A DNA stretch of 64,000 nucleotides from contig NZ_CP117430.1 of the NCBI RefSeq assembly GCF_030687395.1, positions 2,976,001 to 3,040,000 on the forward strand, read 5' to 3'. This stretch comes from Pseudomonas wuhanensis (GTDB lineage: Bacteria; Pseudomonadota; Gammaproteobacteria; Pseudomonadales; Pseudomonadaceae). Below are positions 1-64,000 of this stretch, piece after piece. The notes under the pieces are model-generated. The model was not told the origin of the DNA, searched no databases, and saw only the letters and a list, made by a program, of their open reading frames with translations. The stretch's first letter is position 1. Every line of letters begins with the position of its first letter. The translations under genes and the position numbers were made by a program.

Positions 1-507
1 GAGCTCTTGATGTAAAGTGTAAACATTGCTTAACGCTATAAGTGATGTCGCAGCGTCATGAGATGAAATGATCTTTGCGATGGCCAAAGCTACCGCAAGG
101 GGCCGAACCATCAGCCCTTTGAACAACAAGTACTTTCGATCATGAATTTACATGCCAGGGGGCGGCGTATACCTACTAAACGGACTTTCGTCTTGGTAAT
201 ACGTCGACTTGTTAGGTATCGACCACTCAAGGCGGCCTGTCAAATGTCACTAGTCAAAAATATAGCCTTTTGTCCAATAATTGATTAAAACGCTTCAACT
301 TGTTGTTTTATAAGGTTGTATTTTTGACGCGCTCACGGGCCTTGCTGGAATATGCACCTGCCCACGTCCCGGCGGATAGCGTGCAAACCATCCCTGTGCG
401 GGACCCGGCATACAGCGCCAGTATGACGTTCTGAGCCTTATGCATTGACGCACCCACCTCGTTTCGCTGGTGTTTTGTACCGGGCGGAGCGGGGCAACGT
501 CGCGTCA
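1..507. other. Left-edge intergenic DNA without a convincing gene
   Basis: I see no reading frame here with a good start, ribosome binding site and Pseudomonas codon use; the short frame on the minus strand near 308-508 has none of these. The stretch around 240-330 is AT-rich compared with the rest of the window. The segment may be the far upstream region of the chemoreceptor gene, or the edge of a gene outside the window. Confidence 0.4.
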
Positions 508-556
508 TGCACTTTTATAAAGCGTCACGAGTAACAACCTGCACCAGTCGGTGGCG
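508..556 (+). promoter_or_regulatory. Candidate NtrC binding sites upstream of the chemoreceptor
   Basis: Two TGCAC-type half sites are seen: TGCACTTTTA at 508-517 and TGCACCAGT at 540-548, the latter followed by CGGTGGCG, which partly completes a TGCACCA...TGGTGCA-like dyad. The same two words occur with nearly the same spacing (32 versus 30 nt) upstream of nirB at 62005 and 62035. Both pairs lie about 175-185 nt upstream of a sigma-54 promoter, a normal enhancer position. Assignment to NtrC is inference from the consensus and from the nirB context. Confidence 0.5.
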
Positions 557-713
557 GCTTAATGAGCTTTGGCTTTCTTTAGTCCTCGCGTCTCGAGTGG
601 TTGACCTTGTCATTCGATTTTCCTGAGAAGTCGACTTAACCATTACCTGCACTCGCTTAAGCCGCAGTCGTTGCGATAATCCTCCGTGAATCAGCACATT
701 CTTCGCTACTAAG

Positions 714-729
714 TGGCACAAAGCCTGCA
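714..729 (+). promoter_or_regulatory. Sigma-54 (-24/-12) promoter of the chemoreceptor gene
   Basis: TGGCAC-AAAGC-CTGCA matches the sigma-54 consensus TGGCAC-N5-TTGCA. The invariant GG (715-716) and GC (727-728) are separated by exactly 10 nt. Transcription should start near 739-741. An almost identical element (TGGCAC-AAAGG-CTGCA) stands before nirB at 62221. Confidence 0.75.
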
Positions 730-776
730 CCGTTGACATCAGGCCCACCTGAAACGCATTCGTGTGGGCGGCCCCC

Positions 777-907
777 TCGGTCAATGACGATCGATTGGCT
801 GAACAGGTCGGGGGCAACAGGGGTATCAGGCGAAGGCGGCAGATCGACACCGCGAATGAACAGGCAAAGACGCCTGAAACCGAGAAGGTTTCAGGCGTTT
901 TTTTTTT
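777..907 (+). promoter_or_regulatory. ANTAR-type two-hairpin antitermination leader with intrinsic terminator
   Basis: Hairpin P1 has stem TCGGTC/GATCGA (777-782, 789-794) around the hexaloop AATGAC. Hairpin P2 has stem CAGGC/GCCTG (861-865, 872-876) around the hexaloop AAAGAC. Both loops carry A at position 1 and G at position 4, the signature of RNAs bound by ANTAR proteins such as NasT. The 5' arm of a 12-bp terminator stem (870-881 with 887-898, loop GAGAA, then a T run to 907) overlaps P2, so P2 and the terminator exclude each other. The nirB leader of this window has the same arrangement. Antitermination by NasT at nirB is known in P. aeruginosa; its use here is inferred. Confidence 0.8.
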
Positions 908-982
908 GCTTTATGAACGTGTTGGTGGCGACTGCCAATTGCTGTGCTGCCCGTCGGGCAGGCATTAATCGGGGAATAATTG

Positions 983-2602
983 ATGGTCAAGTTGAGCACG
1001 GCACAACGTATCGTTATCGGCTTTTTGATTGCACCGTTGGCACTGATGGGCATGGCATTTTACGCGTTGCTCGATCTGGCAACGCTCAAGGAACAGTCGG
1101 TGGTTATCGTCAAGCAGGATTGGCCAAAGATCGGGCCGATCATGGTGATTGCCACCGGTGTACGGGACAACGCCAGGAACACTCGGGATTTGTTGATCGA
1201 CAAAGAGAATCAGCAAGCGCATCAGGCCATCGATGCCACCAAAAAGCGCATCAGCGAGGCACTTGAAACGCTCCAGCCGTTGTTCGATCTACCGGAAGGC
1301 AAGGCTGCCTATGCTGTCCTGAAAAAGAATCGCGAGGCTTATGTCACCGCGTTCACCCAGGTGCAGGCGTTGATCAGGCAGGGCGCTTTTGATGCCGCGA
1401 TGGCGCAGTTGAAACAGCAAGTCATCCCCGCCGAACATGAAGTTCACAAAAGCCTGGACGCCCTGATGACGCTGCAAGGGAAGATTTTCGCCGATCGTGA
1501 AAGGTCGGCGCTTGTCCTGTACAGCGAAGCGCGTCGGAACATGTTGGTGTTGCTTGTATTCTGCCTGGCCTCGGTCATCGTCGCTGCGCTCATCGTTACG
1601 CGTAGTGTCACCCGACCGTTGGGTGGCGAGCCCGATGATGCGGCACGGCTCTTGAGTCAAATCGCGCAGGGCGATCTGACGATTCAAGTGCCGGTGAATG
1701 CAAGTGCCGACGGTAGTGTGATGATGAACATGCACCAGATGCAGCAAAGCTTGAGCGCGATGGTCAAGCACATCGCGGCGTCGGTCGATCGGGTGGCCAG
1801 TTCCTCCGAAGAGCTGAGCGCAGTCAGCAGCCAGACCAGTAGCAGTTTGCAGTTGCAGGGCCTGGAGATCGAACAGGCTGCAGCAGCGGTCAATCAAATG
1901 ACAGCAGCCGTCGACGAGGTCGCACGCAATGCGGTCAGCACCAGCGAGGCGTCTCGGGTGTCCGAGCAAACCGCGCAACGTGGTCGTGCGCAAGTTCAGG
2001 AAACGGTGGCCTCGATAGGTACGCTGGCGGACGGCATGACGGACACCTCGCAGCGTATCCAGCAGTTGGCCGGGCGCGTGCAGGACATCAGTACGGTGCT
2101 GGATGTGATTCGCAGCATTGCCGAGCAAACCAATTTACTGGCCCTCAACGCTGCGATTGAAGCAGCCCGTGCCGGTGATGCCGGACGTGGTTTTGCGGTG
2201 GTCGCCGATGAGGTGCGGGCACTGGCCCATCGCACTCAGGTGTCGACCCAGGAAATCGAGCAGATGATTGGCAACATTCGGCTGGATACCGGACACGCGG
2301 TGACCGCCATGCAAAGCAGTGGTCACCTGGTGCAGACGACCCTGGAAGTCGCGCAACGCTCCGGCGAAGCATTGGAAGAGATCACCCGGTCAATCTCGCA
2401 GATCAACGAGCGCAACATGATGATCGCCAGTGCTACGGAGGAGCAGGCACTGGTGGCGCGTGAGGTGGATCGCAATCTGATGGGCATTCGCAACTTATCC
2501 GAACAGGTTTTGCTGGGGGCCCGGCATACCGACAGCGCCGGGCTGGAGCTGGCGCAGATGGCCGGCGCACTGCACCAGACGGTGGCGCGCTTCAAAATCT
2601 AG
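983..2602 (+). CDS. Methyl-accepting chemotaxis protein with 4-helix-bundle sensor domain
   Basis: Membrane chemoreceptor of 539 residues. TM1 spans about residues 10-30 and is followed by a periplasmic domain of about 155 residues resembling the 4HB_MCP family. TM2 spans about 187-206, then come a HAMP segment and a long cytoplasmic coiled coil. The highly conserved hairpin tip lies at about 378-420 (EQTNLLALNAAIEAARAG, then GRGFAVVADEVR), the CheA/CheW contact region. I chose ATG 983 over the adjacent TTG 980 because GGGGA at 971-975 sits 7 nt upstream. There is no C-terminal CheR-tethering pentapeptide. The ligand is unknown; the PilJ-type nitrate motif of McpN is not visible. The gene follows a sigma-54 promoter and an ANTAR terminator leader shared with nirB, which points to a nitrogen-related attractant (inference). 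Confidence 0.93.
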   Translation: MVKLSTAQRIVIGFLIAPLALMGMAFYALLDLATLKEQSVVIVKQDWPKIGPIMVIATGVRDNARNTRDLLIDKENQQAHQAIDATKKRISEALETLQPLFDLPEGKAAYAVLKKNREAYVTAFTQVQALIRQGAFDAAMAQLKQQVIPAEHEVHKSLDALMTLQGKIFADRERSALVLYSEARRNMLVLLVFCLASVIVAALIVTRSVTRPLGGEPDDAARLLSQIAQGDLTIQVPVNASADGSVMMNMHQMQQSLSAMVKHIAASVDRVASSSEELSAVSSQTSSSLQLQGLEIEQAAAAVNQMTAAVDEVARNAVSTSEASRVSEQTAQRGRAQVQETVASIGTLADGMTDTSQRIQQLAGRVQDISTVLDVIRSIAEQTNLLALNAAIEAARAGDAGRGFAVVADEVRALAHRTQVSTQEIEQMIGNIRLDTGHAVTAMQSSGHLVQTTLEVAQRSGEALEEITRSISQINERNMMIASATEEQALVAREVDRNLMGIRNLSEQVLLGARHTDSAGLELAQMAGALHQTVARFKI

Positions 2603-2640
2603 CCAGTGGTCGTTCCAAAGCACCCGATGCCAGACAGTTA

Positions 2641-2652
2641 AACGCTCCCACA
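2641..2652. repeat. Solitary half REP sequence
   Basis: The stretch cgctcccacagg matches the outer end of the REP arms found elsewhere in the window (for example at 23089-23099), but no inverted partner lies nearby. The following word ACTGACTGGCATT (2657-2669) also occurs just after the REPIN at 61834, so this is probably a decayed element rather than chance. Confidence 0.35.
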
Positions 2653-2775
2653 GGTTCCACTGACTGGCATTACTCAAATCGCTTCCAGAAAGCGCACCGA
2701 CTCATCCCTTGATAACAACGCTCCTCTCAGTTGGATCCCACTGAGCAGTGGTTGCGCTTCCATTCTGCACGCATG

Positions 2776-2794
2776 TTAAAAAATGTTATTTTAA
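2776..2794. promoter_or_regulatory. AT-rich palindrome upstream of the GntR gene
   Basis: TTAAAA-N7-TTTTAA is an inverted repeat about 80 nt before the GntR start in an AT-rich patch. It could be an operator for the GntR regulator or simply a promoter -10 region. It does not resemble the TGGT-N-ACCA core typical of FadR-like proteins, so the assignment is weak. Confidence 0.25.
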
Positions 2795-2873
2795 AAAACG
2801 CTTCACATAATCCGTTCATTGGGGGATTATCTGCTCAACCTGTATGACAACCTGATAACAAGACAAAAACAGG

Positions 2874-3587
2874 ATGGCTACGATGTTCGACAAGGTCCCG
2901 ACTCACGTGCTGAGTGACAGCGTCGCTCAGCAGTTGCTGGACAAGATTGAGAACGGTGTGTTCGCCACCGGCAGCAAACTGCCCAGTGAAGCCATGCTCT
3001 CGGAAGCCTTCGGTGTCAGTCGCACCGTGGTCCGCGAAGCCATTTCCCGTCTCAAGAACGAAGGCGTGCTGCAGCCCCAACAAGGGCGCGGCATCTTCGT
3101 CACCGCCAACGCCAACATCCGCCCGCTGCGTATCGATTACGCCGAAGCCAATCTGCCCGGCAGTGTCTTTCACCTGTTGGCGCTACGACGTGCTATCGAA
3201 GCGGAAATCGCCTGCGAGGCGGCGCTCAATCGCAGCGAGGCCGATCTGGTGCAGATTGACGAGGCGTTGGCACACATTGATGAAGAGGTGGATGAAGGGC
3301 TGGACGGTGTTCGCGCCGATGTGGCTTTTCACCGTGCCATCGCTCAAGCCACGGGCAATCCCTACTTTCTCAAGACACTGGAATTCGTCAGCCAGTACCT
3401 GGAGGCTGCGACCCGTATCACCCGCACCAATGAAGCGGGCAGGGCGGATTTCTCCCGTCAGGTGCATGAAGAACATCAAGCGATCGTGGCGGCCATTCGG
3501 CTGCGCGATCCGCTCGCCGCCGGGCATGCCGCCCGTGCCCATATCTACAACGCGGCCCGCCGCCTGCGCCTTGCCGGCGTGGAATAG
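2874..3587 (+). CDS. GntR/FadR-family regulator of the tetronate cluster
   Basis: 237 residues. A winged-helix domain at about 10-75 contains GSKLPSEAMLSEAFGVSRTV and the wing QQGRGIFV. A C-terminal FCD effector domain (about 100-225) contains the metal/ligand-type positions DVAFHRAIAQATGN and HEEHQAIVAAI. The family represses catabolic operons and is released by a pathway acid. It lies 41 nt upstream of ltnD in the same direction, so it probably controls the ltnD-otnK-otnC-permease-otnI genes. ATG 2874 gives the longest protein; ATG 2883 is a serious alternative because AGGA at 2871-2874 would then be 8 nt upstream. Confidence 0.88.
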   Translation: MATMFDKVPTHVLSDSVAQQLLDKIENGVFATGSKLPSEAMLSEAFGVSRTVVREAISRLKNEGVLQPQQGRGIFVTANANIRPLRIDYAEANLPGSVFHLLALRRAIEAEIACEAALNRSEADLVQIDEALAHIDEEVDEGLDGVRADVAFHRAIAQATGNPYFLKTLEFVSQYLEAATRITRTNEAGRADFSRQVHEEHQAIVAAIRLRDPLAAGHAARAHIYNAARRLRLAGVE

Positions 3588-3628
3588 GCCGCTGTTTTCC
3601 TCATAAGCCGGTCACTAAGGAGTACCCC

Positions 3629-4534
3629 ATGAATAGCAAGAATGTCGGTGTTGTCGGTCTGGGCGCGATGGGCCTGGGCATTGCCCGCTCACTGTTGCGC
3701 AGTGGCTTTAATGTGCATGCCTGCGATGTCCGTGCCGCGGTGACTGAACAGTTTGCCAGCGAGGGCGGCGTGGCGTGTTCTTCTCCCGCGCACATGGCTG
3801 CCGAGTGCGACGTGATCATTACCGTGGTGGTGAATGCCGAGCAGACCGAAACCGTATTGTTTGGCGAGGGTGGTGCCGTCGCTGCGTTGCGTCCTGGCAG
3901 CCTGGTGATCGGTTGCGCCACTGTGGCGCCGACCTACGCCGTCGATCTGGGCCAGCGCCTGACCGCGCAAGGCTTGCTGTATCTGGATGCGCCGATTTCC
4001 GGTGGCGCGGCCAAGGCGGCTGCCGGTGAAATGACCATGATGACGTCTGGCCCGGCCGACGCTTATGCCAAGGCCGAAGCGGTCCTCGCGGGCATGGCCG
4101 GCAAGGTCTATCGCCTGGGTGACAGCCATGGCCTGGGTTCGAAGGTCAAGATCATCAACCAACTGCTCGCCGGGGTACACATCGCGGCCTCCGCCGAAGC
4201 CATGGCGCTGGGCCTGCGTGAAGGGGTCGACGCCGATGCACTTTACGAAGTGATCACCCACAGCGCCGGTAATTCCTGGATGTTCGAAAACCGCGTGCCG
4301 CACATTCTCAAGGCCGACTACACGCCGTTGTCCGCGGTGGATATTTTCGTCAAGGATCTGGGGCTGGTGCTGGATACCGCGCGGGCCAGCAAATTCCCGC
4401 TGCCGTTGTCGGCCACCGCCCACCAGATGTTCATGCAGGCTTCCAGTGCAGGTTTCGGTCGTGAGGACGACTCGGCGGTGATCAAGATTTTCCCCGGCAT
4501 CGAGTTGCCGACTGCCAAGACTGAGCCGGTTTGA
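3629..4534 (+). CDS. ltnD: L-threonate/tetronate dehydrogenase (3-hydroxyisobutyrate dehydrogenase family)
   Basis: NAD-dependent oxidation of a tetronate (L-threonate or D-erythronate) to the 2-oxo acid, the first step of the pathway. 301 residues, normal for the family. A Rossmann motif GLGAMG occurs at residues 10-15, a substrate-binding segment DAPISGG at about 120-126, and the catalytic lysine region GSKVKIINQ at about 170-178. A strong AAGGAG ribosome site precedes the ATG. It is the first enzyme gene of the operon and is followed 10 nt later by the kinase. The LtnD assignment rests on the neighbouring DUF1537 kinase and class II aldolase; in isolation it could only be called a 3-hydroxyacid dehydrogenase. 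Confidence 0.88.
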   Translation: MNSKNVGVVGLGAMGLGIARSLLRSGFNVHACDVRAAVTEQFASEGGVACSSPAHMAAECDVIITVVVNAEQTETVLFGEGGAVAALRPGSLVIGCATVAPTYAVDLGQRLTAQGLLYLDAPISGGAAKAAAGEMTMMTSGPADAYAKAEAVLAGMAGKVYRLGDSHGLGSKVKIINQLLAGVHIAASAEAMALGLREGVDADALYEVITHSAGNSWMFENRVPHILKADYTPLSAVDIFVKDLGLVLDTARASKFPLPLSATAHQMFMQASSAGFGREDDSAVIKIFPGIELPTAKTEPV

Positions 4535-4544
4535 GGAACGCCCA

Positions 4545-5843
4545 ATGAACACAACCACCGCACGCCCATTGCTGGGTTGCATCGCCGACGATTTCACCGG
4601 TGCTACGGACCTCGCCAACATGCTGGTGCGCGGCGGTATGCGCACCGTGCAAAGCATCGGCATTCCAAGCAACGAAGTGGCTGCCGGGCTTGATGCCGAT
4701 GCGATTGTCATCGCCCTGAAGTCGCGCACCATTCCGGTCACCGAGGCGGTCGAACAATCCCTCGCAGCACTGGCCTGGCTGCGTGAGCAAGGCTGCGAGC
4801 AGATTTTCTTCAAGTACTGCTCAACGTTCGACTCCACCGCGGCCGGCAATATTGGCCAGGTCAGCGAAGCGCTGCTGGCGGCACTGGGCAGCGACTTCAC
4901 CCTGGCGTGCCCGGCGTTCCCTGAAAATGGCCGGACGATCTTTCGCGGTCACTTGTTTGTGCAGGATCAACTGCTCAGCGAGTCGGGCATGCAGCATCAT
5001 CCGCTGACGCCGATGACCGACGCCAATCTGGTTCGGGTGCTGCAATCGCAGACCGGTCTGAACGTCGGCTTGTTGCGCTACGACACCATTGCCCAAGGTG
5101 CCGAGCCGGTGCGTGAGCGAATCAAAGAGCTACGGGCTCAAGGTGTCGGCATGGCGATTGCCGATGCCTTGTCGGACCGCGATCTGTACACCCTCGGGAC
5201 CGCCTGTGCCGACCTGCCGTTGCTCACCGGCGGTTCGGGGCTTGCGTTGGGCTTGCCGGAAAACTTCCGTCGCGCCGGCAAATTGCGTGACCTCGATGCC
5301 TCGAAACTCCCGGCAGTATCGGGCGGTGAAGTGGTATTGGCCGGCAGCGCTTCGATCGCTACCAATGGGCAAGTGGCAGCCTGGCTCGAAGCCGGTCGGC
5401 CGGCGCTGCGGATTGATCCGTTGGCCCTGGCGGCTGGCGAACCCGTGGTTGCCCAGGCTCTGGCCTTCGCCAAGAACAATGAACAAACCGTATTGATCTA
5501 CGCCACCAGCGCACCGGACGAGGTCAAGGCAGTGCAACAACAGTTAGGCGTCGAGCAGGCAGGCAGCCTGGTGGAAAACGCGTTTGGCGAAATCGCCGAA
5601 GGCCTGCGCCAGAGCGGCGTACGACGCTTCGTGATTGCCGGCGGTGAAACCTCGGGTGCCGTGGTTCAGGCGCTGGGTGTGCAGCTGCTGCAGATCGGCG
5701 CGCAGATCGATCCGGGTGTGCCGGCGACGGTCAGCAGCACGGATGAGCCTCTTGCCTTGGCGCTCAAATCGGGCAACTTCGGTGGTCGGGATTTCTTCAG
5801 CAAAGCGCTGAAGCAACTGGCCCAGACCGGAGGTGCGCAGTGA
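4545..5843 (+). CDS. otnK: 3-oxo-tetronate kinase (four-carbon acid sugar kinase, DUF1537)
   Basis: Phosphorylates 3-oxo-tetronate at the 4-position using ATP. 432 residues with the two-lobed DUF1537 layout. The N-terminal acid-sugar-binding lobe begins GCIADDFTGATD (about 11-22), and the C-terminal nucleotide lobe contains GGETSGAVVQALG near residue 366. GAGGA precedes the ATG. Its stop overlaps the GTG start of otnC (GTGA), so the two are translationally coupled. The DUF1537 kinase family and its pairing with LtnD, OtnC and OtnI are established for acid-sugar catabolism. The D-erythronate versus L-threonate preference cannot be read from sequence. Confidence 0.92.
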   Translation: MNTTTARPLLGCIADDFTGATDLANMLVRGGMRTVQSIGIPSNEVAAGLDADAIVIALKSRTIPVTEAVEQSLAALAWLREQGCEQIFFKYCSTFDSTAAGNIGQVSEALLAALGSDFTLACPAFPENGRTIFRGHLFVQDQLLSESGMQHHPLTPMTDANLVRVLQSQTGLNVGLLRYDTIAQGAEPVRERIKELRAQGVGMAIADALSDRDLYTLGTACADLPLLTGGSGLALGLPENFRRAGKLRDLDASKLPAVSGGEVVLAGSASIATNGQVAAWLEAGRPALRIDPLALAAGEPVVAQALAFAKNNEQTVLIYATSAPDEVKAVQQQLGVEQAGSLVENAFGEIAEGLRQSGVRRFVIAGGETSGAVVQALGVQLLQIGAQIDPGVPATVSSTDEPLALALKSGNFGGRDFFSKALKQLAQTGGAQ

Positions 5844-6478
5844 GTAATGAAAACGCCTTGCGCGAAGAAATCTGCCAGGTCGGTCGCAGCCTTTATGAAC
5901 GCGGTTACACCGTCGGCAGCGCCGGCAATATCAGCGCGCGTCTGGATGACGGTTGGCTGATCACGCCGACCGATGTCTGTCTCGGCCGCCTCGACCCGGC
6001 GACCATCGCCAAGGTCAATCTGGCGGGCGAATGGGTCTCTGGTGACAAGCCTTCGAAGACCCTGGCGCTGCATCGCCAGGTCTACGACCGCAACCCGAGC
6101 GTCGGTGGCGTGGTGCATACCCATTCCACCCATCTGGTGGCGTTGACGCTGGCAGGTGTCTGGCAGCCGGACAACATCCTGCCGCCGCTGACGCCGTATC
6201 AGGTGATGAAAGTCGGGCCTATCCCGTTGATTGGTTACGAGCGGCCCGGTTCATCGAAGGTGGCCGAGCAGGTTGCGCAATTGGCCAACAGCGTTCGCGG
6301 CGTGATGCTCGAACGGCTGGGGCCGGTGGTCTGGGAAAGTTCGGTTTCCAGGGCCAGCTACGCCCTGGAAGAACTCGAGGAAACCGCGCGGCTGTGGCTG
6401 ATGAGCAATCCCAAGCCCGAACCGCTCGATCAGGCAGCACTGGACGAGTTGCGGGTGACCTTTGGCGCGCACTGGTAG
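5840..6478 (+). CDS. otnC: 3-oxo-tetronate 4-phosphate decarboxylase (class II aldolase family)
   Basis: Expected to decarboxylate 3-oxo-tetronate 4-phosphate to dihydroxyacetone phosphate and CO2. 212 residues of the class II aldolase/adducin fold, with GSAGNISAR at about 26-34 and the metal-binding VHTHSTH at 92-98. GTG start with GGAGG 6 nt upstream, overlapping the otnK stop. Oddity: the third metal-ligand histidine of the family, normally in an xHGPVV motif, is leucine here (RLGPVVW, Leu160, codon 6317-6319). This may impair or alter metal binding; the rest of the protein looks intact. Confidence 0.85.
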   Translation: MSNENALREEICQVGRSLYERGYTVGSAGNISARLDDGWLITPTDVCLGRLDPATIAKVNLAGEWVSGDKPSKTLALHRQVYDRNPSVGGVVHTHSTHLVALTLAGVWQPDNILPPLTPYQVMKVGPIPLIGYERPGSSKVAEQVAQLANSVRGVMLERLGPVVWESSVSRASYALEELEETARLWLMSNPKPEPLDQAALDELRVTFGAHW

Positions 6479-6595
6479 CGCTCTAGTTTTTTTTTCACGA
6501 CAGACCGATAACGCAGGCCCTGTTCGGGAGACGCGCAGCGACTCCCCACGACCCCGGCTTGCCTGAAAAATACAATAACAAGAGGACATCCAGGC

Positions 6596-6667
6596 ATGAC
6601 TCATCTTCACTGCGGCATTTTTAGAAGAACCCATTCGTTCACCCGGCGTGGAGGGCTTCTGAAATGA
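6596..6667 (+). CDS. Possible 23-residue leader peptide coupled to the permease
   Basis: ATG 6596 is preceded by AGAGGA at about 6580-6585 and opens a 23-codon frame ending in a TGA that overlaps the permease start (ATGA at 6664-6667). The peptide begins MTHLHCGIFRR and resembles nothing I know. The overlap suggests translational coupling or a leader peptide, but at this length it may be chance. The rest of 6479-6595 holds only a T-rich tract after otnC. Confidence 0.3.
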   Translation: MTHLHCGIFRRTHSFTRRGGLLK

Positions 6668-8124
6668 GCCCGTTAATCTTGATGGTTACCGCGGGGCTAG
6701 GGATCGCTCTGTTGTTGTTTTTGGTGCTCAAGTACAAGTTCCAGCCGTTCGTGGCCTTGATGCTGGTGAGCATTCTGGTGGCGCTGGTGGCCGGGGTGAA
6801 ACCGGCCGATCTGGTCGCCACCATTGAAGGCGGCATGGGCAAGACCCTGGGCCATATCGCGATCATCATTGCCCTGGGCGCGATGATCGGGCGGATCATC
6901 GAACTCTCCGGCGGTGCCGAGGCGCTGGCCAAGACGTTGATTAACCGTTTCGGCAATCGACGCACACCATTGGCGCTGACGATTGCCGGGTTCATGGTCG
7001 GGGTGCCGGTGTTCTTCGAGGTCGGCGTGATCATCCTGATGCCGCTGGCCTATGGCGTCGCTCGCAGTGCGCGCAAGCCGTTGTTGGTGTTCGCGCTGCC
7101 GATGTGTGCTGCGTTGCTGACCGTACACGCCTTCCTGCCGCCACACCCTGGTGCGGTGGCTGCTGCCAGCCAGTTGGGTGCCGACCTCGGCCGCGTGCTG
7201 ATGTTCGGTCTGCCGATCACCGCGTTCCTTTGCTATGTCGGCTATCGCGTAGCGGGGCGCATGACCCGTCGGGTGTACCCGATGACTGACGATATTCGTT
7301 CCGAGGTCTACGGCCCGCATGTCACCAACGAGGACCTGGCGGCCTGGTCCAATGGCAACGGCAAGAGCGCTGAACGAGCCGCTGTGGCCGCGTCTCATAT
7401 GGGCCTGGAAGAAGCCACCAGCAGCATCGTCTCGAAGTTGCCGCCGGCGCCACCACCGGGTTTTGGTCTGATCGTCAGCCTGATTGTGTTGCCGATCATT
7501 CTGATCCTGCTGGGAACGCTGTCCACCTCGTTGCTGCCGGCCGACTCGGTCCTGCGCGGCATCATGACCGTGCTCGGCGCGCCGCTGGTGGCGCTGCTGA
7601 TCGATACCTTGCTGTGTGCCTGGTTGCTGGGTTCGCGTCGGGGCTGGAGTCGTACCCAGGTGTCTGACGTGATCGGCTCGGCCTTGCCTGGCGTGGCCAT
7701 GGTGATTTTGATTGCCGGCGCCGGCGGGGTGTTCGGCAAGGTGTTGGTGGATACCGGAATCGGCGCCGTCGTCTCCGATATGCTGCGCACCACCGGTCTG
7801 CCGGTACTCGCCCTGGGCTTTCTGCTGACCATGCTGTTGCGTGCGGTTCAGGGTTCGACCACGGTGGCGCTGGTGACCACCGCCGGCATTATCAGCCCGC
7901 TGATCGCTACCCTCGATCTCACGGCGAACCACATGGCGCTGTTGTGCCTGGCCATGGGCGGTGGCGGGTTGGCCATGTCCCACATCAATGATGCCGGTTA
8001 CTGGATCTTCACCAAACTGTCCGGGCTGAACGTGGCCGACGGCTTGCGCACCTGGACGGTGTTGACCACCTTGCTCGGTACGTTGGGTTTCGGTATTACC
8101 TTGTTGATCTGGCCGTTTGTCTAA
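6664..8124 (+). CDS. GntP-family permease, likely tetronate uptake
   Basis: Inner-membrane proton symporter of the gluconate permease (GntP) family, 486 residues, with about 12-14 hydrophobic segments from residue 5 to the C-terminus and a hydrophilic central loop at about 205-255. Conserved family stretches include GVPVFFEVGVIILMP (about 117-131) and FLPPHPGAVAAA (about 156-167), typical of sugar-acid carriers. GGAGG lies 8 nt before the ATG. Position between otnC and otnI makes uptake of threonate/erythronate the likely role; substrate identity is inferred from context. Confidence 0.9.
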   Translation: MSPLILMVTAGLGIALLLFLVLKYKFQPFVALMLVSILVALVAGVKPADLVATIEGGMGKTLGHIAIIIALGAMIGRIIELSGGAEALAKTLINRFGNRRTPLALTIAGFMVGVPVFFEVGVIILMPLAYGVARSARKPLLVFALPMCAALLTVHAFLPPHPGAVAAASQLGADLGRVLMFGLPITAFLCYVGYRVAGRMTRRVYPMTDDIRSEVYGPHVTNEDLAAWSNGNGKSAERAAVAASHMGLEEATSSIVSKLPPAPPPGFGLIVSLIVLPIILILLGTLSTSLLPADSVLRGIMTVLGAPLVALLIDTLLCAWLLGSRRGWSRTQVSDVIGSALPGVAMVILIAGAGGVFGKVLVDTGIGAVVSDMLRTTGLPVLALGFLLTMLLRAVQGSTTVALVTTAGIISPLIATLDLTANHMALLCLAMGGGGLAMSHINDAGYWIFTKLSGLNVADGLRTWTVLTTLLGTLGFGITLLIWPFV

Positions 8125-8136
8125 CGCACTGTCGAC

Positions 8137-8206
8137 TTGTGGGAGCCAGGCTTGCCGGCGAAGACGTCCTTAAGAGCGCCTTCGCCGGCAAGCCTGGCTC
8201 CTACAA
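8137..8206. repeat. REPIN-like inverted repeat
   Basis: Two 27-nt arms (8137-8163 and 8180-8206) are inverted copies with one mismatch, core GGGAGCCAGGCTTGCCGG. They lie in the gap between the permease and otnI and belong to the Pseudomonas extragenic palindromes. The transcript would form a strong hairpin that could stabilise or partly terminate the upstream mRNA. Confidence 0.85.
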
Positions 8207-8226
8207 AAACATACATAGGAGCTACC

Positions 8227-9009
8227 ATGCCTCGTTTTGCCGCCAACCTCAGCATGCTCTATCCGGAACATGAGTTTCTGGACCGCTTCGCCGCCGCTGC
8301 CGCCGATGGTTTCGAAGCCGTGGAATACCTGTTTCCCTACGACTACAGCGCTCAGGAACTCAAACAGCGCTTGAGCGACAACGGCCTGGTGCAGGCACTG
8401 TTCAACGCACCGCCCGGCGATTGGGCGGCAGGCGAGCGCGGCACGGTGTCGTTGCCGGGGCGGGAGAGTGAATTTTGTAGCGGTTTCGATCGCGCGCTGG
8501 AATATGCCGCGGTGCTGGGCAACTCACGCATCCATGTGATGGCCGGGCTGCTACCGTCGGAAACTGATCGCCCACGCCATCACGGCGTGTACCTGGAGAA
8601 CCTGGCTTATGCCACCGCGCAGGCCGCCAAGACTGGCATCACGGTGCTGCTGGAACCGATCAATACGCGGGACATGCCGGGCTTTTTTCTCAACCGACAG
8701 GATCAGGCCCAGGCCATCTGCAAGGAAGTGGGCGCCAGTAACCTGAAGGTTCAGTTCGACTGCTACCACTGCCAGATCGTCGAAGGTGACCTGGCTACTA
8801 AACTGCGTCGGGACTTCGACGGCATCGGCCATATCCAGATTGCCGGCGTGCCGGATCGACATGAGCCGGACCAGGGAGAAGTCAATTATCCCTATCTGTT
8901 CGAGTTGATCGACCAGTTGGGTTATGACGGCTGGGTAGGGTGCGAATACCGGCCCCGTGGCAACACATCGGCCGGCTTGCAGTGGCTGCGGGACTGGAAG
9001 GCGCGCTAA
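8227..9009 (+). CDS. otnI: 2-oxo-tetronate isomerase (hydroxypyruvate isomerase family)
   Basis: Interconverts 2-oxo- and 3-oxo-tetronate so that the LtnD product can be phosphorylated by OtnK. 260 residues with a TIM-barrel xylose-isomerase-like fold. The likely metal ligands are in [12 protein letters not shown] (Glu near 139), QFDCYHCQ (Asp near 180), [14 protein letters not shown] and GCEYRP. I chose ATG 8227 because AGGAG ends 5 nt upstream; the longer upstream frame runs through the REPIN. Last gene of the tetronate operon; its stop is only 4 nt from the end of the convergent DeoR gene. Confidence 0.88.
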
Positions 9010-9013
9010 CGCC

Positions 9014-9832
9014 TTACACGCTGTTATCGGAAGGCAGCAACAGTTCGACCCCCTGCTTGCGGATGCTATCGGCCGCGGCAGGGGTCAGCGCGTCGTCGCT
9101 GAGGATGATGTCGAACTGTTCGAGGCCGGCGATCCTGTACATGCTGAACGTACCGTACTTCGAACTGCTGGCCACCAGCACCACTTGCGAAGCCGATTGC
9201 ATCGCGACTTGCTTGACCTCCACCTTCAGCGCCGAAGGCGTGGTGAGGCCGCGACGCAAATCCCAGGAGCTGGTGGAGATGAACGCGACATCGGTGACAA
9301 TCTGGCGCAAGGTGGCCACCGCCAGACCGCCCACGCACGATTGATTGGAATGATCCAGCTGCCCGCCGGTATGAATCACCGTGACATGGGGCGCATCGAT
9401 CAGTGCCTGGACAATCCCGAAGTCGTTGGTCACCACGGTCATGCCGGACAGCGCCTTGATGTACGGGACGATCTCCAGGGTGCTCGTCCCCGCATCCAGA
9501 TAAACCGTCATATCTGCATGCAGTAGCCGCGCGGCCAGCTTGGCCATCGCCTGCTTCTGCGGCAACTCGACCACCGCCTTGATCTGATGGCTGGGCTCGC
9601 TGTGGAGCTGGCTGGCAATTCGCACACCACCGGTGACCGAGTAAGCACGGCCTTCCTGCTCAAGCAGTGCGATATCGCGGCGGATGGTCATGTGCGAACA
9701 GTCGAACATCTCCATCAACTGATGAACGCTCAGCACCTGATGCTTGCGCAACTGGCGCAGCATCAATTCACGGCGCTGCTCAGGGATCATCGGTGCGCCG
9801 CTTTCGGCGGCGATGTCCTTTTGACTAGGCAT
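9014..9832 (-). CDS. DeoR-family transcriptional regulator
   Basis: 272 residues. The N-terminal DeoR helix-turn-helix contains SVHQLMEMFDCSHMTIRRDIALLEQEGRAY. The C-terminal DeoR sensor fold has the phosphosugar-site motifs LDAGTSTLEI and TNDFGIVQAL. Such regulators sense phosphorylated sugar intermediates, which fits the product of OtnK. Start at 9832 (GGAG 5 nt upstream); a longer frame to 9985 would run into the neighbouring gene's coding region. Convergent with otnI, so its link to the tetronate genes is by proximity only. Confidence 0.85.
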   Translation of the reverse strand: MPSQKDIAAESGAPMIPEQRRELMLRQLRKHQVLSVHQLMEMFDCSHMTIRRDIALLEQEGRAYSVTGGVRIASQLHSEPSHQIKAVVELPQKQAMAKLAARLLHADMTVYLDAGTSTLEIVPYIKALSGMTVVTNDFGIVQALIDAPHVTVIHTGGQLDHSNQSCVGGLAVATLRQIVTDVAFISTSSWDLRRGLTTPSALKVEVKQVAMQSASQVVLVASSSKYGTFSMYRIAGLEQFDIILSDDALTPAAADSIRKQGVELLLPSDNSV

Positions 9833-9923
9833 TCGGGCTCCAGAATGAAGAAATCCGCAGGCAAGGAAAGCGGGGCAAACATAGTAGCGAATCTGCGGCC
9901 AACGGACGAGTTGTTGCGGATCC

Positions 9924-10688
9924 TTATGGCGACAAGTAGCGCTTCTGTATACGCGCCAGAGTGCCGTCATCGCGAAGCGTTTCAACCGCCTTGCGCAAGT
10001 CTTGCACCCGTTGAGCGGAGCAAAGCCTGGAGCAGGCCAGATAGAGCTCCACTCTGCTCATGACCGGGCTCATGAACAGCTTGCGTTCAGACATCTTCGG
10101 CCAGATGTATTGACTCTCGGGAACACCGTTGAACCAGGCATCAAGGCGACCTTTCAAAAGCATCTGCGCGGGGTTGTCGCCAATGGTCAGCGGGTAGATC
10201 TGCTCGTCGCTGAAGCCTTGTGCACGCAGGATTTCCTCCTGCGCACTGCCCAGGCCGACGCCGATCACCCGGTAGGTTTTTTTTGCTTGTGCAAAGCTGC
10301 TCACCGGTCGGTCGAGGCTGAAAAAAGCGCGCTCCATGGGCATGATCGGTGCGATCCAGGTAAAGCGATTTTCGCGTTCAGGCGTGCGAGACAAGGGGGC
10401 TATCAGAAGATCCTGCTTCTCGCTGACGTATTTCTGCGATCTGGCCCAGGGAAGCACATGAACATGAGCGACATAACCGGCGTTGGCAATGGCCATCAGG
10501 ACGGCTTCTCCGACCATTCCGTGACCCTTGGAGTCATCGACAAACGTCAGTGGCGGCGCGTCCGGGATATACAACTCAAGCGGCAATGGCGCGCCAGACG
10601 CGTTACCCGCAACAAGCAACGATACCGACAGACAAAACCTGCAAAGGGCCTTTGTACAGGCAATTAATACCCATGAGCGCTCGCTCAT
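9924..10688 (-). CDS. Periplasmic amino-acid-type solute-binding protein (SBP_bac_3)
   Basis: 254 residues from ATG 10688, with a hydrophobic export signal ending near AGNASGA at about residue 33. The mature part has the two-lobed SBP_bac_3 layout seen in proteins such as PA2913-like orphan receptors: PPLTFVDDSKGHGMVGEAV, WARSQKYVSEKQDLLIAPLSRTPERE, and a C-terminal LRDDGTLARIQKRYL. No permease or ATPase gene is adjacent, so it is an orphan binding protein. A GTG start at 10733 is possible; none of the candidate starts has a good ribosome site. Confidence 0.75.
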   Translation of the reverse strand: MSERSWVLIACTKALCRFCLSVSLLVAGNASGAPLPLELYIPDAPPLTFVDDSKGHGMVGEAVLMAIANAGYVAHVHVLPWARSQKYVSEKQDLLIAPLSRTPERENRFTWIAPIMPMERAFFSLDRPVSSFAQAKKTYRVIGVGLGSAQEEILRAQGFSDEQIYPLTIGDNPAQMLLKGRLDAWFNGVPESQYIWPKMSERKLFMSPVMSRVELYLACSRLCSAQRVQDLRKAVETLRDDGTLARIQKRYLSP

Positions 10689-10814
10689 GGTTGATAGTTC
10701 AGGCATTGAACATAAAAGGGCGCCACAAGTCACCAGTTGAGCACAGGGAGGATGAGTCTACCGGCCGTTGTTTATTGGAGACGGTATCGACCCCGCATTC
10801 TACGCAACTTGAAG

Positions 10815-11723
10815 TCAGGACACATCTTCCCCCAGGTGCCGAAGGAGGAAGGCGCTGATCTGGTCCAGTGCCCGGCGGGCTTCTTCGAGTTGATCGCTCA
10901 TGCTCTGGAAGACATGAATCATTCCCGGCCAGACGTCCAGGTGTACCGCCACTTCGGCGCTGGCCAGGCGGCTGGCGAGTCGGGTTGAGTCGTCCAGCAG
11001 GCATTCCCGACTGCCAACCTGGATCAGCATTGGCGGTAGACTCCGAAGGTCACCGTATAGGGGGGAGGCCAGCGGATTCAGTGGCTCGGCGCCCTGCAGA
11101 TAGGTGTCGGGCATGATGGTCTTGCCAGCAAGCGGGCCGAGCAATGGATCTCGAGCCTTCTGCAAATTCCAGGATTCTCCGGTCTGAGCCATGTCCACCC
11201 AAGGCGACATCACTACCGCCGCCGCGGGCAGCGGCAAACCAGCGGCCTTGGCAGCCAACATCAAAGCCATGCACAGACCGCCGCCGGCACTGTCGCCGGC
11301 CAGCACCAGGTGTTCGGTGTTCACACCGTTTTCGAGGAGTGCACGGTAGACATCCAGAGCGTCCTCTACGGCGGCCGGGAAAGGGTGTTCCGGGGCCAGG
11401 CGGTAATCGATGCACAGGGTACGAATTCCGCTTCGGGCTGCCAGTTGGCTGACGAGCGGGCGATAGGCCTGGGCACTGCCAAATGAGTAGCCTCCGCCAT
11501 GCAGATACAGCAACACGAAGTCAGGCCGGGCATCTGTGGGAGTGGCCCAAAGCCCGCTGACGCCGGCCAGACTGGCGGCCTCAAAGGTCACGCCCTCGGC
11601 GCAGGAGCCGGCGCCGAAGAGTTGTTCGGCCTGTTGCCGCTGCTGATCGACAGTCAGCGAGCTGAGGGGAGGCAGTTGGCTGAGTTGTTCAATGATGCCG
11701 TCGATGTTGTTGTTATGGGGCAT
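10815..11723 (-). CDS. Alpha/beta hydrolase, hormone-sensitive-lipase family esterase
   Basis: 302 residues. HSL-family oxyanion motif HGGG at 75-78, nucleophile motif GDSAGG (Ser about 145), acidic residue in CLLDDS and histidine in MIHVFQ complete the triad. No signal peptide, so it is cytoplasmic. Family members cleave short-chain or aromatic esters. Its promoter carries the same 21-bp palindrome as the ech promoter (11771-11791), so I infer a role in the hydroxycinnamate island, for example hydrolysing phenylpropanoid esters to free acids. The substrate is not determinable from sequence. Confidence 0.82.
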   Translation of the reverse strand: MPHNNNIDGIIEQLSQLPPLSSLTVDQQRQQAEQLFGAGSCAEGVTFEAASLAGVSGLWATPTDARPDFVLLYLHGGGYSFGSAQAYRPLVSQLAARSGIRTLCIDYRLAPEHPFPAAVEDALDVYRALLENGVNTEHLVLAGDSAGGGLCMALMLAAKAAGLPLPAAAVVMSPWVDMAQTGESWNLQKARDPLLGPLAGKTIMPDTYLQGAEPLNPLASPLYGDLRSLPPMLIQVGSRECLLDDSTRLASRLASAEVAVHLDVWPGMIHVFQSMSDQLEEARRALDQISAFLLRHLGEDVS

Positions 11724-11770
11724 GTGGACTCCGGGGCGCGTGTTGTGGGGAAAACAAGTTAACTTCGAAC

Positions 11771-11791
11771 ATAGTTAATTGTCATAACTAT
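11771..11791. promoter_or_regulatory. MarR-type operator palindrome at the esterase promoter
   Basis: ATAGTTA-N7-TAACTAT, a perfect 7-bp inverted repeat 47 nt upstream of the esterase start. It differs by one spacer base from the copy at ech (26669-26689). On the minus strand a plausible -35 (TTGCCA) and -10 (AACTAT) with 17-nt spacing overlap it, as expected for a repressor site. Confidence 0.7.
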
Positions 11792-11866
11792 ATTGGCAAG
11801 ATAATTTCGTTTCACCCTCATCTACGACGGGTAGTCGTTGCTACGCCTGCATTGACTCAGCCTGAG

Positions 11867-13642
11867 TCAGGCCGATGCCTGTCGGTACTTCTTCAATCGG
11901 TAGGCAAACTGCGCACGACTCAATCCCAGTAGTCGCGCGGCGGCGGCCAGGTTGCCTTCGCTCTTTTGCAGCGCTTCGTCGATCAAACGCGACTCCAGGC
12001 CTTCGATGGAGAAGCCGTGTTCGAGGCGAGCCAGGGTTTCCAGCAAGGCTGGACGAGGCTGCGTGCTGGCGGGGCTCGGGTCAGTGGCTGCGAGGCTGCC
12101 ATTGCCGTCCAGAGAGTACGCTTCCTGCGGCATGGGTTCGTTGCGAAACAGGTGGACCAGGTCGATGGCTTGACCGTCTTCGCTGGCGATCAGGCCGCGC
12201 TCTACCAGGTTCTGCAATTCCCGCACGTTGCCGGGAAAGTCATAGCGCAACAACACTTTGAGCGCGCGCATGGTCAGCCCGGCGGGCTTGCGGGCGTAGG
12301 CCTGACAGAAGCGCCGCAGGAACGCATTGACCAGCAACGGGATGTCGTCACGACGTTCGCGCAGTGGCGGCAACGTGATGGGGTAGACGTTCAGGCGGTA
12401 GAACAGGTCCTCGCGAAAGTCTCCGGCCGCCACCGCTTTGCGCAAGTCGACATTGGTTGCCGCCACCACCCGGACATCGACCTTGATCGGCTGGCTTGCA
12501 CCGATGCGCTCGATCTCACGCTCTTGCAATGCACGCAGCAGCTTGCCTTGGCCCGGCAGGCTGAGGCTGGCGATTTCATCGAGAAACAGGGTGCCGCCGT
12601 GAGCGCGTTCGAAGCGTCCAGGGCGCGAATGAGTCGCGCCGGTATAGGCGCCGCGCTCGACCCCGAACAGTTCGGCCTCGATCAGATTGTCCGGGATCGC
12701 GGCGCAGTTGAGGGCCACGAAAGGGGCTTGATGACGTGGGCTGAACTGATGCAACTGACGGGCGAACAATTCCTTGCCGACTCCCGACTCGCCACTGAAC
12801 AGCACCGTGGCCGGCGTCGGTGCAACGCGCTGCAAGGCGAGGGTCGCGGCGTTGAAGGCGGCGCTGGCGCCAATGGGTTTTGGCCCGCCGAGTGTTTCGC
12901 TGTCGTCGTCCTGTGGCGCGGGCGCCGGGGCTGGACGCTGCTTGGGGGCGACGCTGGAGGGCGTGGCGGTGAGGTAACTCAGGTCCTGTTCGACATCGCC
13001 CCATTGCTCGGCGGTCTTGCCGATCACCCGGCAGCTCTCATGGCCCATGCCCCGGCACTCGGTTTCACGGAAGATCACCAGGCGGCCAAACAGCCCGCTG
13101 ACATAACCGATGGCATAGCCCAGTTCGGTCCAGCACACCGGATCCTGGCCGATCCCGTAGGCGGCGATATGTTCGTCGGCCTCGCAGGAGTGGTGCCAGA
13201 GGAACTCACCTTCGTAGAAGCCTGAGTCGGCGTCGAATTTGAAGTGCAGGGGTTCGACCTTGGTCATGCCTTCGAGTGTGTGCAGGCGCGTGCCGGCCGA
13301 GAAAACCGCCGCGGCATCGGCGTCTGGCCAGCGCTCGCGGATCAATCGCGCATCGCGTGCACCCGACAAATAGCCGGTGCGGGTGAACAGACCACGGGTC
13401 TGTTCCAGTCCCTGGCGCTCGATAATCTCCCGCCGCAGCGCGCCGAAGGATGAACTGTGCAATAGCAGCATGCGCTGGTCGTTGAGCCAGATACGTCCGT
13501 CAACGGGGGAAAAGAACAGGCATTCGGTCAACTCGGCCAGGGTTGGTGAGTTGCCCTCGGTCAGTTGAGTGCTGTCTCCTCGGGGGGAGAAATGTTCCTC
13601 CTGCACCGCGAGATGAGGAAGCAGCGAATGGGGATTATTCAT
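11867..13642 (-). CDS. Sigma-54-dependent activator of the DmpR/XylR type
   Basis: 591 residues. The N-terminal XylR-N/V4R aromatic-sensing region (about 50-220) contains the cysteine-rich end [20 protein letters not shown] central AAA+ domain follows, with Walker [13 protein letters not shown], the GAYTGA loop that contacts sigma-54, and Walker [13 protein letters not shown]. The C-terminal Fis-type helix-turn-helix is [21 protein letters not shown]. By family precedent it binds an aromatic effector and activates the divergent operon beginning at 13930, which has a good sigma-54 promoter. Start 13642 was chosen for AGGGG 9 nt upstream. A degenerate copy of the MarR-type palindrome lies 51 nt upstream. 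Confidence 0.9.
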
Positions 13643-13668
13643 TGTTATATGCCCCTGAACGAGTCGAC

Positions 13669-13683
13669 TGATCGAAATGATCA
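13669..13683. promoter_or_regulatory. Candidate upstream activating palindrome
   Basis: TGATC-GAAAT-GATCA is a perfect 5-bp inverted repeat in the divergent region, about 155 nt upstream of the sigma-54 promoter at 13837. It resembles the TTGATCA-type sites of DmpR/XylR activators. Binding by the adjacent activator is inferred. Confidence 0.4.
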
Positions 13684-13692
13684 ATTAGCAAA

Positions 13693-13713
13693 ACAGTTAT
13701 TAAACATAACTTT
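13693..13713. promoter_or_regulatory. Degenerate MarR-type operator at the activator promoter
   Basis: Matches 16 of 21 positions of the ech palindrome and keeps the inner AGTTA...CATAACT parts, with 5-bp-level symmetry AGTTAT-N5-ATAACT. It is 51 nt upstream of the sigma-54 activator start. This is weaker evidence than the two near-perfect copies. Confidence 0.45.
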
Positions 13714-13836
13714 ATCATTTGGACAAGTGGCCGGGTGTCGGCCGAGCGCCTAACGCCTTGCCCTTTTCATCAGTGCTCCTCTCAAACCTTCAGGCCAGAG
13801 CCTTCGCCACCTAAAACCCGAGGCAGCGGTGGAAGT

Positions 13837-13852
13837 CGGCACAGCCCTTGCT
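13837..13852 (+). promoter_or_regulatory. Sigma-54 promoter of the coniferyl operon
   Basis: CGGCAC-AGCCC-TTGCT matches TGGCAC-N5-TTGCA, with GG (13838-13839) and GC (13850-13851) exactly 10 nt apart. Start of transcription is expected near 13863, about 65 nt before the aldehyde dehydrogenase ATG. The divergent neighbour is a sigma-54 activator, which supports the call. Confidence 0.7.
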
Positions 13853-13929
13853 CTAGTGCTTTCACGACGCTGCATCCTTTTAGCAAGGGCGCGTCAGGCA
13901 ATTACAAACACAAGAGCCGGGAGACCGAA

Positions 13930-15405
13930 ATGTCGGTAAGTGAACCATCTGATTTTCTGCGAGACGCACTGTGGTGCGAACGCATCTTCAATGGCGACTG
14001 GATACGTCCATTGGGCGGCGTCAACAGAGTCATCGAGCCGGCCACCGGCGAGGTACTGACCGTCACCGGTTTAGCCGATGCGGCGGACATCGCGTTTGCC
14101 ACCCTGACCGCTGCCCGTGTTCAACCGGCCTGGGCGGCATTGGGGCCACGGGAACGCGCAGAGATCTTTCGCAAAGCCGCAGCCCTGGCCCAGCAACACT
14201 TCGCCGAATTGGCGCTGTACATCGCTCGGGAAAGTGGCGGCAGCCTGTTCAAGGGTGAACATGAGGTTCGCGAGGCGATCGTCTTGCTGCATCAGGCCGC
14301 CGGTCTGCTGTCACAACCCCATGGTGTGGTTCTCCCAAGCGAAGCGGGGCGTTTGTCCTATGCACGCCGGTTGCCCCATGGCGTGGTCGGGGTGATCTCG
14401 CCGTTCAACTTTCCCCTGGTGCTCTCCCTGCGTTCGGTGGCACCGGCGCTGGCAGCCGGCAACGCGGTGGTGCTCAAGCCCGATCCGCAGACCCCGGTCA
14501 GTGGCGGTTTCATCATTGCCCGGTTGTTCGAGGCGGCCGGTTTGCCAAAAGGATTGCTGCAGGTTTTGCCGGGCGCAGCAGTGGCCGGTGAGGCCCTGTG
14601 CCGCGACCCGCATGTTCGGATGATCGCCTTCACCGGTTCTACCGCAGCCGGGCGTAAGGTCGCGGAGGTGGCTGGGCGTCATCTGAAAAAAGTCGCCCTG
14701 GAACTGGGTGGCAAGAACTCGTTGATCGTGCTCGAAGATGCCGATCTTGAGTTGGCGGCGAGCAATGCCGCCTGGGGGGCCTGGCTGCACCAGGGGCAAA
14801 TCTGCATGGCCACCGGACGCATCCTGGCCCATGAATCGATCGCTGAGGAACTGGTCCGCCGGCTGGCAGAGAAAGCCCGGGCGATCACGGTCGGCAATGC
14901 CGCTCGTGGCGAGGCGGTATTGGGGCCTTTGATCAACAAACGACAGTTGCAACGCGTGCATGAAATCGTCACGGAGAGTGTGACTGCCGGGGCAACACTG
15001 GAAGCCGGCGGTGAGTTTGAACGGCTGTTCTACCAACCTACGGTGCTTTCCGGCGTGCGCCCGGGCATGCGCGCATTCGACGAAGAGATCTTCGGCCCGG
15101 TCGCCACGGTGGTGAGTTTTACCAGCGACGATGAGGCCATCGACCTGGCCAACCGCACCGAGTATGGCTTGTCCGCAGGGATCATTTCGCCTTCGGTCGG
15201 GCAAGCGATGGCGATTGGCGAACAACTCAATTGCGGCCTGCTGCACATCAACGATCAGACGGTGGCCGACGAGTGCATCAACCCGTTCGGTGGGCGCGGC
15301 AGCTCGGGCAATGGCGGCAGCGTTGGCGGCCCGGCCGATTGGGACGAATACACCCAATGGCAGTGGGTGACGGTCAAGGATAAGGCGCCGCGCTACCCGT
15401 TCTGA
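13930..15405 (+). CDS. Aromatic aldehyde dehydrogenase (likely coniferaldehyde/benzaldehyde type)
   Basis: NAD(P)-dependent ALDH of 491 residues. The catalytic asparagine lies in SPFNFP (about 160), the general base Glu258 in ELGGKN, the nucleophile Cys292 in QGQICMATG, and FTGSTAAGR forms the cofactor site. GGGAG lies 6 nt upstream of the ATG; the long upstream frame has no ribosome site. First gene of the sigma-54 operon, directly before calA, so oxidation of coniferaldehyde to ferulate is the likely role. It is more similar in motifs to benzaldehyde/vanillin dehydrogenases than to the classic CalB, so I leave the symbol empty. Confidence 0.85.
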   Translation: MSVSEPSDFLRDALWCERIFNGDWIRPLGGVNRVIEPATGEVLTVTGLADAADIAFATLTAARVQPAWAALGPRERAEIFRKAAALAQQHFAELALYIARESGGSLFKGEHEVREAIVLLHQAAGLLSQPHGVVLPSEAGRLSYARRLPHGVVGVISPFNFPLVLSLRSVAPALAAGNAVVLKPDPQTPVSGGFIIARLFEAAGLPKGLLQVLPGAAVAGEALCRDPHVRMIAFTGSTAAGRKVAEVAGRHLKKVALELGGKNSLIVLEDADLELAASNAAWGAWLHQGQICMATGRILAHESIAEELVRRLAEKARAITVGNAARGEAVLGPLINKRQLQRVHEIVTESVTAGATLEAGGEFERLFYQPTVLSGVRPGMRAFDEEIFGPVATVVSFTSDDEAIDLANRTEYGLSAGIISPSVGQAMAIGEQLNCGLLHINDQTVADECINPFGGRGSSGNGGSVGGPADWDEYTQWQWVTVKDKAPRYPF

Positions 15406-15464
15406 CGGCCAGGACCAGACCGACGAAGTCGGGCGAGTACACAAAAATAATAAGAGGACTCAAC

Positions 15465-16232
15465 ATGAAACTCGACAACAAGATTGTGCTGGTGACCGGG
15501 GTCTCCTCGGGTATCGGCGCCGCCACTGCAAGCCTGCTGCGCGCCCACGGCGCCCAGGTGATTGGCGTCGATCTGAAGCCCCCGCACATGACCCTGGACG
15601 GTTTTGTCCAGGGCGATCTGAGCAGTGCCGAGAACATCGACCGGCTGCTGCCGCAGTTGCCGGCACGGATCGACAGCCTGTGCAATATCGCCGGGGTGCC
15701 GGGCACCGCAAACCCGCAATTGCTGGCGAAGGTCAATTACCTGGGGTTGCGTCACCTGAGCCAGGCATTGCTGCCGCGCATCACCGCTGGCGGCAGCATC
15801 GTCAATATCGCCTCGATCCTCGGCGCCGAGTGGCCATTACGCCTGGAACGGCACAAGGCGCTGGCGCGTATCGAAGGTTTCGCCGCCGCGCAAGCCTGGC
15901 TGGCCGAGCACCCGGTACCGGATGAGACCTGCTACCAGTATTTCAAGGAAGCCTTGATCGTCTGGAACTACCTGCAGGCCCAGCCCTGGTTTCTCGAACA
16001 TTCAGTGCGCATGAACAGCGTGGCGCCGGGCCCGGTCTTCACGCCTATCCTCGGCGACTTCGTGAGCATGCTCGGTGAAGCACGAACCCAGGCCGATGCC
16101 CATCGCATGAAACGTCCCGGTTATGCCGATGAGGTGGCGGCGGTGATCGCTTTCCTGTGTGCCGACGAGTCGCGCTGGATCAACGGTGTCAACCTGGCAG
16201 TCGATGGCGGATTGGCCTCCACCTACATCTGA
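15465..16232 (+). CDS. calA: Coniferyl alcohol dehydrogenase (short-chain dehydrogenase)
   Basis: Oxidises coniferyl alcohol to coniferaldehyde with NAD. 255 residues, the length known for CalA. Cofactor motif TGVSSGIG at 11-18, NIAG at 74-77, Ser117 in NIAS, and YQYFK with Tyr157/Lys161 as catalytic pair. The long insert at about 120-155 between the Ser and Tyr is characteristic of CalA/3-alpha-hydroxysteroid dehydrogenase-like SDRs. AGAGGA precedes the ATG. It lies between the aldehyde dehydrogenase and the envelope gene set, in the same direction. Confidence 0.88.
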   Translation: MKLDNKIVLVTGVSSGIGAATASLLRAHGAQVIGVDLKPPHMTLDGFVQGDLSSAENIDRLLPQLPARIDSLCNIAGVPGTANPQLLAKVNYLGLRHLSQALLPRITAGGSIVNIASILGAEWPLRLERHKALARIEGFAAAQAWLAEHPVPDETCYQYFKEALIVWNYLQAQPWFLEHSVRMNSVAPGPVFTPILGDFVSMLGEARTQADAHRMKRPGYADEVAAVIAFLCADESRWINGVNLAVDGGLASTYI

Positions 16233-16310
16233 AACGCACACCTGTAGACAGCGGCGAAAGCCCCTACAAGTGCAAAGCCATGCCAAAAATAAAAATAATG
16301 AGGAGCGTCC

Positions 16311-17960
16311 ATGGACAACGTTAAACGTTGCTTTCGTTTCAAGCATTGCGCCCTGTTTCTGGCGTTATGCAGCGCAGGCGTGATGGTCGAAAGGGCCGAG
16401 GCCATGCAAATGGACCTGGGGGATTCGGACTGGAAACTGCGTTGGGACAACACCATCAAGTACAGCCAGGCCTGGCGTCTGCACGGTCAGGACAGCCGAT
16501 TGGTCAACGCGCCGACCGCCAATGGTCTGTATCCGTCGATCCAGAGTCAGGGCGATAAAAACTTCAGCCGTGGCCTGGTCTCCAACCGTCTGGACCTGTT
16601 TTCCGAAATGGACCTGAGCCGCCAAAACTATGGGCTGCGTGTGAGCGGTGCGGCCTGGTACGACGATATTTACAACCAGGACACCGACAGCAGCGAGCAA
16701 CCGCATTTCCTCAGCGAAACCCGCGAACTTCACGGTCGCGACGCGGAAATTCTCGATGCCTTTGTGTTTCTGCGCGGTGACCTGGGCGAAGACTCCCAGG
16801 GCGTGGCGCGTCTGGGCCGGCACAGCCTGATCTACGGGGAAAGCCTGTTCTACGGTGGCAACGGCATCGCCAATGCCCAGGGCCCGACCGATGTGGTCAA
16901 GCTGCTCAGCGTGCCGGGGACTCAGTTCAAGGAGATCCTGCGTCCGGTCAACCAGATCTCCGGGCAGTTGCAGATCAACCCGCAGTTGTCGGTGGGTGCT
17001 TACTACCAGTTCGAGTGGGAACGTTCCAATCTGCCCGGTGCTGGTAGCTACTTGAGCGATGTCGATGCTATCGGCTACGGCAGCGGTTCGCTGCGCGAAG
17101 TGTTCGGCAACGATACGGTGAATGGCGGCGATTTGAAGCCACGAAATTCGGGGCAGGGCGGCATGCAGATTCGCTTCAAACCGACCGGGACCGAACTGGA
17201 GCTGGGTTTTTACGCCGCGCAGTATCACGACAAAGCCCCGATCGGCTTGTATGCCTACCTCGACGGTGCAGCCGCGGCGGCCACCGGGCTGCCGATCCTG
17301 AGTTCCTATCGTCAGGTCTACGCCGAAGACATCAAGACCGCCGGCGTCAGCTTCTCCACTGCCTATGGGCCGTTCAACTTTGCCGGTGAAACCTCCGTGC
17401 GCTGGAATGCGCCGCTGGTGAGCAACCTGCAAGTGGTGACCCCAGGCATGGAGGCCGATGGCGGCGATGACTCACTGTTTGCCCGGGGCAAAACCGCTCA
17501 CGCCAACCTGTCGGCGATTTACCTGCTATCGCCTGGTGCTTTTTGGGATGGCGGCTCGGCACTGGCCGAACTGGCGTGGAACCGCACCCTGAGCGTCACC
17601 GAGAACGCTGCGGCACTGGATTCCAACACAACGCGCGATGCCACTGCGTTGCGGGTATTGGTGGAGCCGGCGTACTTCCAGATTGTCGACGGGATCGACC
17701 TGACCGTGCCGATCGGCATGGGCGTGGTGCTCGATGGCCGTTCTTCGGCCGTCAACAAGTCGGGCTTCGGCAATACCCATGCCGGCGACTGGAGTGTCGG
17801 GCTCAAGGCGACCTACCTGCAGCGCTGGGATGTCGGCCTCAACTACGTGAACTTCTTCGGGGCCCCGAAAGCCGGGCTGCGCGAGGACGGCAATTTCAGT
17901 TACGGGCAGTCGCTGGCCGACCGTGACTTCGTCTCGCTCTACGTGAAAACCTCATTCTAA
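16311..17960 (+). CDS. DUF1302 outer-membrane beta-barrel protein
   Basis: 549 residues. Export signal with hydrophobic core LFLALCSAGVMV and cleavage near AEA at about 31. The mature protein shows alternating aromatic/polar strands and ends in YVKTSF, a typical barrel C-terminus with terminal Phe. DUF1302 members are predicted outer-membrane proteins that travel with DUF1329, a Ycf48-like propeller and an RND protein; all four are consecutive here. AGGAG precedes the ATG. Role inferred: passage of hydrophobic phenylpropanoids or their products across the outer membrane. No biochemical function is known to me. Confidence 0.85.
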   Translation: MDNVKRCFRFKHCALFLALCSAGVMVERAEAMQMDLGDSDWKLRWDNTIKYSQAWRLHGQDSRLVNAPTANGLYPSIQSQGDKNFSRGLVSNRLDLFSEMDLSRQNYGLRVSGAAWYDDIYNQDTDSSEQPHFLSETRELHGRDAEILDAFVFLRGDLGEDSQGVARLGRHSLIYGESLFYGGNGIANAQGPTDVVKLLSVPGTQFKEILRPVNQISGQLQINPQLSVGAYYQFEWERSNLPGAGSYLSDVDAIGYGSGSLREVFGNDTVNGGDLKPRNSGQGGMQIRFKPTGTELELGFYAAQYHDKAPIGLYAYLDGAAAAATGLPILSSYRQVYAEDIKTAGVSFSTAYGPFNFAGETSVRWNAPLVSNLQVVTPGMEADGGDDSLFARGKTAHANLSAIYLLSPGAFWDGGSALAELAWNRTLSVTENAAALDSNTTRDATALRVLVEPAYFQIVDGIDLTVPIGMGVVLDGRSSAVNKSGFGNTHAGDWSVGLKATYLQRWDVGLNYVNFFGAPKAGLREDGNFSYGQSLADRDFVSLYVKTSF

Positions 17961-17975
17961 TAAGGTGGATTCGCC

Positions 17976-19337
17976 ATGCAGAACAACGCTTTCCTGAACA
18001 CTTGCGTCCTCACCGTGGCCCTGGCCGGCATCAGCCTGGCGCAGGCAGCAGTGTCACCTGAACAGGCTGCACGCTTGAAGTCTGAACTGACGCCCCTTGG
18101 CGGCGAGCGCGCCGGCAATGCCGATGGCAGCATCCCGGCCTGGGACGGCGGCTACACCAAGGTCGCGCCGGGCTACAAACCGGGTGACAAACGTGCCGAT
18201 CCATTCGCCGGCGAGAAACCGCTGTATTCGATCAAGGCCTCGAACATGGAGCAGTACGCCAGCGTGCTGGCCGAAGGCACCAAGGTTCTGTTGAAGAAAT
18301 ACCCGGACTATCGCCTGGACATATACCCGACCCATCGCTCGGCGGCGGCCCCGCAATGGGTGTATGACAACACCGGCAAGAATGCCACCCGTGCCACGCT
18401 GGATGTGGAAACCGAAAAAGTCGCCAGCGCCTATGGCGGCATTCCGTTCCCGATACCGGAAAATGGCGCGCAAGTGTTGTGGAACTACCGGTTGTCCTGG
18501 CAGGGCGGCGAGACCATTAGCGCACCTTTTGATACCTGGCTGATGACCGCCGGTGGCAAGAAGGTCCAGGCGACCCGGGCCCTGTTCAGCTATCAGTTTC
18601 CCTACTACTCCGAAAGCGGCAGCCTGGAAAATTTTGCCGGCAAGTACCAGGTTGGCAAGCTGCTGACCGAATTGCCGTCATCCAAGGCCGGCGAAGGCTT
18701 GATGACCCACTGGGACATGGACCCGGCCAACCGTGCGGCCTGGCAGTATCTGGTTGGCCAGCGCCGGGTACGCCGAGCGCCGAACATCGCCTACGACACC
18801 CCGGACTTCGTCACCTCTGGCGTCGGTCTGTTTGACGAAGCGTTCATGCTGTTCGGGCCTACCGACCGCTACGATCTCAAGCTTGCGGGCAAGAAAGAAC
18901 TGATCGTCCCCTACAACAATAATCGCGCCGGCCTGGCCAAGAGCGACGACCTGGTCAAACCGAACTTTCTCAATCCTGATCTGGTGCGCTGGGAGAAGCA
19001 TCGGGTCTGGGTGGTCGAGGCCACGCTCAAATCCGGCAAGCGCCATGTGGTGCCGCATCGGACCTACTACGTCGACGAGGATTCCTGGCAGATCCTGATG
19101 GTCGACGGGTATGACGCCCAGGGCAAACTGGGACGGCAGATGTATTCGCTGACGCTGTTGGCGCCAGACCTGCCGGCGCTCACTGCGCAAGTCATGTGGG
19201 GCAGCTACAACCTCGATACCGGCGCTTACTTCCTTAACGCTTCGAGCAACGATCTGGCGGTCCAGTACCAGACGATCGCAAAACCTTCGGCTTCCTTTTA
19301 CACACCGGATGCCATGGCCAACGAAAACATGCGTTGA
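17976..19337 (+). CDS. DUF1329 periplasmic protein (LolA/LolB-like fold)
   Basis: 453 residues with a signal peptide ending ALAGISLAQA (about 25). The mature start VSPEQAARLKSELTPLGGERAGNADGTIP-like region is the family signature (here seen as ELTPLGGERAGNADGS), followed by IPAWDGGYTK. The C-terminal half contains HVVPHRTYYVDEDSWQI. The fold is predicted to resemble outer-membrane lipoprotein carriers, so it may shuttle a hydrophobic ligand through the periplasm. Fifteen nt after the DUF1302 gene. Function unproven. Confidence 0.85.
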   Translation: MQNNAFLNTCVLTVALAGISLAQAAVSPEQAARLKSELTPLGGERAGNADGSIPAWDGGYTKVAPGYKPGDKRADPFAGEKPLYSIKASNMEQYASVLAEGTKVLLKKYPDYRLDIYPTHRSAAAPQWVYDNTGKNATRATLDVETEKVASAYGGIPFPIPENGAQVLWNYRLSWQGGETISAPFDTWLMTAGGKKVQATRALFSYQFPYYSESGSLENFAGKYQVGKLLTELPSSKAGEGLMTHWDMDPANRAAWQYLVGQRRVRRAPNIAYDTPDFVTSGVGLFDEAFMLFGPTDRYDLKLAGKKELIVPYNNNRAGLAKSDDLVKPNFLNPDLVRWEKHRVWVVEATLKSGKRHVVPHRTYYVDEDSWQILMVDGYDAQGKLGRQMYSLTLLAPDLPALTAQVMWGSYNLDTGAYFLNASSNDLAVQYQTIAKPSASFYTPDAMANENMR

Positions 19338-19406
19338 ACCATGGAGCGCTGTGACGGGCGAAAAGCTCGTCGCGGTCGCTGGCGATTTTCCAGGCGGGAT
19401 AAAGAC

Positions 19407-20510
19407 ATGAACGTTGAAAAAAGCTTTGCGAGTTTCGGTCTGCGATGGAGTGCCTGCGCGCTGGCGTTATGTCTGTTGGCGAGCACGTCGATGGTTGCGC
19501 AGGCCGCGACGTTTGCGGTACTGCAGCAACCGGCACTGCCGACCGCCAAGGCTGCGCGCGCGGTATTGCTTGGGTTGGCTCGGGCTGGCGAGCGTCTGGT
19601 GGCGGTCGGCGAGCGCGGCATCGTGCTGCTTTCGGATGACTCTGGAATGACTTGGCGACAGGCCCGTGTGCCGGTCAGCGTCAGCCTGACCGCGGTGCAA
19701 TTCGTCGATGCCGAGCAGGGCTGGGCGGTCGGTCATCTGGGCGTGGTGTTGCACACCGAGGACGGCGGTGAAACCTGGCACAAGCAACTCGACGGTGAGC
19801 GTGCCGCCGCGCTGGCGGTGCAGGCCGCTGAGCGCGATGCCAATCAACCGGACGGCGCCAGCAACCTGGCGCAGGCACGGCAGATGCTGGACGACGGGCC
19901 GGATAAACCGTTTCTCGACCTGTACTTCAGTGACCGCCTGCATGGCTACATCGTTGGCGCCTATAACCAGATCTACCGTACCGACGACGGCGGGCGAAGC
20001 TGGCGGCCGTGGATGCAGCATGTGAACAATCCGCAGGGCCTGAACCTGTATGGGATCCGCGCTTCGGGTAACGATCTGCTGCTGGTGGGGGAGCGCGGTT
20101 TGCTGTTGCGTTCGACCGATGCCGGGCATTCGTTTCAGCCTCTGAAATCACCTTATGAAGGCAGCTTTTTCGGTCTGCTCGGCACCCGCGGCGGAGCCTT
20201 GATTGCCTATGGACTGCGCGGCAATGCCTGGTGGTCCGAGGACCGTGGCAGCAGTTGGCGACGCCTCGACACCGGCATCGAATCAACACTGGCGACAGCC
20301 ATCGAACTGCGTGACGGCAGCCTGCTGTTGGCCAGCCAGAGCGGTGAACTTTTGTTCAGCCATGACCAGGGCCGCAGCTTCGACAAGCGCCAGAGCCGCA
20401 GCGGCGGGACGGTCGCTGCCGTGCAACAGGCAGCCGACGGCGGTCTGGCCAGCGTCGGTTTGAGTGGTGTGGCAACTGATCAGGATCCGCGGGCCTCCGC
20501 CAAACCTTGA
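19407..20510 (+). CDS. Ycf48-like/BNR-repeat beta-propeller protein
   Basis: 367 residues from ATG 19407. Signal peptide LALCLLASTSMVAQA (about 15-35) followed by repeated BNR/Asp-box-like units such as LLSDDSGMTWRQ, LHTEDGGETWHKQ, YRTDDGGRSWRP and WWSEDRGSSWRR, spaced as propeller blades. Ycf48-like proteins act as assembly or scaffold factors. Here it is always expected beside DUF1302, DUF1329 and the RND protein, suggesting a periplasmic connector. An upstream in-frame start at 19341 lacks a signal peptide at its N-terminus, so I prefer the later ATG. Confidence 0.82.
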   Translation: MNVEKSFASFGLRWSACALALCLLASTSMVAQAATFAVLQQPALPTAKAARAVLLGLARAGERLVAVGERGIVLLSDDSGMTWRQARVPVSVSLTAVQFVDAEQGWAVGHLGVVLHTEDGGETWHKQLDGERAAALAVQAAERDANQPDGASNLAQARQMLDDGPDKPFLDLYFSDRLHGYIVGAYNQIYRTDDGGRSWRPWMQHVNNPQGLNLYGIRASGNDLLLVGERGLLLRSTDAGHSFQPLKSPYEGSFFGLLGTRGGALIAYGLRGNAWWSEDRGSSWRRLDTGIESTLATAIELRDGSLLLASQSGELLFSHDQGRSFDKRQSRSGGTVAAVQQAADGGLASVGLSGVATDQDPRASAKP

Positions 20511-20562
20511 AACTTCACGGTGTAGCGCTATCGGGCCACGGCCCGTGCAACAGGAGTCAGAC

Positions 20563-22986
20563 TTGAAAGACGACAAAACCCAAACCGTGATCGGCCGCCT
20601 GGAAGACTTCGACCAGGCGTCGGGCAACTTCGCCGAGCGAATGATCTTCAACCATCGACCGCTGGTGATCCTGCTGTGTCTGCTGGTGACGCTGGTGCTC
20701 GGTTGGCAAGCCACGCGCATCGGTATCAACGCCAGCTATGAGAAGACCATCCCTACGGGGCACCCCTATGTCGCCAACTTCCTGGAGAATCGCAGCGAGT
20801 TGAGCGGTCTGGGCAACTCGTTGCGGATCTCCGTGGAGGTCAAACAGGGCAGCATCTTCACCAAGGATTACCTCGACACGCTGGCCAGGCTCAACGACGA
20901 GCTCTATCTGCTGCCGGGTGTCGACCGGCCCTACATGAAGTCTTTATGGACCCCGACCACGCGCTGGACCGCGGTGACCGAAGAGGGGCTCGATGGCGGC
21001 ACCGTGATCCCCGACGACTACGATGGTTCGGCGACCAGTATCGAGCAGGTGCGGACCAACGTCGCGCGTTCTGGTGAGGTCGGTCAATTAGTGGCCGGTA
21101 ACTTCAAGTCCAGCGTGATCTTCGTGCCGTTGCTCGAAGTCAGTCCGCAGACCGGCAAAGCCCTGGATTATGGCGAGTTTTCCCGACAGCTGGAGGCGTT
21201 GCGGGACAAATACCAGACCGATGAACTGCGAATCCACATCACCGGTTTCACCAAGATCGTCGGCGATCTGATCGAGGGGCTGACCCAGGTCTTGTTGTTC
21301 TTCGTGATGGCGGTGCTGGTGACCGTGGTGGTGCTTTACGGTTACACCCGCTGCGCGCGCAGCACCCTGGTGGTGGTGACTTGTTCGTTGGTGGCAGTGC
21401 TTTGGCAGATGGGCCTGCTCGCGATACTTGGGTATGAGTTGGACCCGTACTCGGCGCTGGTGCCGTTTTTGGTATTCGCCATCGGCATGAGCCACGGCGC
21501 GCAGAAGATGAACGGCATCATGCAGGACGTCGGTCGCGGCACCCACCGGGTGGTGGCCGCGCGTTATACCTTCCGCCGACTGTTTGCCGCCGGCATGACC
21601 GCGTTGCTCTGTGATGCGGTGGGCTTCGCCGTGTTGCTGCTGATCAACATCCGGGTGATTCAGGACCTGGCGATCACCGCCAGCCTCGGCGTGGCGGTGC
21701 TGATTTTCACCAACCTGATTCTGCTGCCGATCCTGCTCAGCTATATCGGTGTCAGCCCGGCAGCGGCGCAACGCAGCCTGAGTTCGGAAACCGCCGAGCT
21801 GCAGGCGCAGATCAAGCATCCGTTGTGGCGTGTGCTGGATTTGTTCACCCAGCGGCGCTGGGCCATTGGCGCCATGCTGGGCGGCCTGCTGCTGGCAGCG
21901 TTTGGTTTTGCCGTGAGCCTGAACCTGAAAATCGGCGATCTCGATCCTGGTGCTCCGGAGTTGCGCGCCGACTCGCGCTACAACCGCGACGCGCTGTTCA
22001 TGACCCAAAACTATGCGGCCAGTTCGGATATTTTCGTGATCATGATCAAGACGCCGGAAGATCAGTGCACGCGCTACGCCAGCCTGTCTGCGGTGGATGC
22101 GTTGGCTTGGCAACTGGAGCAATTGCCTGGCGTGGAGTCGACCACTTCAATGGCGGCGTTGAGCAAGATCGCCACGGCCGGCTACAACGAAGGCAACTTC
22201 AAGTGGTATGAGCTGATCCCCAATGACGGCGCGCTGGGCGCCGTGCAGACCCGGGCACCGCGGGAGCTGTTCAATCAGGGCTGTTCGATGCTGTCGCTGT
22301 ACGTTTACCTGTCCGATCACAAGGCCGATACCCTGAATCGGGTGGTGGAGGCGAGCGAGGCCTTCATCGCAGCGCATCAGGTGCCAGAGGTCAAATTCAT
22401 GCTGGCCGCCGGCAGCGCCGGAATCGAAGCCGCGACCAATATCGTGGTGAAAAAATCCATGCACGAGATGCTGTTCTGGGTCTACGGCGCGGTCAGCCTG
22501 CTATGCCTGCTGACCTTCCGCAGCTGGCGTGCAACCCTGTGCGCGATGCTGCCGCTGATGCTCACCTCGATTCTGTGCGAGGCGCTGATGGTGGGGCTGG
22601 GTATGGGGGTGAAAGTCGCAACCCTGCCGGTAATCGCACTGGGCGTGGGCATTGGCATCGACTACGCACTGTATGTCTTGAGTGTGATCCTGGCTCGAAT
22701 GCGTGCCGGCGACACCCTGGCCCAGGCGTATTACCAGGCGCTGCTGTTCACCGGCAAAGTGGTGTTGCTGACCGGCATGACCCTGGCGGTTGCAGTGTCG
22801 ACCTGGGCGTTCTCACCGATCAAGTTCCAGGCCGACATGGGTATTCTGCTGGCGTTCATGTTCCTGGTGAACATGCTCGGTGCCCTGATTCTGCTGCCGG
22901 CTCTGGCCTGGTTGCTGCTGCCGCAGAAGGTCTTCGCAAAAAAGCCTGAAGCGAGCTTGCTTGTGCAGTGGGTCAAGGAGGGCTGA
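20563..22986 (+). CDS. RND/MMPL-family transporter
   Basis: 807 residues. One N-terminal TM (PLVILLCLLVTLVLGW), a large periplasmic loop, then a five-helix block with the MMPL stretch VPFLVFAIGMSHGAQKMNGI. The layout repeats: TM, second periplasmic loop, and a block with IALGVGIGIDYALYVLSVIL carrying the GxxxDY motif for proton relay. TTG start 20563 is supported by CAGGAG 6 nt upstream; it lies downstream of the Ycf48-like stop. Size and domain duplication fit the HAE2/MMPL-like exporters that travel with DUF1302/DUF1329. Direction and substrate of transport are unknown. Confidence 0.85.
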   Translation: MKDDKTQTVIGRLEDFDQASGNFAERMIFNHRPLVILLCLLVTLVLGWQATRIGINASYEKTIPTGHPYVANFLENRSELSGLGNSLRISVEVKQGSIFTKDYLDTLARLNDELYLLPGVDRPYMKSLWTPTTRWTAVTEEGLDGGTVIPDDYDGSATSIEQVRTNVARSGEVGQLVAGNFKSSVIFVPLLEVSPQTGKALDYGEFSRQLEALRDKYQTDELRIHITGFTKIVGDLIEGLTQVLLFFVMAVLVTVVVLYGYTRCARSTLVVVTCSLVAVLWQMGLLAILGYELDPYSALVPFLVFAIGMSHGAQKMNGIMQDVGRGTHRVVAARYTFRRLFAAGMTALLCDAVGFAVLLLINIRVIQDLAITASLGVAVLIFTNLILLPILLSYIGVSPAAAQRSLSSETAELQAQIKHPLWRVLDLFTQRRWAIGAMLGGLLLAAFGFAVSLNLKIGDLDPGAPELRADSRYNRDALFMTQNYAASSDIFVIMIKTPEDQCTRYASLSAVDALAWQLEQLPGVESTTSMAALSKIATAGYNEGNFKWYELIPNDGALGAVQTRAPRELFNQGCSMLSLYVYLSDHKADTLNRVVEASEAFIAAHQVPEVKFMLAAGSAGIEAATNIVVKKSMHEMLFWVYGAVSLLCLLTFRSWRATLCAMLPLMLTSILCEALMVGLGMGVKVATLPVIALGVGIGIDYALYVLSVILARMRAGDTLAQAYYQALLFTGKVVLLTGMTLAVAVSTWAFSPIKFQADMGILLAFMFLVNMLGALILLPALAWLLLPQKVFAKKPEASLLVQWVKEG

Positions 22987-23005
22987 AGGGCTCGGCACGC
23001 GGGAC

Positions 23006-23099
23006 CCTGTGGGAGCGGGCTTGCTCGCGAAGACGGCGGTACAGGCAACATCGATGTCGTCTGATACTCCGCCTTCGCGAGCGAGCCCGCTCCCACAGG
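23006..23099. repeat. REPIN (inverted REP pair)
   Basis: Arms 23006-23032 and 23073-23099 (27 nt each, one mismatch) of the CCTGTGGGAGCGGGCTTGC family enclose a 40-nt middle. It sits between the convergent RND and MFS genes and may act as a bidirectional transcript end. Confidence 0.9.
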
Positions 23100-23122
23100 T
23101 CTCGCGTTTTAACTGATGGGGT

Positions 23123-24340
23123 TCAGGCCTTGGCCTTTTCCATCGATACCGTAAGTGGGGCCGAACGGGCAATCACGCTGATGATCGCCAGTGCTGCAAT
23201 CAGCAGCCCGGGCGAGGTCGCCAGCAATACCCCGGTGGTACCGGCCCCAGCCGCCAGAATCTGCCCCGCGGCCAACGGCCCGGCCACCGATCCGAGGCGA
23301 CCGATAGCCACCGCCGCGCCGACGCCGGTGGCACGCACCGAAGTCGGGTACGACGGCGGTGCCAGGGCGTAAAGCACCAGCTGCGCGGCCATTACAAACA
23401 ACCCGGCGGAAAAACCGGCGATGGCCATGGGGACGATGCCCACCGACAGACCGACCCCGGCCAGCGCCGCCAGCAACCCGGCGTAGACAAACAGCACCAC
23501 TTTGATGCCGTTGCAGCGATCCAGCAGCAGCCCGCCGAGCAGGGAACCGAGGGCGCCGCCGATGTTGAACAGCATCTGCACCAGGCCTGCCTGGGGTTTG
23601 CTGAAACCCTGTTCCAGCAACAGCGATGGCAGCCAGTTGAGCAGCATGTACATCACGGTCAGGGTGAAGAAGTAGCTCAACCACAATGCCAGGGTGACGC
23701 GGGTCCGGTCTTCGCCGAACAGCGCCTGGCCGGTTGACGCGCGCGCCACGTTGACGCTGCCTTGTTGCTGGCGAAAGGCGCTGGACTCAGGCAGCAGCAG
23801 GACCATCAACGGCACCACCAGCAAAGGCACGAGACCACCGATGATGAAGGTCATCTGCCAATGCTCGGCAAACAGCATGGCGACTACCGCCGCCAGCGCG
23901 CCGCCCAACGGCACGCCGGCATACATGATGCTGATCGCGGTGCCGCGACGTTGCTCACCCACGGCTTCGGCACACAGCGCGATCAGGTTGGGCAGGGCGG
24001 CACCCAGGCCCAGGCCCGTCATGAAGCGCGCCAGCAGCAGGCCGGAAAAACTGCTGACATAGGCCGTGTTGAGGGAGAACACGCCGAACAGCAGCACGGC
24101 GCCGATGAGGATTTTCTTGCGGCCGATGCGATCGGCGATCCAGCCGCCGAAGAAGGCGCCCGGCAGCAAACCGATGATGCCGGCGCTGAATACCCAACCC
24201 ATCATTTTCGGGTCCAGGGCAAAGGTCTGGCGCAGGCCCGCGGCGGCAGTGCCGGCGGCTTGCAGGTCGAAACCTTCGATCAGTGCAACGATAAAACACA
24301 GGGCGATGGTCAGCGTCGTGCGACGTGATGGGGTGTCCAT
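23123..24340 (-). CDS. MFS aromatic acid:H+ symporter (MhpT-like)
   Basis: 405 residues with 12 predicted TM helices. MFS signature FGGWIADRIGRKKIL in loop 2-3 (about 60-75) and the AAHS-family motif IEGFDLQAAG in TM1 (about 19-28), whose Asp is typical of aromatic acid carriers. GAGG lies 6 nt before ATG 24340. It lies between the coniferyl operon and the ferulate genes, so uptake of hydroxycinnamates or another phenylpropanoid acid is likely. It is divergent from the OprD-type porin, which may bring the same substrate through the outer membrane. Confidence 0.87.
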   Translation of the reverse strand: MDTPSRRTTLTIALCFIVALIEGFDLQAAGTAAAGLRQTFALDPKMMGWVFSAGIIGLLPGAFFGGWIADRIGRKKILIGAVLLFGVFSLNTAYVSSFSGLLLARFMTGLGLGAALPNLIALCAEAVGEQRRGTAISIMYAGVPLGGALAAVVAMLFAEHWQMTFIIGGLVPLLVVPLMVLLLPESSAFRQQQGSVNVARASTGQALFGEDRTRVTLALWLSYFFTLTVMYMLLNWLPSLLLEQGFSKPQAGLVQMLFNIGGALGSLLGGLLLDRCNGIKVVLFVYAGLLAALAGVGLSVGIVPMAIAGFSAGLFVMAAQLVLYALAPPSYPTSVRATGVGAAVAIGRLGSVAGPLAAGQILAAGAGTTGVLLATSPGLLIAALAIISVIARSAPLTVSMEKAKA

Positions 24341-24671
24341 GGCGAACCTCATTATTGTTTTTGTTGGGGCTTATGGGGGAACGCGAGCCTGATTGCTGTA
24401 GGCGATAACAGGCTGAAATTAAGATTAACAAAGATAACTAAAAAATGAATGACCAAGGGTTTTTACTGAAAAAAGCCATTAAATTCATTTAAATCAATGT
24501 GATGACATAAGGTGGAAGATGTATTTATAAAATAGATAATAATATTAATGTTCGATTATCGGTCATTGTGGATTGACGCCACCCTCAGGCGTTTCCATTC
24601 TCTGACCGGAGATCCTTGGGGCAACCCGACGATCCCGTTCTAAAAACAACAACAATAAGTGGACATCGAAC
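24341..24671. other. AT-rich divergent promoter region
   Basis: 331 nt between the divergent MFS and porin genes. The centre (about 24410-24570) is strongly AT-rich. A loose inverted repeat GATAAT...ATTATC lies around 24535-24561. I found neither the MarR-type palindrome nor a sigma-54 promoter here. Confidence 0.4.
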
Positions 24672-25982
24672 ATGCCAAATCTCCCTCGGGACGCCCTCGT
24701 GGCGATCTCAACCTTACCTGTTCGCGCACGTCATCTGGCCCTGTTGGGTTTGAGTGTGATTGCCACTCCGGCGCTGGCCGAAGGCTTTATCGATGACAGT
24801 CACGGCACCTTGACCCTGCGCAATTACTACCTGGATCGGGACTACAAGGACGACGGGGCGAAGACCGCGGCCCGGGAATGGGCCCAGGGTTTCATCATGA
24901 ATATGGAGTCGGGCTTTACCCCGGGGACTGTTGGTTTTGGCCTGGACGCTCGCGGCCTGATGGGCGTCAAGCTGGACTCGTCGCCCGACCGCAGCGGCAC
25001 CGAGTTGTTGCCGGTGTCCGCCAGCGACAAGCGTGCGGCGGACGAGTATTCGCGCCTGGCCATGACCGCCAAGATGCGTTTTGCCCAGACCACGGTGAAG
25101 ACCGGCGATGTATCGATCTTCCTGCCGTTCGCTTTCGCCAGTCCGTCACGGCTGCTGCCGCAGACGTTTCGTGGCACCACCCTCAGTTCAAAGGACATCG
25201 ACGGGCTGACCTTCAACACCGGCTACATCGATCGCATCAACAAGCGTGATTCCACCGACTACCAGCCGATGAGCATTGCCTCGCCGAACCGGCGTTTCAA
25301 CGGAGCGGCCACCTCATCGCACATGGCTTATGTCGGCGGCGATTATCAGGTGAACAAGGACCTCAGTCTGCGTGCCTATCACGCCGAAGTGGCGGACTTG
25401 TATCAGCAGAACACCCTGGCGCTGCTGCACAATCTACAGGTGGGCGAGGGCACGCTGACCACTGATTTGCGCAGTTTTTTCAGCGACGAGGACGGCAGCG
25501 CCAAGGCCGGCAAGGTGGACAACCGCAACCTGTCGGCGCTGTTCGGCTATCGCTTTGGCGGCCATCGCCTGAGCCTGGGCTATATGCACTCCAGTGGTGA
25601 CACCGCGACGCCTTACGTGTCGGGCACCGAGTTGATGGGCATGAGTGAGCTGACCATGAGCTCGGACTTTCTCAATGCCAAGGAGCGGACCTGGCAGGCG
25701 ATCTACGACTATGACTTCGCCGCCGTCGGGGTGCCCGGGCTGAAGAGCCGGCTACGTTATGTTCGCGGTGACCATATCGAGCTGACGGCGCTGAATGCCG
25801 ACGACCGCAAGGAGCGAGAATTCCAGATGGAGCTGGGGTATGTGATCCAGAGTGGCCCGCTGAAGAACGTCGGGCTGATGGCGCGCAAGTCGATCTATCG
25901 CAATGACTTCCCCACCGGCGCGGCGTTTCGCGATGAAAACCAGACCCGCTTTCTGGTGCTCTACACCGTACCGATCTGGTAA
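24672..25982 (+). CDS. OprD-family outer-membrane porin
   Basis: 436 residues. Signal peptide ending SVIATPALA (about 36); the mature start EGFIDDSHGTLTLRNYYLDRDYKDDG is the OprD signature, split here only by family variation. The C-terminus LVLYTVPIW is a barrel end with terminal aromatic residue. OprD/OpdK-type channels admit small aromatic or carboxylic acids. Between the aromatic MFS carrier and the ferulate regulator, it likely admits hydroxycinnamates or vanillate. Confidence 0.88.
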   Translation: MPNLPRDALVAISTLPVRARHLALLGLSVIATPALAEGFIDDSHGTLTLRNYYLDRDYKDDGAKTAAREWAQGFIMNMESGFTPGTVGFGLDARGLMGVKLDSSPDRSGTELLPVSASDKRAADEYSRLAMTAKMRFAQTTVKTGDVSIFLPFAFASPSRLLPQTFRGTTLSSKDIDGLTFNTGYIDRINKRDSTDYQPMSIASPNRRFNGAATSSHMAYVGGDYQVNKDLSLRAYHAEVADLYQQNTLALLHNLQVGEGTLTTDLRSFFSDEDGSAKAGKVDNRNLSALFGYRFGGHRLSLGYMHSSGDTATPYVSGTELMGMSELTMSSDFLNAKERTWQAIYDYDFAAVGVPGLKSRLRYVRGDHIELTALNADDRKEREFQMELGYVIQSGPLKNVGLMARKSIYRNDFPTGAAFRDENQTRFLVLYTVPIW

Positions 25983-26001
25983 GTCGTTTTTACCTGCCAC
26001 G

Positions 26002-26035
26002 ACGCCGGCCGTTCCCCCCAGGAACGCGCCGGCGT
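26002..26035. terminator. Strong hairpin between convergent porin and MarR genes
   Basis: Nested stems ACGCCGGC/GCCGGCGT and CGTTCC/GGAACG around a short CCCCA loop (one bulged C). It lies between the two stop codons. No long T run follows, so it may be a structured bidirectional end rather than a canonical intrinsic terminator. Confidence 0.6.
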
Positions 26036-26042
26036 TGGCGTT

Positions 26043-26531
26043 TCAGGCCTGGTAGACCTTTTTCAGCAGCCTGAGCAGCTCTTCGCGTTCCTGGCTGTCG
26101 AGGTTGGACGTTGCATCCATGTCGCTCTCGGCGGCGATCAGTTTTAGCTCCTTGAGCAGGGCCTCGCCGGTCTTGCTGAGAAAAATCCCATAGGAGCGCT
26201 TGTCCGGTTTGCAGCGCACCCGCACCGCCAATGCCCGGCTTTCCAGTTTGTTCAGCAGCGGCACCACTTGCGGTGGCTCGATGGTCAAGGCCTTGGCCAG
26301 GTCGGCCTGCATCAACCCGGGGTTCTGGTCGATGATCGCCAGGGCCGAGAACTGGGCCGGTCGCAAGTCGTGGGCCGAGAGCCGGCCAATGAGGTTCTGG
26401 AACAGTTTCAGCTGCGCCCGGCGCATGGCGTAACCGATCAGGTCGTCCAGGGCGGAATCCAGCGGCGCCTGGGTTTCGGCGCTGTCGGCAGGGGCCTCGG
26501 GGGCGGCGGCAATCTTGGAAGACTTGGCCAT
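26043..26531 (-). CDS. ferR: MarR-family repressor of ferulate catabolism
   Basis: 162 residues; an unusual Ala/Pro-rich N-terminal extension (1-25) precedes a MarR winged helix with LRPAQFSALAIIDQNPG, the recognition region LAKALTIEPPQVVPLLNKLE and a wing RVRCKPDKRSYGI. It is divergent from ech, the arrangement known for FerR in P. fluorescens BF13, where feruloyl-CoA is the inducer. A near-perfect palindrome overlaps the ech -35 box. The symbol is assigned by this context; the same protein may also bind the copies at 11771 and 13693. Confidence 0.8.
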   Translation of the reverse strand: MAKSSKIAAAPEAPADSAETQAPLDSALDDLIGYAMRRAQLKLFQNLIGRLSAHDLRPAQFSALAIIDQNPGLMQADLAKALTIEPPQVVPLLNKLESRALAVRVRCKPDKRSYGIFLSKTGEALLKELKLIAAESDMDATSNLDSQEREELLRLLKKVYQA

Positions 26532-26668
26532 TGCAGGGTGAATCCTCAGCTGGCGGTTAAGAAGACTATCTAGTTTGCCGAGATTGGCCGTGGATAGCCA
26601 CGACCTCTTTCATATCTCTGCGCGCTGCGCCCGTTTCAGGCACGAAAACAGTTCGGTTAATTTTATTA

Positions 26669-26689
26669 ATAGTTAATTGACATAACTAT
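26669..26689. promoter_or_regulatory. MarR-type operator overlapping the ech promoter
   Basis: ATAGTTA-N7-TAACTAT, perfect 7-bp arms. A consensus -35 TTGACA (26677-26682) lies inside it, with TAGTTT 17 nt further as a weak -10 (26700-26705). A repressor bound here would block polymerase. The copy at 11771 is identical except for one spacer base. Confidence 0.75.
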
Positions 26690-26742
26690 ATTTGCGGTTT
26701 AGTTTTTACCCATCGTCAAGCCAAGAACAAGAGAGCATCACC

Positions 26743-27573
26743 ATGAGCAATTACGAAGGTCGCTGGACAACGGTCAAAGTGGAAGTCGAGGAAGGCATCG
26801 CCTGGGTCATCCTCAACCGCCCGGAAAAACGCAATGCCATGAGCCCGACCCTGAACCGCGAGATGATCGACGTTCTGGAAACCCTGGAGCAGGATCCAGA
26901 CGCCGGTGTGCTGGTGCTGACCGGCGCGGGCGAAGCCTGGACCGCGGGCATGGACCTCAAGGAATACTTTCGCGAAGTGGACGCCGGCCCGGAAATCCTT
27001 CAGGAAAAAATCCGCCGCGAAGCCTCTCAATGGCAATGGAAACTGCTGCGCATGTACGCCAAGCCGACCATCGCCATGGTCAACGGCTGGTGCTTCGGTG
27101 GCGGTTTCAGCCCGCTGGTGGCCTGCGACCTGGCGATCTGCGCCGATGAAGCGACCTTCGGCCTGTCGGAAATCAACTGGGGCATCCCGCCGGGCAACCT
27201 GGTGAGCAAGGCCATGGCTGACACCGTGGGCCATCGCCAGTCGCTGTACTACATCATGACCGGCAAGACCTTTGACGGGCAGAAAGCCGCCGAGATGGGC
27301 CTGGTCAACGAGAGTGTTCCGCTGGCGCAATTGCGTGAAGTGACGATCGAACTGGCGCGTAACCTGCTGGAGAAAAACCCGGTGGTGCTGCGCGCGGCCA
27401 AGCATGGCTTCAAGCGTTGCCGCGAACTCACTTGGGAGCAGAACGAAGATTACCTGTACGCCAAGCTCGATCAGTCGCGCCTGCTGGACACCGAAGGTGG
27501 CCGCGAGCAGGGCATGAAGCAGTTCCTCGACGACAAGAGCATCAAGCCCGGTTTGCAGGCTTATAAACGCTGA
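26743..27573 (+). CDS. ech: Feruloyl-CoA (p-hydroxycinnamoyl-CoA) hydratase/lyase
   Basis: Converts feruloyl-CoA to vanillin and acetyl-CoA by hydration and retro-aldol cleavage. 276 residues, exactly the length of HCHL from P. fluorescens AN103. All four functional residues reported for that enzyme are at the same numbers: Tyr75, Ser123, Glu143 and Tyr239. Crotonase oxyanion segments AWTAGMDL and GWCFGGG are present. ATG 26743 follows GAGAG; the longer frame from 26692 would start inside the operator region. First gene of the ech-vdh-fcs run, under the MarR-type operator. Confidence 0.96.
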   Translation: MSNYEGRWTTVKVEVEEGIAWVILNRPEKRNAMSPTLNREMIDVLETLEQDPDAGVLVLTGAGEAWTAGMDLKEYFREVDAGPEILQEKIRREASQWQWKLLRMYAKPTIAMVNGWCFGGGFSPLVACDLAICADEATFGLSEINWGIPPGNLVSKAMADTVGHRQSLYYIMTGKTFDGQKAAEMGLVNESVPLAQLREVTIELARNLLEKNPVVLRAAKHGFKRCRELTWEQNEDYLYAKLDQSRLLDTEGGREQGMKQFLDDKSIKPGLQAYKR

Positions 27574-27702
27574 GCCCTGGCGTTGAGAACAAGGCGAGCT
27601 GGCCGGGCGATCGAGCGTCCGCCAGCTGTTCGCCCCGGCGCCCAGGCGCTACTGTGAACCCCTCGACTGTATTCCCGATAAAGACAATAAAGAGGAATCA
27701 CC

Positions 27703-29151
27703 ATGCTGGACGTGCCCCTGCTGATCGGCGGCCAGTCGTGCCCCGCCCGAGACGGTCGAACCTTCGAACGGCGTAATCCGGTGACCGGCGAAGTCGTGTC
27801 GCGAGTTGCCGCCGCCACCCTGGAAGATGCCGATGCTGCCGTTGCTGCGGCTAAAGCGGCATTCCCCGCCTGGGCGGCCCTGGCCCCCAATGAACGACGC
27901 ACTCGGTTGCTGCGCGCGGCCGAGCAGTTGCAGGCCCGCAGCGCGGAATTCATCGCGGCGGCCGGCGAGACCGGCGCCATGGCCAACTGGTACGGCTTCA
28001 ATGTGCATCTGGCCTCCAACATGCTGCGCGAAGCCGCGTGCATGACCACCCAAATCAACGGCGAAGTCATTCCCTCCGATGTGCCCGGCAGCTTCGCCAT
28101 GGCCCTGCGGCAACCCTGCGGCGTGGTGCTGGGCATCGCGCCCTGGAACGCCCCGGTGATCCTCGCCACCCGCGCCATCGCCATGCCGCTGGCCTGCGGC
28201 AACACCGTGGTGCTCAAGGCGTCGGAACTGAGCCCGGCGGTGCACCGGCTGATCGGCCAGGTGTTGCAAGACGCCGGCCTCGGCGATGGCGTGGTCAACG
28301 TCATCAGCAACGCGCCCCAGGATGCTCCGGCGATTGTCGAGCGGTTGATCGCCAACCCGGCGGTGCGTCGGGTCAACTTTACCGGCTCGACCCATGTCGG
28401 GCGCATCGTCGGTGAACTGTCGGCGCGTCATCTCAAACCGGCGTTGCTGGAACTGGGCGGCAAGGCGCCGTTCCTGGTGCTGGAGGATGCCGATCTGGAT
28501 GCAGCGGTGGAGGCCGCAGCCTTCGGCGCCTTCTTCAACCAGGGACAGATTTGCATGTCCACCGAGCGCCTGATCGTCGATGCCAAGGTGGCCGATGCCT
28601 TTGTTGCCAAACTGGCGGCGAAGATCGCCACCTTGCCCGCCGGCAACCCCAATGCCGAAGGTTCGGTGCTCGGTTCTCTGGTGGACAGCAGCGCAGGTGA
28701 ACGCATCAAACTGTTGATCGACGATGCCCTCGACAAGGGCGCAACCCTGGTCACGGGTGGCCAGCTGGAGGGCAGCATTCTGCAGCCGACCTTGCTCGAT
28801 GGCGTCACCGACGCCATGCGTCTGTACCGCGAAGAGTCCTTTGGCCCGGTGGCGGTGGTGCTGCGCGGTGAGGGCGACGAAGAGCTGCTGCGCCTGGCCA
28901 ACGATTCCGAGTTCGGCTTGTCGGCGGCGATCTTCAGTCGCGACACCGGCCGTGCGCTGGCCATGGCCCAGCGAGTCGAGTCGGGCATCTGCCACATCAA
29001 CGGCCCGACCGTGCACGACGAGGCGCAGATGCCGTTCGGCGGGGTCAAGTCCAGCGGCTATGGCAGTTTTGGCGGCAAGGCGTCCATCGAGCACTTCACC
29101 CAATTGCGTTGGGTGACCTTGCAGAACGGACCGCGGCACTACCCGATCTGA
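27703..29151 (+). CDS. vdh: Vanillin dehydrogenase
   Basis: NAD-dependent oxidation of vanillin to vanillate. 482 residues of the ALDH superfamily with Asn149 (APWNAP), Glu250 (ELGGKAP) and Cys284 (GQICMSTER) as catalytic residues, and FTGSTHVGR for the cofactor. AGAGGA precedes the ATG. It follows ech by 129 nt, and the intergenic gap has no terminator that I can see. The length and order match the ferulate clusters of fluorescent pseudomonads. Confidence 0.92.
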   Translation: MLDVPLLIGGQSCPARDGRTFERRNPVTGEVVSRVAAATLEDADAAVAAAKAAFPAWAALAPNERRTRLLRAAEQLQARSAEFIAAAGETGAMANWYGFNVHLASNMLREAACMTTQINGEVIPSDVPGSFAMALRQPCGVVLGIAPWNAPVILATRAIAMPLACGNTVVLKASELSPAVHRLIGQVLQDAGLGDGVVNVISNAPQDAPAIVERLIANPAVRRVNFTGSTHVGRIVGELSARHLKPALLELGGKAPFLVLEDADLDAAVEAAAFGAFFNQGQICMSTERLIVDAKVADAFVAKLAAKIATLPAGNPNAEGSVLGSLVDSSAGERIKLLIDDALDKGATLVTGGQLEGSILQPTLLDGVTDAMRLYREESFGPVAVVLRGEGDEELLRLANDSEFGLSAAIFSRDTGRALAMAQRVESGICHINGPTVHDEAQMPFGGVKSSGYGSFGGKASIEHFTQLRWVTLQNGPRHYPI

Positions 29152-29279
29152 GCAGCCGTCGCAGCGTCGGGCGACGCACGCTTGAGAGCGATCGTCGCCC
29201 GCGTGCACGCCAGACATAACAATAACAAGGCTGCGATGCCCCGGTTGACCGCTTCCCGGCGGACCGGTGGCGTGCCTTG

Positions 29280-31178
29280 ATGGAGAACAAGCACGTGAGT
29301 TCCGAATTCAGATCGCCACCCCAGACCGAGGCCAACGCGCCGCGCTATCGCCAGGTGTCCATCGGCCGCCCTGCGGTCGAGGTCAGCGAGGAGCAGGGCA
29401 TATTGCATATGCGCTCCCTGGAGCCCTTGGCCGAGTTGCCCGTACGCTTGCTCGATCGCCTGGTGCATTGGGCCCGGGTGCGCCCGCAACAGACCTTTAT
29501 CGCCGCTCGCCAGGAGGGCGGCGACTGGCGCCGGGTGAGTTACGCCGAGATGCTGACCAGTGTCCGCGCCATTGCCCAAAGCCTATTGGGTTATGGGCTT
29601 TCGGCAGAGCGCCCGCTGGCGATCCTCTCGGGCAACGACATCGAGCATTTACAGATTGCCCTGGGCGCGATGTATGCCGGGATTCCTTATTGCCCGGTCT
29701 CTCCTGCCTATTCGTTGTTGTCCCAGGATTTCGCCAAGCTGCGGCATGTCTGCAATTTGTTGCAGCCGGGCCTGGTGTTCGTCAGCGACGCCGCGGTCTA
29801 TCAGCGGGCGATCGATGCGGTGCTGCCGGCCGAAACGCCGCTGATCAGCGTGCGCGGCCAAATACCGGGTCGCAATCAGGTGAGTTTTGCCAGCCTGCTG
29901 GCGCAGCCCGGTGGTGCCGAGGCCGATTGCGCCTTCACGGCTACCGGGCCGGACAGCATCGCCAAATTTCTGTTTACCTCAGGCTCCACCAAACTGCCCA
30001 AGGCAGTGATCACCACCCAGCGCATGCTCTGCGCCAACCAGCAGATGCTGTTGCAGACCTTTCCGGTGTTCGGCGAAGAACCTCCGGTGCTGGTGGACTG
30101 GTTGCCGTGGAATCACACCTTCGGCGGCAGCCACAACGTCGGCATCGTGCTGTACAACGGCGGCACCTTTTACCTGGACGACGGCAAGCCGACCGTCCAG
30201 GGGTTTGCTGAAACACTGCGCAACCTCAAGGAAATATCGCCCACCGCGTACCTCACCGTGCCCAAGGGCTGGGAAGAACTGGTCAACGCGCTGGAGCAGG
30301 ATGGCGAGTTGCGCGAATGTTTCTTCTCGCGCATGAAGCTGTTCTTTTTCGCCGCCGCCGGTTTGTCCCAACGGGTTTGGGATCGCCTGGACCGGGTCGC
30401 CGAACAGCATTGTGGCGAACGCATTCGCATGATGGCCGGGCTCGGCATGACCGAGGCGTCGCCGTCCTGCACGTTCACCACCGGGCCGCTGTCCATGGCC
30501 GGCTATATCGGCCTGCCGGCTCCCGGTTGCGAAGTGCGCTTGGTGCCGGTGGACGGCAAGCTGGAGGGGCGTTTTCGCGGGCCGCACATCATGCCCGGTT
30601 ACTGGCGCGCGCCGCAGCAGACTGCCGAGGTGTTCGACGAACAGGGTTTCTACTGTTCCGGCGATGCGCTGAAACTGGCTGACCCCCGTGATCCGCAACT
30701 GGGACTGATGTTCGACGGGCGCATCGCCGAGGACTTCAAACTCAGCTCCGGCGTGTTTGTCAGCGTCGGCCCGCTGCGCAATCGCGCGGTGCTAGAAGGT
30801 ACGCCCTATGTTCAGGACTTGGTGGTGGCCGCGCCGGATCGCGAATGCCTGGGTGCACTGGTCTTTCCCCGGATGTATGAATGCCGACGTCTGGCCGGCT
30901 TGAGTGCCCACGCCAGCGATGCCGAGGTCCTGGCCAGCGCGCCGGTGCGTCAGTGGTTCAGCGATTGGCTACAGCGGCTCAACCGCGACGCCACCGGTAA
31001 TGCCAGCCGCCTGGAATGGATCGCGCTGCTCGACGAACCCGCCTCTATCGACCGCGGGGAAATCACCGACAAGGGCTCAATCAACCAGCGCGCGGTGCTG
31101 CAATGGCGCGCCGACAAGGTCGAGGCGCTGTATCGCGGCGAAGAACCTTCCATCCTGCGTGCCGGACCTCTGTCGTGA
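29280..31178 (+). CDS. fcs: Feruloyl-CoA synthetase
   Basis: Activates ferulate (and related hydroxycinnamates) to the CoA thioester with ATP. About 632 residues, ANL superfamily: P-loop FTSGSTKLPKAV (about 230-241), VDWLPWNHTFGGSHN, and motif GLGMTEASPSC before the hinge. ATG 29280 is one choice; GTG 29295 has GGAG 9 nt upstream and is also plausible, giving a protein five residues shorter. Its stop overlaps the GTG start of aat. The product is the substrate of Ech and the probable inducer of the MarR regulator. Confidence 0.92.
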   Translation: MENKHVSSEFRSPPQTEANAPRYRQVSIGRPAVEVSEEQGILHMRSLEPLAELPVRLLDRLVHWARVRPQQTFIAARQEGGDWRRVSYAEMLTSVRAIAQSLLGYGLSAERPLAILSGNDIEHLQIALGAMYAGIPYCPVSPAYSLLSQDFAKLRHVCNLLQPGLVFVSDAAVYQRAIDAVLPAETPLISVRGQIPGRNQVSFASLLAQPGGAEADCAFTATGPDSIAKFLFTSGSTKLPKAVITTQRMLCANQQMLLQTFPVFGEEPPVLVDWLPWNHTFGGSHNVGIVLYNGGTFYLDDGKPTVQGFAETLRNLKEISPTAYLTVPKGWEELVNALEQDGELRECFFSRMKLFFFAAAGLSQRVWDRLDRVAEQHCGERIRMMAGLGMTEASPSCTFTTGPLSMAGYIGLPAPGCEVRLVPVDGKLEGRFRGPHIMPGYWRAPQQTAEVFDEQGFYCSGDALKLADPRDPQLGLMFDGRIAEDFKLSSGVFVSVGPLRNRAVLEGTPYVQDLVVAAPDRECLGALVFPRMYECRRLAGLSAHASDAEVLASAPVRQWFSDWLQRLNRDATGNASRLEWIALLDEPASIDRGEITDKGSINQRAVLQWRADKVEALYRGEEPSILRAGPLS

Positions 31179-32416
31179 GCAGCGCGGGGCAGTATTCGAG
31201 CTTTAGCGATGTGGCGATTTTCGAAGCACTGCGCACGCCTTGGGTCGATCTCGGTGGGGCCTTGGCCCAGGTTTCGCCGATCGACCTGGGGATCAAGGTC
31301 GGGCGCGAGGTGCTGGCCCGCGCGGCTATTGATCCATCCTCGGTCGATAGCGTGCTCGCCGGCTCGATGGCTCAGGCCAGTTTTGATGCTTACCTGCTGC
31401 CTCGGCATATCGGCCTTTACAGTGGCGTGCCGCAAGAGACTCCGGCGCTGGGTGTGCAGCGCATCTGCGCCACCGGTTTCGAACTCTTGCGGCAGGCCGC
31501 CAGGCAGCTGGATGACGGTGTGCAATTAGCCTTGTGTGTGGCGGCCGAATCGATGTCGCGTAACCCGATTGCCGCTTACACCCACCGCAGCGGTTTCCGG
31601 CTCGGTGCCGAGGTGGCGTTCAAGGATTTTCTCTGGGAAGCCCTCTACGACCCGGCCCCAGGCGTCGACATGATCACCACCGCCGACAACCTGGCTCGGC
31701 GGCATGGTCTGAGCCGCGAAGAAGTGGATCGGTTCGCCCTCGACAGCCATCAATTGGCGCTGCAGGCCCAGGCTGACGGCTGGTTTGAACCGGAGCTGGT
31801 GGCGCTCGGCAATGAGCGCTTTGAACTGGCCGGCTATCAGCCACGCAGTATCCAGTTGCCACGGGGTGTAGACCGCGTGACTCGCGATAGTCATCCGCGA
31901 CCCACCGATCTGGACACCTTGGGCCGGTTGCGGGCGGTGCATGTGGGTGGTGTGCAAACGGCCGGCAACAGTTGCGCGGTGGTTGATGGCGCGGCGGCCG
32001 CGCTGGTGGGGCGAGCCTCTGCGGCCCGGCGTCCGGTATTGGCTCATTTGCTGGCGAGTGCCGTGGTAGGCGTGGCACCGGAATTCATGGGGATAGGGCC
32101 GGCGCCAGCCATCCAGTTGCTCTTGCAACGTAGCGGGATGTCCCTTGGCGAAATCGGTTTGCTGGAGATCAATGAGGCCCAGGCCGCTCAGGTATTGGCT
32201 GTGGCCCAGGCGCTTGAACTGGACGGCGACCGGCTCAACCGGCGGGGCGGCTCGATTGCTTTGGGGCATCCTTTGGCCGCTACAGGTTTGCGCCTGGTGC
32301 TGACCCTGGCCAGGCAACTGCGCGAGGGTAATCTGCGTTATGGCATCGCCGCCGCGTGTGTCGGTGGCGGGCAGGGCATGGCTCTGCTGATCGAAAACCC
32401 GGCCTATCAAGGCTGA
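31175..32416 (+). CDS. aat: Thiolase (beta-ketothiolase Aat)
   Basis: 413 residues from a GTG overlapping the fcs stop (GTGA). Thiolase signatures: nucleophile Cys98 in RICATGFE, GGSIALGHPLAATG with the catalytic His, and AACVGGGQGMA with the second Cys. In the ferulate cluster of Pseudomonas sp. HR199 the equivalent gene was called aat; it would serve a beta-oxidative branch but is not needed for the Ech route. Any upstream in-frame start would lie deep inside fcs and has no ribosome site. Confidence 0.87.
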   Translation: MSSAGQYSSFSDVAIFEALRTPWVDLGGALAQVSPIDLGIKVGREVLARAAIDPSSVDSVLAGSMAQASFDAYLLPRHIGLYSGVPQETPALGVQRICATGFELLRQAARQLDDGVQLALCVAAESMSRNPIAAYTHRSGFRLGAEVAFKDFLWEALYDPAPGVDMITTADNLARRHGLSREEVDRFALDSHQLALQAQADGWFEPELVALGNERFELAGYQPRSIQLPRGVDRVTRDSHPRPTDLDTLGRLRAVHVGGVQTAGNSCAVVDGAAAALVGRASAARRPVLAHLLASAVVGVAPEFMGIGPAPAIQLLLQRSGMSLGEIGLLEINEAQAAQVLAVAQALELDGDRLNRRGGSIALGHPLAATGLRLVLTLARQLREGNLRYGIAAACVGGGQGMALLIENPAYQG

Positions 32417-32499
32417 GGCAGAACACCGCGGCCTCTGCCCAAACCTGGCGTCACTCTCTTGCGTTACTATGCAGACCCACCTTTCTGGAAGTTGCCTGG

Positions 32500-33213
32500 A
32501 TGAGTAAGCCCGGTCAAACGGTGCTGGTCGCATTGCGCAAAATGATCGCCTCGGGCGAGCTGGCGGCGGGCGAGCGGTTGATGGAAATCCCTACGGCGGA
32601 GTTGTTCGGTGTTTCGCGGATGCCGGTGCGCATGGCGTTCCGCACGCTGGAGCAGGAAGGCTTGCTGGTGCGTTTTGGCGGGCGCGGGTTTCAGGTGCGT
32701 TCGGTCAGCCCCGATGACATTGCCGGTGCGGTTGAAGTGCGAGGTGTACTCGAAGGCCTGGCGGCGCGTCAGACCGCCGAGCGCGGGCTATCGGACGAAG
32801 CCCGGGCGACCCTCGAACAATGCCTGATGCAGGGTGATCAACTGTTCGACAAAGGGTACGTGACCATAGAAGACCTGGAGGTCTATCACGACCTCAACAT
32901 GCGTTTTCACGAGGTGATCGTCAAAGGCAGCCACAACCCGGCGATCGCTGATGCCCTGGCGCGCAACGACCATTTGCCCTTCGCTTCGGTGACCGCCCTG
33001 GCCGTGGACCGCAACGACATGGTGCGGGAATATCGACGCTTCAACTATGCCCACATGCAACACCACTCGGTGTTCGATGCCCTGGTCAATCGCCAGGGCG
33101 CGCGTGCCGAAGCGATCATGCGCGAACACGCCAATGCCACATTGCGCTATGCCGAGATCTTCGGCTCAGCGACGGCTGACGAGCGGATGAAGGTCATTCT
33201 CCGCTCGGAATAG
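32500..33213 (+). CDS. vanR: GntR-family regulator VanR
   Basis: 237 residues: winged helix at about 8-75 (GERLMEIPTAELFGVSRMPV, wing GGRGFQVR) and an FCD domain with DLNMRFHEVIVKGSHNP and a second metal-type His segment MQHHSVFDAL. GGAAG lies 8 nt upstream of ATG 32500. It is convergent with vanB, with only 3 nt between them. VanR represses vanAB and responds to vanillate in related bacteria. Two GGATCC-centred sites before vanA match the Caulobacter VanR operator core. Confidence 0.85.
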   Translation: MSKPGQTVLVALRKMIASGELAAGERLMEIPTAELFGVSRMPVRMAFRTLEQEGLLVRFGGRGFQVRSVSPDDIAGAVEVRGVLEGLAARQTAERGLSDEARATLEQCLMQGDQLFDKGYVTIEDLEVYHDLNMRFHEVIVKGSHNPAIADALARNDHLPFASVTALAVDRNDMVREYRRFNYAHMQHHSVFDALVNRQGARAEAIMREHANATLRYAEIFGSATADERMKVILRSE

Positions 33214-33216
33214 GTT

Positions 33217-34167
33217 CTAGATATCCAACACCAGCAGCGGCGTTTTCGAACGCGAGCAGCAAGGGGTGAACTGGTCGTTGCAGGCCTGTTCATCCTCGGT
33301 GAGGAACAGGTCGCGATGCTCCGGTACCCCCTCCAGAACTCGCGTCAGGCAAGTGCCACAAATGCCTTGTTCACAGGAAATGGCGATCTCGATGCCTTGG
33401 TCTTGTAGTACTTGCACCACGCTCTTGTCGGCCGGCACCTCGAAGACCTGGCCGCTGCTGGCGACCTTGATCGAGAAACTGCCATCGGCGCCAGTGTCGA
33501 CGGGCGCGGCGGCGAAGTACTCGCGGTGCAGGCATTGCTCCTGCCAGCCTTCGGCCTTGGCCGTGTCCAGCACGTGCTGCATGAAACCGCCGGGGCCACA
33601 CACGTATAAATGAACGTCGCTCTGAGGCATGGCCAGGACCTTGGCCGCGTCCAGCACGGTCTCGGGTTCCTGATCGAAATGCAGGAACACCCGGTCGGCA
33701 AAAGGCGAGTGCTGCAGGCGTTCGACAAAGGCTGCACGGTCCCGTGATCGGGCACAGTAATGCAGCTCGAAATCCGCGCCACTGTGTGCCAGGCGTTCGG
33801 CCATGCACAGGATCGGCGTGATCCCGATACCGCCAGCGAACAGCAGGCTGCGCCTGGCCTCATGGACCAACGGGAACAGGTTGCGCGGTTCACTGATCGG
33901 CAGGCGCATGCCGGGCTGGATCTGCTCGTGCATGGCCAGTGAACCGCCCCGGGAGGTCGGGTCCTTGAGCACACCGATCAGGTAGCGATGGCGTTCTTCG
34001 GGGTGGTTGCACAGGGAGTATTGCCGGATCAAGCCGCCAGGCAGGTGCACATCGATATGCGCACCGGCGCTGAAGGCCGGCAGCGGTCGGTCATCGACAC
34101 TGGCCAGCTCATAGCTGCAGATGTCGTGGGCTTCGTTGTTGCGCGATACCACCAGCACTTCGATCAT
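33217..34167 (-). CDS. vanB: Vanillate O-demethylase reductase subunit
   Basis: 316 residues, class IA oxygenase reductase. An FMN domain with RQYSLCNHPEE, an NAD domain with AGGIGITPILCMAERL and CGPGGFM, and a C-terminal plant-type [2Fe-2S] domain with cysteines in CEQGICGTC and a distal Cys in FTPCCSRS. It passes electrons from NADH to VanA. ATG overlaps the vanA stop by 4 nt (ATGA). Confidence 0.94.
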   Translation of the reverse strand: MIEVLVVSRNNEAHDICSYELASVDDRPLPAFSAGAHIDVHLPGGLIRQYSLCNHPEERHRYLIGVLKDPTSRGGSLAMHEQIQPGMRLPISEPRNLFPLVHEARRSLLFAGGIGITPILCMAERLAHSGADFELHYCARSRDRAAFVERLQHSPFADRVFLHFDQEPETVLDAAKVLAMPQSDVHLYVCGPGGFMQHVLDTAKAEGWQEQCLHREYFAAAPVDTGADGSFSIKVASSGQVFEVPADKSVVQVLQDQGIEIAISCEQGICGTCLTRVLEGVPEHRDLFLTEDEQACNDQFTPCCSRSKTPLLVLDI

Positions 34168-35210
34168 GCCATTGACTCCTGCGGGGCTTGTTCCTTGGCG
34201 ATCAGGCGCTCCAGAACGCGACGCGACTGTACACCGCCAGCGTCAATATTGAGCTTGAGCAAGCTGCGCGCGGGATGGCTGAGCAGGTTCTGTTGCTGGC
34301 GTTCGAGCATCTCCAGGTCCTCGCTGAAAATCTTGCCCTGTCCCTCGCGAATGCTCGCGGTCAAGGCTTCATCCTGCGGATTGAAGTTGCGCGCCATGCC
34401 CCAGAAGTACCAGATCGAGGTTTCGGTTTCCGGGGTGATGAAGTCGACGACGATGCTCGACGCCTTGAGCTGTTGAGGCGCGTGATAACCGCCATGGCCG
34501 GCATGGGCCACGCCGACTTCGATCAGCACATGGCTAGGCGGGGTGAAGCGGCAGATCTGCCAGCGGTCCACCGGTACATCGTCGGCCAGGTTGTTGCCGC
34601 GCAGGGCCATGCGCCAGAAAGGCGGGGCCATGATGTTTTCCATGTGGCGGGCAGTGACCACCTCGTCGCCGTCGACCGTAGTCACCGGCGGCGCTTCGTC
34701 GATTTCCTTCTGGCCGATGCTGGACGCGTGAACGTAGGTTTCGTGAGTCAGGTCCATCAGGTTGTCGATCATCAGCCGGTAGTCGCACTGGATATGGAAC
34801 AGGCCGCCGCCATAGGCCCACTCGTCACTGACTGCCCATTCCAGGTGATGGATCAGCACCGGATCCGCCAACGCCTGATCACCGGGCCAGACCCAGATAA
34901 ACCCATAGCGCTCGACCACGGCGAACGTCTTGTTGCACGGGAAACCGCGAACCCGCTGCCCGGGCATTTCCACGGTCTTGCCGTCGCAGCCCATCACCAG
35001 GCCGTGATAGCCGCAAACCAGATTGCCGTTTTCCACATAACCCAAAGACAGCGGTGCGCCGCGATGGGGGCAGAAGTCCTCGACGGCCGCTACCTTGCCT
35101 TCGTGCCCGCGGTAAAAAACCATCTTTTCACCACAGATCTGACGGCCTAGCGGCTTGTCGGCGATTTCATCGGGCGTACAGGCGACGTACCAGGTGTTCT
35201 TGGGGTACAT
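34164..35210 (-). CDS. vanA: Vanillate O-demethylase oxygenase subunit
   Basis: Converts vanillate to protocatechuate and formaldehyde. 348 residues, Rieske non-haem oxygenase: Cys47-x-His49 and Cys66-x2-His69 with the standard 16-residue gap bind the [2Fe-2S] cluster; DNLMDLTHETYVH supplies the mononuclear iron histidines. I chose ATG 35210 (GGAG 7 nt upstream); a longer frame would start between the operator copies. First gene of the vanAB operon. Confidence 0.95.
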   Translation of the reverse strand: MYPKNTWYVACTPDEIADKPLGRQICGEKMVFYRGHEGKVAAVEDFCPHRGAPLSLGYVENGNLVCGYHGLVMGCDGKTVEMPGQRVRGFPCNKTFAVVERYGFIWVWPGDQALADPVLIHHLEWAVSDEWAYGGGLFHIQCDYRLMIDNLMDLTHETYVHASSIGQKEIDEAPPVTTVDGDEVVTARHMENIMAPPFWRMALRGNNLADDVPVDRWQICRFTPPSHVLIEVGVAHAGHGGYHAPQQLKASSIVVDFITPETETSIWYFWGMARNFNPQDEALTASIREGQGKIFSEDLEMLERQQQNLLSHPARSLLKLNIDAGGVQSRRVLERLIAKEQAPQESMA

Positions 35211-35241
35211 GGAGATTCTCCAAGGCTGTTTGTTGTTATTT

Positions 35242-35257
35242 AGTGGATCCATTAATG
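35242..35257. promoter_or_regulatory. VanR operator copy 1
   Basis: AGTGGATCCATTAATG, with a TGGATCCA palindromic core like the known ATTGGATCCAAT VanR operator. It ends 32 nt upstream of the vanA start (35210, minus strand). Confidence 0.7.
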
Positions 35258-35304
35258 TTGATTTATGGGGTGTTTGTCAAACTGATTCCGTTTGTTAACG
35301 ATGC

Positions 35305-35320
35305 AGTGGATCCATTGATG
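35305..35320. promoter_or_regulatory. VanR operator copy 2
   Basis: AGTGGATCCATTGATG, differing from copy 1 by one base, in the same orientation and 63 nt away (six helical turns). The pair flanks the likely vanA promoter, which would allow two dimers to bind on one DNA face. Confidence 0.7.
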
Positions 35321-35419
35321 GTTTTACAGCTCTCTGGGCGGGCGAGATCAGTAGCGGGGTCATTACTGCCGATGCCCTTGAAGACCGTTAACGTATTTAC
35401 TGCAAATACATCGCATCAT

Positions 35420-35438
35420 ACAATGAGAAGCATTCCTA
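35420..35438. promoter_or_regulatory. Candidate Fur box
   Basis: ACAATGAGAAGCATTCCTA keeps the AATGA-N-AA-N-CATT pattern of Pseudomonas Fur sites. It is about 60-80 nt upstream of the TonB receptor start, as expected for an iron-repressed promoter. Confidence 0.55.
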
Positions 35439-35499
35439 CTAACTCATTGAGCGCGACGTCTTGAGCCATCCCCATCCCTTTGCCCGCCGCAAAGTCTTC

Positions 35500-37587
35500 A
35501 TGAAACACGCGTTGCCAACACTCTCCTGCGTTATGTTTGCCAGTCCATTGTGGGCACAGGAAGCGATCGAACTGCCGACCACTGATATTCAGGCGAGTCG
35601 CGTCAGCCAAGACACGAGCTACACCACTTCTCAAGCCAGCACGGCGAGCAAAAGCAATGTGCCGATCAAGGAAGAGGCGCAATCGATCAATGTGGTCACC
35701 CAGCAGACCCTGGACGATTATCAGGTGCGCTCGCTGGCCGACGCCATGAAGTTCGTCAGCGGCGTCAGCCAGGGCAACACCTTGGGCGGCTCCCGGGACT
35801 CGCTGGTCAAGCGTGGTTTTGGCACCAACGATGACGGCTCGATCCTGCGCGATGGCGTGCGTTCCAATCTGGGGCACAACTTCAGTGCCACGACGGAACG
35901 CGTCGAAGTACTCAAAGGGCCTGCCTCGATGCTGTACGGCGCGCTGGAGCCCGGCGGACTGATCAACGTGATCAGCAAGAAGCCTGAATACACCCAGAGC
36001 ACAACCCTGAGCGGCTCGGCTTATAGCGAAGGCGGCGGCACCCTGGCGGTGGATACCACCGGGCCGTTGGGAGATACGGGCCTGGCCTATCGCCTGATTG
36101 CTGAACGTGGCCATGAAGATTACTGGCGCAACTATGGCGTGAATGAGAGCACGTTGGTCGCGCCATCGCTGACCTGGACCGGCGACCGCGCCAGTTTGAC
36201 GCTGAGCTACGAGTACAACGAATACTCCAATCCCTTCGACCGCGGCACGGTGTTCACCAACGGTCACCCGGCAGACATCGACTACGACAAGCGCCTCGAC
36301 GAACGCTGGGCGAAAAGCGTCGGTATCCGTGAAGTGGCCACCGCGCGTTTCGAGTATCAGCTGAGTGACGATTGGAAAAGCCGCGTTACCTACGGGTGGA
36401 ACAACGACCGCTACAGCCTCTCGATTGCCCAGCCGAGTTCGTTGACCGGCAATAATCTGCGACGTGCTGCCAACGGTGCTCACTACGATGATGAGACCCG
36501 TTACGCCAGTTGGGATTTCATCGGCCAGCAGGAACTGTTCGGCCAACGTCATGACCTGCTGATCGGCGCGGACACCGAAGCGTCCGACCAATTCCGTGGC
36601 AAAACCTACCGCAATACCGCGCGGTCTGGTTTCGACATCACGTCGCCGGTTTATGGTCGTCTGGCCGAGCCCAGTCTCGTCAGCGCTACCCAAAGCGACC
36701 TGAGCAACCAACTGACCTCCAGCTCGGTGTACTTCAAGGATAACTGGCACCTCGATGACCGCTGGATCCTGGTCCTGGGCGGTCGCCAGCAGCATTATGA
36801 TCAGTACAGCGATCAAGGCCGCGGCAGAAGCTACACCGTCAACCGCGACGATAACGGTGATGCCTTCGTGCCGTTTCTGGGCCTGGTCTACAAAGCCACC
36901 GATACCTTGTCGCTGTACGGTAACTACAGCCGTTCGTTCAAACCCAATACCGAAGTCGACGATGCCGGCCACACCTTCGATCCGGAGGAGGGCCGCAGCT
37001 ACGAGGTCGGTGCGAAGTACGATCCGTTGCCGGGGCTGAACATCAACCTGGCGCTGTTCGACATCGTCAAGAAAAACGTCGTGACCAGCCAGACGGTCAA
37101 TGGCGTCAGCCTCTCGGAGGCGGCGGGCAAGGTCGGTTCGCAGGGGCTGGAGCTGGACATTACCGGGCGTGTGGCCGAGCGCTGGGACCTGATCGGCACC
37201 TACGCTTACACCCACACGGAAATCCTCGACGATCCGGATGACGAAGGTCACCGCCTCGCCAATGCGCCGAAGCACACCGCGAGCCTGTACCTCACGCATC
37301 ACCTGAACGTCCCTGCGGAATTTGGGGCCTGGCATGCCGGTGCTGGCGCGCGTTACGTCGGCGAGCGTGCGGCGAACAACGCCAACGATTTCTGGCTGAG
37401 CAGCTATACCGTGGCCGATGCCTTCGTGCGTTGGGAATCGCCGGTGTTCGGGTACAAGACTTCGCTGCAATTCAATGTCGACAACCTGTTCGACAAACAG
37501 TACTACCCGTCCTCCACCGGCAGCCAGCTGCAGGTCAATGTCGGCGAACCGCGCACGGCACGCCTCAGCGCCAGTGTGACGTTCTGA
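35500..37587 (+). CDS. TonB-dependent siderophore receptor
   Basis: 695 residues from ATG 35500. Signal peptide MKHALPTLSCVMFASPLWAQ, a short TonB-box-like region (about 22-35), a plug domain with NVVTQQTLDDYQVRSLAD and VEVLKGPASMLYGALEPGGLINVISKKP, and a 22-strand barrel ending LSASVTF with terminal Phe. No N-terminal secretin/STN signalling domain, so it is a plain transporter. A Fur box supports a ferric-siderophore ligand. The next gene upstream is divergent vanA; a link to aromatic uptake is possible but unsupported. TTG 35461 is an alternative start. Confidence 0.88.
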   Translation: MKHALPTLSCVMFASPLWAQEAIELPTTDIQASRVSQDTSYTTSQASTASKSNVPIKEEAQSINVVTQQTLDDYQVRSLADAMKFVSGVSQGNTLGGSRDSLVKRGFGTNDDGSILRDGVRSNLGHNFSATTERVEVLKGPASMLYGALEPGGLINVISKKPEYTQSTTLSGSAYSEGGGTLAVDTTGPLGDTGLAYRLIAERGHEDYWRNYGVNESTLVAPSLTWTGDRASLTLSYEYNEYSNPFDRGTVFTNGHPADIDYDKRLDERWAKSVGIREVATARFEYQLSDDWKSRVTYGWNNDRYSLSIAQPSSLTGNNLRRAANGAHYDDETRYASWDFIGQQELFGQRHDLLIGADTEASDQFRGKTYRNTARSGFDITSPVYGRLAEPSLVSATQSDLSNQLTSSSVYFKDNWHLDDRWILVLGGRQQHYDQYSDQGRGRSYTVNRDDNGDAFVPFLGLVYKATDTLSLYGNYSRSFKPNTEVDDAGHTFDPEEGRSYEVGAKYDPLPGLNINLALFDIVKKNVVTSQTVNGVSLSEAAGKVGSQGLELDITGRVAERWDLIGTYAYTHTEILDDPDDEGHRLANAPKHTASLYLTHHLNVPAEFGAWHAGAGARYVGERAANNANDFWLSSYTVADAFVRWESPVFGYKTSLQFNVDNLFDKQYYPSSTGSQLQVNVGEPRTARLSASVTF

Positions 37588-37651
37588 TCGCACTGCCTTG
37601 ACGCGCTGCCCCGTTCTGTCCGTGTAGCCGGCGGAACGGGGCGGCGGTCAT

Positions 37652-37780
37652 CGTGTCGTAACCGTCGATGCGCGTGCTGTAGCGGCTGCCGATGTTGAAG
37701 ATGGCATAGGCGCCGGTCTGCACTTCACCCTGGCGGTTGGCGTACTTGCGCATATCCATGAAAACTCCTCGACGACTGCG
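37652..37780 (-). pseudogene. Remnant of a TonB receptor gene with internal deletion
   Basis: Bases 37653-37749 match 48465-48561 of the intact TonB receptor gene at 93 of 97 positions, encoding the same peptide stretch (YANRQGEVQTGAYAIFNIG and onward). Bases 37757-37780 match the start and ribosome-site region of that gene (50525-50548) at 23 of 24. So the start codon is fused to a C-terminal piece with about 640 codons missing between. The chimeric frame runs on to 37565 as 64 residues without family similarity at its end. Confidence 0.8.
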
Positions 37781-37798
37781 TTCCCACTTTACGGTGGG

Positions 37799-39022
37799 TC
37801 AATGCTCTTTGGCTTTCCTGATCCTGATCAAAATAAACAGCAGGACGCAGAGCGCGAGCGGGGTCATGGCCAGCAGGGCGTCTCTCGCGGAAATGTCCGC
37901 GCCCATGACATGCAATCCCGAGTAGAACAGCTTGAACAGGCTCAACAAGTAATAGGTGATGGCGATAATCGACAAGCCTTCGACCGCGCGCTGGATTTTG
38001 ATTTGAGTATCGGCGCGGGCGTTCAGGCTATTCAGGATTTCCGAGTTCTGCTCTTCCATTTCGACCTGGACACGGGCCTGCAACAAGTCCCCGAGGTTGG
38101 CCACGCTTTCGGCCAGTTGCTCCAGGCGTTGTTCGGTGACCGCGCAGTATCTGACCGTGGGTTTAAAGCGTCTTTCGATGAAAATACCCAGTCGCTGGCA
38201 ATCACCCACGTGGCTTTCCCGGAGTTCGCTCAACCGCTCGAAAACCAGCTGTGCATAGGCTTGGGTGGCGCTGAAGCGGTGTCGGGTTTTTGCGCTGCTG
38301 CTGACCACTTGCGCCGACAGGTTGGCAATGTCGGTCAGCAGCTCTTTGGCATTTCCGGTATCAGGGCCGGCATTACGTTCCGAGAGGTTTACCAGGGTCT
38401 TGTCGAAGACGTTTAGCTGAGTGCTCAAGGCTTTCGCGGTGATGAGTGAAAGCGAAGCCATCATTCGGTAGGTTTCGATTTCCAGCAGGCGGCGGATCAT
38501 CCGTCCCAGCCGATATGCATTCAGGCGTTTGTTAATGAACAGGAAACGGTTGGTGCCGTCGGGGCTCAGGCGAAAATCGCTCCAGACCGTCGCATCGCCT
38601 CCACCTATGCAAGAGCCGCTAGGATCTTTGAAACCATAAACAGACAAATCGCCAGAAAAGGACGTATCAGTGCGCACCACAATCTGCACAGCGTTGATCA
38701 CGTGCTGCATGAAGGGCTCGACCCGGTCCATCAAGGCTTTGGGGGGCGGGCTCCAGCAGGGCTCGTGACTGGAGGAGGGCACCACCAGCGTCAGCGTCAG
38801 GAACTCCGCGTGCCGCTCCCACTTCAAGGCATGGCCCTCCAGTTCGGTGATGCCCTGGGCCGCATCCGGATCGACCGGGCCGGGGCAGCAGCGACTCAGC
38901 AGGGTGTCGCATTGGCCGTCATTCGCCAGAAACGCCAGATGAAACACGTGGGCGGGCTCGTCGAAATACAGAGAAGGGCGCGCGTGCAACTCGTTGTGCA
39001 GGATCAGTCTTTGCGGATGCAT
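37799..39022 (-). CDS. DUF3422 family membrane protein
   Basis: 407 residues. The N-terminal signature LHNELHARPSLYFDEPAHVFHLAF identifies DUF3422; it is split here by the rule on length but runs from about residue 9. A central helical region precedes two C-terminal TM helices (about 348-366 and 384-400) and a basic tail. Function unknown. Monocistronic, with the TonB remnant on one side and a REPIN on the other. Confidence 0.85.
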   Translation of the reverse strand: MHPQRLILHNELHARPSLYFDEPAHVFHLAFLANDGQCDTLLSRCCPGPVDPDAAQGITELEGHALKWERHAEFLTLTLVVPSSSHEPCWSPPPKALMDRVEPFMQHVINAVQIVVRTDTSFSGDLSVYGFKDPSGSCIGGGDATVWSDFRLSPDGTNRFLFINKRLNAYRLGRMIRRLLEIETYRMMASLSLITAKALSTQLNVFDKTLVNLSERNAGPDTGNAKELLTDIANLSAQVVSSSAKTRHRFSATQAYAQLVFERLSELRESHVGDCQRLGIFIERRFKPTVRYCAVTEQRLEQLAESVANLGDLLQARVQVEMEEQNSEILNSLNARADTQIKIQRAVEGLSIIAITYYLLSLFKLFYSGLHVMGADISARDALLAMTPLALCVLLFILIRIRKAKEH

Positions 39023-39135
39023 GCTGTTTGGGCCATGTTGGAGTTGTTTGTTCTTGGGACTGGGTGATGAATACCCGAGTCACAAACAAAACCTGGCGAT
39101 TGCCCTTGCCCAATGCCGGTCAGCCAACCACAGAA

Positions 39136-39230
39136 CCTGTGGGAGCGGGCTTGCCCGCGATGAGGGCGTGTCAGACGACATTAATGTTGCCTGATACTCC
39201 GCCTTCGCGGGCAAGCCCGCTCCCACAAGG
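39136..39230. repeat. REPIN (inverted REP pair)
   Basis: Arms of the CCTGTGGGAGCGGGCTTGCCCGCGA type at 39136-39160 and 39205-39230, inverted, with a 44-nt centre. Located between the aminotransferase end and the DUF3422 start. Confidence 0.9.
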
Positions 39231-39262
39231 ATTGCGTTCAACTGACTGTGTTCACGTACTCC

Positions 39263-40477
39263 TTAACGCAACGCTACACAAAACGCACGAATGGCTTCGC
39301 AGGCCTGGCGCAATGACGCGTCGTCCAGCGCATAGGCAATGCGAATGTAGGGGCCAAGGCCGAACGCACTGCCATGCACCACCGCTACATCCGCTTCGTC
39401 GAGCAGCGCATGGGCGACATCTTCGTCGGTGTGCAGCATTCGACCGGCGGGCGAGGTGCGGCCGATCAGTCCCGCACAGGAGGCGAACGCGTAGAACGCC
39501 CCCGCCGGGCTCACGCATTCCAGTCCCGGCGTGTCGTTCAGCAGCGCCACCATCAAATCGCGACGGCCCTGGAAAGCGGCGCGGCTTGCGCGAATGAAGT
39601 CTTTCGGCCCCTCCAGCGCGGCGAGTGCGGCTTGTTGCGAGACAGAACTCGCGCCCGAGGTCTGCTGACCCTGCAGCTTTTCCATGGCCTCCAGCAACCA
39701 TCGCGGCCCGGTGGCAAAACCGATGCGCCAGCCGGTCATGGCGTAGGCCTTCGAGACACCGTTCATGGTCAGGGTGCGCGGTGCCAGACGTGGCTCCACC
39801 TGGGCCAGGGTGTGGAACGCTTGATCGTCGAAGATCAGGTGTTCATAGATGTCATCGGCCAGAATCAGCACGTGGGGATGATCCAGCAGCACAGCCGCCA
39901 AGGCACGAAGTTCCACCTCGCTGTACACCGCGCCGGTCGGATTGGACGGTGAGTTGAGGATCAACCAACGGGTCTGTGGTGTGAGCGCGGCGGCCAGTGC
40001 CGCGGGCGTCAGCTTGAAACCGGTACCGGCATCGCACGTGACGATCCGCGCCTCACCGCCGCACAGTTGCACCATTTCCGGGTAACTGACCCAGTACGGC
40101 GCCGGCACAATGACCTGATCGCCCTCGTTGAGGGTCGCGGCCAGGGCGTTGTTGATCACTTGTTTGCCACCGTTACAAACCAGCGTGTCTTGCCAGCTCA
40201 CATCCAGGCCATTCTCGCGGCGGAACTTGGCCGCCACCGCTTCTCGCAATGAGCGCACGCCGGCGACCTGGGTGTAGCGGGTGTGGCCATGCTCGATGGC
40301 GTGAATGGCTGCCTCACGCACATGTTTTGGGGTGTCGAAATCGGGCTCGCCGGCACACAGCGAAATGATCTTCGCCCCTTTCGCCCGGCGCTCCGCCACC
40401 CGATCCATGATCCGATAAGTCGCCGAGGGCTGTGCGCTGGCCAAACGTTGGTTCAGGCGCTGAATGTCGGTGCTCAT
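39263..40477 (-). CDS. PLP-dependent aminotransferase (class I/II, AspC-like)
   Basis: 404 residues, fold type I. PLP lysine in NGVSKAYAMTGWRIG (about residue 240), NSPSNPTGAVYS for cofactor and carboxylate binding, and the C-terminal Arg in YIRIAYALDD. The start overlaps the stop of the RraA-like gene by 4 nt, so it is the last gene of the three-aldolase operon. By context its amino substrate may give a 4-hydroxy-2-oxo acid that the aldolases cleave (inference). It lacks any feature that would settle substrate choice. Confidence 0.88.
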   Translation of the reverse strand: MSTDIQRLNQRLASAQPSATYRIMDRVAERRAKGAKIISLCAGEPDFDTPKHVREAAIHAIEHGHTRYTQVAGVRSLREAVAAKFRRENGLDVSWQDTLVCNGGKQVINNALAATLNEGDQVIVPAPYWVSYPEMVQLCGGEARIVTCDAGTGFKLTPAALAAALTPQTRWLILNSPSNPTGAVYSEVELRALAAVLLDHPHVLILADDIYEHLIFDDQAFHTLAQVEPRLAPRTLTMNGVSKAYAMTGWRIGFATGPRWLLEAMEKLQGQQTSGASSVSQQAALAALEGPKDFIRASRAAFQGRRDLMVALLNDTPGLECVSPAGAFYAFASCAGLIGRTSPAGRMLHTDEDVAHALLDEADVAVVHGSAFGLGPYIRIAYALDDASLRQACEAIRAFCVALR

Positions 40478-41112
40478 GCCCGGGTTCTCCAGTCGGTCAG
40501 GTTCATCAGTTCCAGCGTGGAGCGGCCTTCGGTCAGCGCCTGCATCATCTGGGCTTCCTTGTTCGCGCGCGCTTCGCCTTCTGCGAGGGTGCGTGCCGCA
40601 TCGGCCTTGGGGATGATGATCACACCGTCATCGTCAGCCACCACCAGATCGCCCGGCGCCACGAAAGCACCATTGAAATTGAACGGTTGTCCCACCGAGG
40701 GTGCGCTAGCCTTGACCGTGCCTTTGACCGAGATGCCACGGGCAAATACCGGGAACTGGCGTTTCTTCAACGCCGCGATATCGCGTACGCCACCATCGAT
40801 CACCAGACCGACCACGCCAGCCGCTTCGGCCGCCACGGTGAGCACCTCGCCCCAATAACCGGCGATAAAGCCACCCGTGCCCACCACCAGTACGCTGCCA
40901 CGGGGTACGCGTTCCATCGCCAGATGCAGGGCGAGGTTGTCGCCCGGCGAACACTCCAGCGGGTAGGCGGGGGCAGCGATAAAGGCGCCGTCCCAGATCG
41001 GCCGGATCGCGCTGTCGACTGCGCAGGGCAGGTGAGACGCTTCATACAGTGTCGAGCTGCCCAGTACTTTTGCCCGCGCGCGAAAATCCAGGGGGAAGGG
41101 GAGCGTGGTCAT
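40474..41112 (-). CDS. RraA-family/4-hydroxy-4-methyl-2-oxoglutarate aldolase-like protein, copy 3
   Basis: 212 residues. Has the divalent-metal and substrate motif of HMG/CHA aldolases, IDGGVRD (Arg-Asp pair), and the glycine-rich loop GTGGFIAGYWGE. The family either cleaves 4-hydroxy-2-oxo acids to pyruvate or, in E. coli RraA, binds RNase E; the intact Arg-Asp pair favours aldolase. Third of three adjacent paralogues; the start codon shares one nucleotide with the stop of copy 2. Confidence 0.85.
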   Translation of the reverse strand: MTTLPFPLDFRARAKVLGSSTLYEASHLPCAVDSAIRPIWDGAFIAAPAYPLECSPGDNLALHLAMERVPRGSVLVVGTGGFIAGYWGEVLTVAAEAAGVVGLVIDGGVRDIAALKKRQFPVFARGISVKGTVKASAPSVGQPFNFNGAFVAPGDLVVADDDGVIIIPKADAARTLAEGEARANKEAQMMQALTEGRSTLELMNLTDWRTRA

Positions 41113-41774
41113 CAGACTTTCCTCTGCAGGTTGTGGTAACCCAGGGCGGCCCGGGCTTCTTTAAGGGTTTTGCCTTGAGTGATCAGGGCACGAATGTCGG
41201 CTTCGACCGATTCGATCTGACGGGCACACGCCGCCACTTCAGCGGCACGGGCGCGAGGCACGATCACCACGCCGTTGGCGTCGGCGACCACGATGTCACG
41301 GGAGCAAACCCGCGCCGTGCCGATGGACACTGGCTGGTTGACCGACTGCACTTGCACGCGGTCTTTGCCAGTGCGCATGTAGCGACCTTTGCTGAACATC
41401 GGATAGCCATCGCCCAGCGCTTTGTTCACATCACGGCACACCCCGTCGATGACCGTGGCGGCGATCTGTCGGGTGCCCGCGTACTGGGTCATGATGTCGC
41501 CCCAAACGGTGCAGTCGGTGCGGCCGCCGTTGTCGATGACCACTACGTCGCCGGGAGCGACGTCTTCGATGAAGTCGCCCACCGTACCCGGAGGAACGCT
41601 GGCCGAGACGTACTGCACGGTGAACGCCGGTCCGACGATGACCTTGCCGTAATTGTCCAGCGGTGCCACGCCGAGGCATTGCCCGGGCAGGCCGAGTTTG
41701 TCCAGAGCATCGGAGACGCCAGGAGTGTCGAGGCCTTCAAACAAGGCGACCAGTTCTTTGTCTTCAAGATTCAT
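41112..41774 (-). CDS. RraA-family/4-hydroxy-4-methyl-2-oxoglutarate aldolase-like protein, copy 2
   Basis: 220 residues with IDGVCRD and DNGGRTDCTVWGD at the two active-site positions, so probably catalytic. Distinct from copies 1 and 3 over most of its length, which argues for old paralogues rather than recent duplication. Start and stop each overlap the neighbouring genes by a single nucleotide (TGATG junctions), indicating coupled translation and near-equal amounts. Confidence 0.85.
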   Translation of the reverse strand: MNLEDKELVALFEGLDTPGVSDALDKLGLPGQCLGVAPLDNYGKVIVGPAFTVQYVSASVPPGTVGDFIEDVAPGDVVVIDNGGRTDCTVWGDIMTQYAGTRQIAATVIDGVCRDVNKALGDGYPMFSKGRYMRTGKDRVQVQSVNQPVSIGTARVCSRDIVVADANGVVIVPRARAAEVAACARQIESVEADIRALITQGKTLKEARAALGYHNLQRKV

Positions 41775-42439
41775 CAGGCATGCTCCACGCGGATCGCTTC
41801 GAATTGGGTGTCGTGCATCACCTCGGCCACCGAGCGGCCGCTGCGCACGGCCTCGACCATGCCGTCCTGGCGGCGGGCGATGCGCTCGCCGAGATCGATG
41901 ACCTTTTCGATATAGGTTTGGGGGACGAACACGGTTCCGCAGGTATCGGCAATGACATAGTCATCCTCGCTGACGTCGACACCGGCCACCTTGACCGTCA
42001 CCGCCGCATCGATCTGCACCACCCGATTGCGCGCACTGATCATGGTGACCCCACGGCCATAAACCGGGTAGCCAATCGCTTCGCTGCCGTCGATGTCGCG
42101 GCTGAAACCGTCGATCACCGTGCCACGCACCTGCTTGCCGGCCGCGGCATTGGCGAGGATGTCGCCCCAGCAGGAAATACCTTCGATGCCGCCGGCGATC
42201 ACCAGCACACGATCGTCACCGTCGATCTGTTCAACCACCGGGGTAATCAGGTGCACGGTCGGTACATTGTCGGACTTGGGCGCCAGCAATACGGTACTGG
42301 CACGGCCGACGATCTTCGGGCAGTTCCACAGCGGGCGTAGCCCCACGGTGGCGCCCGGCAGGCCGAGGAAGTCGAGTGCGTCGGAAACCGTGTTGGTGTC
42401 CAGCGCCGCCAAGCGATCCAGCAAACTCTTATTGATCAT
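41774..42439 (-). CDS. RraA-family/4-hydroxy-4-methyl-2-oxoglutarate aldolase-like protein, copy 1
   Basis: 221 residues from ATG 42439 (GGGG 6 nt upstream; the longer frame crosses the promoter). Motifs IDGFSRD and AGGIEGISCWGD are present. First gene of the operon, divergent from a LysR regulator gene that starts 105 nt away. Expected reaction: cleavage of 4-hydroxy-4-methyl- or 4-carboxy-4-hydroxy-2-oxo acids to pyruvate and a second oxo acid. Confidence 0.85.
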   Translation of the reverse strand: MINKSLLDRLAALDTNTVSDALDFLGLPGATVGLRPLWNCPKIVGRASTVLLAPKSDNVPTVHLITPVVEQIDGDDRVLVIAGGIEGISCWGDILANAAAGKQVRGTVIDGFSRDIDGSEAIGYPVYGRGVTMISARNRVVQIDAAVTVKVAGVDVSEDDYVIADTCGTVFVPQTYIEKVIDLGERIARRQDGMVEAVRSGRSVAEVMHDTQFEAIRVEHA

Positions 42440-42489
42440 GGGAAAGCCCCAGTGGTGACGGAGGCGCCCAGTGTCAGCGAGACAATTTG

Positions 42490-42535
42490 ATAGGTATATT
42501 ACTAATAACAGAAGCATTACATACGTTAAACCTAT
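42490..42535. promoter_or_regulatory. Divergent LysR-controlled promoter with inverted hexamers
   Basis: ATAGGT (42490-42495, inside TTTGATAGGT) and ACCTAT (42530-42535) form a wide inverted repeat in the short gap between the aldolase operon and the LysR gene. The TTTGATAGGT word recurs at 43434, just before the next gene. Binding by the LysR protein is inferred. Confidence 0.45.
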
Positions 42536-42544
42536 GGATTAGCC

Positions 42545-43438
42545 ATGATCAATTTCCGTCTGATTCGTCACCTCTGGTTGTTCCTGGCTGTTGCCGAGGA
42601 ACAGAATTTCGGCCGCGCCGCCAAGCGCCTGGGGATGTCCCAGCCGCCGCTGAGCGAGCAGATTCAGGTGTTGGAGCAAGCGCTCAAGGTCAAGCTGTTC
42701 GACCGCTCGCGGCGCGGGGCGAAGCTGACTCCGGTGGGCGCGGCGATCCTGCCCGCGGTGCGCAAATTCGCTGAGCAACTGGAGCGTCTGGAACTGGCCG
42801 TGGAAGAGGCGGTGGCGGGGCAGTCGGGGATGTTGACCGTCGGTGCGATTTCCACGGCGATGTTCGATGTGTTGCCCGGGTTGATCGAGCAACTGAAGAT
42901 CGAATACCCGCACCTCACCGTGTCTGTGCGGGAAATCGACAGCGTCGAAGCCGTGCCTGCGCTGGAAGCCGGGGACATCGACCTGGCCTTCGCCCGTCTG
43001 GACGGTGATCTGGGGGCCTCGATCAAGTCGCTGCCGCTGACCGAGGATCGCCTGGTCGTGGCCCTGCCCATTGATCATCCATTGGCTGCACGCAAGCGCA
43101 TCAGCCTGTCGAGCCTGGCCACCGAGCCCTTGGTGATGTTTTCCCGAAAGGTCAGCCCGGTGTACTTCGACAACCTGATCGCGACCTGCCGCGCCAGTGG
43201 TTTTTCCCCGCGCGTATTGCATGAAGTGCGCTCCGTCGCTTCGCAAATCGCTTTCGTCAGTTGTGGGCAAGGCATCGCCCTGGTGCCGGCGTCGCTGAAA
43301 AAACTGGCCCCCGATAATGTGGTGCTGCGACCACTGAGCCAGCCGCTCAATGTGGTGACGACTGCGGTGGCCTGGAATGCCGATCGGCCCAACCCACTGG
43401 TGGAGGAGGTGGTTGCCCGGCTCCAAAAAACAGTTTGA
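42545..43438 (+). CDS. LysR-family regulator
   Basis: 297 residues. The N-terminal helix-turn-helix contains FLAVAEEQNFGRAAKRLGMS and QPPLSEQIQVLE. The effector domain resembles BenM/CatM-type aromatic or organic-acid sensors (AISTAMFDVLPGLIEQ, CGQGIALVP). Divergent from the aldolase/aminotransferase operon, which it probably activates. A palindrome overlapping its stop codon suggests it also controls the next gene. Confidence 0.88.
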   Translation: MINFRLIRHLWLFLAVAEEQNFGRAAKRLGMSQPPLSEQIQVLEQALKVKLFDRSRRGAKLTPVGAAILPAVRKFAEQLERLELAVEEAVAGQSGMLTVGAISTAMFDVLPGLIEQLKIEYPHLTVSVREIDSVEAVPALEAGDIDLAFARLDGDLGASIKSLPLTEDRLVVALPIDHPLAARKRISLSSLATEPLVMFSRKVSPVYFDNLIATCRASGFSPRVLHEVRSVASQIAFVSCGQGIALVPASLKKLAPDNVVLRPLSQPLNVVTTAVAWNADRPNPLVEEVVARLQKTV

Positions 43439-43452
43439 TAGGTTTGACCTAT
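43438..43452. promoter_or_regulatory. Palindrome ATAGGT-TTG-ACCTAT after the LysR gene
   Basis: Perfect hexamer inverted repeat with 3-nt spacer that overlaps the LysR stop codon. It repeats the TTTGATAGGT word of the divergent promoter. It is 240 nt before the hydrolase start and may be a second LysR site. Confidence 0.45.
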
Positions 43453-43523
43453 GACGGTATTCCCGAATCAGGAATTTACAGACGGCCCGATCCCCGCGAA
43501 ATTGACGGCCTGCCGGCGCAAAC

Positions 43524-43639
43524 CTGTGGCGAGGGAGCTTGCTCCCGCTTGAGTGCGCAGCACTCACAAAAACAGGCAATGTTTGTCAGATTTCCGGGGC
43601 CGCTACGCAGCCCGGCGCGAGCAAGCTCGCTCGCCACAG
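43524..43639. repeat. REPIN of a second family
   Basis: Arms CTGTGGCGAGGGAGCTTGCT (43524-43543) and the inverted AGCAAGCTCGCTCGCCACAG (43620-43639) enclose an 80-nt middle. The arms differ from the GTGGGAGCGGGC family elsewhere, so at least two REP types are present. Confidence 0.85.
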
Positions 43640-43691
43640 TGAACAGCATTTGCGGACCGGCGGTCACCTTTTCGCTCAAGGAATCCATCAC

Positions 43692-44510
43692 GTGTCCATA
43701 CCCGAAACCTTCACCCAAGCGCACATCCCTCTGACGGTGGAGGGCGTCCAGCTGAACATCGCCACCCTTCATCGCGACGGTGTCCTGGCGCCGATTGTGT
43801 TCCTGCATGGGTTTGGCTCGACCAAGGAAGACTATGCCGACATCGTGCAGCACGCCGCATTCGCCGGTCATCCTTTCGTCGCTTATGACGCACCGGGTTG
43901 CGGGGAGAGCCAGTGCAGTGACCTTTCGCGGATTTCCATCCCTTTTCTGCTGAAGACCGCGTTGCAGATGCTGGAGCATTTCGGTATCGAACGGTTTCAT
44001 CTGGTCGGCCATTCCATGGGCGGACTGACCGCACTGATGCTGGCTCATCAATGCCCGGACCGTGTGCTCAGCTTCGTCGACATCGAGGGCAATGTCGCCC
44101 CGGAGGACTGTTTCCTCAGCCGGCAGATCGTCGATTACCCGGCGGACGATCCCGAGGTGTTTTTCGCCGCCTTCATCGAACGCGCCCGGGACGCGCCGGC
44201 TTATGCCAGTGCGCTTTATTCCGCAAGCTTGCGGCACAAGGTTCGTGCCGCAGCGGTGCGCGGGATCTTCGAGTCGATGGTCGATCTTTCCGACAACGCC
44301 GACTTGATGGACAAGTTCCTCGGCCTGCCATGCCCACGCATGTTCATGTACGGCGAGCAGAACGCTTCATTGTCCTATCTGCCGCATATCCAGGCCCAAG
44401 GCGTGCGGTTGGCGCCGATTTCTCACTGCGGGCATTTCCCCATGTACTCCAACCCGATCGCGATGTGGCAGCAGATCGCCGATTTTCAGGCGAACGGCCA
44501 TCGGCGATGA
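43692..44510 (+). CDS. Alpha/beta hydrolase
   Basis: 272 residues from GTG 43692, which has AAGGA 8 nt upstream; the longer frame crosses the REPIN. HGFGSTKEDY gives the oxyanion region, GHSMGG the nucleophile Ser, and SHCGHFPMY the catalytic His. No signal peptide. Family could be esterase, C-C bond hydrolase or similar. Possibly part of the LysR regulon of the aldolase cluster because of the shared palindrome upstream. Confidence 0.8.
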   Translation: MSIPETFTQAHIPLTVEGVQLNIATLHRDGVLAPIVFLHGFGSTKEDYADIVQHAAFAGHPFVAYDAPGCGESQCSDLSRISIPFLLKTALQMLEHFGIERFHLVGHSMGGLTALMLAHQCPDRVLSFVDIEGNVAPEDCFLSRQIVDYPADDPEVFFAAFIERARDAPAYASALYSASLRHKVRAAAVRGIFESMVDLSDNADLMDKFLGLPCPRMFMYGEQNASLSYLPHIQAQGVRLAPISHCGHFPMYSNPIAMWQQIADFQANGHRR

Positions 44511-44584
44511 CTCCGGCACGAGTTGCACGGCACCGTTGTGAACTATTCTTTTCAAGTGGCCCCTGCGATGCCTCATTCAAGGAG

Positions 44585-44598
44585 TTGATATAAATCAA
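44585..44598. promoter_or_regulatory. ANR/FNR box
   Basis: TTGAT-ATAA-ATCAA is a perfect match to the FNR/ANR consensus, about 87 nt before the universal stress protein start. It predicts induction at low oxygen. Confidence 0.75.
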
Positions 44599-44684
44599 GA
44601 CCTAAGAGGCGTTAAGGGCGGAGTCTGGGCCTGATGCTGGATTCTCGAGCCGGCGTCGAGGATCCATCTGTCTGGAGTCAGATC

Positions 44685-45572
44685 ATGAGCCAGTATCAAC
44701 GGTTATTACTGATCATCAACCCGCTGCTGCGCCATTCGCCTGCGATCAACCATGGCGCTGCCCTGGCCAAGGCCAGCGGGGCCAGCTTGCACATTGCCGG
44801 CCTGATCCCCTCGTTGGACATTCTGTCGCTGCTCGAAGAGGGCGACCGCAAAATGGCTCGGGCGAGTTACCTGCAGGAGCACCGCGACTGGCTCGATGAG
44901 CAGGCGGTAAAGATGCAAGGCCGGGGGATCGAGGTGACAACCGAAGTCGCATGGGCTGACAACATGCGCCAGGACATCCTTGACCACGTCACGCAAATGC
45001 AGCCCGATCTGTTGATCAAGCAAGTGCAGCATGAACCCGTGCTCAAGCGCGCGTTCTTCACGCCGCTGGATTGGCGTTTGTTGCGCCATTGTCCGGTACC
45101 GGTTTACATGGTGGGCGGCGAAGGTCACGCCTTGCCGCAGAAGGTGGTGGCCGCGGTTGACGTATCAGACACCGAGCCTTCGAACAGTGAACTCAATGAC
45201 CGGATCATCTTGCAGGCGTCGGGCCTTGCGCTGCAGTGCAATGCCGAGTTGCATCTGCTGTACGCCTGTGACATTTCGGCAGCGTTTCTGGCGGACATGG
45301 GCGGCGGTCTGACGCTCGCGGAGCTTACCAGGGAGTTGCGCAGCGACCTGGAAAAGTCTTTTCTCAAATTGGCCGCTCGGTTCGGTGTGCCCTCTGACTG
45401 TCGGCATTTCATCATGGGGCACCCTGTCTCGGTGCTGAGCGAATTCGCCCACCAGCATCAGATGGATGTGGTCGTGGTGGGCAGAACCCAATACCGTGGT
45501 CTGGAACGACTGCTTGGCAGCACGACCGAACATATTCTGTATCAGGTGCCTTGCAGCATTCTGGCGGTCTAG
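44685..45572 (+). CDS. Tandem-domain universal stress protein
   Basis: 295 residues, two Usp domains in tandem as in UspE. The C-terminal domain keeps the ATP-binding loop G-2x-G-9x-G-S/T form, read here as VVGRTQYRGLERLLGSTTEH; the N-terminal domain lacks it. ATG 44685 is preceded by GGAG at 7 nt; an upstream start at 44634 has none. The ANR box indicates a role in anaerobic survival, as known for Pseudomonas Usp proteins. Confidence 0.88.
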   Translation: MSQYQRLLLIINPLLRHSPAINHGAALAKASGASLHIAGLIPSLDILSLLEEGDRKMARASYLQEHRDWLDEQAVKMQGRGIEVTTEVAWADNMRQDILDHVTQMQPDLLIKQVQHEPVLKRAFFTPLDWRLLRHCPVPVYMVGGEGHALPQKVVAAVDVSDTEPSNSELNDRIILQASGLALQCNAELHLLYACDISAAFLADMGGGLTLAELTRELRSDLEKSFLKLAARFGVPSDCRHFIMGHPVSVLSEFAHQHQMDVVVVGRTQYRGLERLLGSTTEHILYQVPCSILAV

Positions 45573-45654
45573 TGGCAGGCTCCCCAATCGGAATGATGGT
45601 CGCCGTCAAACGAACGCCCGATTTTTGGGGCTTCCGCCCCAGGGAGGTTTTCAA

Positions 45655-46359
45655 ATGACCAGTCCTTCATTGCAAACCATCTTGCTTGACCGGGTAGATG
45701 CCGGCCGAAGCCTGGTGGAACCGTTGCTTAAATACGCTAAAAGAGCCGACGTCATCGTCCTCGCCTTGCCCCGTGGCGGCGTTCCGGTCGCCTATGAAGT
45801 GGCCACGGCCCTGGAGGTTCGCCTGGACCTGATGCTGGTGCGCAAGTTGGGAGTACCGTCCCATCAGGAGTTCGCCATGGGCGCGATTGCCAGTGGCGGC
45901 ATACAAATCGTCAATGAAGATGCGCTGCGAGCTAACGGTATTGATCAACGTACGCTCGATGGCGTGGTTGCAAAGGAAACGCAGGAATTGTTGCGTCGCG
46001 AGCGGGCATACCGGGCATCGCGCGCACCTTTGGCGCTGAAGGATCAGGTGGTGATTCTGATCGATGACGGCCTGGCGACAGGGGCTACGATGATGGCGGC
46101 GATACAGGCCGTGCGCCTGCAAGCGCCTTCTCGCATCGTCGTTGCCGTGCCGGTGGCCCCCCTTGAGACGGCAGAGGCGCTGCGCGACGAAGTGGACGAG
46201 CTGATTTGCCCGCTGATCCCCGATTGGCTGATTTCGATCGGCCATTGGTACACGGATTTTTCGCAGACATCGGACGAAGAAGTCATCGATCTGCTGCATC
46301 GGGCGTGGCAAAGAGAGTCTGGCACGGGCGACTCATTTCAGAACGGTTCCGGTATTTGA
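45655..46359 (+). CDS. Phosphoribosyltransferase-domain protein
   Basis: 234 residues. The PRPP-binding motif VVILIDDGLATGATM is canonical, and LALPRGGVPVAYEVA precedes it. Family members are often annotated as putative phosphoribosyltransferases and occur beside stress protein genes. AGGGAGG lies 7 nt before the ATG, after a TGGGGC/GCCCCA hairpin at 45626-45641. Probably cotranscribed with the Usp gene (82-nt gap). Substrate base unknown. Confidence 0.85.
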   Translation: MTSPSLQTILLDRVDAGRSLVEPLLKYAKRADVIVLALPRGGVPVAYEVATALEVRLDLMLVRKLGVPSHQEFAMGAIASGGIQIVNEDALRANGIDQRTLDGVVAKETQELLRRERAYRASRAPLALKDQVVILIDDGLATGATMMAAIQAVRLQAPSRIVVAVPVAPLETAEALRDEVDELICPLIPDWLISIGHWYTDFSQTSDEEVIDLLHRAWQRESGTGDSFQNGSGI

Positions 46360-46365
46360 GCCGTT

Positions 46366-46393
46366 GCCTGGCGTGGAATAAACCACGTCAGGC
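46366..46393. terminator. Hairpin between convergent genes
   Basis: GCCTGGCGTGG/CCACGTCAGGC, 11 bp with one G-U pair and loop AATAAA, sits between the stops of the phosphoribosyltransferase and homospermidine synthase genes. No T run follows; likely a bidirectional end. Confidence 0.55.
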
Positions 46394-46395
46394 CT

Positions 46396-47727
46396 TCAAG
46401 TAATCCTGACGTTCACGAATTGCCACGGATCGGATTCATCGGTCTGCTCGGGCATCAGTGAGTGACGTCCGGTAAGGGGCGTCCAGTCGGAATAAATGCC
46501 TTCTACATTGCCCAGGTAGGGCATGCAGATCTGCAGAATCTCCCTGAACGGCAATTCATCCGGTTCGACGATGCCGTGTTGAGGATTGCGAATCGCCCAG
46601 ATCACGCCGGCCAGCACTCCCGCCGTCACTTGCAGGCTGGTGGCGCTGTTATAGGGGCATAGAGCCCGGGCTTGCTGGATCGATAAGCGCGAGCCATACC
46701 AATAACTGTTTCTGGCATGCCCCATCAGCAGCACGCCGAGTTCGTCACTGCCGTCGAGGATTTCATCATCGAGCAGGCGCTCGCCGCTCTGGGGTTTCCA
46801 GTTGCGCTCGGCGAGTTCATGCACCGAGAGCAGGGCATCGTCACAGGGCCGATAGGCGTAGTGGACGGTCGGCCGGTAAGTCGGCTGCCTTCCCTGGCCA
46901 AGGGTCAGGTAGTTGGCAATCGACAGGGCTTCGTTGTGGGTCACGAGCAGCCCATGGGTTGGCCCCGTCGAGGGTGTCCAGGTTCGAACCCGCGTGGAGG
47001 CGCCGGGGCGTTGCAGATAGATCCCGCACTGGCACCCGAAGGCGTGGTAATAGCCATCCTCGGGAAGTGCTTTCTCATGGCTGCCCCAACCCAACTCCGT
47101 CGGTTGGCTGCCTTCACTGATGAAGCCGTCCACTGACCAGGTGTTGACGAACTCATCGGCGATTTTGTGCTGCGATGAATACTGCGAATCGCGTTCGGCG
47201 ATGTGGATGCAGCGGATATTCAGTCGGCTGGCCAGTTGCGCCCATTCTTCGCGAGTCGCTGGCAGGGGCGTTGTGTCGCCCAAATCTTCAGCGAGGTTGA
47301 TCAGTGCCTGTTTGACCAGGTGAGACACCAGCCCCGGATTGGCACCGTGGGTCAACATGGCGGTGGGCAGACCTTGCGCGCTTTCAGCCCGAAGCTGAAG
47401 CGCCGCTTCCCTCAACGCATAGTTGGATCTTTCGGACAGGGATTTGTCGGGGTCGACATAACCGCCTTCCCACGGCTCGATACAGGTGTCCAGATACAGC
47501 ACGCCTTTACGCTGGGCGAACTGAATCAGGGACAGGCTCGATACCCCCACCGAGAGGTTGAGCAGGAAATCGCCAGCGCTCAAAAGAGGGTCGAGCACCG
47601 CCTCGTAATTGCTCTGGTCCAGTTGCTCGGCTTGGTGGGAGACGCCGAATTCCTGCGCGAGCAAGCGTCCATCTTCATCGGGGCTGAGGATCAACAGTCG
47701 CTGCGGCTCAAGCTCAAGATGGCGCAA
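46396..47727 (-). CDS. Homospermidine synthase-like protein with abnormal 5' end
   Basis: The frame encodes the saccharopine-dehydrogenase-like fold of homospermidine synthase, with NLSVGVSSLSLIQFA, LTHGANPGLVSH and a C-terminal SATSLQVTAGVLAGVIWAI. The enzyme would condense putrescine units with NAD. The nucleotide-binding start of the family (here WGCIGKGVLPLLLRH) is encoded upstream of the first possible start, TTG 47727, and the frame is closed by TAA at 47785-47787 with no ATG, GTG or TTG between. So either a non-standard start is used or the gene has lost its beginning. 443 residues remain of a usual 470 or more. Confidence 0.7.
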   Translation of the reverse strand: MRHLELEPQRLLILSPDEDGRLLAQEFGVSHQAEQLDQSNYEAVLDPLLSAGDFLLNLSVGVSSLSLIQFAQRKGVLYLDTCIEPWEGGYVDPDKSLSERSNYALREAALQLRAESAQGLPTAMLTHGANPGLVSHLVKQALINLAEDLGDTTPLPATREEWAQLASRLNIRCIHIAERDSQYSSQHKIADEFVNTWSVDGFISEGSQPTELGWGSHEKALPEDGYYHAFGCQCGIYLQRPGASTRVRTWTPSTGPTHGLLVTHNEALSIANYLTLGQGRQPTYRPTVHYAYRPCDDALLSVHELAERNWKPQSGERLLDDEILDGSDELGVLLMGHARNSYWYGSRLSIQQARALCPYNSATSLQVTAGVLAGVIWAIRNPQHGIVEPDELPFREILQICMPYLGNVEGIYSDWTPLTGRHSLMPEQTDESDPWQFVNVRIT

Positions 47728-47853
47728 CAGCAGCGGGAGTACGCCTTTGCCGATACAGCCCCAATGAGCTGTCGATAGACGCTCTTAAACTAGAGACTGC
47801 AAGGCTCAGTTAAAGCTCAAAAAAGTTTCGGACGTCGTCAAGGAGACTCTGCT

Positions 47854-47952
47854 GTGCCGATCGAGACCAAAAAAACAACTGAGAATGAGGCGAACTGCTG
47901 GCCCCCCGGCTTCCGTTTCGTTGTCAAACTTGCTTTCTTTTCAGAAGGTTAG
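47854..47952 (+). CDS. Possible 32-residue small protein
   Basis: GTG 47854 has a full AAGGAG site 8 nt upstream (47840-47845). The frame encodes a charged N-terminal half (begins MPIETKKTTENEANC) and a more hydrophobic end (FRFVVKLAFF), then stops 11 nt before the next gene. Spacing suggests it is cotranscribed with the 47964 gene. No homology is recognised; may be a real small protein or a leader. Confidence 0.4.
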   Translation: MPIETKKTTENEANCWPPGFRFVVKLAFFSEG

Positions 47953-47963
47953 GCATTGGCGAT

Positions 47964-48293
47964 ATGCGGACTTTGGTATGGATGGCTGCAACGTTTGCCC
48001 TGGTGACTCTCTCGCTTGAGGCTCAGGCAAAGGACCTGAGCAAAAACAGTCGTTTCGTCTGCAGTTGGGGCTCGGATATAGCCGCAGACGCACAAGCGGC
48101 GAAGCTTTCCGGATTCACGCTTTACGGGGCACGCAAGAAACTGCAATCGCAAAAATTCCCCCGGCCGTGGATGCGCATGACGGCCATGGGCATTACCGAA
48201 CAAACCTATAACAGTCCCTCGCGTCTCAAGCCTGCTGGTATCAAGCAAACGTATTACGAGCAATGCATCCGGCATGAGTTGGCCCGACGCTAG
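47964..48293 (+). CDS. Small secreted hypothetical protein
   Basis: 109 residues. Signal peptide MRTLVWMAATFALVTLSLEAQA with likely cleavage after AQA (residue 22), leaving a basic mature protein of about 87 residues with two cysteines (FVCSWG and EQCIRH) that could pair. No known domain. Probably periplasmic. Upstream ribosome site is weak (AGG at 47951-47953). Confidence 0.7.
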   Translation: MRTLVWMAATFALVTLSLEAQAKDLSKNSRFVCSWGSDIAADAQAAKLSGFTLYGARKKLQSQKFPRPWMRMTAMGITEQTYNSPSRLKPAGIKQTYYEQCIRHELARR

Positions 48294-48331
48294 GGAGTGG
48301 GCTCCTCAACTGAAACGGTCGGGGCGCACGG

Positions 48332-50527
48332 TCAGAAGTTGATCGAGGCGCTCAGCCGGGCGGTCAGTGGGGCGCCCTGGAACACGTAGCCATCGCCCAT
48401 GTATTCACCGGCGTCACGCCAGTAGCGTTTATCGAACAGGTTGTCCACGGTCAGGCGGAACACGGTGTCGTAACCGTCGATGCGAGTGCTGTAGCGGCTG
48501 CCGATGTTGAAAATGGCATAGGCACCGGTCTGCACTTCACCTTGGCGGTTGGCGTACTTGCTGGCGCTGTACTGCACTCCGCCGAGCAGAGCCAGGCCGT
48601 CGAACCAGGGCAGGGCATAGTCGCCGTAAAGGTTGGCGCGCAGGGTCGGTACGTTGATTGCCTGGTGGCCTTCATAAGCTGGCGTGCCGCTGTCGGTGAC
48701 CCGCGCGCGAATCGCCGCGACACTGGCAGAAAGCTGCAGGCGCTGGCTGGCCCAGCCATTGGCCGAGAGCTCGAGCCCGGTGTTCTTCTGTTCGCCCTGT
48801 TGGGTGAACGTGAACGTGCCGTCGTCATTCGGTCGCGAGTACTGGTAGGCCTGACGGATCTGGAACAGCGCCGCGGCCAGGCTGATGCGCTGCCAGTCGT
48901 ATTTGACCCCGGCCTCGATTTGTCGCGATACGGTGGGGGCGAGGATTTCATAGGCATTGGTGGTGAACCACGCCGCTTCGCCGCCCAGGGACAGGCCCTT
49001 GCTGTAGCGGGTGTACAGCGACAGGTTTTGCACCGGTTTGTAGATCAGCGCGGCCTGGGGCAGGAACTCATAGCGTTGGGTGTGCCGGGTGGTGTCGCCC
49101 TGGCTGTCGAAGGTCTCTTCATCCAGGCGCACTTCGCGCCCGCCGAGCACTGCCTGCCATTGCTCGTTGAAGCTGATCCAGTCATTGAAGAACAGCCCGT
49201 ACTGACGGCTGTCCAGGCGTCGGTAGGAATCGTTGAGCGGTCCCTCGTAGCGAGCAAAATCAGCCGGCTCGCTGTTGATGTTGGCACTGCCGATCATCTG
49301 ATTGATGGCATCACGTTTGTCCACCACGCGGCGGAACGCGCTGGTCCCGACGCTCAGTTCGTGGCCCAGGCCGCCGGTTTCGAAGCGGCCGCTCAGGACA
49401 GCCTGCACTTCGTCGTTGCGGCGGGTATCGTCGGGGCTGCGGAAATCGTAAATGTCGTAGTCACCCTCGGGGCTGAAGTAATTTGGCACCGCCGCGCTGG
49501 CGCAACTGACGGAGCCATAGCAGCCCCAGGCGAACGAGCTGTAGTCATCGATCACCACCCGGCTGCGCGAGGCGCTGAGGCTGCCTTTCCACTGGTCGCT
49601 GAAGCGGTATTCGAAGTTGCCGTTGAGGTTCAGCGCATCGGTGGTGACCGGCTTCGAACCGCTCTGGTGTGCCAGGAGTTTTTTCGGCGAGGCGTGGTGC
49701 GGCAGGCTGGAACCGCCGAGCAATTGATAACCCGGTGCCGAACGCTGTTCTTTGGTCTGGTACTCGACATCCAGTTGCAGCAGTGCATCGGGGCTGATGT
49801 TCCAGTCGAAGGCCAACGAGGCGAAATCGCGCTGGCCATTGGTGTGTTCGACGTAGGAATGCAGGTCTTCGTGGGCCAGGTTGGCGCGCAGGCCGAACTG
49901 CTGCTCGCTGCCGAACCAGCCACCGACGTCGGTGGCCAGGTAACCAGTGCCTCGATCATCAGTGGCGACGGTGACCGAACGCACATCGGCAGGCCGCTTG
50001 GTCACGTAGTTGACCAGACCACCGGGCTCGCTGACACCGCTTTGCAGACCGGAAAGGCCTTTGAGCAACTCCACTTGCTGCTTGTTTTCCAGCCCGACGT
50101 TCTGCTCGCCGGTGATGGTGCGGCCGTTGATCTTGTAGCTGCTGGCGGAGTTAAGGGAGAAACCACGCACGACGAAGTTTTCGTAGTAACCGACCGGCGC
50201 GTAGCTTTCACCCACCGAGGCGTCGTTGCGCAGGACTTCGCTGAGCAGGCGAGCCTGCTGATCCTTGATCAAGGCTTCATTGACCACCGAAATCGAGGCT
50301 GGCGTATCAAGCAATGGCGCCGCCTCGAAACCACCGACCGAAGCGCTGTCGGCCTGATAACCGGAGGCGTCTTCGCCGGTGACGGCCACCGCCGGCAGTT
50401 CGGTCGCGGTGGCCCAGGCCGAAGGCGCGGCGCTGGACAGCAGCAGGCCGAGGCCCAGGCTCAGGGGCTTGAGCGCGAACCGCGGGGCGGCCACTCCCTG
50501 GCGGGAGGTCCGGTAAAGCCTATTCAT
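48332..50527 (-). CDS. TonB-dependent siderophore receptor
   Basis: 731 residues from ATG 50527 (GAGGA 6 nt upstream). Signal peptide ends near SAWA (about 39), followed by the TonB-box-like LPAVAVTGEDASGY, a plug with NEALIKDQQARLLSEVLRND and VELLKGLSGLQSGVSEPGG, and a barrel ending RLSASINF with terminal Phe. No signalling extension. I could not find a Fur box upstream. A mutated partial copy lies at 37652-37780. Ligand unknown. Confidence 0.88.
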   Translation of the reverse strand: MNRLYRTSRQGVAAPRFALKPLSLGLGLLLSSAAPSAWATATELPAVAVTGEDASGYQADSASVGGFEAAPLLDTPASISVVNEALIKDQQARLLSEVLRNDASVGESYAPVGYYENFVVRGFSLNSASSYKINGRTITGEQNVGLENKQQVELLKGLSGLQSGVSEPGGLVNYVTKRPADVRSVTVATDDRGTGYLATDVGGWFGSEQQFGLRANLAHEDLHSYVEHTNGQRDFASLAFDWNISPDALLQLDVEYQTKEQRSAPGYQLLGGSSLPHHASPKKLLAHQSGSKPVTTDALNLNGNFEYRFSDQWKGSLSASRSRVVIDDYSSFAWGCYGSVSCASAAVPNYFSPEGDYDIYDFRSPDDTRRNDEVQAVLSGRFETGGLGHELSVGTSAFRRVVDKRDAINQMIGSANINSEPADFARYEGPLNDSYRRLDSRQYGLFFNDWISFNEQWQAVLGGREVRLDEETFDSQGDTTRHTQRYEFLPQAALIYKPVQNLSLYTRYSKGLSLGGEAAWFTTNAYEILAPTVSRQIEAGVKYDWQRISLAAALFQIRQAYQYSRPNDDGTFTFTQQGEQKNTGLELSANGWASQRLQLSASVAAIRARVTDSGTPAYEGHQAINVPTLRANLYGDYALPWFDGLALLGGVQYSASKYANRQGEVQTGAYAIFNIGSRYSTRIDGYDTVFRLTVDNLFDKRYWRDAGEYMGDGYVFQGAPLTARLSASINF

Positions 50528-50660
50528 GAAAAATCCTCGACGACTGCGGGCCTGGGTTTGGCGAGTCTTAGCCTGCGGCTCACGCTTGAAGCGGCGCATC
50601 ATACAAGAGGAGCGATCATGAAATGAAAGTGTCATCGCGACGATTGCCTCTACGGGGTTC

Positions 50661-50815
50661 TCACAACCCCCGCACATATTCCGGGGCGACGCGGGCCGAG
50701 CGGAGCATGCCGGTCAGTGGTTCGTTGAACGGCGGGTAAGCTGCATGGGAGTACATGAGGAAGGGTTGTGCATCCAGGTCTTTGACGGACACGGTTTCGG
50801 CGCTGGCCAGCCGAT
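50661..50815 (-). pseudogene. Fragment of a LysR-family regulator
   Basis: Read on the minus strand and ending at TGA 50663-50661, this frame gives HRLASAETVSVKDLDAQPF then LMYSHAAYPPFNEPL, the pattern of the middle of LysR effector domains (HPLA...VsLkDLa.ePFvmf). There is no helix-turn-helix and no C-terminal lobe. It lies in the 408-nt gap between the TonB receptor and GST genes. The rest of that gap holds an AACTGC/GCAGTT hairpin near 50847-50864 and nothing else I can name. Confidence 0.55.
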
Positions 50816-50935
50816 GAGACCTCGATTCGCATGGCCGAACTGCACAAACGCAGTTAATTCATTTCAGCCGCAACGCACTCCTTGCAGCAGCTGGCTCTGG
50901 CAGTTGCTGCGGATCGCGTTACGACCAATTGCTGG

Positions 50936-51616
50936 TCATGCATTGTCCGGCGCCTCACGAAACCGTTGCTCGATGGCCTCCGCAAACGGGTAGAACGAAA
51001 ACCACGGCCTGGCTTCGTCGATCACCCGCTGAAATGACGACCTCTGTACCAACCTGTCGAAATAGGCGTTCAAGTGGCCGTAGTCGTCGGGGAACGGCAC
51101 CAGCGTCCTGGCATAGAAAAGTGCCGGAGCCGCAGCGCAATCGGCCATGCTGAACGCCGGGCTGGCCACCCAGATTCTGGACGCCATCCGGCGCTCGAGC
51201 ATGCCGTACGCCGTTTCCAGCGTAGACCGCTCCCTGGTCAAATCACCGTTGGTCGCGTGTAGTCGATCACTGACAATCTGTTGCATCGGCGCTTGTACAT
51301 AATGGTCGAAGAAACGATCCCATAACCGGACCTCCAGCGCGTTCTCCCAATCGTCTGGAACCAGCCTGTGCGTGCCTGGATACAGTCGATCCAGGTACTC
51401 GATGATGATGCTGGACTCCGGCAAATTCCGCTGGTGAACAGGGTCGCGAATAATCGGGAACTTTCCGATTGGCCACAATGCCTGAAGTTCTGCGCGGTCG
51501 GCAGCGTCCCCGAGATCGATGATTCTTCTCTCGAATTCGGTGCCGTTTTCGTAGAGCGCGATGAGTACTTTGTGACAGAACGACGCCAGTGGATGGTAGT
51601 AAAGCGTCAGCGACAT
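50936..51616 (-). CDS. Glutathione S-transferase
   Basis: 226 residues. N-terminal thioredoxin-like domain begins YYHPLASFCHKVLIALYENG; the Ser/Cys near residue 12-14 is the likely catalytic position, with ESSIIIEYLDRLYPG binding the glutathione gamma-glutamyl group. The helical C-terminal domain contains FSMADCAAAPALFYA, a standard N-capping motif. Monocistronic as far as visible. Substrate unknown. Confidence 0.88.
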   Translation of the reverse strand: MSLTLYYHPLASFCHKVLIALYENGTEFERRIIDLGDAADRAELQALWPIGKFPIIRDPVHQRNLPESSIIIEYLDRLYPGTHRLVPDDWENALEVRLWDRFFDHYVQAPMQQIVSDRLHATNGDLTRERSTLETAYGMLERRMASRIWVASPAFSMADCAAAPALFYARTLVPFPDDYGHLNAYFDRLVQRSSFQRVIDEARPWFSFYPFAEAIEQRFREAPDNA

Positions 51617-51920
51617 CTTTCAACTCCTCATTGGACGTGAGGGAGCGAGAGCCCTGGAACTGATGAAGGTGGGGTCAATGATCAAGCATAGGCGGATGTT
51701 GGCGATGCGTCAGGGCCGCCACTTTCAAGCGTGCGTACTTGCACATGGGGAAATCCCTGCTTAACTGAGCCACTGGTCGGTTTGTGACTTGTTGGTCATG
51801 GCGTTCATCTCAGCGCCCTTGTACCGTTGTCGCTGGTTCTTGCTGTCAGGCTTGCCCGGAGGAAGCCGGATAGTCATTCACGCTGTGTGTTGATCCAATT
51901 TGTTCAAGGAAGAGAATGAC
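51617..51920. other. Intergenic region before phaG
   Basis: 304 nt between the divergent GST and phaG genes. I see no further gene. A loose sigma-54-like element, TGGGGA-AATCC-CTGCT near 51746, has the GG-N10-GC spacing but a poor -24 element, so I do not call it. Confidence 0.35.
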
Positions 51921-52838
51921 ATGATGCTGAAAACTGCGATCGTCGAGATTGGTAAGAAGTACAAGGTTTATACCGAGCATTATCTCAACGCCACCGCCGA
52001 CAAGACCATTATTCTGGTCAATGGCTCGCTGGCAACGACCGCATCTTTTGCCCAAACGGTGCGCTACCTGCGGCCACGCTTCAACGTAGTCCTCTACGAT
52101 CAGCCCTACGCCGGTCAATCGAAACAACACAACCAGCATGACCAACCGATCCGCAAGGAAGACGAGGCTGCAATCCTGTTGGAGTTGATCGAGCACTTTC
52201 GCGCACAGCATGTGATGTCCTTTTCCTGGGGCGGGGCGGCGACCTTGCTGGCGCTGGCGCAGCAGCCGCCACGAATCGAAAAGGCAGTGATCAGTTCATT
52301 CGCCGCGCGAATCAACACGCCGATGCGCGATTATCTGGAGAGCGGTCGACATTTCCTCCAGGCATGCGACCGGCGCAATGTCGGGCGCTTGATCAACAGC
52401 ACTATTGGCAAACATCTTCCGTCGCTGTTCAAGCGTTTCAATGAGCGCCATGTCAGCAGCCTGGACGAACACGAATATCGGCAGATGCATTTTCACGTCA
52501 ATGAGGTGCTGACCCAGGACACTCACTGCTACGTTTCCTGTGCCGATGCCATCGAAGTCCCGCTGCTGTTTATCAACGGCGAACGGGATGAGTACACCTC
52601 GGTGGAAGACGCCCGTCTTTTTGCCACTCACTCCCGTCACGCTCAGTTTCAGACCATCAAGAACGCCGGGCACTTCCTCGACATGGAACACCCGACGGCC
52701 TGGGCTGACACCCAGCAGGCCTTGCTGGGCTTTTTGCAGCCGGTCGCCAAAATACCGAGCCAGCCCCGTGATCTGACATTCAGTGGCAAAGCGTCCGTGA
52801 TTCCGCCCCTTCAGTCAGCTAACTGGGTGCGGCTTTAA
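51921..52838 (+). CDS. phaG: (R)-3-hydroxydecanoyl-ACP:CoA transacylase PhaG
   Basis: Links fatty acid synthesis to medium-chain polyhydroxyalkanoate and 3-hydroxyacid formation. 305 residues, alpha/beta-hydrolase fold very close in motif order to P. putida PhaG: NGSLATTASFAQTVR, FDQPY-like YDQPYAGQSK, SFSWGG with the nucleophile Ser, the HX4D motif HVSSLD, INGERDEYT, and NAGHFLDME with the catalytic His. ATG 51921 is preceded by AAGGAAGAG; the TTG at 51900 is less likely. Tail overlaps the convergent response-regulator gene by 24 nt. Confidence 0.93.
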   Translation: MMLKTAIVEIGKKYKVYTEHYLNATADKTIILVNGSLATTASFAQTVRYLRPRFNVVLYDQPYAGQSKQHNQHDQPIRKEDEAAILLELIEHFRAQHVMSFSWGGAATLLALAQQPPRIEKAVISSFAARINTPMRDYLESGRHFLQACDRRNVGRLINSTIGKHLPSLFKRFNERHVSSLDEHEYRQMHFHVNEVLTQDTHCYVSCADAIEVPLLFINGERDEYTSVEDARLFATHSRHAQFQTIKNAGHFLDMEHPTAWADTQQALLGFLQPVAKIPSQPRDLTFSGKASVIPPLQSANWVRL

Positions 52839-53279
52839 CTGACGTAGCAACTCGATCTGATCTGCCGAGACCAGGGTGCGCAGGGCTTTATACAGCGCGC
52901 GGGTTTCAAGAAGGTTCCAGACCCGCAGCATGGTTTCCAGAGCATCCAATGGCTTGCTGATGAAGTCTTTGGCGCCCAAGGCCAGCGCGCGCAGTCGAGT
53001 ATCGCGGGTGGCGTCGGCGGTGAGCACGAGAATCGGCAGGTATTCGCCAGCCGGGATGCGCCGGTTGAGTTGTTCCAGTACGGCAAAGCCGTCGAACTCC
53101 GGCATGTGCAGGTCGAGAATCACCAGGTCAGGCTCGAAGCTGTTGAACAGGTCCAGCGTTCGCAGCGGCTGGGTGCTGCTCAGTACGTTGGACAGCCCTT
53201 CGCGGACAAGCAACTGCTCCATCAAATCGAGGTTGGGCCGCTGGTCGTCGATGATCAGAATGCGCAGGTCGGTGTTCAC
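52815..53279 (-). CDS. Single-domain response regulator
   Basis: 154 residues: a receiver domain with acidic pocket IIDDQ (10-11 region), phospho-acceptor Asp in LVILDLHMP (about 55), Thr in LTADAT and Lys in FISKPLD. A short helical tail LRVWNLLETRALYKALR follows; it is the linker that in other proteins leads to an HD-GYP domain, which is absent here. Its start overlaps the hybrid kinase stop by 4 nt. It may be the output or phosphate sink of that kinase. Confidence 0.88.
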   Translation of the reverse strand: MNTDLRILIIDDQRPNLDLMEQLLVREGLSNVLSSTQPLRTLDLFNSFEPDLVILDLHMPEFDGFAVLEQLNRRIPAGEYLPILVLTADATRDTRLRALALGAKDFISKPLDALETMLRVWNLLETRALYKALRTLVSADQIELLRQLKPHPVS

Positions 53280-55603
53280 ACGGGCTCCGGTAAATGCTGG
53301 TCAAGATGGGCAAGGAATGAAGGGATGTGAATCGGCTTGGTCAGCACCGCTGTCGCACCCGCTTCCAGCAATGCCAGATGAGTGAGGTCGCTGGCATCGG
53401 CGGTGATCATCAGCACTGGAATGGCACGGGTGATGGAAGACTGGCGCAAGCGTTGCAGCACATTGAAACCATCCAGATCCGGCAGGGCCACGTCCAGCAG
53501 AATCAGCTGCGGCGCATGTTGACGGGCCAAATCCAGACCCATTTGCCCCTGCATGCTTGAGAGCAATTGGATGTGCGGTCGTCGTTGCAACAGGGTTTCG
53601 ATCAGGGCCAGGCTCGAGAGATTGTCTTCGATGCACAGCACTTTGCCCTGATAATCGGGGGCGGTGAGGGCGGCCGTGATCGTTGGGTGGCTGATTCGTA
53701 CAGCAGGTGGCTCGGTGACTGGCTGCAGGCGCACGAAGGGCAGTTCCAGGGTGAAACTGGAGCCTGCGCCGGGCTGGCTTTTGACGGTCAGGCTGCCGTT
53801 CATCATTTCCAGCAGACTCTTGCTCAAGGCCAGGCCCAGGCCGGTGCCTTCCACGTTCGGATCGGTCTCCAGGCGCTCGAACGGCTTGAACAGTTGCTCC
53901 AGTCGATCGGCCGCAATGCCCTTGCCGGTATCGCAGACCGATACGGCAATTCGCTGTTGAATAATCCTGACTTCGATGTGCACCTGGCCCTGGGGCCGGT
54001 TGTATTTGATCGCGTTGGATAACAAGTTCAGCAGCACCTGAACCAGGCGTTGCCGATCGGCGACGATCCCGCTGTCGGCGGCCAGCATCGGCAGTTCAAC
54101 CAACTGAATGCCGGCGTCGCAGGCCATGGGGGAAACCAGCGTCAGAGCTTCTTGCAGCACCACCGCCAAGGGCACGGCTTCAACATTCAGCGGCAGGCGC
54201 CCGGCTTCGATCTTGGCAATGTCCAGCACTTCGTTGATCAGGGTCAGCAGGTGTTGTCCGGCCCGCAGGATGTGACCGATCTGCGCCCGCTGCCCTTTGG
54301 ACGAGTCCATGTCCAGCAGTTGTGCGAAGCCAAGAATGGAGTTGAGCGGCGTACGCAGTTCGTGGCTCATGCGCGACAGGAATTCGCTTTTGGCGCGGCT
54401 GGCGCGTTCGGCTTCTTCGCGGGCGGTGCTCAGTGCTATCTCGGCCACCCGGCGATCGCTGATGTCGCGGGTGATCTTGGAAAATCCGCGCAGGGCGCCA
54501 CTGCTGTCGTATTGCGCGGTAATTACTACGCTGGCCCAGAAGCGGCTGCCATCCTTGCGACAACGCCACGCCTCTTCCATGTAATGACCGTCGCGAGTGG
54601 CCTCGCGCAGCGCCATGTCGGGATGCTGCGGGCATTCTTGCGACAGATAAAACACCGAGAAATGCTGGCCGACGATCTCCTGTTCCGTGTAGCCCTTGAT
54701 CCGTTCGGCGCCCGCATTCCAACTCGTGACGAAGCCCTGTGTGTCGAGGGCGAAAATACCGTAGTCCTTCACTCCGTCGATGATCAGGCGCAGGCGCTCT
54801 TCGTTATCGCGTAACGCCCGTTCACGTTCGGCCAATAACAGCCCGGCCTCGACCAGGCGAGTGCCCAACTGACCAATCTCATCGTTCTCTGGCGGTTGCG
54901 GTAACAACGGCTGACCGAGTGCCAGCCGTTGTGCGTTGCCCTGGACCTGTTTGACTCGGGCGACGATGCCTTTGGACAGAAACAACACCGCCACGATGGC
55001 GCCAAACAGCCCGCAGGCCGCGGCCAGCAAGGTAGAGAACAACAAACGCTGGCGAGTCGAGGCGGCCGCTGCGGTGCGCTCGGCCAGCAGCGTGTCTTCA
55101 AGGGTGCGCATGGCGCTGATGCGTTCACGCAATTCGTCGAGGATGTGCTTGTTATTGATCAGGATCGTGGTGATCGACTCGGGTGTGGCGCTGCGATCGT
55201 CGAGCAGTTCAACCAGGCCCTCGACCTTGGTATCGATCAGTGGCGTGATAACCGCCAGATGTTTGCGAACTCGCTCATCACGAACGTTGCTGTCGAGCCG
55301 GCGCAGGGCTGATTCGATCAAGGGCTTGGCTTGCCGATAACCCGGCAGGAAATCCTCGCGGCGCGTCAGCAGATAACCGCGCACACTGGCGGCAGCCTCG
55401 GCGAGCAGGGTGTGTACGGCCTGAATATCGCCTTGCACCAGCAGCACACGGCGTACGTCCTCTTCGGCGCGTGCGGTCTGGCGCTCGGTGATGTAGATCA
55501 GCACCAGCGAGAGCAACAGGATCACTAACGGCAGGGAAATCACCACCAGGGCTTTGCCACGTAACGGCAGATCGGCCCAGCGTCGGGCGCTTGATACTTT
55601 CAT
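53276..55603 (-). CDS. Hybrid sensor histidine kinase (CHASE3-HAMP-PAS-HisKA-HATPase-REC)
   Basis: 775 residues. TM1 at about 19-39, a CHASE3-type periplasmic four-helix sensor with RGYLLTRREDFLPGY, TM2 at about 190-210, HAMP, and a PAS domain (LIIDGVKDYGIFALDTQG to SKITRDISDR). Then HisKA with phospho-His in SHELRTPLN, HATPase boxes NLLSNAIKYN, DTGKGI and GTGLGLA, and a C-terminal receiver with Asp in LILLDVALPDLDG and Lys in LTKPIH. Overlaps genes on both sides by 4 nt. Signal unknown. Confidence 0.92.
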   Translation of the reverse strand: MKVSSARRWADLPLRGKALVVISLPLVILLLSLVLIYITERQTARAEEDVRRVLLVQGDIQAVHTLLAEAAASVRGYLLTRREDFLPGYRQAKPLIESALRRLDSNVRDERVRKHLAVITPLIDTKVEGLVELLDDRSATPESITTILINNKHILDELRERISAMRTLEDTLLAERTAAAASTRQRLLFSTLLAAACGLFGAIVAVLFLSKGIVARVKQVQGNAQRLALGQPLLPQPPENDEIGQLGTRLVEAGLLLAERERALRDNEERLRLIIDGVKDYGIFALDTQGFVTSWNAGAERIKGYTEQEIVGQHFSVFYLSQECPQHPDMALREATRDGHYMEEAWRCRKDGSRFWASVVITAQYDSSGALRGFSKITRDISDRRVAEIALSTAREEAERASRAKSEFLSRMSHELRTPLNSILGFAQLLDMDSSKGQRAQIGHILRAGQHLLTLINEVLDIAKIEAGRLPLNVEAVPLAVVLQEALTLVSPMACDAGIQLVELPMLAADSGIVADRQRLVQVLLNLLSNAIKYNRPQGQVHIEVRIIQQRIAVSVCDTGKGIAADRLEQLFKPFERLETDPNVEGTGLGLALSKSLLEMMNGSLTVKSQPGAGSSFTLELPFVRLQPVTEPPAVRISHPTITAALTAPDYQGKVLCIEDNLSSLALIETLLQRRPHIQLLSSMQGQMGLDLARQHAPQLILLDVALPDLDGFNVLQRLRQSSITRAIPVLMITADASDLTHLALLEAGATAVLTKPIHIPSFLAHLDQHLPEPV

Positions 55604-56253
55604 GACTGGGTCACCAGACCCAGGGCAATGCCACGGACGGCGGCCTGGGTTCGGTCGGCGGCGCCAAGTTTGCCGATGACCCGTTCCACGTGGGCTTTGG
55701 CCGTGCCTTTGGTGATGCCGAGGTTTTCGCCGATTTCACGGTTGCTGCAACCGCTGGCCACCAGCCCGAGGACCTGGCGTTCGCGGGCGGTCAAGGTTTC
55801 GGCTGGCGCGGCGCCACTGGCGTTGCGCTCGGTCATGCGTCGCAGCAGGCGGGCGCTGACCGCGCTATTGAGGGCTTCCTCACCCGCAGCGACGCGTTGC
55901 AGGGCGTTAATCACCTCATCACGGCTGGCGTCTTTGAGCAGGTAGCCCACGGCGCCGGCATTCATCGCCGCTTCCAGGTGATCCGGGCTGTCGTCCATGG
56001 TGAAGATCACCACTTTCAAGGCCGGCAGGCGCTGCTGAAGAATTCGAGCCGCGCCCAACCCGTTGAGCACCGGCATGCGAATGTCGAGGATGACGATATC
56101 GGGCAGCAGGCGCTCGCACGCGTCCACCGCTTCCTGGCCATCGCGGGCCTGGCCGACCACTTCGAATTGCGGATGGCCCGCCAGCAGCGCGACGAAGCCG
56201 GTTCGGGTGACTTCATGATCGTCCGCCAGAACCAGACGTAGAACTTCAGTCAT
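55600..56253 (-). CDS. NarL/LuxR-type response regulator
   Basis: 217 residues. Receiver domain with ADDHEVTR and phospho-acceptor in IVILDIRMP (about 55), then a LuxR helix-turn-helix LTARERQVLGLVASG and EIGENLGITKGTAKAH. ATG 56253 overlaps the upstream kinase stop (ATGA). The partner kinase is the GAF/HisKA_3 protein encoded just upstream. Targets may include the divergent gene at 57605 (inference). Confidence 0.92.
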   Translation of the reverse strand: MTEVLRLVLADDHEVTRTGFVALLAGHPQFEVVGQARDGQEAVDACERLLPDIVILDIRMPVLNGLGAARILQQRLPALKVVIFTMDDSPDHLEAAMNAGAVGYLLKDASRDEVINALQRVAAGEEALNSAVSARLLRRMTERNASGAAPAETLTARERQVLGLVASGCSNREIGENLGITKGTAKAHVERVIGKLGAADRTQAAVRGIALGLVTQS

Positions 56254-57479
56254 TGAGCTGTTCCATTGAGGTCGGAGGGGACTGTGGCGCGCAGTTGTGT
56301 TCCGCCGTGCGCATGGCTGACGCAAGTGAAATCACCGCCCAGCAGGCTCGCGCGTTCCTGCATCGCGGCGAGCCCGAGGTGGCGGGCGCCGCAGGTGTCG
56401 AGTCGTTGCTCCATGGCAAAACCTTTGCCGTTATCGTCCACCTGTAGCGAGGCTTGCCCTTCGTGCAGTTCCAGCGTCAGGACGACGTGGCTGGCCTGCG
56501 CATGTTTGAGAACGTTGTTGATGCCTTCCTGGGCAATTCGGAACAGGGCTATTTCAACCTGACTGGGTAAGCGCGCTTCGCAACGCGTGCTCCAGTTCAC
56601 TTTGATCCCGGCGTCGCGCAGGCGATCTGCTTCTTTGTCGACCGCCTTCAGCAAGCCAAAGTCGTCGAGTACCGTCGGGCGCAGGCCGCTGATCAGTTGC
56701 CGGCCTTCACCGACGCAGTGTTGGGCCAGTGCAAGAATCGTTTGTAAGTCCGCGCCGAGTTCCTCGGGCAGTGGCGGGCAGCGACCGGCAAAACCTTGCA
56801 GGCGCTGATGCAGCCCGGCGAGGGTTTGTGCCAAGCCGTCGTGCAGGTCGTAAGCCATGCGTTTGCGTTCGTCTTCCTGTGCCCTGAACAGTCGATGCAC
56901 CAGATCGGACATAGTGCGTTCACGCGCGACCAGGGCATCCAGTAACCGCTGGTTTTCCAGGTGTGCGGCCAGCAATGTGGCGAGCAATTGCAGGGATTCG
57001 ATGTCCTCGGTGTCCGGTGCACTGATGCTGACGCTGTTGGCCAGCACCAACGCACCGAAGGCCGCGCCATCGCCACCGCGCAAAGGCACCCGCAGCACAT
57101 TAGGCAGGATCGCGCTCGGCTGCTCCTGCCATTGCGGAGTGCGCATCGCGGTATCGGCGAGGTGTTCGAGGCTGCGTAACCGATCACGGTTGCCGTGACT
57201 GGCGGTGGTCCTGACCTGCACATCCACGTCCCATTCCAGCAGTAGCGCGTGATCCATCGCGAGGAAGGCGCAAGCCCGTTGCAGCACGCGTTGGCGCATG
57301 GCTTCGGGGGCCAATTGCGTCAGTTCCTGGCCGGTATCCACCAGCAGTCGCAGCCGCGCCGCGCGACTTTGCGATTGTCGATACTGGGTGCGAATGGCCA
57401 GGGCGCTACGGGGGTCATGATCAGGGGGTTGCATGGGCGGGTTCCGGCGCAGGCACGCCCGTTCGGGCAGGGGCGTCAT
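56250..57479 (-). CDS. Cytoplasmic GAF-domain histidine kinase (HisKA_3, NarX/DegS type)
   Basis: 409 residues without TM helices. GAF domain at about 55-185, coiled linker, HisKA_3 phospho-His in EDERKRMAYDLHDGLAQTL (about 215), and HATPase boxes NNVLKHA, DDNGKGF and HLGLAAMQERASLLGG. It is the cognate kinase of the LuxR-type regulator downstream. Start 57479 has AAGG close by; M16 (57434) is an alternative. First gene of a four-gene coupled operon. Confidence 0.9.
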   Translation of the reverse strand: MTPLPERACLRRNPPMQPPDHDPRSALAIRTQYRQSQSRAARLRLLVDTGQELTQLAPEAMRQRVLQRACAFLAMDHALLLEWDVDVQVRTTASHGNRDRLRSLEHLADTAMRTPQWQEQPSAILPNVLRVPLRGGDGAAFGALVLANSVSISAPDTEDIESLQLLATLLAAHLENQRLLDALVARERTMSDLVHRLFRAQEDERKRMAYDLHDGLAQTLAGLHQRLQGFAGRCPPLPEELGADLQTILALAQHCVGEGRQLISGLRPTVLDDFGLLKAVDKEADRLRDAGIKVNWSTRCEARLPSQVEIALFRIAQEGINNVLKHAQASHVVLTLELHEGQASLQVDDNGKGFAMEQRLDTCGARHLGLAAMQERASLLGGDFTCVSHAHGGTQLRATVPSDLNGTAQ

Positions 57480-57604
57480 TAAACCTTGTTAACGGGGCAG
57501 GGCGCTATCTGCCGAATGGCATAGGCAAATGGCTCCGGTTGGCCGATGGCGGGCGGCGTTTCGAGCGGCACAGTGTGCTCATCGACCACCATTGGAATAG
57601 CGCA

Positions 57605-58123
57605 ATGAAATTCAAGACCTCAACCATCGCCCTGTTGTTCGCCCTGACCGCCCCGTTGGCCCAAGCGTTAGAAGCAGTGCCTTACGTTTACAGCAGCGTG
57701 GCCGAACAGCCAGCTAACGTGAAGGATCGTGAAATTGCCGCATTGTTTGATCAATGGAATAGCGCGTTGAAGAGCGGCAATGTTCAGAGCGTGGTCGACC
57801 TGTACGCGCCGAACGCCGTGCTGCAGCCGACGGTTTCCAATAAGGTGCGCACCACCCCGGCGCAGATCAAGGACTACTTCGATCACTTCATGGCGCTCAA
57901 GCCGGTGGGGCAGATCAACTACCGTGAGATCCGCCCATTGGGCGCCAACGTGGCCATGGACAGCGGCGTCTACACCTTTTTCCTGACCGAAGCCGATGGC
58001 AAGACCCGTCAGGTGCAGGCGCGTTACACCTTTGTCTATGAACAAGTGGGCGGTCAGTGGAAGATTCTCAACCACCACTCTTCGGCGATGCCGCAAGCGC
58101 AGGTGCTGCACGCCGGGAAATAA
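57605..58123 (+). CDS. Secreted DUF4440/SgcJ-type protein
   Basis: 172 residues from ATG 57605. Signal peptide MKFKTSTIALLFALTAPLAQA (cleavage near 21). The mature part is a cone-shaped NTF2-like fold typical of SgcJ/EcaC or CaMKII-association domains: IAALFDQWNSALKSG, VVDLYAPNAVLQPT and WKILNHHSSAMP. Divergent from the two-component operon. Function unknown; likely a periplasmic ligand-binding protein. Confidence 0.8.
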   Translation: MKFKTSTIALLFALTAPLAQALEAVPYVYSSVAEQPANVKDREIAALFDQWNSALKSGNVQSVVDLYAPNAVLQPTVSNKVRTTPAQIKDYFDHFMALKPVGQINYREIRPLGANVAMDSGVYTFFLTEADGKTRQVQARYTFVYEQVGGQWKILNHHSSAMPQAQVLHAGK

Positions 58124-58177
58124 ACAGGTTTCGACGCCCGACTGACACAGCCCAATATCAGTCAGTTGAGCACAATC

Positions 58178-58271
58178 CCTGTGGGAGCGGGCTTGCCCGC
58201 GATAGCGGTGTATCAGTCAACATTGATATCGACTGACTCGCCCTCATCGCGGGCGAGCCCGCTCCCACAGG
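58178..58271. repeat. REPIN (inverted REP pair)
   Basis: 25-nt arms 58178-58202 and 58247-58271, inverted with one mismatch, core TGTGGGAGCGGGCTTGCCCG. Between the convergent DUF4440 and folD genes. Confidence 0.9.
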
Positions 58272-58301
58272 TTCCGTGCCTTAACTGACCGTGCGTTGTG
58301 C

Positions 58302-59237
58302 TCAGTTCAACGCCAAGTCGTCCACAGACTGCTGCCCGCGGGCCAGCGCCGTGCGTTGCAACTGGCTGGCGATCAGGGTGTTTTTCAGCAGATAGGCAAT
58401 GGTCATCGGCCCGACGCCGCCGGGCACCGGGGTGATCGCACGGGCGACGGTGCGGGCGCTGGCGTAATTGACGTCGCCCACCAGACGGTTGCCAGACTCG
58501 CTGGCGATGCGGTTGATACCGACATCGATCACCACCGCGCCGGGCTTCAGCCAACTGGCGTCGATCAACTCTGGCCGGCCCACCGCCGCGACCACGATAT
58601 CCGCCAACCGGCACAACGCCGGGGCATCGACGCTGCGCGAGTGCACCACGCTGACCGAACAGTTGGCCTGTAACAGCAAGGTCGCCATCGGTTTGCCGAC
58701 AATGTTCGAACGGCCGATGACCACCGCGTGCAAGCCGCTCAAGTCATCACCGCAGGTCTCGCGCAGCAGGCGCATGCAGCCGCTGGGCGTGCACGGGGTC
58801 AGAACCTCGAAGCCTTGCACCAGCCCGCCGACGTTTTCCCGATGAAAACCGTCAACGTCCTTGATCGGGTCGATGGCATGAATCACCGCCTGCTCATTGA
58901 TAGAGGCCGGCAGGGGTAGTTGCACAAGGATGCCGTTCACCGCGGGATCGGCATTGAGTTGTGCAATCAGTTCCAGTACCTGAGCCTGGCTGGCGGTTTC
59001 CGGCAGACGGTATTCAAGGGAGCGGATGCCGACTTCCTTGGCGCGCAGCAGTTTATTGCGCACATAAACGTGGCTGGCCGGGTCGTCGCCGACCAACAGG
59101 ACCGCCAGGGCGGGGTAAATCTGTTGGCCGGCGAGTGCCAGAACTTCTTCCCGGACCTCGTCGAGGACCTTGGCAGAGATGGCTTTGCCGTCGATATCGC
59201 GGGCAAATGCAGGGGTGCTGCTGGTCAAAAGAGTCAC
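58302..59237 (-). CDS. folD: Methylenetetrahydrofolate dehydrogenase/cyclohydrolase
   Basis: Bifunctional C1 enzyme that interconverts 5,10-methylene- and 10-formyl-tetrahydrofolate. 311 residues including a short N-terminal extension. Catalytic Lys in [43 protein letters not shown] site [17 protein letters not shown] and C-terminal [16 protein letters not shown] are all present. GTG start, weak ribosome site. It might be a second FolD copy in this genome, since C1 flow from vanillate demethylation would need one, but that cannot be seen here. Confidence 0.94.
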
Positions 59238-59371
59238 CGTTGTCTTGATTGAATGGGGGTGAAGTGATCATCGCGACGTCTTTGCGCGCCGATGGTCCAT
59301 CAGAGACATGCAGGCAAGGGGGCTCAGATTATCAGGTGAGGGCAAGTACGACAAAAGATCGCATTCGACAG

Positions 59372-60343
59372 CTACAGGGATCGCATCTGATCCTCCTTGC
59401 GGGTCAAGATCAGGCTCAACAGCACCGAAGTCAGAATGATTCCGCCAACAACGGCCAGCGACCATTCAATCGGCATGTGAAGCCACGGCATCAGCGTCAT
59501 CTTCGCGCCAATGAACACCAGCACGATCGCCAAACCGTATTTGAGCAAGTGGAAGCGGTCAGCCATGTCGGCCAGCAGGAAGTACAGGGCACGCAGGCCC
59601 ATGATCGCGAAGATGTTCGACGTGAACACAATGAACGGATCGGTGGTGATGGCGAAGATCGCCGGGATGCTGTCGACCGCAAATATCAGGTCGCTGGCCT
59701 CGATCAGCACCAGCACCATAAACATTGGCGTCGCCCAGCGCCGGCCGTTTTGCATCACAAAAAAACGCTCGCCATGAAGCCCGGCGGTGACGCGCAGATG
59801 GCCGTGTATCCAGCGCAATAAGGGGTTTTTATCGAGATCGGGCCGCTGATGGGCGAATACCAGCATCTTGATCCCGGTGATGATCAGGAACACGCCGAAC
59901 ACATACAGCAGCCATGCGAATTGCGACACCAGCCACACGCCGGCGAAAATCATCGCCCCACGCATCACGATTGCCCCGAGCACACCGTACAGCAACACTC
60001 GGCGCTGCAACTCTGGCGGTACGGCGAAGTAGCTGAAAATCATCACGAAGACGAACATGTTGTCGATCGACAGCGACTGCTCGATCAAATAGCCCGTGAG
60101 GAATTCGAGGGTTTTGCGTTGGGCGATCTCGGGCCCGAACTCACCATTCAAGTACCACCAGAGCAATCCCGCGAAGGTCAGCGTTAGCGCGCACCACGCA
60201 ATCACCCAGCACGACGCCTCGCGCACCGATACCCGATGCGCCTTGCGCCCGCCGAAGACAAACAGATCCACGGCCAGCATGGCAAGAACGAAGACGATGA
60301 AGGCGAACCACATCCAGAGTTCACCGATGTTCAGGGGTTGCAT
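59372..60343 (-). CDS. TerC/Alx-family integral membrane protein
   Basis: 323 residues with 8-9 TM helices. TerC signature acidic residues lie within TM segments: LAVDLFVF (about 23-30), SLSIDNMFVFVMIFSY (about 91-106) and ASDLIFAVDSIPAIFA (about 216-231). Such proteins are linked to metal (manganese/calcium) homeostasis and, as Alx, to alkaline pH. I saw no yybP-ykoY riboswitch fold in the 175 nt upstream, but did not model it fully. Confidence 0.88.
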   Translation of the reverse strand: MQPLNIGELWMWFAFIVFVLAMLAVDLFVFGGRKAHRVSVREASCWVIAWCALTLTFAGLLWWYLNGEFGPEIAQRKTLEFLTGYLIEQSLSIDNMFVFVMIFSYFAVPPELQRRVLLYGVLGAIVMRGAMIFAGVWLVSQFAWLLYVFGVFLIITGIKMLVFAHQRPDLDKNPLLRWIHGHLRVTAGLHGERFFVMQNGRRWATPMFMVLVLIEASDLIFAVDSIPAIFAITTDPFIVFTSNIFAIMGLRALYFLLADMADRFHLLKYGLAIVLVFIGAKMTLMPWLHMPIEWSLAVVGGIILTSVLLSLILTRKEDQMRSL

Positions 60344-60518
60344 GTCGTTCTCCCTGTCTGGACGTGTTCTGGAGCCGACAGAGTCATGCTAGCGGGGAGA
60401 TTGCAGCGAAGAAAAATCGAATATTCTTTACCAATAATTCGTTATTTACGAAGTGTCGCTGATGGTTCTCCGAACACCACCGCAACACCGGCGATCAGAC
60501 GGGCCGGGATTGAGCCTC

Positions 60519-61007
60519 TCAATGCATCTTGCTGTGATCCTGCATGCCGAGCGCCCGAGCTTCGGCGTCAACCTTGATCGTCTCTTTTTCGCCCTTGGCG
60601 TTTTCCACGGTCAGGGTCAGGGGCACTTTGTCGCCTTCCTTAACCTGGGCCGTCAAGTCCATCAGCATGATGTGATATCCATGGGGGTCGAAGCTTACCG
60701 GTTTGCCGGTCGGCAGCGCGACGGACTCGACCTGGCTCATGCTCATCACATCGTTTTTCATGCTGGATTGGTGAATTTGCACGGTGTTCGCGACCGGCGA
60801 CTGCACGCTGAGCAGTTTGCTGTCGCTGTCGGCCTGCAGGGTCATGAAGGCGCCGGTTGAATGCTGGCCGGCCACCGTCGCACGAACCCAGGCGTCATTC
60901 ACCTGGGTTTGAGCGGACACCTGCCAGGCCATGCCAATCAGGGAAAGGCCTAGAACCAGTTGTTTGATGCCCAGCTGTTTAATACGTGATGCGCAAATCG
61001 AAGTCAT
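60519..61007 (-). CDS. Periplasmic copper chaperone PCu(A)C
   Basis: 162 residues. Signal peptide GLSLIGMAWQVSA (to about 32). Copper-site pattern VQIHQSSMKNDVMSM then DPHGYHIMLMDL gives the His/Met ligands of the family. Delivers Cu(I) for cytochrome oxidase CuA assembly. ATG shares one nucleotide with the SCO gene stop, with GGAGG 7 nt upstream, so translation is coupled. Confidence 0.9.
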   Translation of the reverse strand: MTSICASRIKQLGIKQLVLGLSLIGMAWQVSAQTQVNDAWVRATVAGQHSTGAFMTLQADSDSKLLSVQSPVANTVQIHQSSMKNDVMSMSQVESVALPTGKPVSFDPHGYHIMLMDLTAQVKEGDKVPLTLTVENAKGEKETIKVDAEARALGMQDHSKMH

Positions 61008-61612
61008 CAGCAGACCTCCATGACGGTGAGCAGGTCTTCTGCACACTCTTGAGCGGTAAGGGACGCGGACAGCCCCAGGCGCAAATTGCCTCGGGAGTCG
61101 AAAACGAAGCTGGTCGCGGTGTGGGAGAGGGTATAGGTCGAACCGCTCGGGATCTTTTCAAAGAACACACCGAACTCTTTGGCGGTGGCGGCGGTTTCTT
61201 CCAGCGTGCCGTGCAGCGCCTCGAAACTCGGATCGAAGGCCTTGACGTATTTGTCGAGCATTTCGGGTGTGTCGCGCTCGGGGTCCAGGGTGATGAAGAT
61301 CACTTGCAGGCGTTCGCCATCGCGGCCCATCAGTTTTTTCGCCTGTGCCGCACGGGCCAGCGTCGTCGGGCAGACCGCCGGACATTGGGTGAAGCCGAAG
61401 AAGATCATCGGCATCAGGCCCCGATAGTTACCCAGCATCCGGTACTCGCCCTGGGCGTCCTTGAGTTTGAAGGTACGCCCCATGATCTTGTCGCTGAGGT
61501 CCTTGCCGTACTTGAACGACAGCTTGCTGCTGTCATCGCAGCCGGCGAGCAGGCCAAGGCTCAACAGGCTCATGCCATGCAGGACCGTGCGACGGGTATA
61601 CAACGTACTCAT
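61007..61612 (-). CDS. SCO1/SenC-family copper lipoprotein
   Basis: 201 residues from ATG 61612. Lipobox LLAGC (about 22-26) makes it a membrane-anchored lipoprotein; the thioredoxin-like fold carries CPAVCP and the distal His in LSHTATSFVFD as copper ligands. Acts with PCu(A)C on oxidase CuA assembly. AGGA lies 10 nt upstream; ATG 61624 is a less likely start. Confidence 0.9.
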   Translation of the reverse strand: MSTLYTRRTVLHGMSLLSLGLLAGCDDSSKLSFKYGKDLSDKIMGRTFKLKDAQGEYRMLGNYRGLMPMIFFGFTQCPAVCPTTLARAAQAKKLMGRDGERLQVIFITLDPERDTPEMLDKYVKAFDPSFEALHGTLEETAATAKEFGVFFEKIPSGSTYTLSHTATSFVFDSRGNLRLGLSASLTAQECAEDLLTVMEVC

Positions 61613-61833
61613 GGAAAAAAGCATCCTGTGTAGCGACCGGGAATCTACAGTGGCTGATCAATCAGACGAAAAAAAGCGCACGGATGTTAACAAACTGTTG
61701 CCCTGTGGCGCTCAATCGATGGCCTGCCGGTATGCGCCAAAACGTCGCGGCCGTGGCAAATGCAATACGCCGTGCTGCTGAAGACGACGCTAGCCGAAAC
61801 TTCGGTAAGTTAAGAAATTTGAGCGACGAAAAT

Positions 61834-61946
61834 CCTGTGGGAGCGGGCTTGCTCGCGAAGACGGCAGCACAGTCACTATTGATGTCGCCTGACACGCCGC
61901 TTTCGCGAGCAAGTCGAATCGTCGCACCGCCGCTCCCACAGGGATT
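61834..61946. repeat. REPIN with interrupted right arm
   Basis: Left arm CCTGTGGGAGCGGGCTTGCT at 61834-61853 is intact. The right arm is split: TTCGCGAGCAAG (61902-61913), about 16 extra nt, then CCGCTCCCACAGG (ending about 61942). Folding would leave a bulge. Located upstream of the nirB control region. Confidence 0.75.
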
Positions 61947-62004
61947 CGCGCCTAACTGACTGGCATTGCTCACGGGGCCTAAGCCCAAAGAGAACGTAGC
62001 CGTA

Positions 62005-62050
62005 TGCACTTTTAAAGAGCCATGCCTGACAGCGTGCACCAGTGCGAAGC
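62005..62050 (+). promoter_or_regulatory. Candidate NtrC binding sites upstream of nirB
   Basis: TGCACTTTTA (62005) and TGCACCAGT (62035) repeat the pair found before the chemoreceptor (508, 540). They lie about 186 nt upstream of the sigma-54 promoter. The word GAGCT and a CTTCCTT/CTTTCTT tract after them are also shared, so the whole region is homologous. Confidence 0.5.
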
Positions 62051-62220
62051 GGTTTCCTGAGCTATTCCTTCCTTCAGCTCCCACGTCCGCCCACCCGCTC
62101 GCGGGGGCCTGCATAGTTGACTCGCGCCTGATGAAACCCGCCTGGGCCGCAGTCTTTATCAAATCCCCCCATCGTTCAGTAGCCGGTTTTCCAGAACTGA
62201 GAAAGTCATACGCCGCGGAC

Positions 62221-62236
62221 TGGCACAAAGGCTGCA
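62221..62236 (+). promoter_or_regulatory. Sigma-54 promoter of nirB
   Basis: TGGCAC-AAAGG-CTGCA with GG (62222-62223) and GC (62234-62235) 10 nt apart. RpoN-dependence of the nirBD operon is known in P. aeruginosa. Transcription should begin near 62246. Confidence 0.8.
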
Positions 62237-62275
62237 TTACCCCTTCAGCCTCATCTGAAAAAGAGGGGCAGCCCC

Positions 62276-62407
62276 GTCGATCAACGAAGATCGACCGGCC
62301 GAGCAGGTCGTGGGCAACATCGGTGGATCAGGCGAAGGCGCCAGGTCGAACACCGCGAAGAACAGGCAAAGACGCCTGGAACCGAGAGGTTTCAGGCGTT
62401 TTTTTTT
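62276..62407 (+). promoter_or_regulatory. ANTAR (NasT) antitermination leader and terminator of nirB
   Basis: P1: stem GTCGATC/GATCGAC (62276-62282, 62289-62295) with hexaloop AACGAA. P2: CAGGC/GCCTG (62363-62367, 62374-62378) with hexaloop AAAGAC. Terminator: ACGCCTGGAACC/GGTTTCAGGCGT (62372-62383, 62388-62399), loop GAGA, T run to 62407. P2 and the terminator share bases. NasS/NasT-controlled antitermination in the nirB leader is established in P. aeruginosa. Confidence 0.85.
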
Positions 62408-62446
62408 GCTTTTTTAACCGTGATTGGCTTTGGCTGGGTGCTTACT

Positions 62447-64000
62447 ATGAATTCCAATGTTGCCGCGTTGAACAAACTGCAAACACTGATCGTGATCGGC
62501 AATGGCATGGTCGGACATCATTGTGTCGAGCAGCTCATCGAGCGCGGCGCCCTCGACCATTACCGCCTGCATGTCTTCAGCGAAGAGCCGATGCGCGCCT
62601 ACGACCGGGTGCATCTGTCGGAGTATTTCGGCGGTCGCGATGCCGAGTCGCTGGCCCTGGGCGAAGCCTCTCTCTATCAGACGCCAGGCGTAACCCTGCA
62701 TCTGGGCGTGCCGGTGCTGGAAATCGACCGAGCTCGACGCCAGGTGATCACTGCACAAGGTTGCGTCGCTTACGACAAACTGGTTCTGGCCACCGGTTCT
62801 TATCCGTTTGTGCCGCCTATTGAAGGTGCAGAAGGCGACTCGCGCCTGGTCTATCGCACCCTTGAAGACCTCGACGCGATTCGTACCGCGGCAGCCAATG
62901 CCAAGCGTGGCGTAGTAGTCGGTGGTGGCCTGCTCGGTCTGGAAGCCGCCAACGCCCTGAAAAGCCTCGGCCTGGAAGCCCATGTGGTGGAATTCGCCCC
63001 GCGCCTGATGCCGGTGCAGCTGGACGAGCAGGGTGGCTTGGCGCTGAAGGCGCAAATCGAGCGACTTGGCGTTGGCGTGCACCTGTCCCGTGGCACGCAG
63101 TCGATCAGCGCCGGCGAGCAGTACCGCTACCGGATGAATTTTGCCAATGAAGAATTCCTCGAAGCCGACCTGATCGTGTTCTCCGCCGGCATCCGCCCGC
63201 AGGATGCGCTGGCCCGCCAATGCGCGCTGGACATCGGGCCGCGTGGCGGCGTGGTGATTGACGATCAGTGCCTGACCAGCGATCCGAACATCTACGCCAT
63301 CGGCGAGTGCGCTGCCTGGAATGGCAGCCTCTTCGGTCTGGTCGCCCCCGGCTATCAAATGGCCCGTGGCGTCGCGACGCTGCTGTGCAATCAAGTGGCG
63401 GAGCCGTTTCAGGGCGCCGACATGTCGACCAAGCTCAAACTGCTTGGCGTCGATGTCGGCTCCATCGGCGATGCTCACGCCCAAACGCCGGGTGCGCGCA
63501 GTTATCAGTTCATCGATGAAGCCACGGCCAGCTACCGTCGTCTGGTGGTAGATGCCGACAGCAAGCGCGTGCTCGGCGCGGTGTTGGTTGGCGACAACAG
63601 CTATTACGACACCCTGCTGCAATACATGCAGAACGGCATTGCCTTGCCGTCGGAACCGGCCAGCCTGATTCTGCCATCGTCCACCGGCGCGCCAACCCTG
63701 GGCCCAGGCGCGTTGCCTGAGTCGGCAACGGTGTGTTCTTGCCATAACGTCACCAAGGGTTCGATCTGCTCGGCCATCGACGGCGGCTGCACCGACCTGG
63801 GCCTGCTTAAGTCGCAGACCAAGGCTTGCACCGGTTGCGGCGGTTGCGCGGGGCTGCTCAAGCAAGTGTTCGAGCATGAACTGATTGCTCGTGGCGTCAG
63901 TGTCGACAAGAGCTTGTGCGAACACTTCGCCTACACCCGTCAGGAGCTTTATGCACTGGTGCGAGTAGAAGGGGTGATCACTTTCGAAGAACTGCTGGCC
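62447..64000 (+). CDS. nirB: Assimilatory nitrite reductase large subunit (5' part)
   Basis: 518 codons visible, cut by the window end; the full protein is about 850 residues. FAD-binding VIGNGMVGHHCVEQL at about 16-30, NAD site VVGGGLLGLEAANAL at about 155-169, and a BFD-type [2Fe-2S] domain with CSCHN and CTGCGGCAG near 425-465. The sirohaem/[4Fe-4S] half lies outside. It reduces nitrite to ammonia with NAD(P)H and siroheme. ATG 62447 has only a weak GG-rich ribosome site. Controlled by the upstream sigma-54/ANTAR cassette. Confidence 0.95.
   Translation, partial: MNSNVAALNKLQTLIVIGNGMVGHHCVEQLIERGALDHYRLHVFSEEPMRAYDRVHLSEYFGGRDAESLALGEASLYQTPGVTLHLGVPVLEIDRARRQVITAQGCVAYDKLVLATGSYPFVPPIEGAEGDSRLVYRTLEDLDAIRTAAANAKRGVVVGGGLLGLEAANALKSLGLEAHVVEFAPRLMPVQLDEQGGLALKAQIERLGVGVHLSRGTQSISAGEQYRYRMNFANEEFLEADLIVFSAGIRPQDALARQCALDIGPRGGVVIDDQCLTSDPNIYAIGECAAWNGSLFGLVAPGYQMARGVATLLCNQVAEPFQGADMSTKLKLLGVDVGSIGDAHAQTPGARSYQFIDEATASYRRLVVDADSKRVLGAVLVGDNSYYDTLLQYMQNGIALPSEPASLILPSSTGAPTLGPGALPESATVCSCHNVTKGSICSAIDGGCTDLGLLKSQTKACTGCGGCAGLLKQVFEHELIARGVSVDKSLCEHFAYTRQELYALVRVEGVITFEELLA

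Follow-up and report, generated by a model that had tools for sequence, protein, structure and literature searches.

A chemoreceptor gene behind a nirB-type leader in Pseudomonas wuhanensis, with predicted NtrC/sigma-54 and NasT control

The chemoreceptor locus, its leader and the candidate regulator

The window analyzed here, a stretch of 64,000 nucleotides from Pseudomonas wuhanensis, carries a chemoreceptor gene near its left end and, at its right end, nirB, whose expected Pfam domains are present over the in-window part. The leaders that precede the two genes (508-982 and 62005-62446) are collinear; their alignment begins at the NtrC-type words and extends to the T-run, and blastn gives 85% identity across 153 nt. 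The initial annotation had described a set of parts common to both, namely paired TGCAC words, a promoter, P1 and P2 hairpins with their hexaloops, terminators, and an overlap of P2 with the terminator, and all of these are present at the positions in Table 1, as are linkers of 66 and 67 nt between P1 and P2, both of which can be read in the sequence. The region that had been assigned to the chemoreceptor leader, 508-983, is likewise correct, the ATG start codon occupying 983-985.

Table 1. Features of the chemoreceptor and nirB loci within the window (all on the + strand)
Feature	Coordinates	Strand	Basis or remarks
NtrC-type site 1, chemoreceptor leader, TGCACTTTTATAAAGC	508..523	+	GC-N11-GC, seen in sequence; element common to nirB upstream region and related leaders
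NtrC-type site 2, chemoreceptor leader, TGCACCAGTCGGTGGC	540..555	+	32 nt from site 1
Sigma-54 -24/-12 promoter, TGGCAC-N5-CTGCA, chemoreceptor leader	714..729	+	read directly
P1 hairpin, chemoreceptor leader	777..794	+	TCGGTC-AATGAC-GATCGA; hexaloop AATGAC 783-788
P1-P2 linker, chemoreceptor leader	795..860	+	66 nt, diverged
P2 hairpin, chemoreceptor leader	861..876	+	CAGGC-AAAGAC-GCCTG; hexaloop AAAGAC 866-871; overlaps terminator 5' arm
Intrinsic terminator, chemoreceptor leader	870..907	+	12-bp stem; 5' arm 870-881, 3' arm 887-898; T-run 898-907
Chemoreceptor gene, 539 aa	983..2602	+	4HB_MCP_1 sensor and MCPsignal (Pfam)
NtrC-type site 1, nirB	62005..62020	+	TGCAC at 62005, read directly
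NtrC-type site 2, nirB	62035..62050	+	TGCAC at 62035, read directly
Sigma-54 -24/-12 promoter, nirB	62221..62236	+	TGGCAC-AAAGG-CTGCA
P1 hairpin, nirB leader	62276..62295	+	7 bp; hexaloop AACGAA; linker to P2 67 nt
P2 hairpin, nirB leader	62363..62378	+	hexaloop AAAGAC
Intrinsic terminator, nirB leader	62372..62407	+	stem region 62372-62399, then T-run
nirB, assimilatory nitrite reductase large subunit	62447..64000	+	ATG 62447; runs off window end

On the chemoreceptor side, the TGCAC words at 508 and 540 each lie within a GC-N11-GC element, which is the spacing stated for NtrC sites in P. stutzeri in passages of PMC8443478. The promoter there reads TGGCAC-AAAGC-CTGCA, so placed that a transcription start is expected near 740, and both hexaloops of the leader are 6 nt long with A at position 1 and G at position 4.

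A single ANTAR-domain protein was found in the genome at E up to 0.001. This 191-amino-acid receiver-ANTAR protein adjoins an NMT1-like protein and a NarK-family nitrate/nitrite transporter; going by domains and neighborhood, it is NasT and the NMT1-like neighbor is NasS.

The receptor itself belongs to the 4HB chemoreceptors by its Pfam matches (PF12729, 2.3e-19; PF00015, 9.3e-43); at E up to 0.001, Pfam gives 4HB_MCP_1 and MCPsignal alone, and a PilJ sensor domain is absent. The sensor is predicted to form a four-helix structure (pLDDT 86.7), and the receptor model is closest to MCP2201 and PcaY_PP, both solved with organic acids, and less so to nitrate sensors, within a fold class where such similarity scores are common.

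Homology, folding and conservation of the leader

A covariance model, R1, was built from 26 nirB leaders, including the window's own and no chemoreceptor leader; one of 27 (L013) had been dropped as a near copy of another (L011). Across the 6.59-Mb genome, R1 finds the nirB leader at E = 5.3e-33 and the chemoreceptor leader at E = 8.3e-25, and the next best other place scores 9.5e-6, over 76 nt. Even at E up to 10 it reports only seven places, the five weak ones ranging from 9.5e-6 to 0.0054, two of which are the opposite strands of the two leaders themselves. Similarly, the 16-nt P2 pattern CAGGCANNGNNGCCTG occurs three times in the 6.59 Mb, twice in these leaders, and the same pattern read backwards does not occur in the genome. 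At the level of sequence and structure, homology of the chemoreceptor leader with nirB leaders, beyond chance, is thus confirmed. The initial annotation had proposed a covariance search with the Rfam ANTAR model; Rfam 15 gives nothing at gathering score over the window and no ANTAR-named family for either leader at E up to 10, although Rfam 15 may hold none. The weak Rfam matches returned for the two leaders at that threshold were taken as chance. Within the genus, R1 matches 265 of 398 genomes at E up to 0.01, though the lower-scoring matches are not necessarily leaders.

A wider collection of leaders (102 found, 78 distinct) was gathered with a finder that demanded the P2 stem and, in the P1 loop, A1 and A2, and that could detect linker lengths between about 29 and 103 nt. 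These demanded letters are constant by construction, because the finder required them; beyond them, every distinct leader has G at loop position 4 of P1 and of P2, position 1 of the P2 loop is A in 78/78, and positions 3, 5, and 6 are variable.

RNAalifold, applied to 36 leaders (26 of nirB and 10 before the receptor or before a CBS gene followed by the receptor), finds P1 and the terminator, with P1 present in 36/36. The covariation of these two helices is reached by 0/500 shuffles on four of five measures and by 9/500 on the fifth, and every slid control is lower than observed; the share contributed by P1 is thin, consisting of two pairs, for each of which a single sequence carries a two-sided change. 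When P0, P1, and P2 are taken together, covariation is no better than in shuffles, and for P2 it is uninformative because its pairs never vary. The helix P0, suggested by folding around P1, shows 69-84% of cells paired and zero two-sided changes and is considered unsupported.

In folding of the chemoreceptor leader, the probability of P2 is 0.97 when the terminator 3' arm is left out and 0.0000 when it is included, which shows, in silico, that P2 and the terminator are mutually exclusive. Without the 3' arm, P2 reaches at least 0.85 in 35/37 leaders; L065 has 0.08, and in L004 and L051 a mid-linker hairpin was scored by the script in place of P2. The chemoreceptor leader folds well and has a strong terminator (z -4.0). 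At equilibrium, P1 competes with a 9-bp alternative hairpin, its probability being 0.93 in the nascent transcript and 0.20 after the linker has been made, and P1 has a probability of 0.20 or less in 9/37 folded leaders.

In the leader tree, the window chemoreceptor leader has as its sisters the leaders of ACN8 and PICF141 (both Pseudomonas sp.) with support of 98/95, because of which it is regarded as inherited and not as a fresh copy; recent copying of the genome's own nirB leader is ruled out by the same clustering. Against the PICF141 leader, P1 (18/18), the sigma-54 element (17/17), P2 with the terminator (35/38), and the NtrC sites (31/34) are kept, while the linker (48/70), the 5' UTR (23/37), and the spacer (90/156) drift. 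With ACN8, the nearer relative, conserved and drifting parts differ less (linker 59/67 and spacer 107/156, compared with P1 18/18 and P2 with terminator 37/38), and the promoter stretch 713-729 is identical in both relatives. Judged from these alignments, conserved elements with a drifting linker and spacer are what selection on a functioning cassette leaves behind.

The candidate NtrC sites recur as well. At least one site of this type (TGCAC-like, GC-N11-GC) lies in 13 of 16 leaders of the receptor or of CBS gene and receptor, the pattern finding none in the other three, and pairs 30-32 nt apart occur in 9/16 of these and in 15/17 nirB leaders (17 of the 27 were scanned). The number expected per 250 nt is about 0.03 by shuffling or 0.12 from the window's own frequency.

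The length of the linker sets these leaders apart from other ANTAR targets. Like the dual-hairpin RNAs that are targets of EutV, NasR, and AmiR, the chemoreceptor leader combines two A1/G4 hexaloop hairpins, a P2 overlapping a terminator, and an ANTAR protein in the genome. Unlike them, it has a linker of 66 nt, compared with 5-12 nt in eut leaders, where passages of PMC3369931 describe a cut in induction with EutV at 14 nt, and 2-25 nt in a curated actinobacterial set (PMC8164766); 20 added linker nucleotides are reported to abolish antitermination by EutV (parts of PMC3369931 and PMC8934654). The 2012 seed definition of ANTAR RNA allowed a variable linker. Among the 78 leaders the linker is 36-86 nt, with 64 of 78 at 61-71, and it is 41-71 nt in 16 chemoreceptor leaders. 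The long linker that had been listed as a common trait is thus indeed present in both leaders but lies far outside the tested ANTAR range, and for that reason the chemoreceptor leader is filed here as a nirB-type leader and not as a canonical dual-hairpin RNA. As nirB is a published NasT target, NasT may either tolerate or fold a long linker, or P1 may act differently; perhaps NasT manages the linker as an oligomer. Free NasT of Paracoccus is described as oligomeric in passages of PMC3795266.

Genomic settings of the receptor

Relatives of the sensor domain were sought at E up to 1e-30 in 398 genus genomes and were found in 62. Twelve of these 62 orthologues stand behind a nirB-type leader, seven directly, three via a CBS gene (broken in one), and two in the order nirB-nirD-mcp; for the direct and CBS cases (n=10) the leader lies within 700 nt. 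A second sample, of 76 named loci, was found by exact peptide words, and therefore is biased to closer relatives; it overlaps the 62-genome set and possibly lacks the window's own genome. Here, 21/76 relatives stand behind a nirB-type leader: eight directly (seven recognized by script and L233 by eye), seven via a CBS-domain gene, and six in a nirBD operon, five of which are nirB-nirD-mcp and one nirB-nirD-CBS-mcp (P. jessenii DSM 17150, L183). P1 and P2 are present in the nirB leader of all six (6/6). The remaining loci are nrdG-mcp arrangements without such a leader (52/76) and three others, and the frequency of the nrdG setting implies that control by nitrate assimilation is not intrinsic to the receptor. 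Most other orthologues have a sigma-54-like CGGCAC..TTGC in their upstream region, but it lies inside the nrdG coding sequence and was rejected as a promoter.

In a quick receptor tree of 77 rows (the 76 loci and the window), the rows with a nitrate-assimilation setting form four clusters, with 13, 5, 2, and 2 members; at least 3 switches between this setting and that of nrdG are needed, for a tree without direction and with the three other loci not counted. In a separate cassette search, 68/149 genomes matched, and of 31 cassette loci (L002-L032), 27 precede nirB and four the receptor. Other genes found behind nirB-type leaders encode a NirC-type formate/nitrite transporter and a CBS-domain protein.

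The genome of the window keeps nirB-nirD-CBS, extending past the window end, and has the receptor alone behind its own leader; its nrdDG genes, roughly 165 kb away, are followed by a convergent gene, with no receptor. Set beside the single-leader operon of P. jessenii, this makes operon fission with a retained copy of the leader likely, and we infer such a fission as the simplest account of the arrangement.

Proposed regulation and relation to known systems

When these results are placed beside published regulation, a link to nitrate assimilation can be proposed. Passages of PMC8092218 place nirBD under RpoN, NtrC, and NasT, with expression when nitrogen is scarce and nitrate and nitrite are present, and the P. 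aeruginosa nirBD-PA1779-cobA operon is described as subject to NasT antitermination (parts of PMC8092218 and PMC7801951). In Paracoccus, nitrate or nitrite is reported to make NasS and NasT dissociate, and NasT binds the nasA leader RNA (passages of PMC3795266). As the receptor carries the nirB cassette, the same control is implied. When nitrogen is limiting, NtrC would occupy 508-555 and activate sigma-54 polymerase at 714-729, and by default the transcript would end at the terminator, 870-907. Binding of nitrate or nitrite to NasS would release NasT, which would then hold P2 by contacting the P1 and P2 hexaloops and so block the 5' arm of the terminator, allowing transcription to proceed into the receptor gene.

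The chemoreceptor gene therefore very probably belongs to the NtrC/NasT nitrate-assimilation regulon, with initiation by NtrC and sigma-54 and antitermination by NasT, and the best reading is that the receptor would be made when nitrogen is limiting and nitrate or nitrite is available. The NasS-NasT control that the initial annotation had suggested gains support from the identity of the sole ANTAR protein found as the putative NasT beside NasS, from the R1 match, from conservation of the leader across other species, including some compensatory changes, and from the recurrent placement of the receptor behind such leaders or in nirBD operons. A receptor made together with nirB would amount to one chemotactic response that is conditional on nitrate assimilation, and cells probably make this sensor only once they are prepared to use nitrate for growth. 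A leader alone is no proof of activation, as Bradyrhizobium narK has a NasT-type hairpin, yet its expression rises in a nasT mutant; in the same organism, most NasT-affected genes are described as having no hairpin of this type (both from passages of PMC6759348).

Among other explanations, it is conceivable, if unlikely, that the switch is real and that NasT uses P2 alone or P2 with a P2-like hairpin in the middle of the linker. Many nirB leaders have such a mid-linker A1/G4 hexaloop hairpin nearer to P2, and the linker to P1 exceeds tested limits; however, this hairpin is without A1 in the chemoreceptor leader and does not occur in L052, L065, and L092, whose linkers are short, whereas P1 occurs throughout the aligned set. 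We consider it distinctly improbable that the leader is a relic of operon fission, copied with the receptor from a nirBD operon and surviving as a promoter-terminator remnant outside NasT control. The P. jessenii operon, with all four genes behind one leader, and the solitary receptor in the window would agree with such an origin, but the functional elements of orthologous chemoreceptor leaders are kept while linker and spacer drift, and the leader tree points to inheritance of the window leader.

Least probable of all, and very much so, is that the terminated leader is an NtrC/sigma-54-dependent small RNA with receptor expression as a minor by-product. Pseudomonas does have a nitrogen-regulated NtrC/RpoN small RNA, NrsZ (passages of PMC8395346), and the leader folds well, ending in its strong terminator. 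Against this, what orthologous leaders retain is P1, P2, and the terminator, which is expected of an ANTAR switch, and the leader has no Rfam match near the cut-off.

Under the preferred reading of NtrC and NasT control, we lean towards a broader view in which Pseudomonas has repeatedly connected a chemoreceptor to the regulon of nitrate assimilation, through nirBD-mcp operons, a CBS gene, or a private leader. Chemotaxis would then be AND-gated (nitrogen-poor and nitrate or nitrite present) like nitrite reductase, via an ANTAR RNA that bridges an unusually long linker. If so, the target towards which a cell swims would be set by nitrate-responsive transcription antitermination, the ligand could be tested through taxis confined to nitrogen-limited, nitrate-grown cells, and the long-linker question would become testable, NasT spanning 41-71 nt where EutV is intolerant of 20 added. 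The nrdG, nirBD, CBS, and solo settings of one receptor would also illustrate how a sensor can change regulon by leader capture.

The closest known system is the Pseudomonas nirB leader, which shares the NtrC-type sites, the -24/-12 promoter, P1, P2, the terminator, and the long linker; this comparison rests on nirB leaders of the genus, that of P. aeruginosa not being among those identified. The difference lies in the gene driven, nitrite reductase in one case and a chemoreceptor in the other. P. stutzeri A1501 PST2280 and PST2508 are also chemoreceptor genes with putative NtrC sites; their expression is lower in an ntrC mutant, and the passages of PMC8443478 concerned mention no antitermination leader. 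McpN (PA2788), the nitrate chemoreceptor of P. aeruginosa, resembles the window receptor in that expression responds to nitrate, as predicted for the latter. McpN differs in having a PilJ sensor, where the window receptor has 4HB_MCP_1, and in its opposite logic: the mcpN transcript is described as about 16-fold higher under nitrate limitation and repressed by nitrate (passages of PMC6381276), whereas induction by nitrate or nitrite is predicted here. Given this opposite regulation, nitrate should not be assumed as the ligand of the window receptor.

The initial annotation had known of no described chemoreceptor under ANTAR antitermination. Among the titles and abstract openings listed, no paper on a chemoreceptor under NasT or ANTAR antitermination was found, with the qualification that a supplementary-figure legend of PMC3369931 mentions a putative ANTAR RNA that overlaps both the beginning of a methyl-accepting chemotaxis gene and its ribosome-binding site, with possible translational control. 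The type of regulon is already known, and the chemoreceptor is most likely an unusual, recurrent target of a conserved cassette.

Genes preceding the receptor and its relatives

The 4HB chemoreceptor gene of the window lies behind a nirB-type leader, and its 76 named relatives (L171-L246, loci from Pseudomonas genomes) illustrate a further arrangement, as nrdG precedes the receptor in 52 of them. Since the nrdG product is the activase of anaerobic ribonucleotide reductase, this gene order suggests an anaerobic setting for the receptor in those species. The gap between nrdG and the receptor holds another, different terminator-like hairpin in L063, L073, L075, L076, and L086.

A nirB-type leader is also followed by the gene for a small CBS-domain protein at L136, L149, L166, and L184. 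At L184, the CBS-domain gene precedes the receptor; no receptor match was present in the stretches covered at L136, L149, and L166.

A second chemoreceptor downstream of nirB

In the window genome (G000), nirB-nirD-CBS is followed, after about 120 nt, by a second 4HB chemoreceptor (L257; see the table). At least 12 genomes encode a relative of this second chemoreceptor downstream of a nirB-type leader, on the same strand and no more than about 5 kb away.

Hairpins and repeats

Many nirB leaders, among them those of L004, L005, L011, and L183, carry a P2-like hairpin midway between P1 and P2, with A and G at positions 1 and 4 of its hexaloop; in both window leaders, this mid-linker hairpin is degenerate. 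Varied versions of the hairpin at window 947-961 were observed upstream of the receptor gene at many loci, whether it stands behind a leader, a CBS-domain gene, or nrdG. We take the inverted repeat near nirB to resemble a Pseudomonas REP element.

Coordinates of the additional features in the window and its genome
Feature	Position	Remark
Hairpin CTGCCC-GTC-GGGCAG	window 947-961	immediately 5' of the receptor ribosome-binding site
Second 4HB chemoreceptor, non-orthologous to the window receptor	L257:3988-5601 (G000, past window end)	start codon uncertain
Third genomic copy of the 16-nt P2 hairpin pattern	G000:C1:304022-304037	pattern search of the genome
Inverted repeat, TGTGGGAGCGGGCTTGCTCGCGA-like arms	window ~61834-61943	upstream of the nirB promoter region
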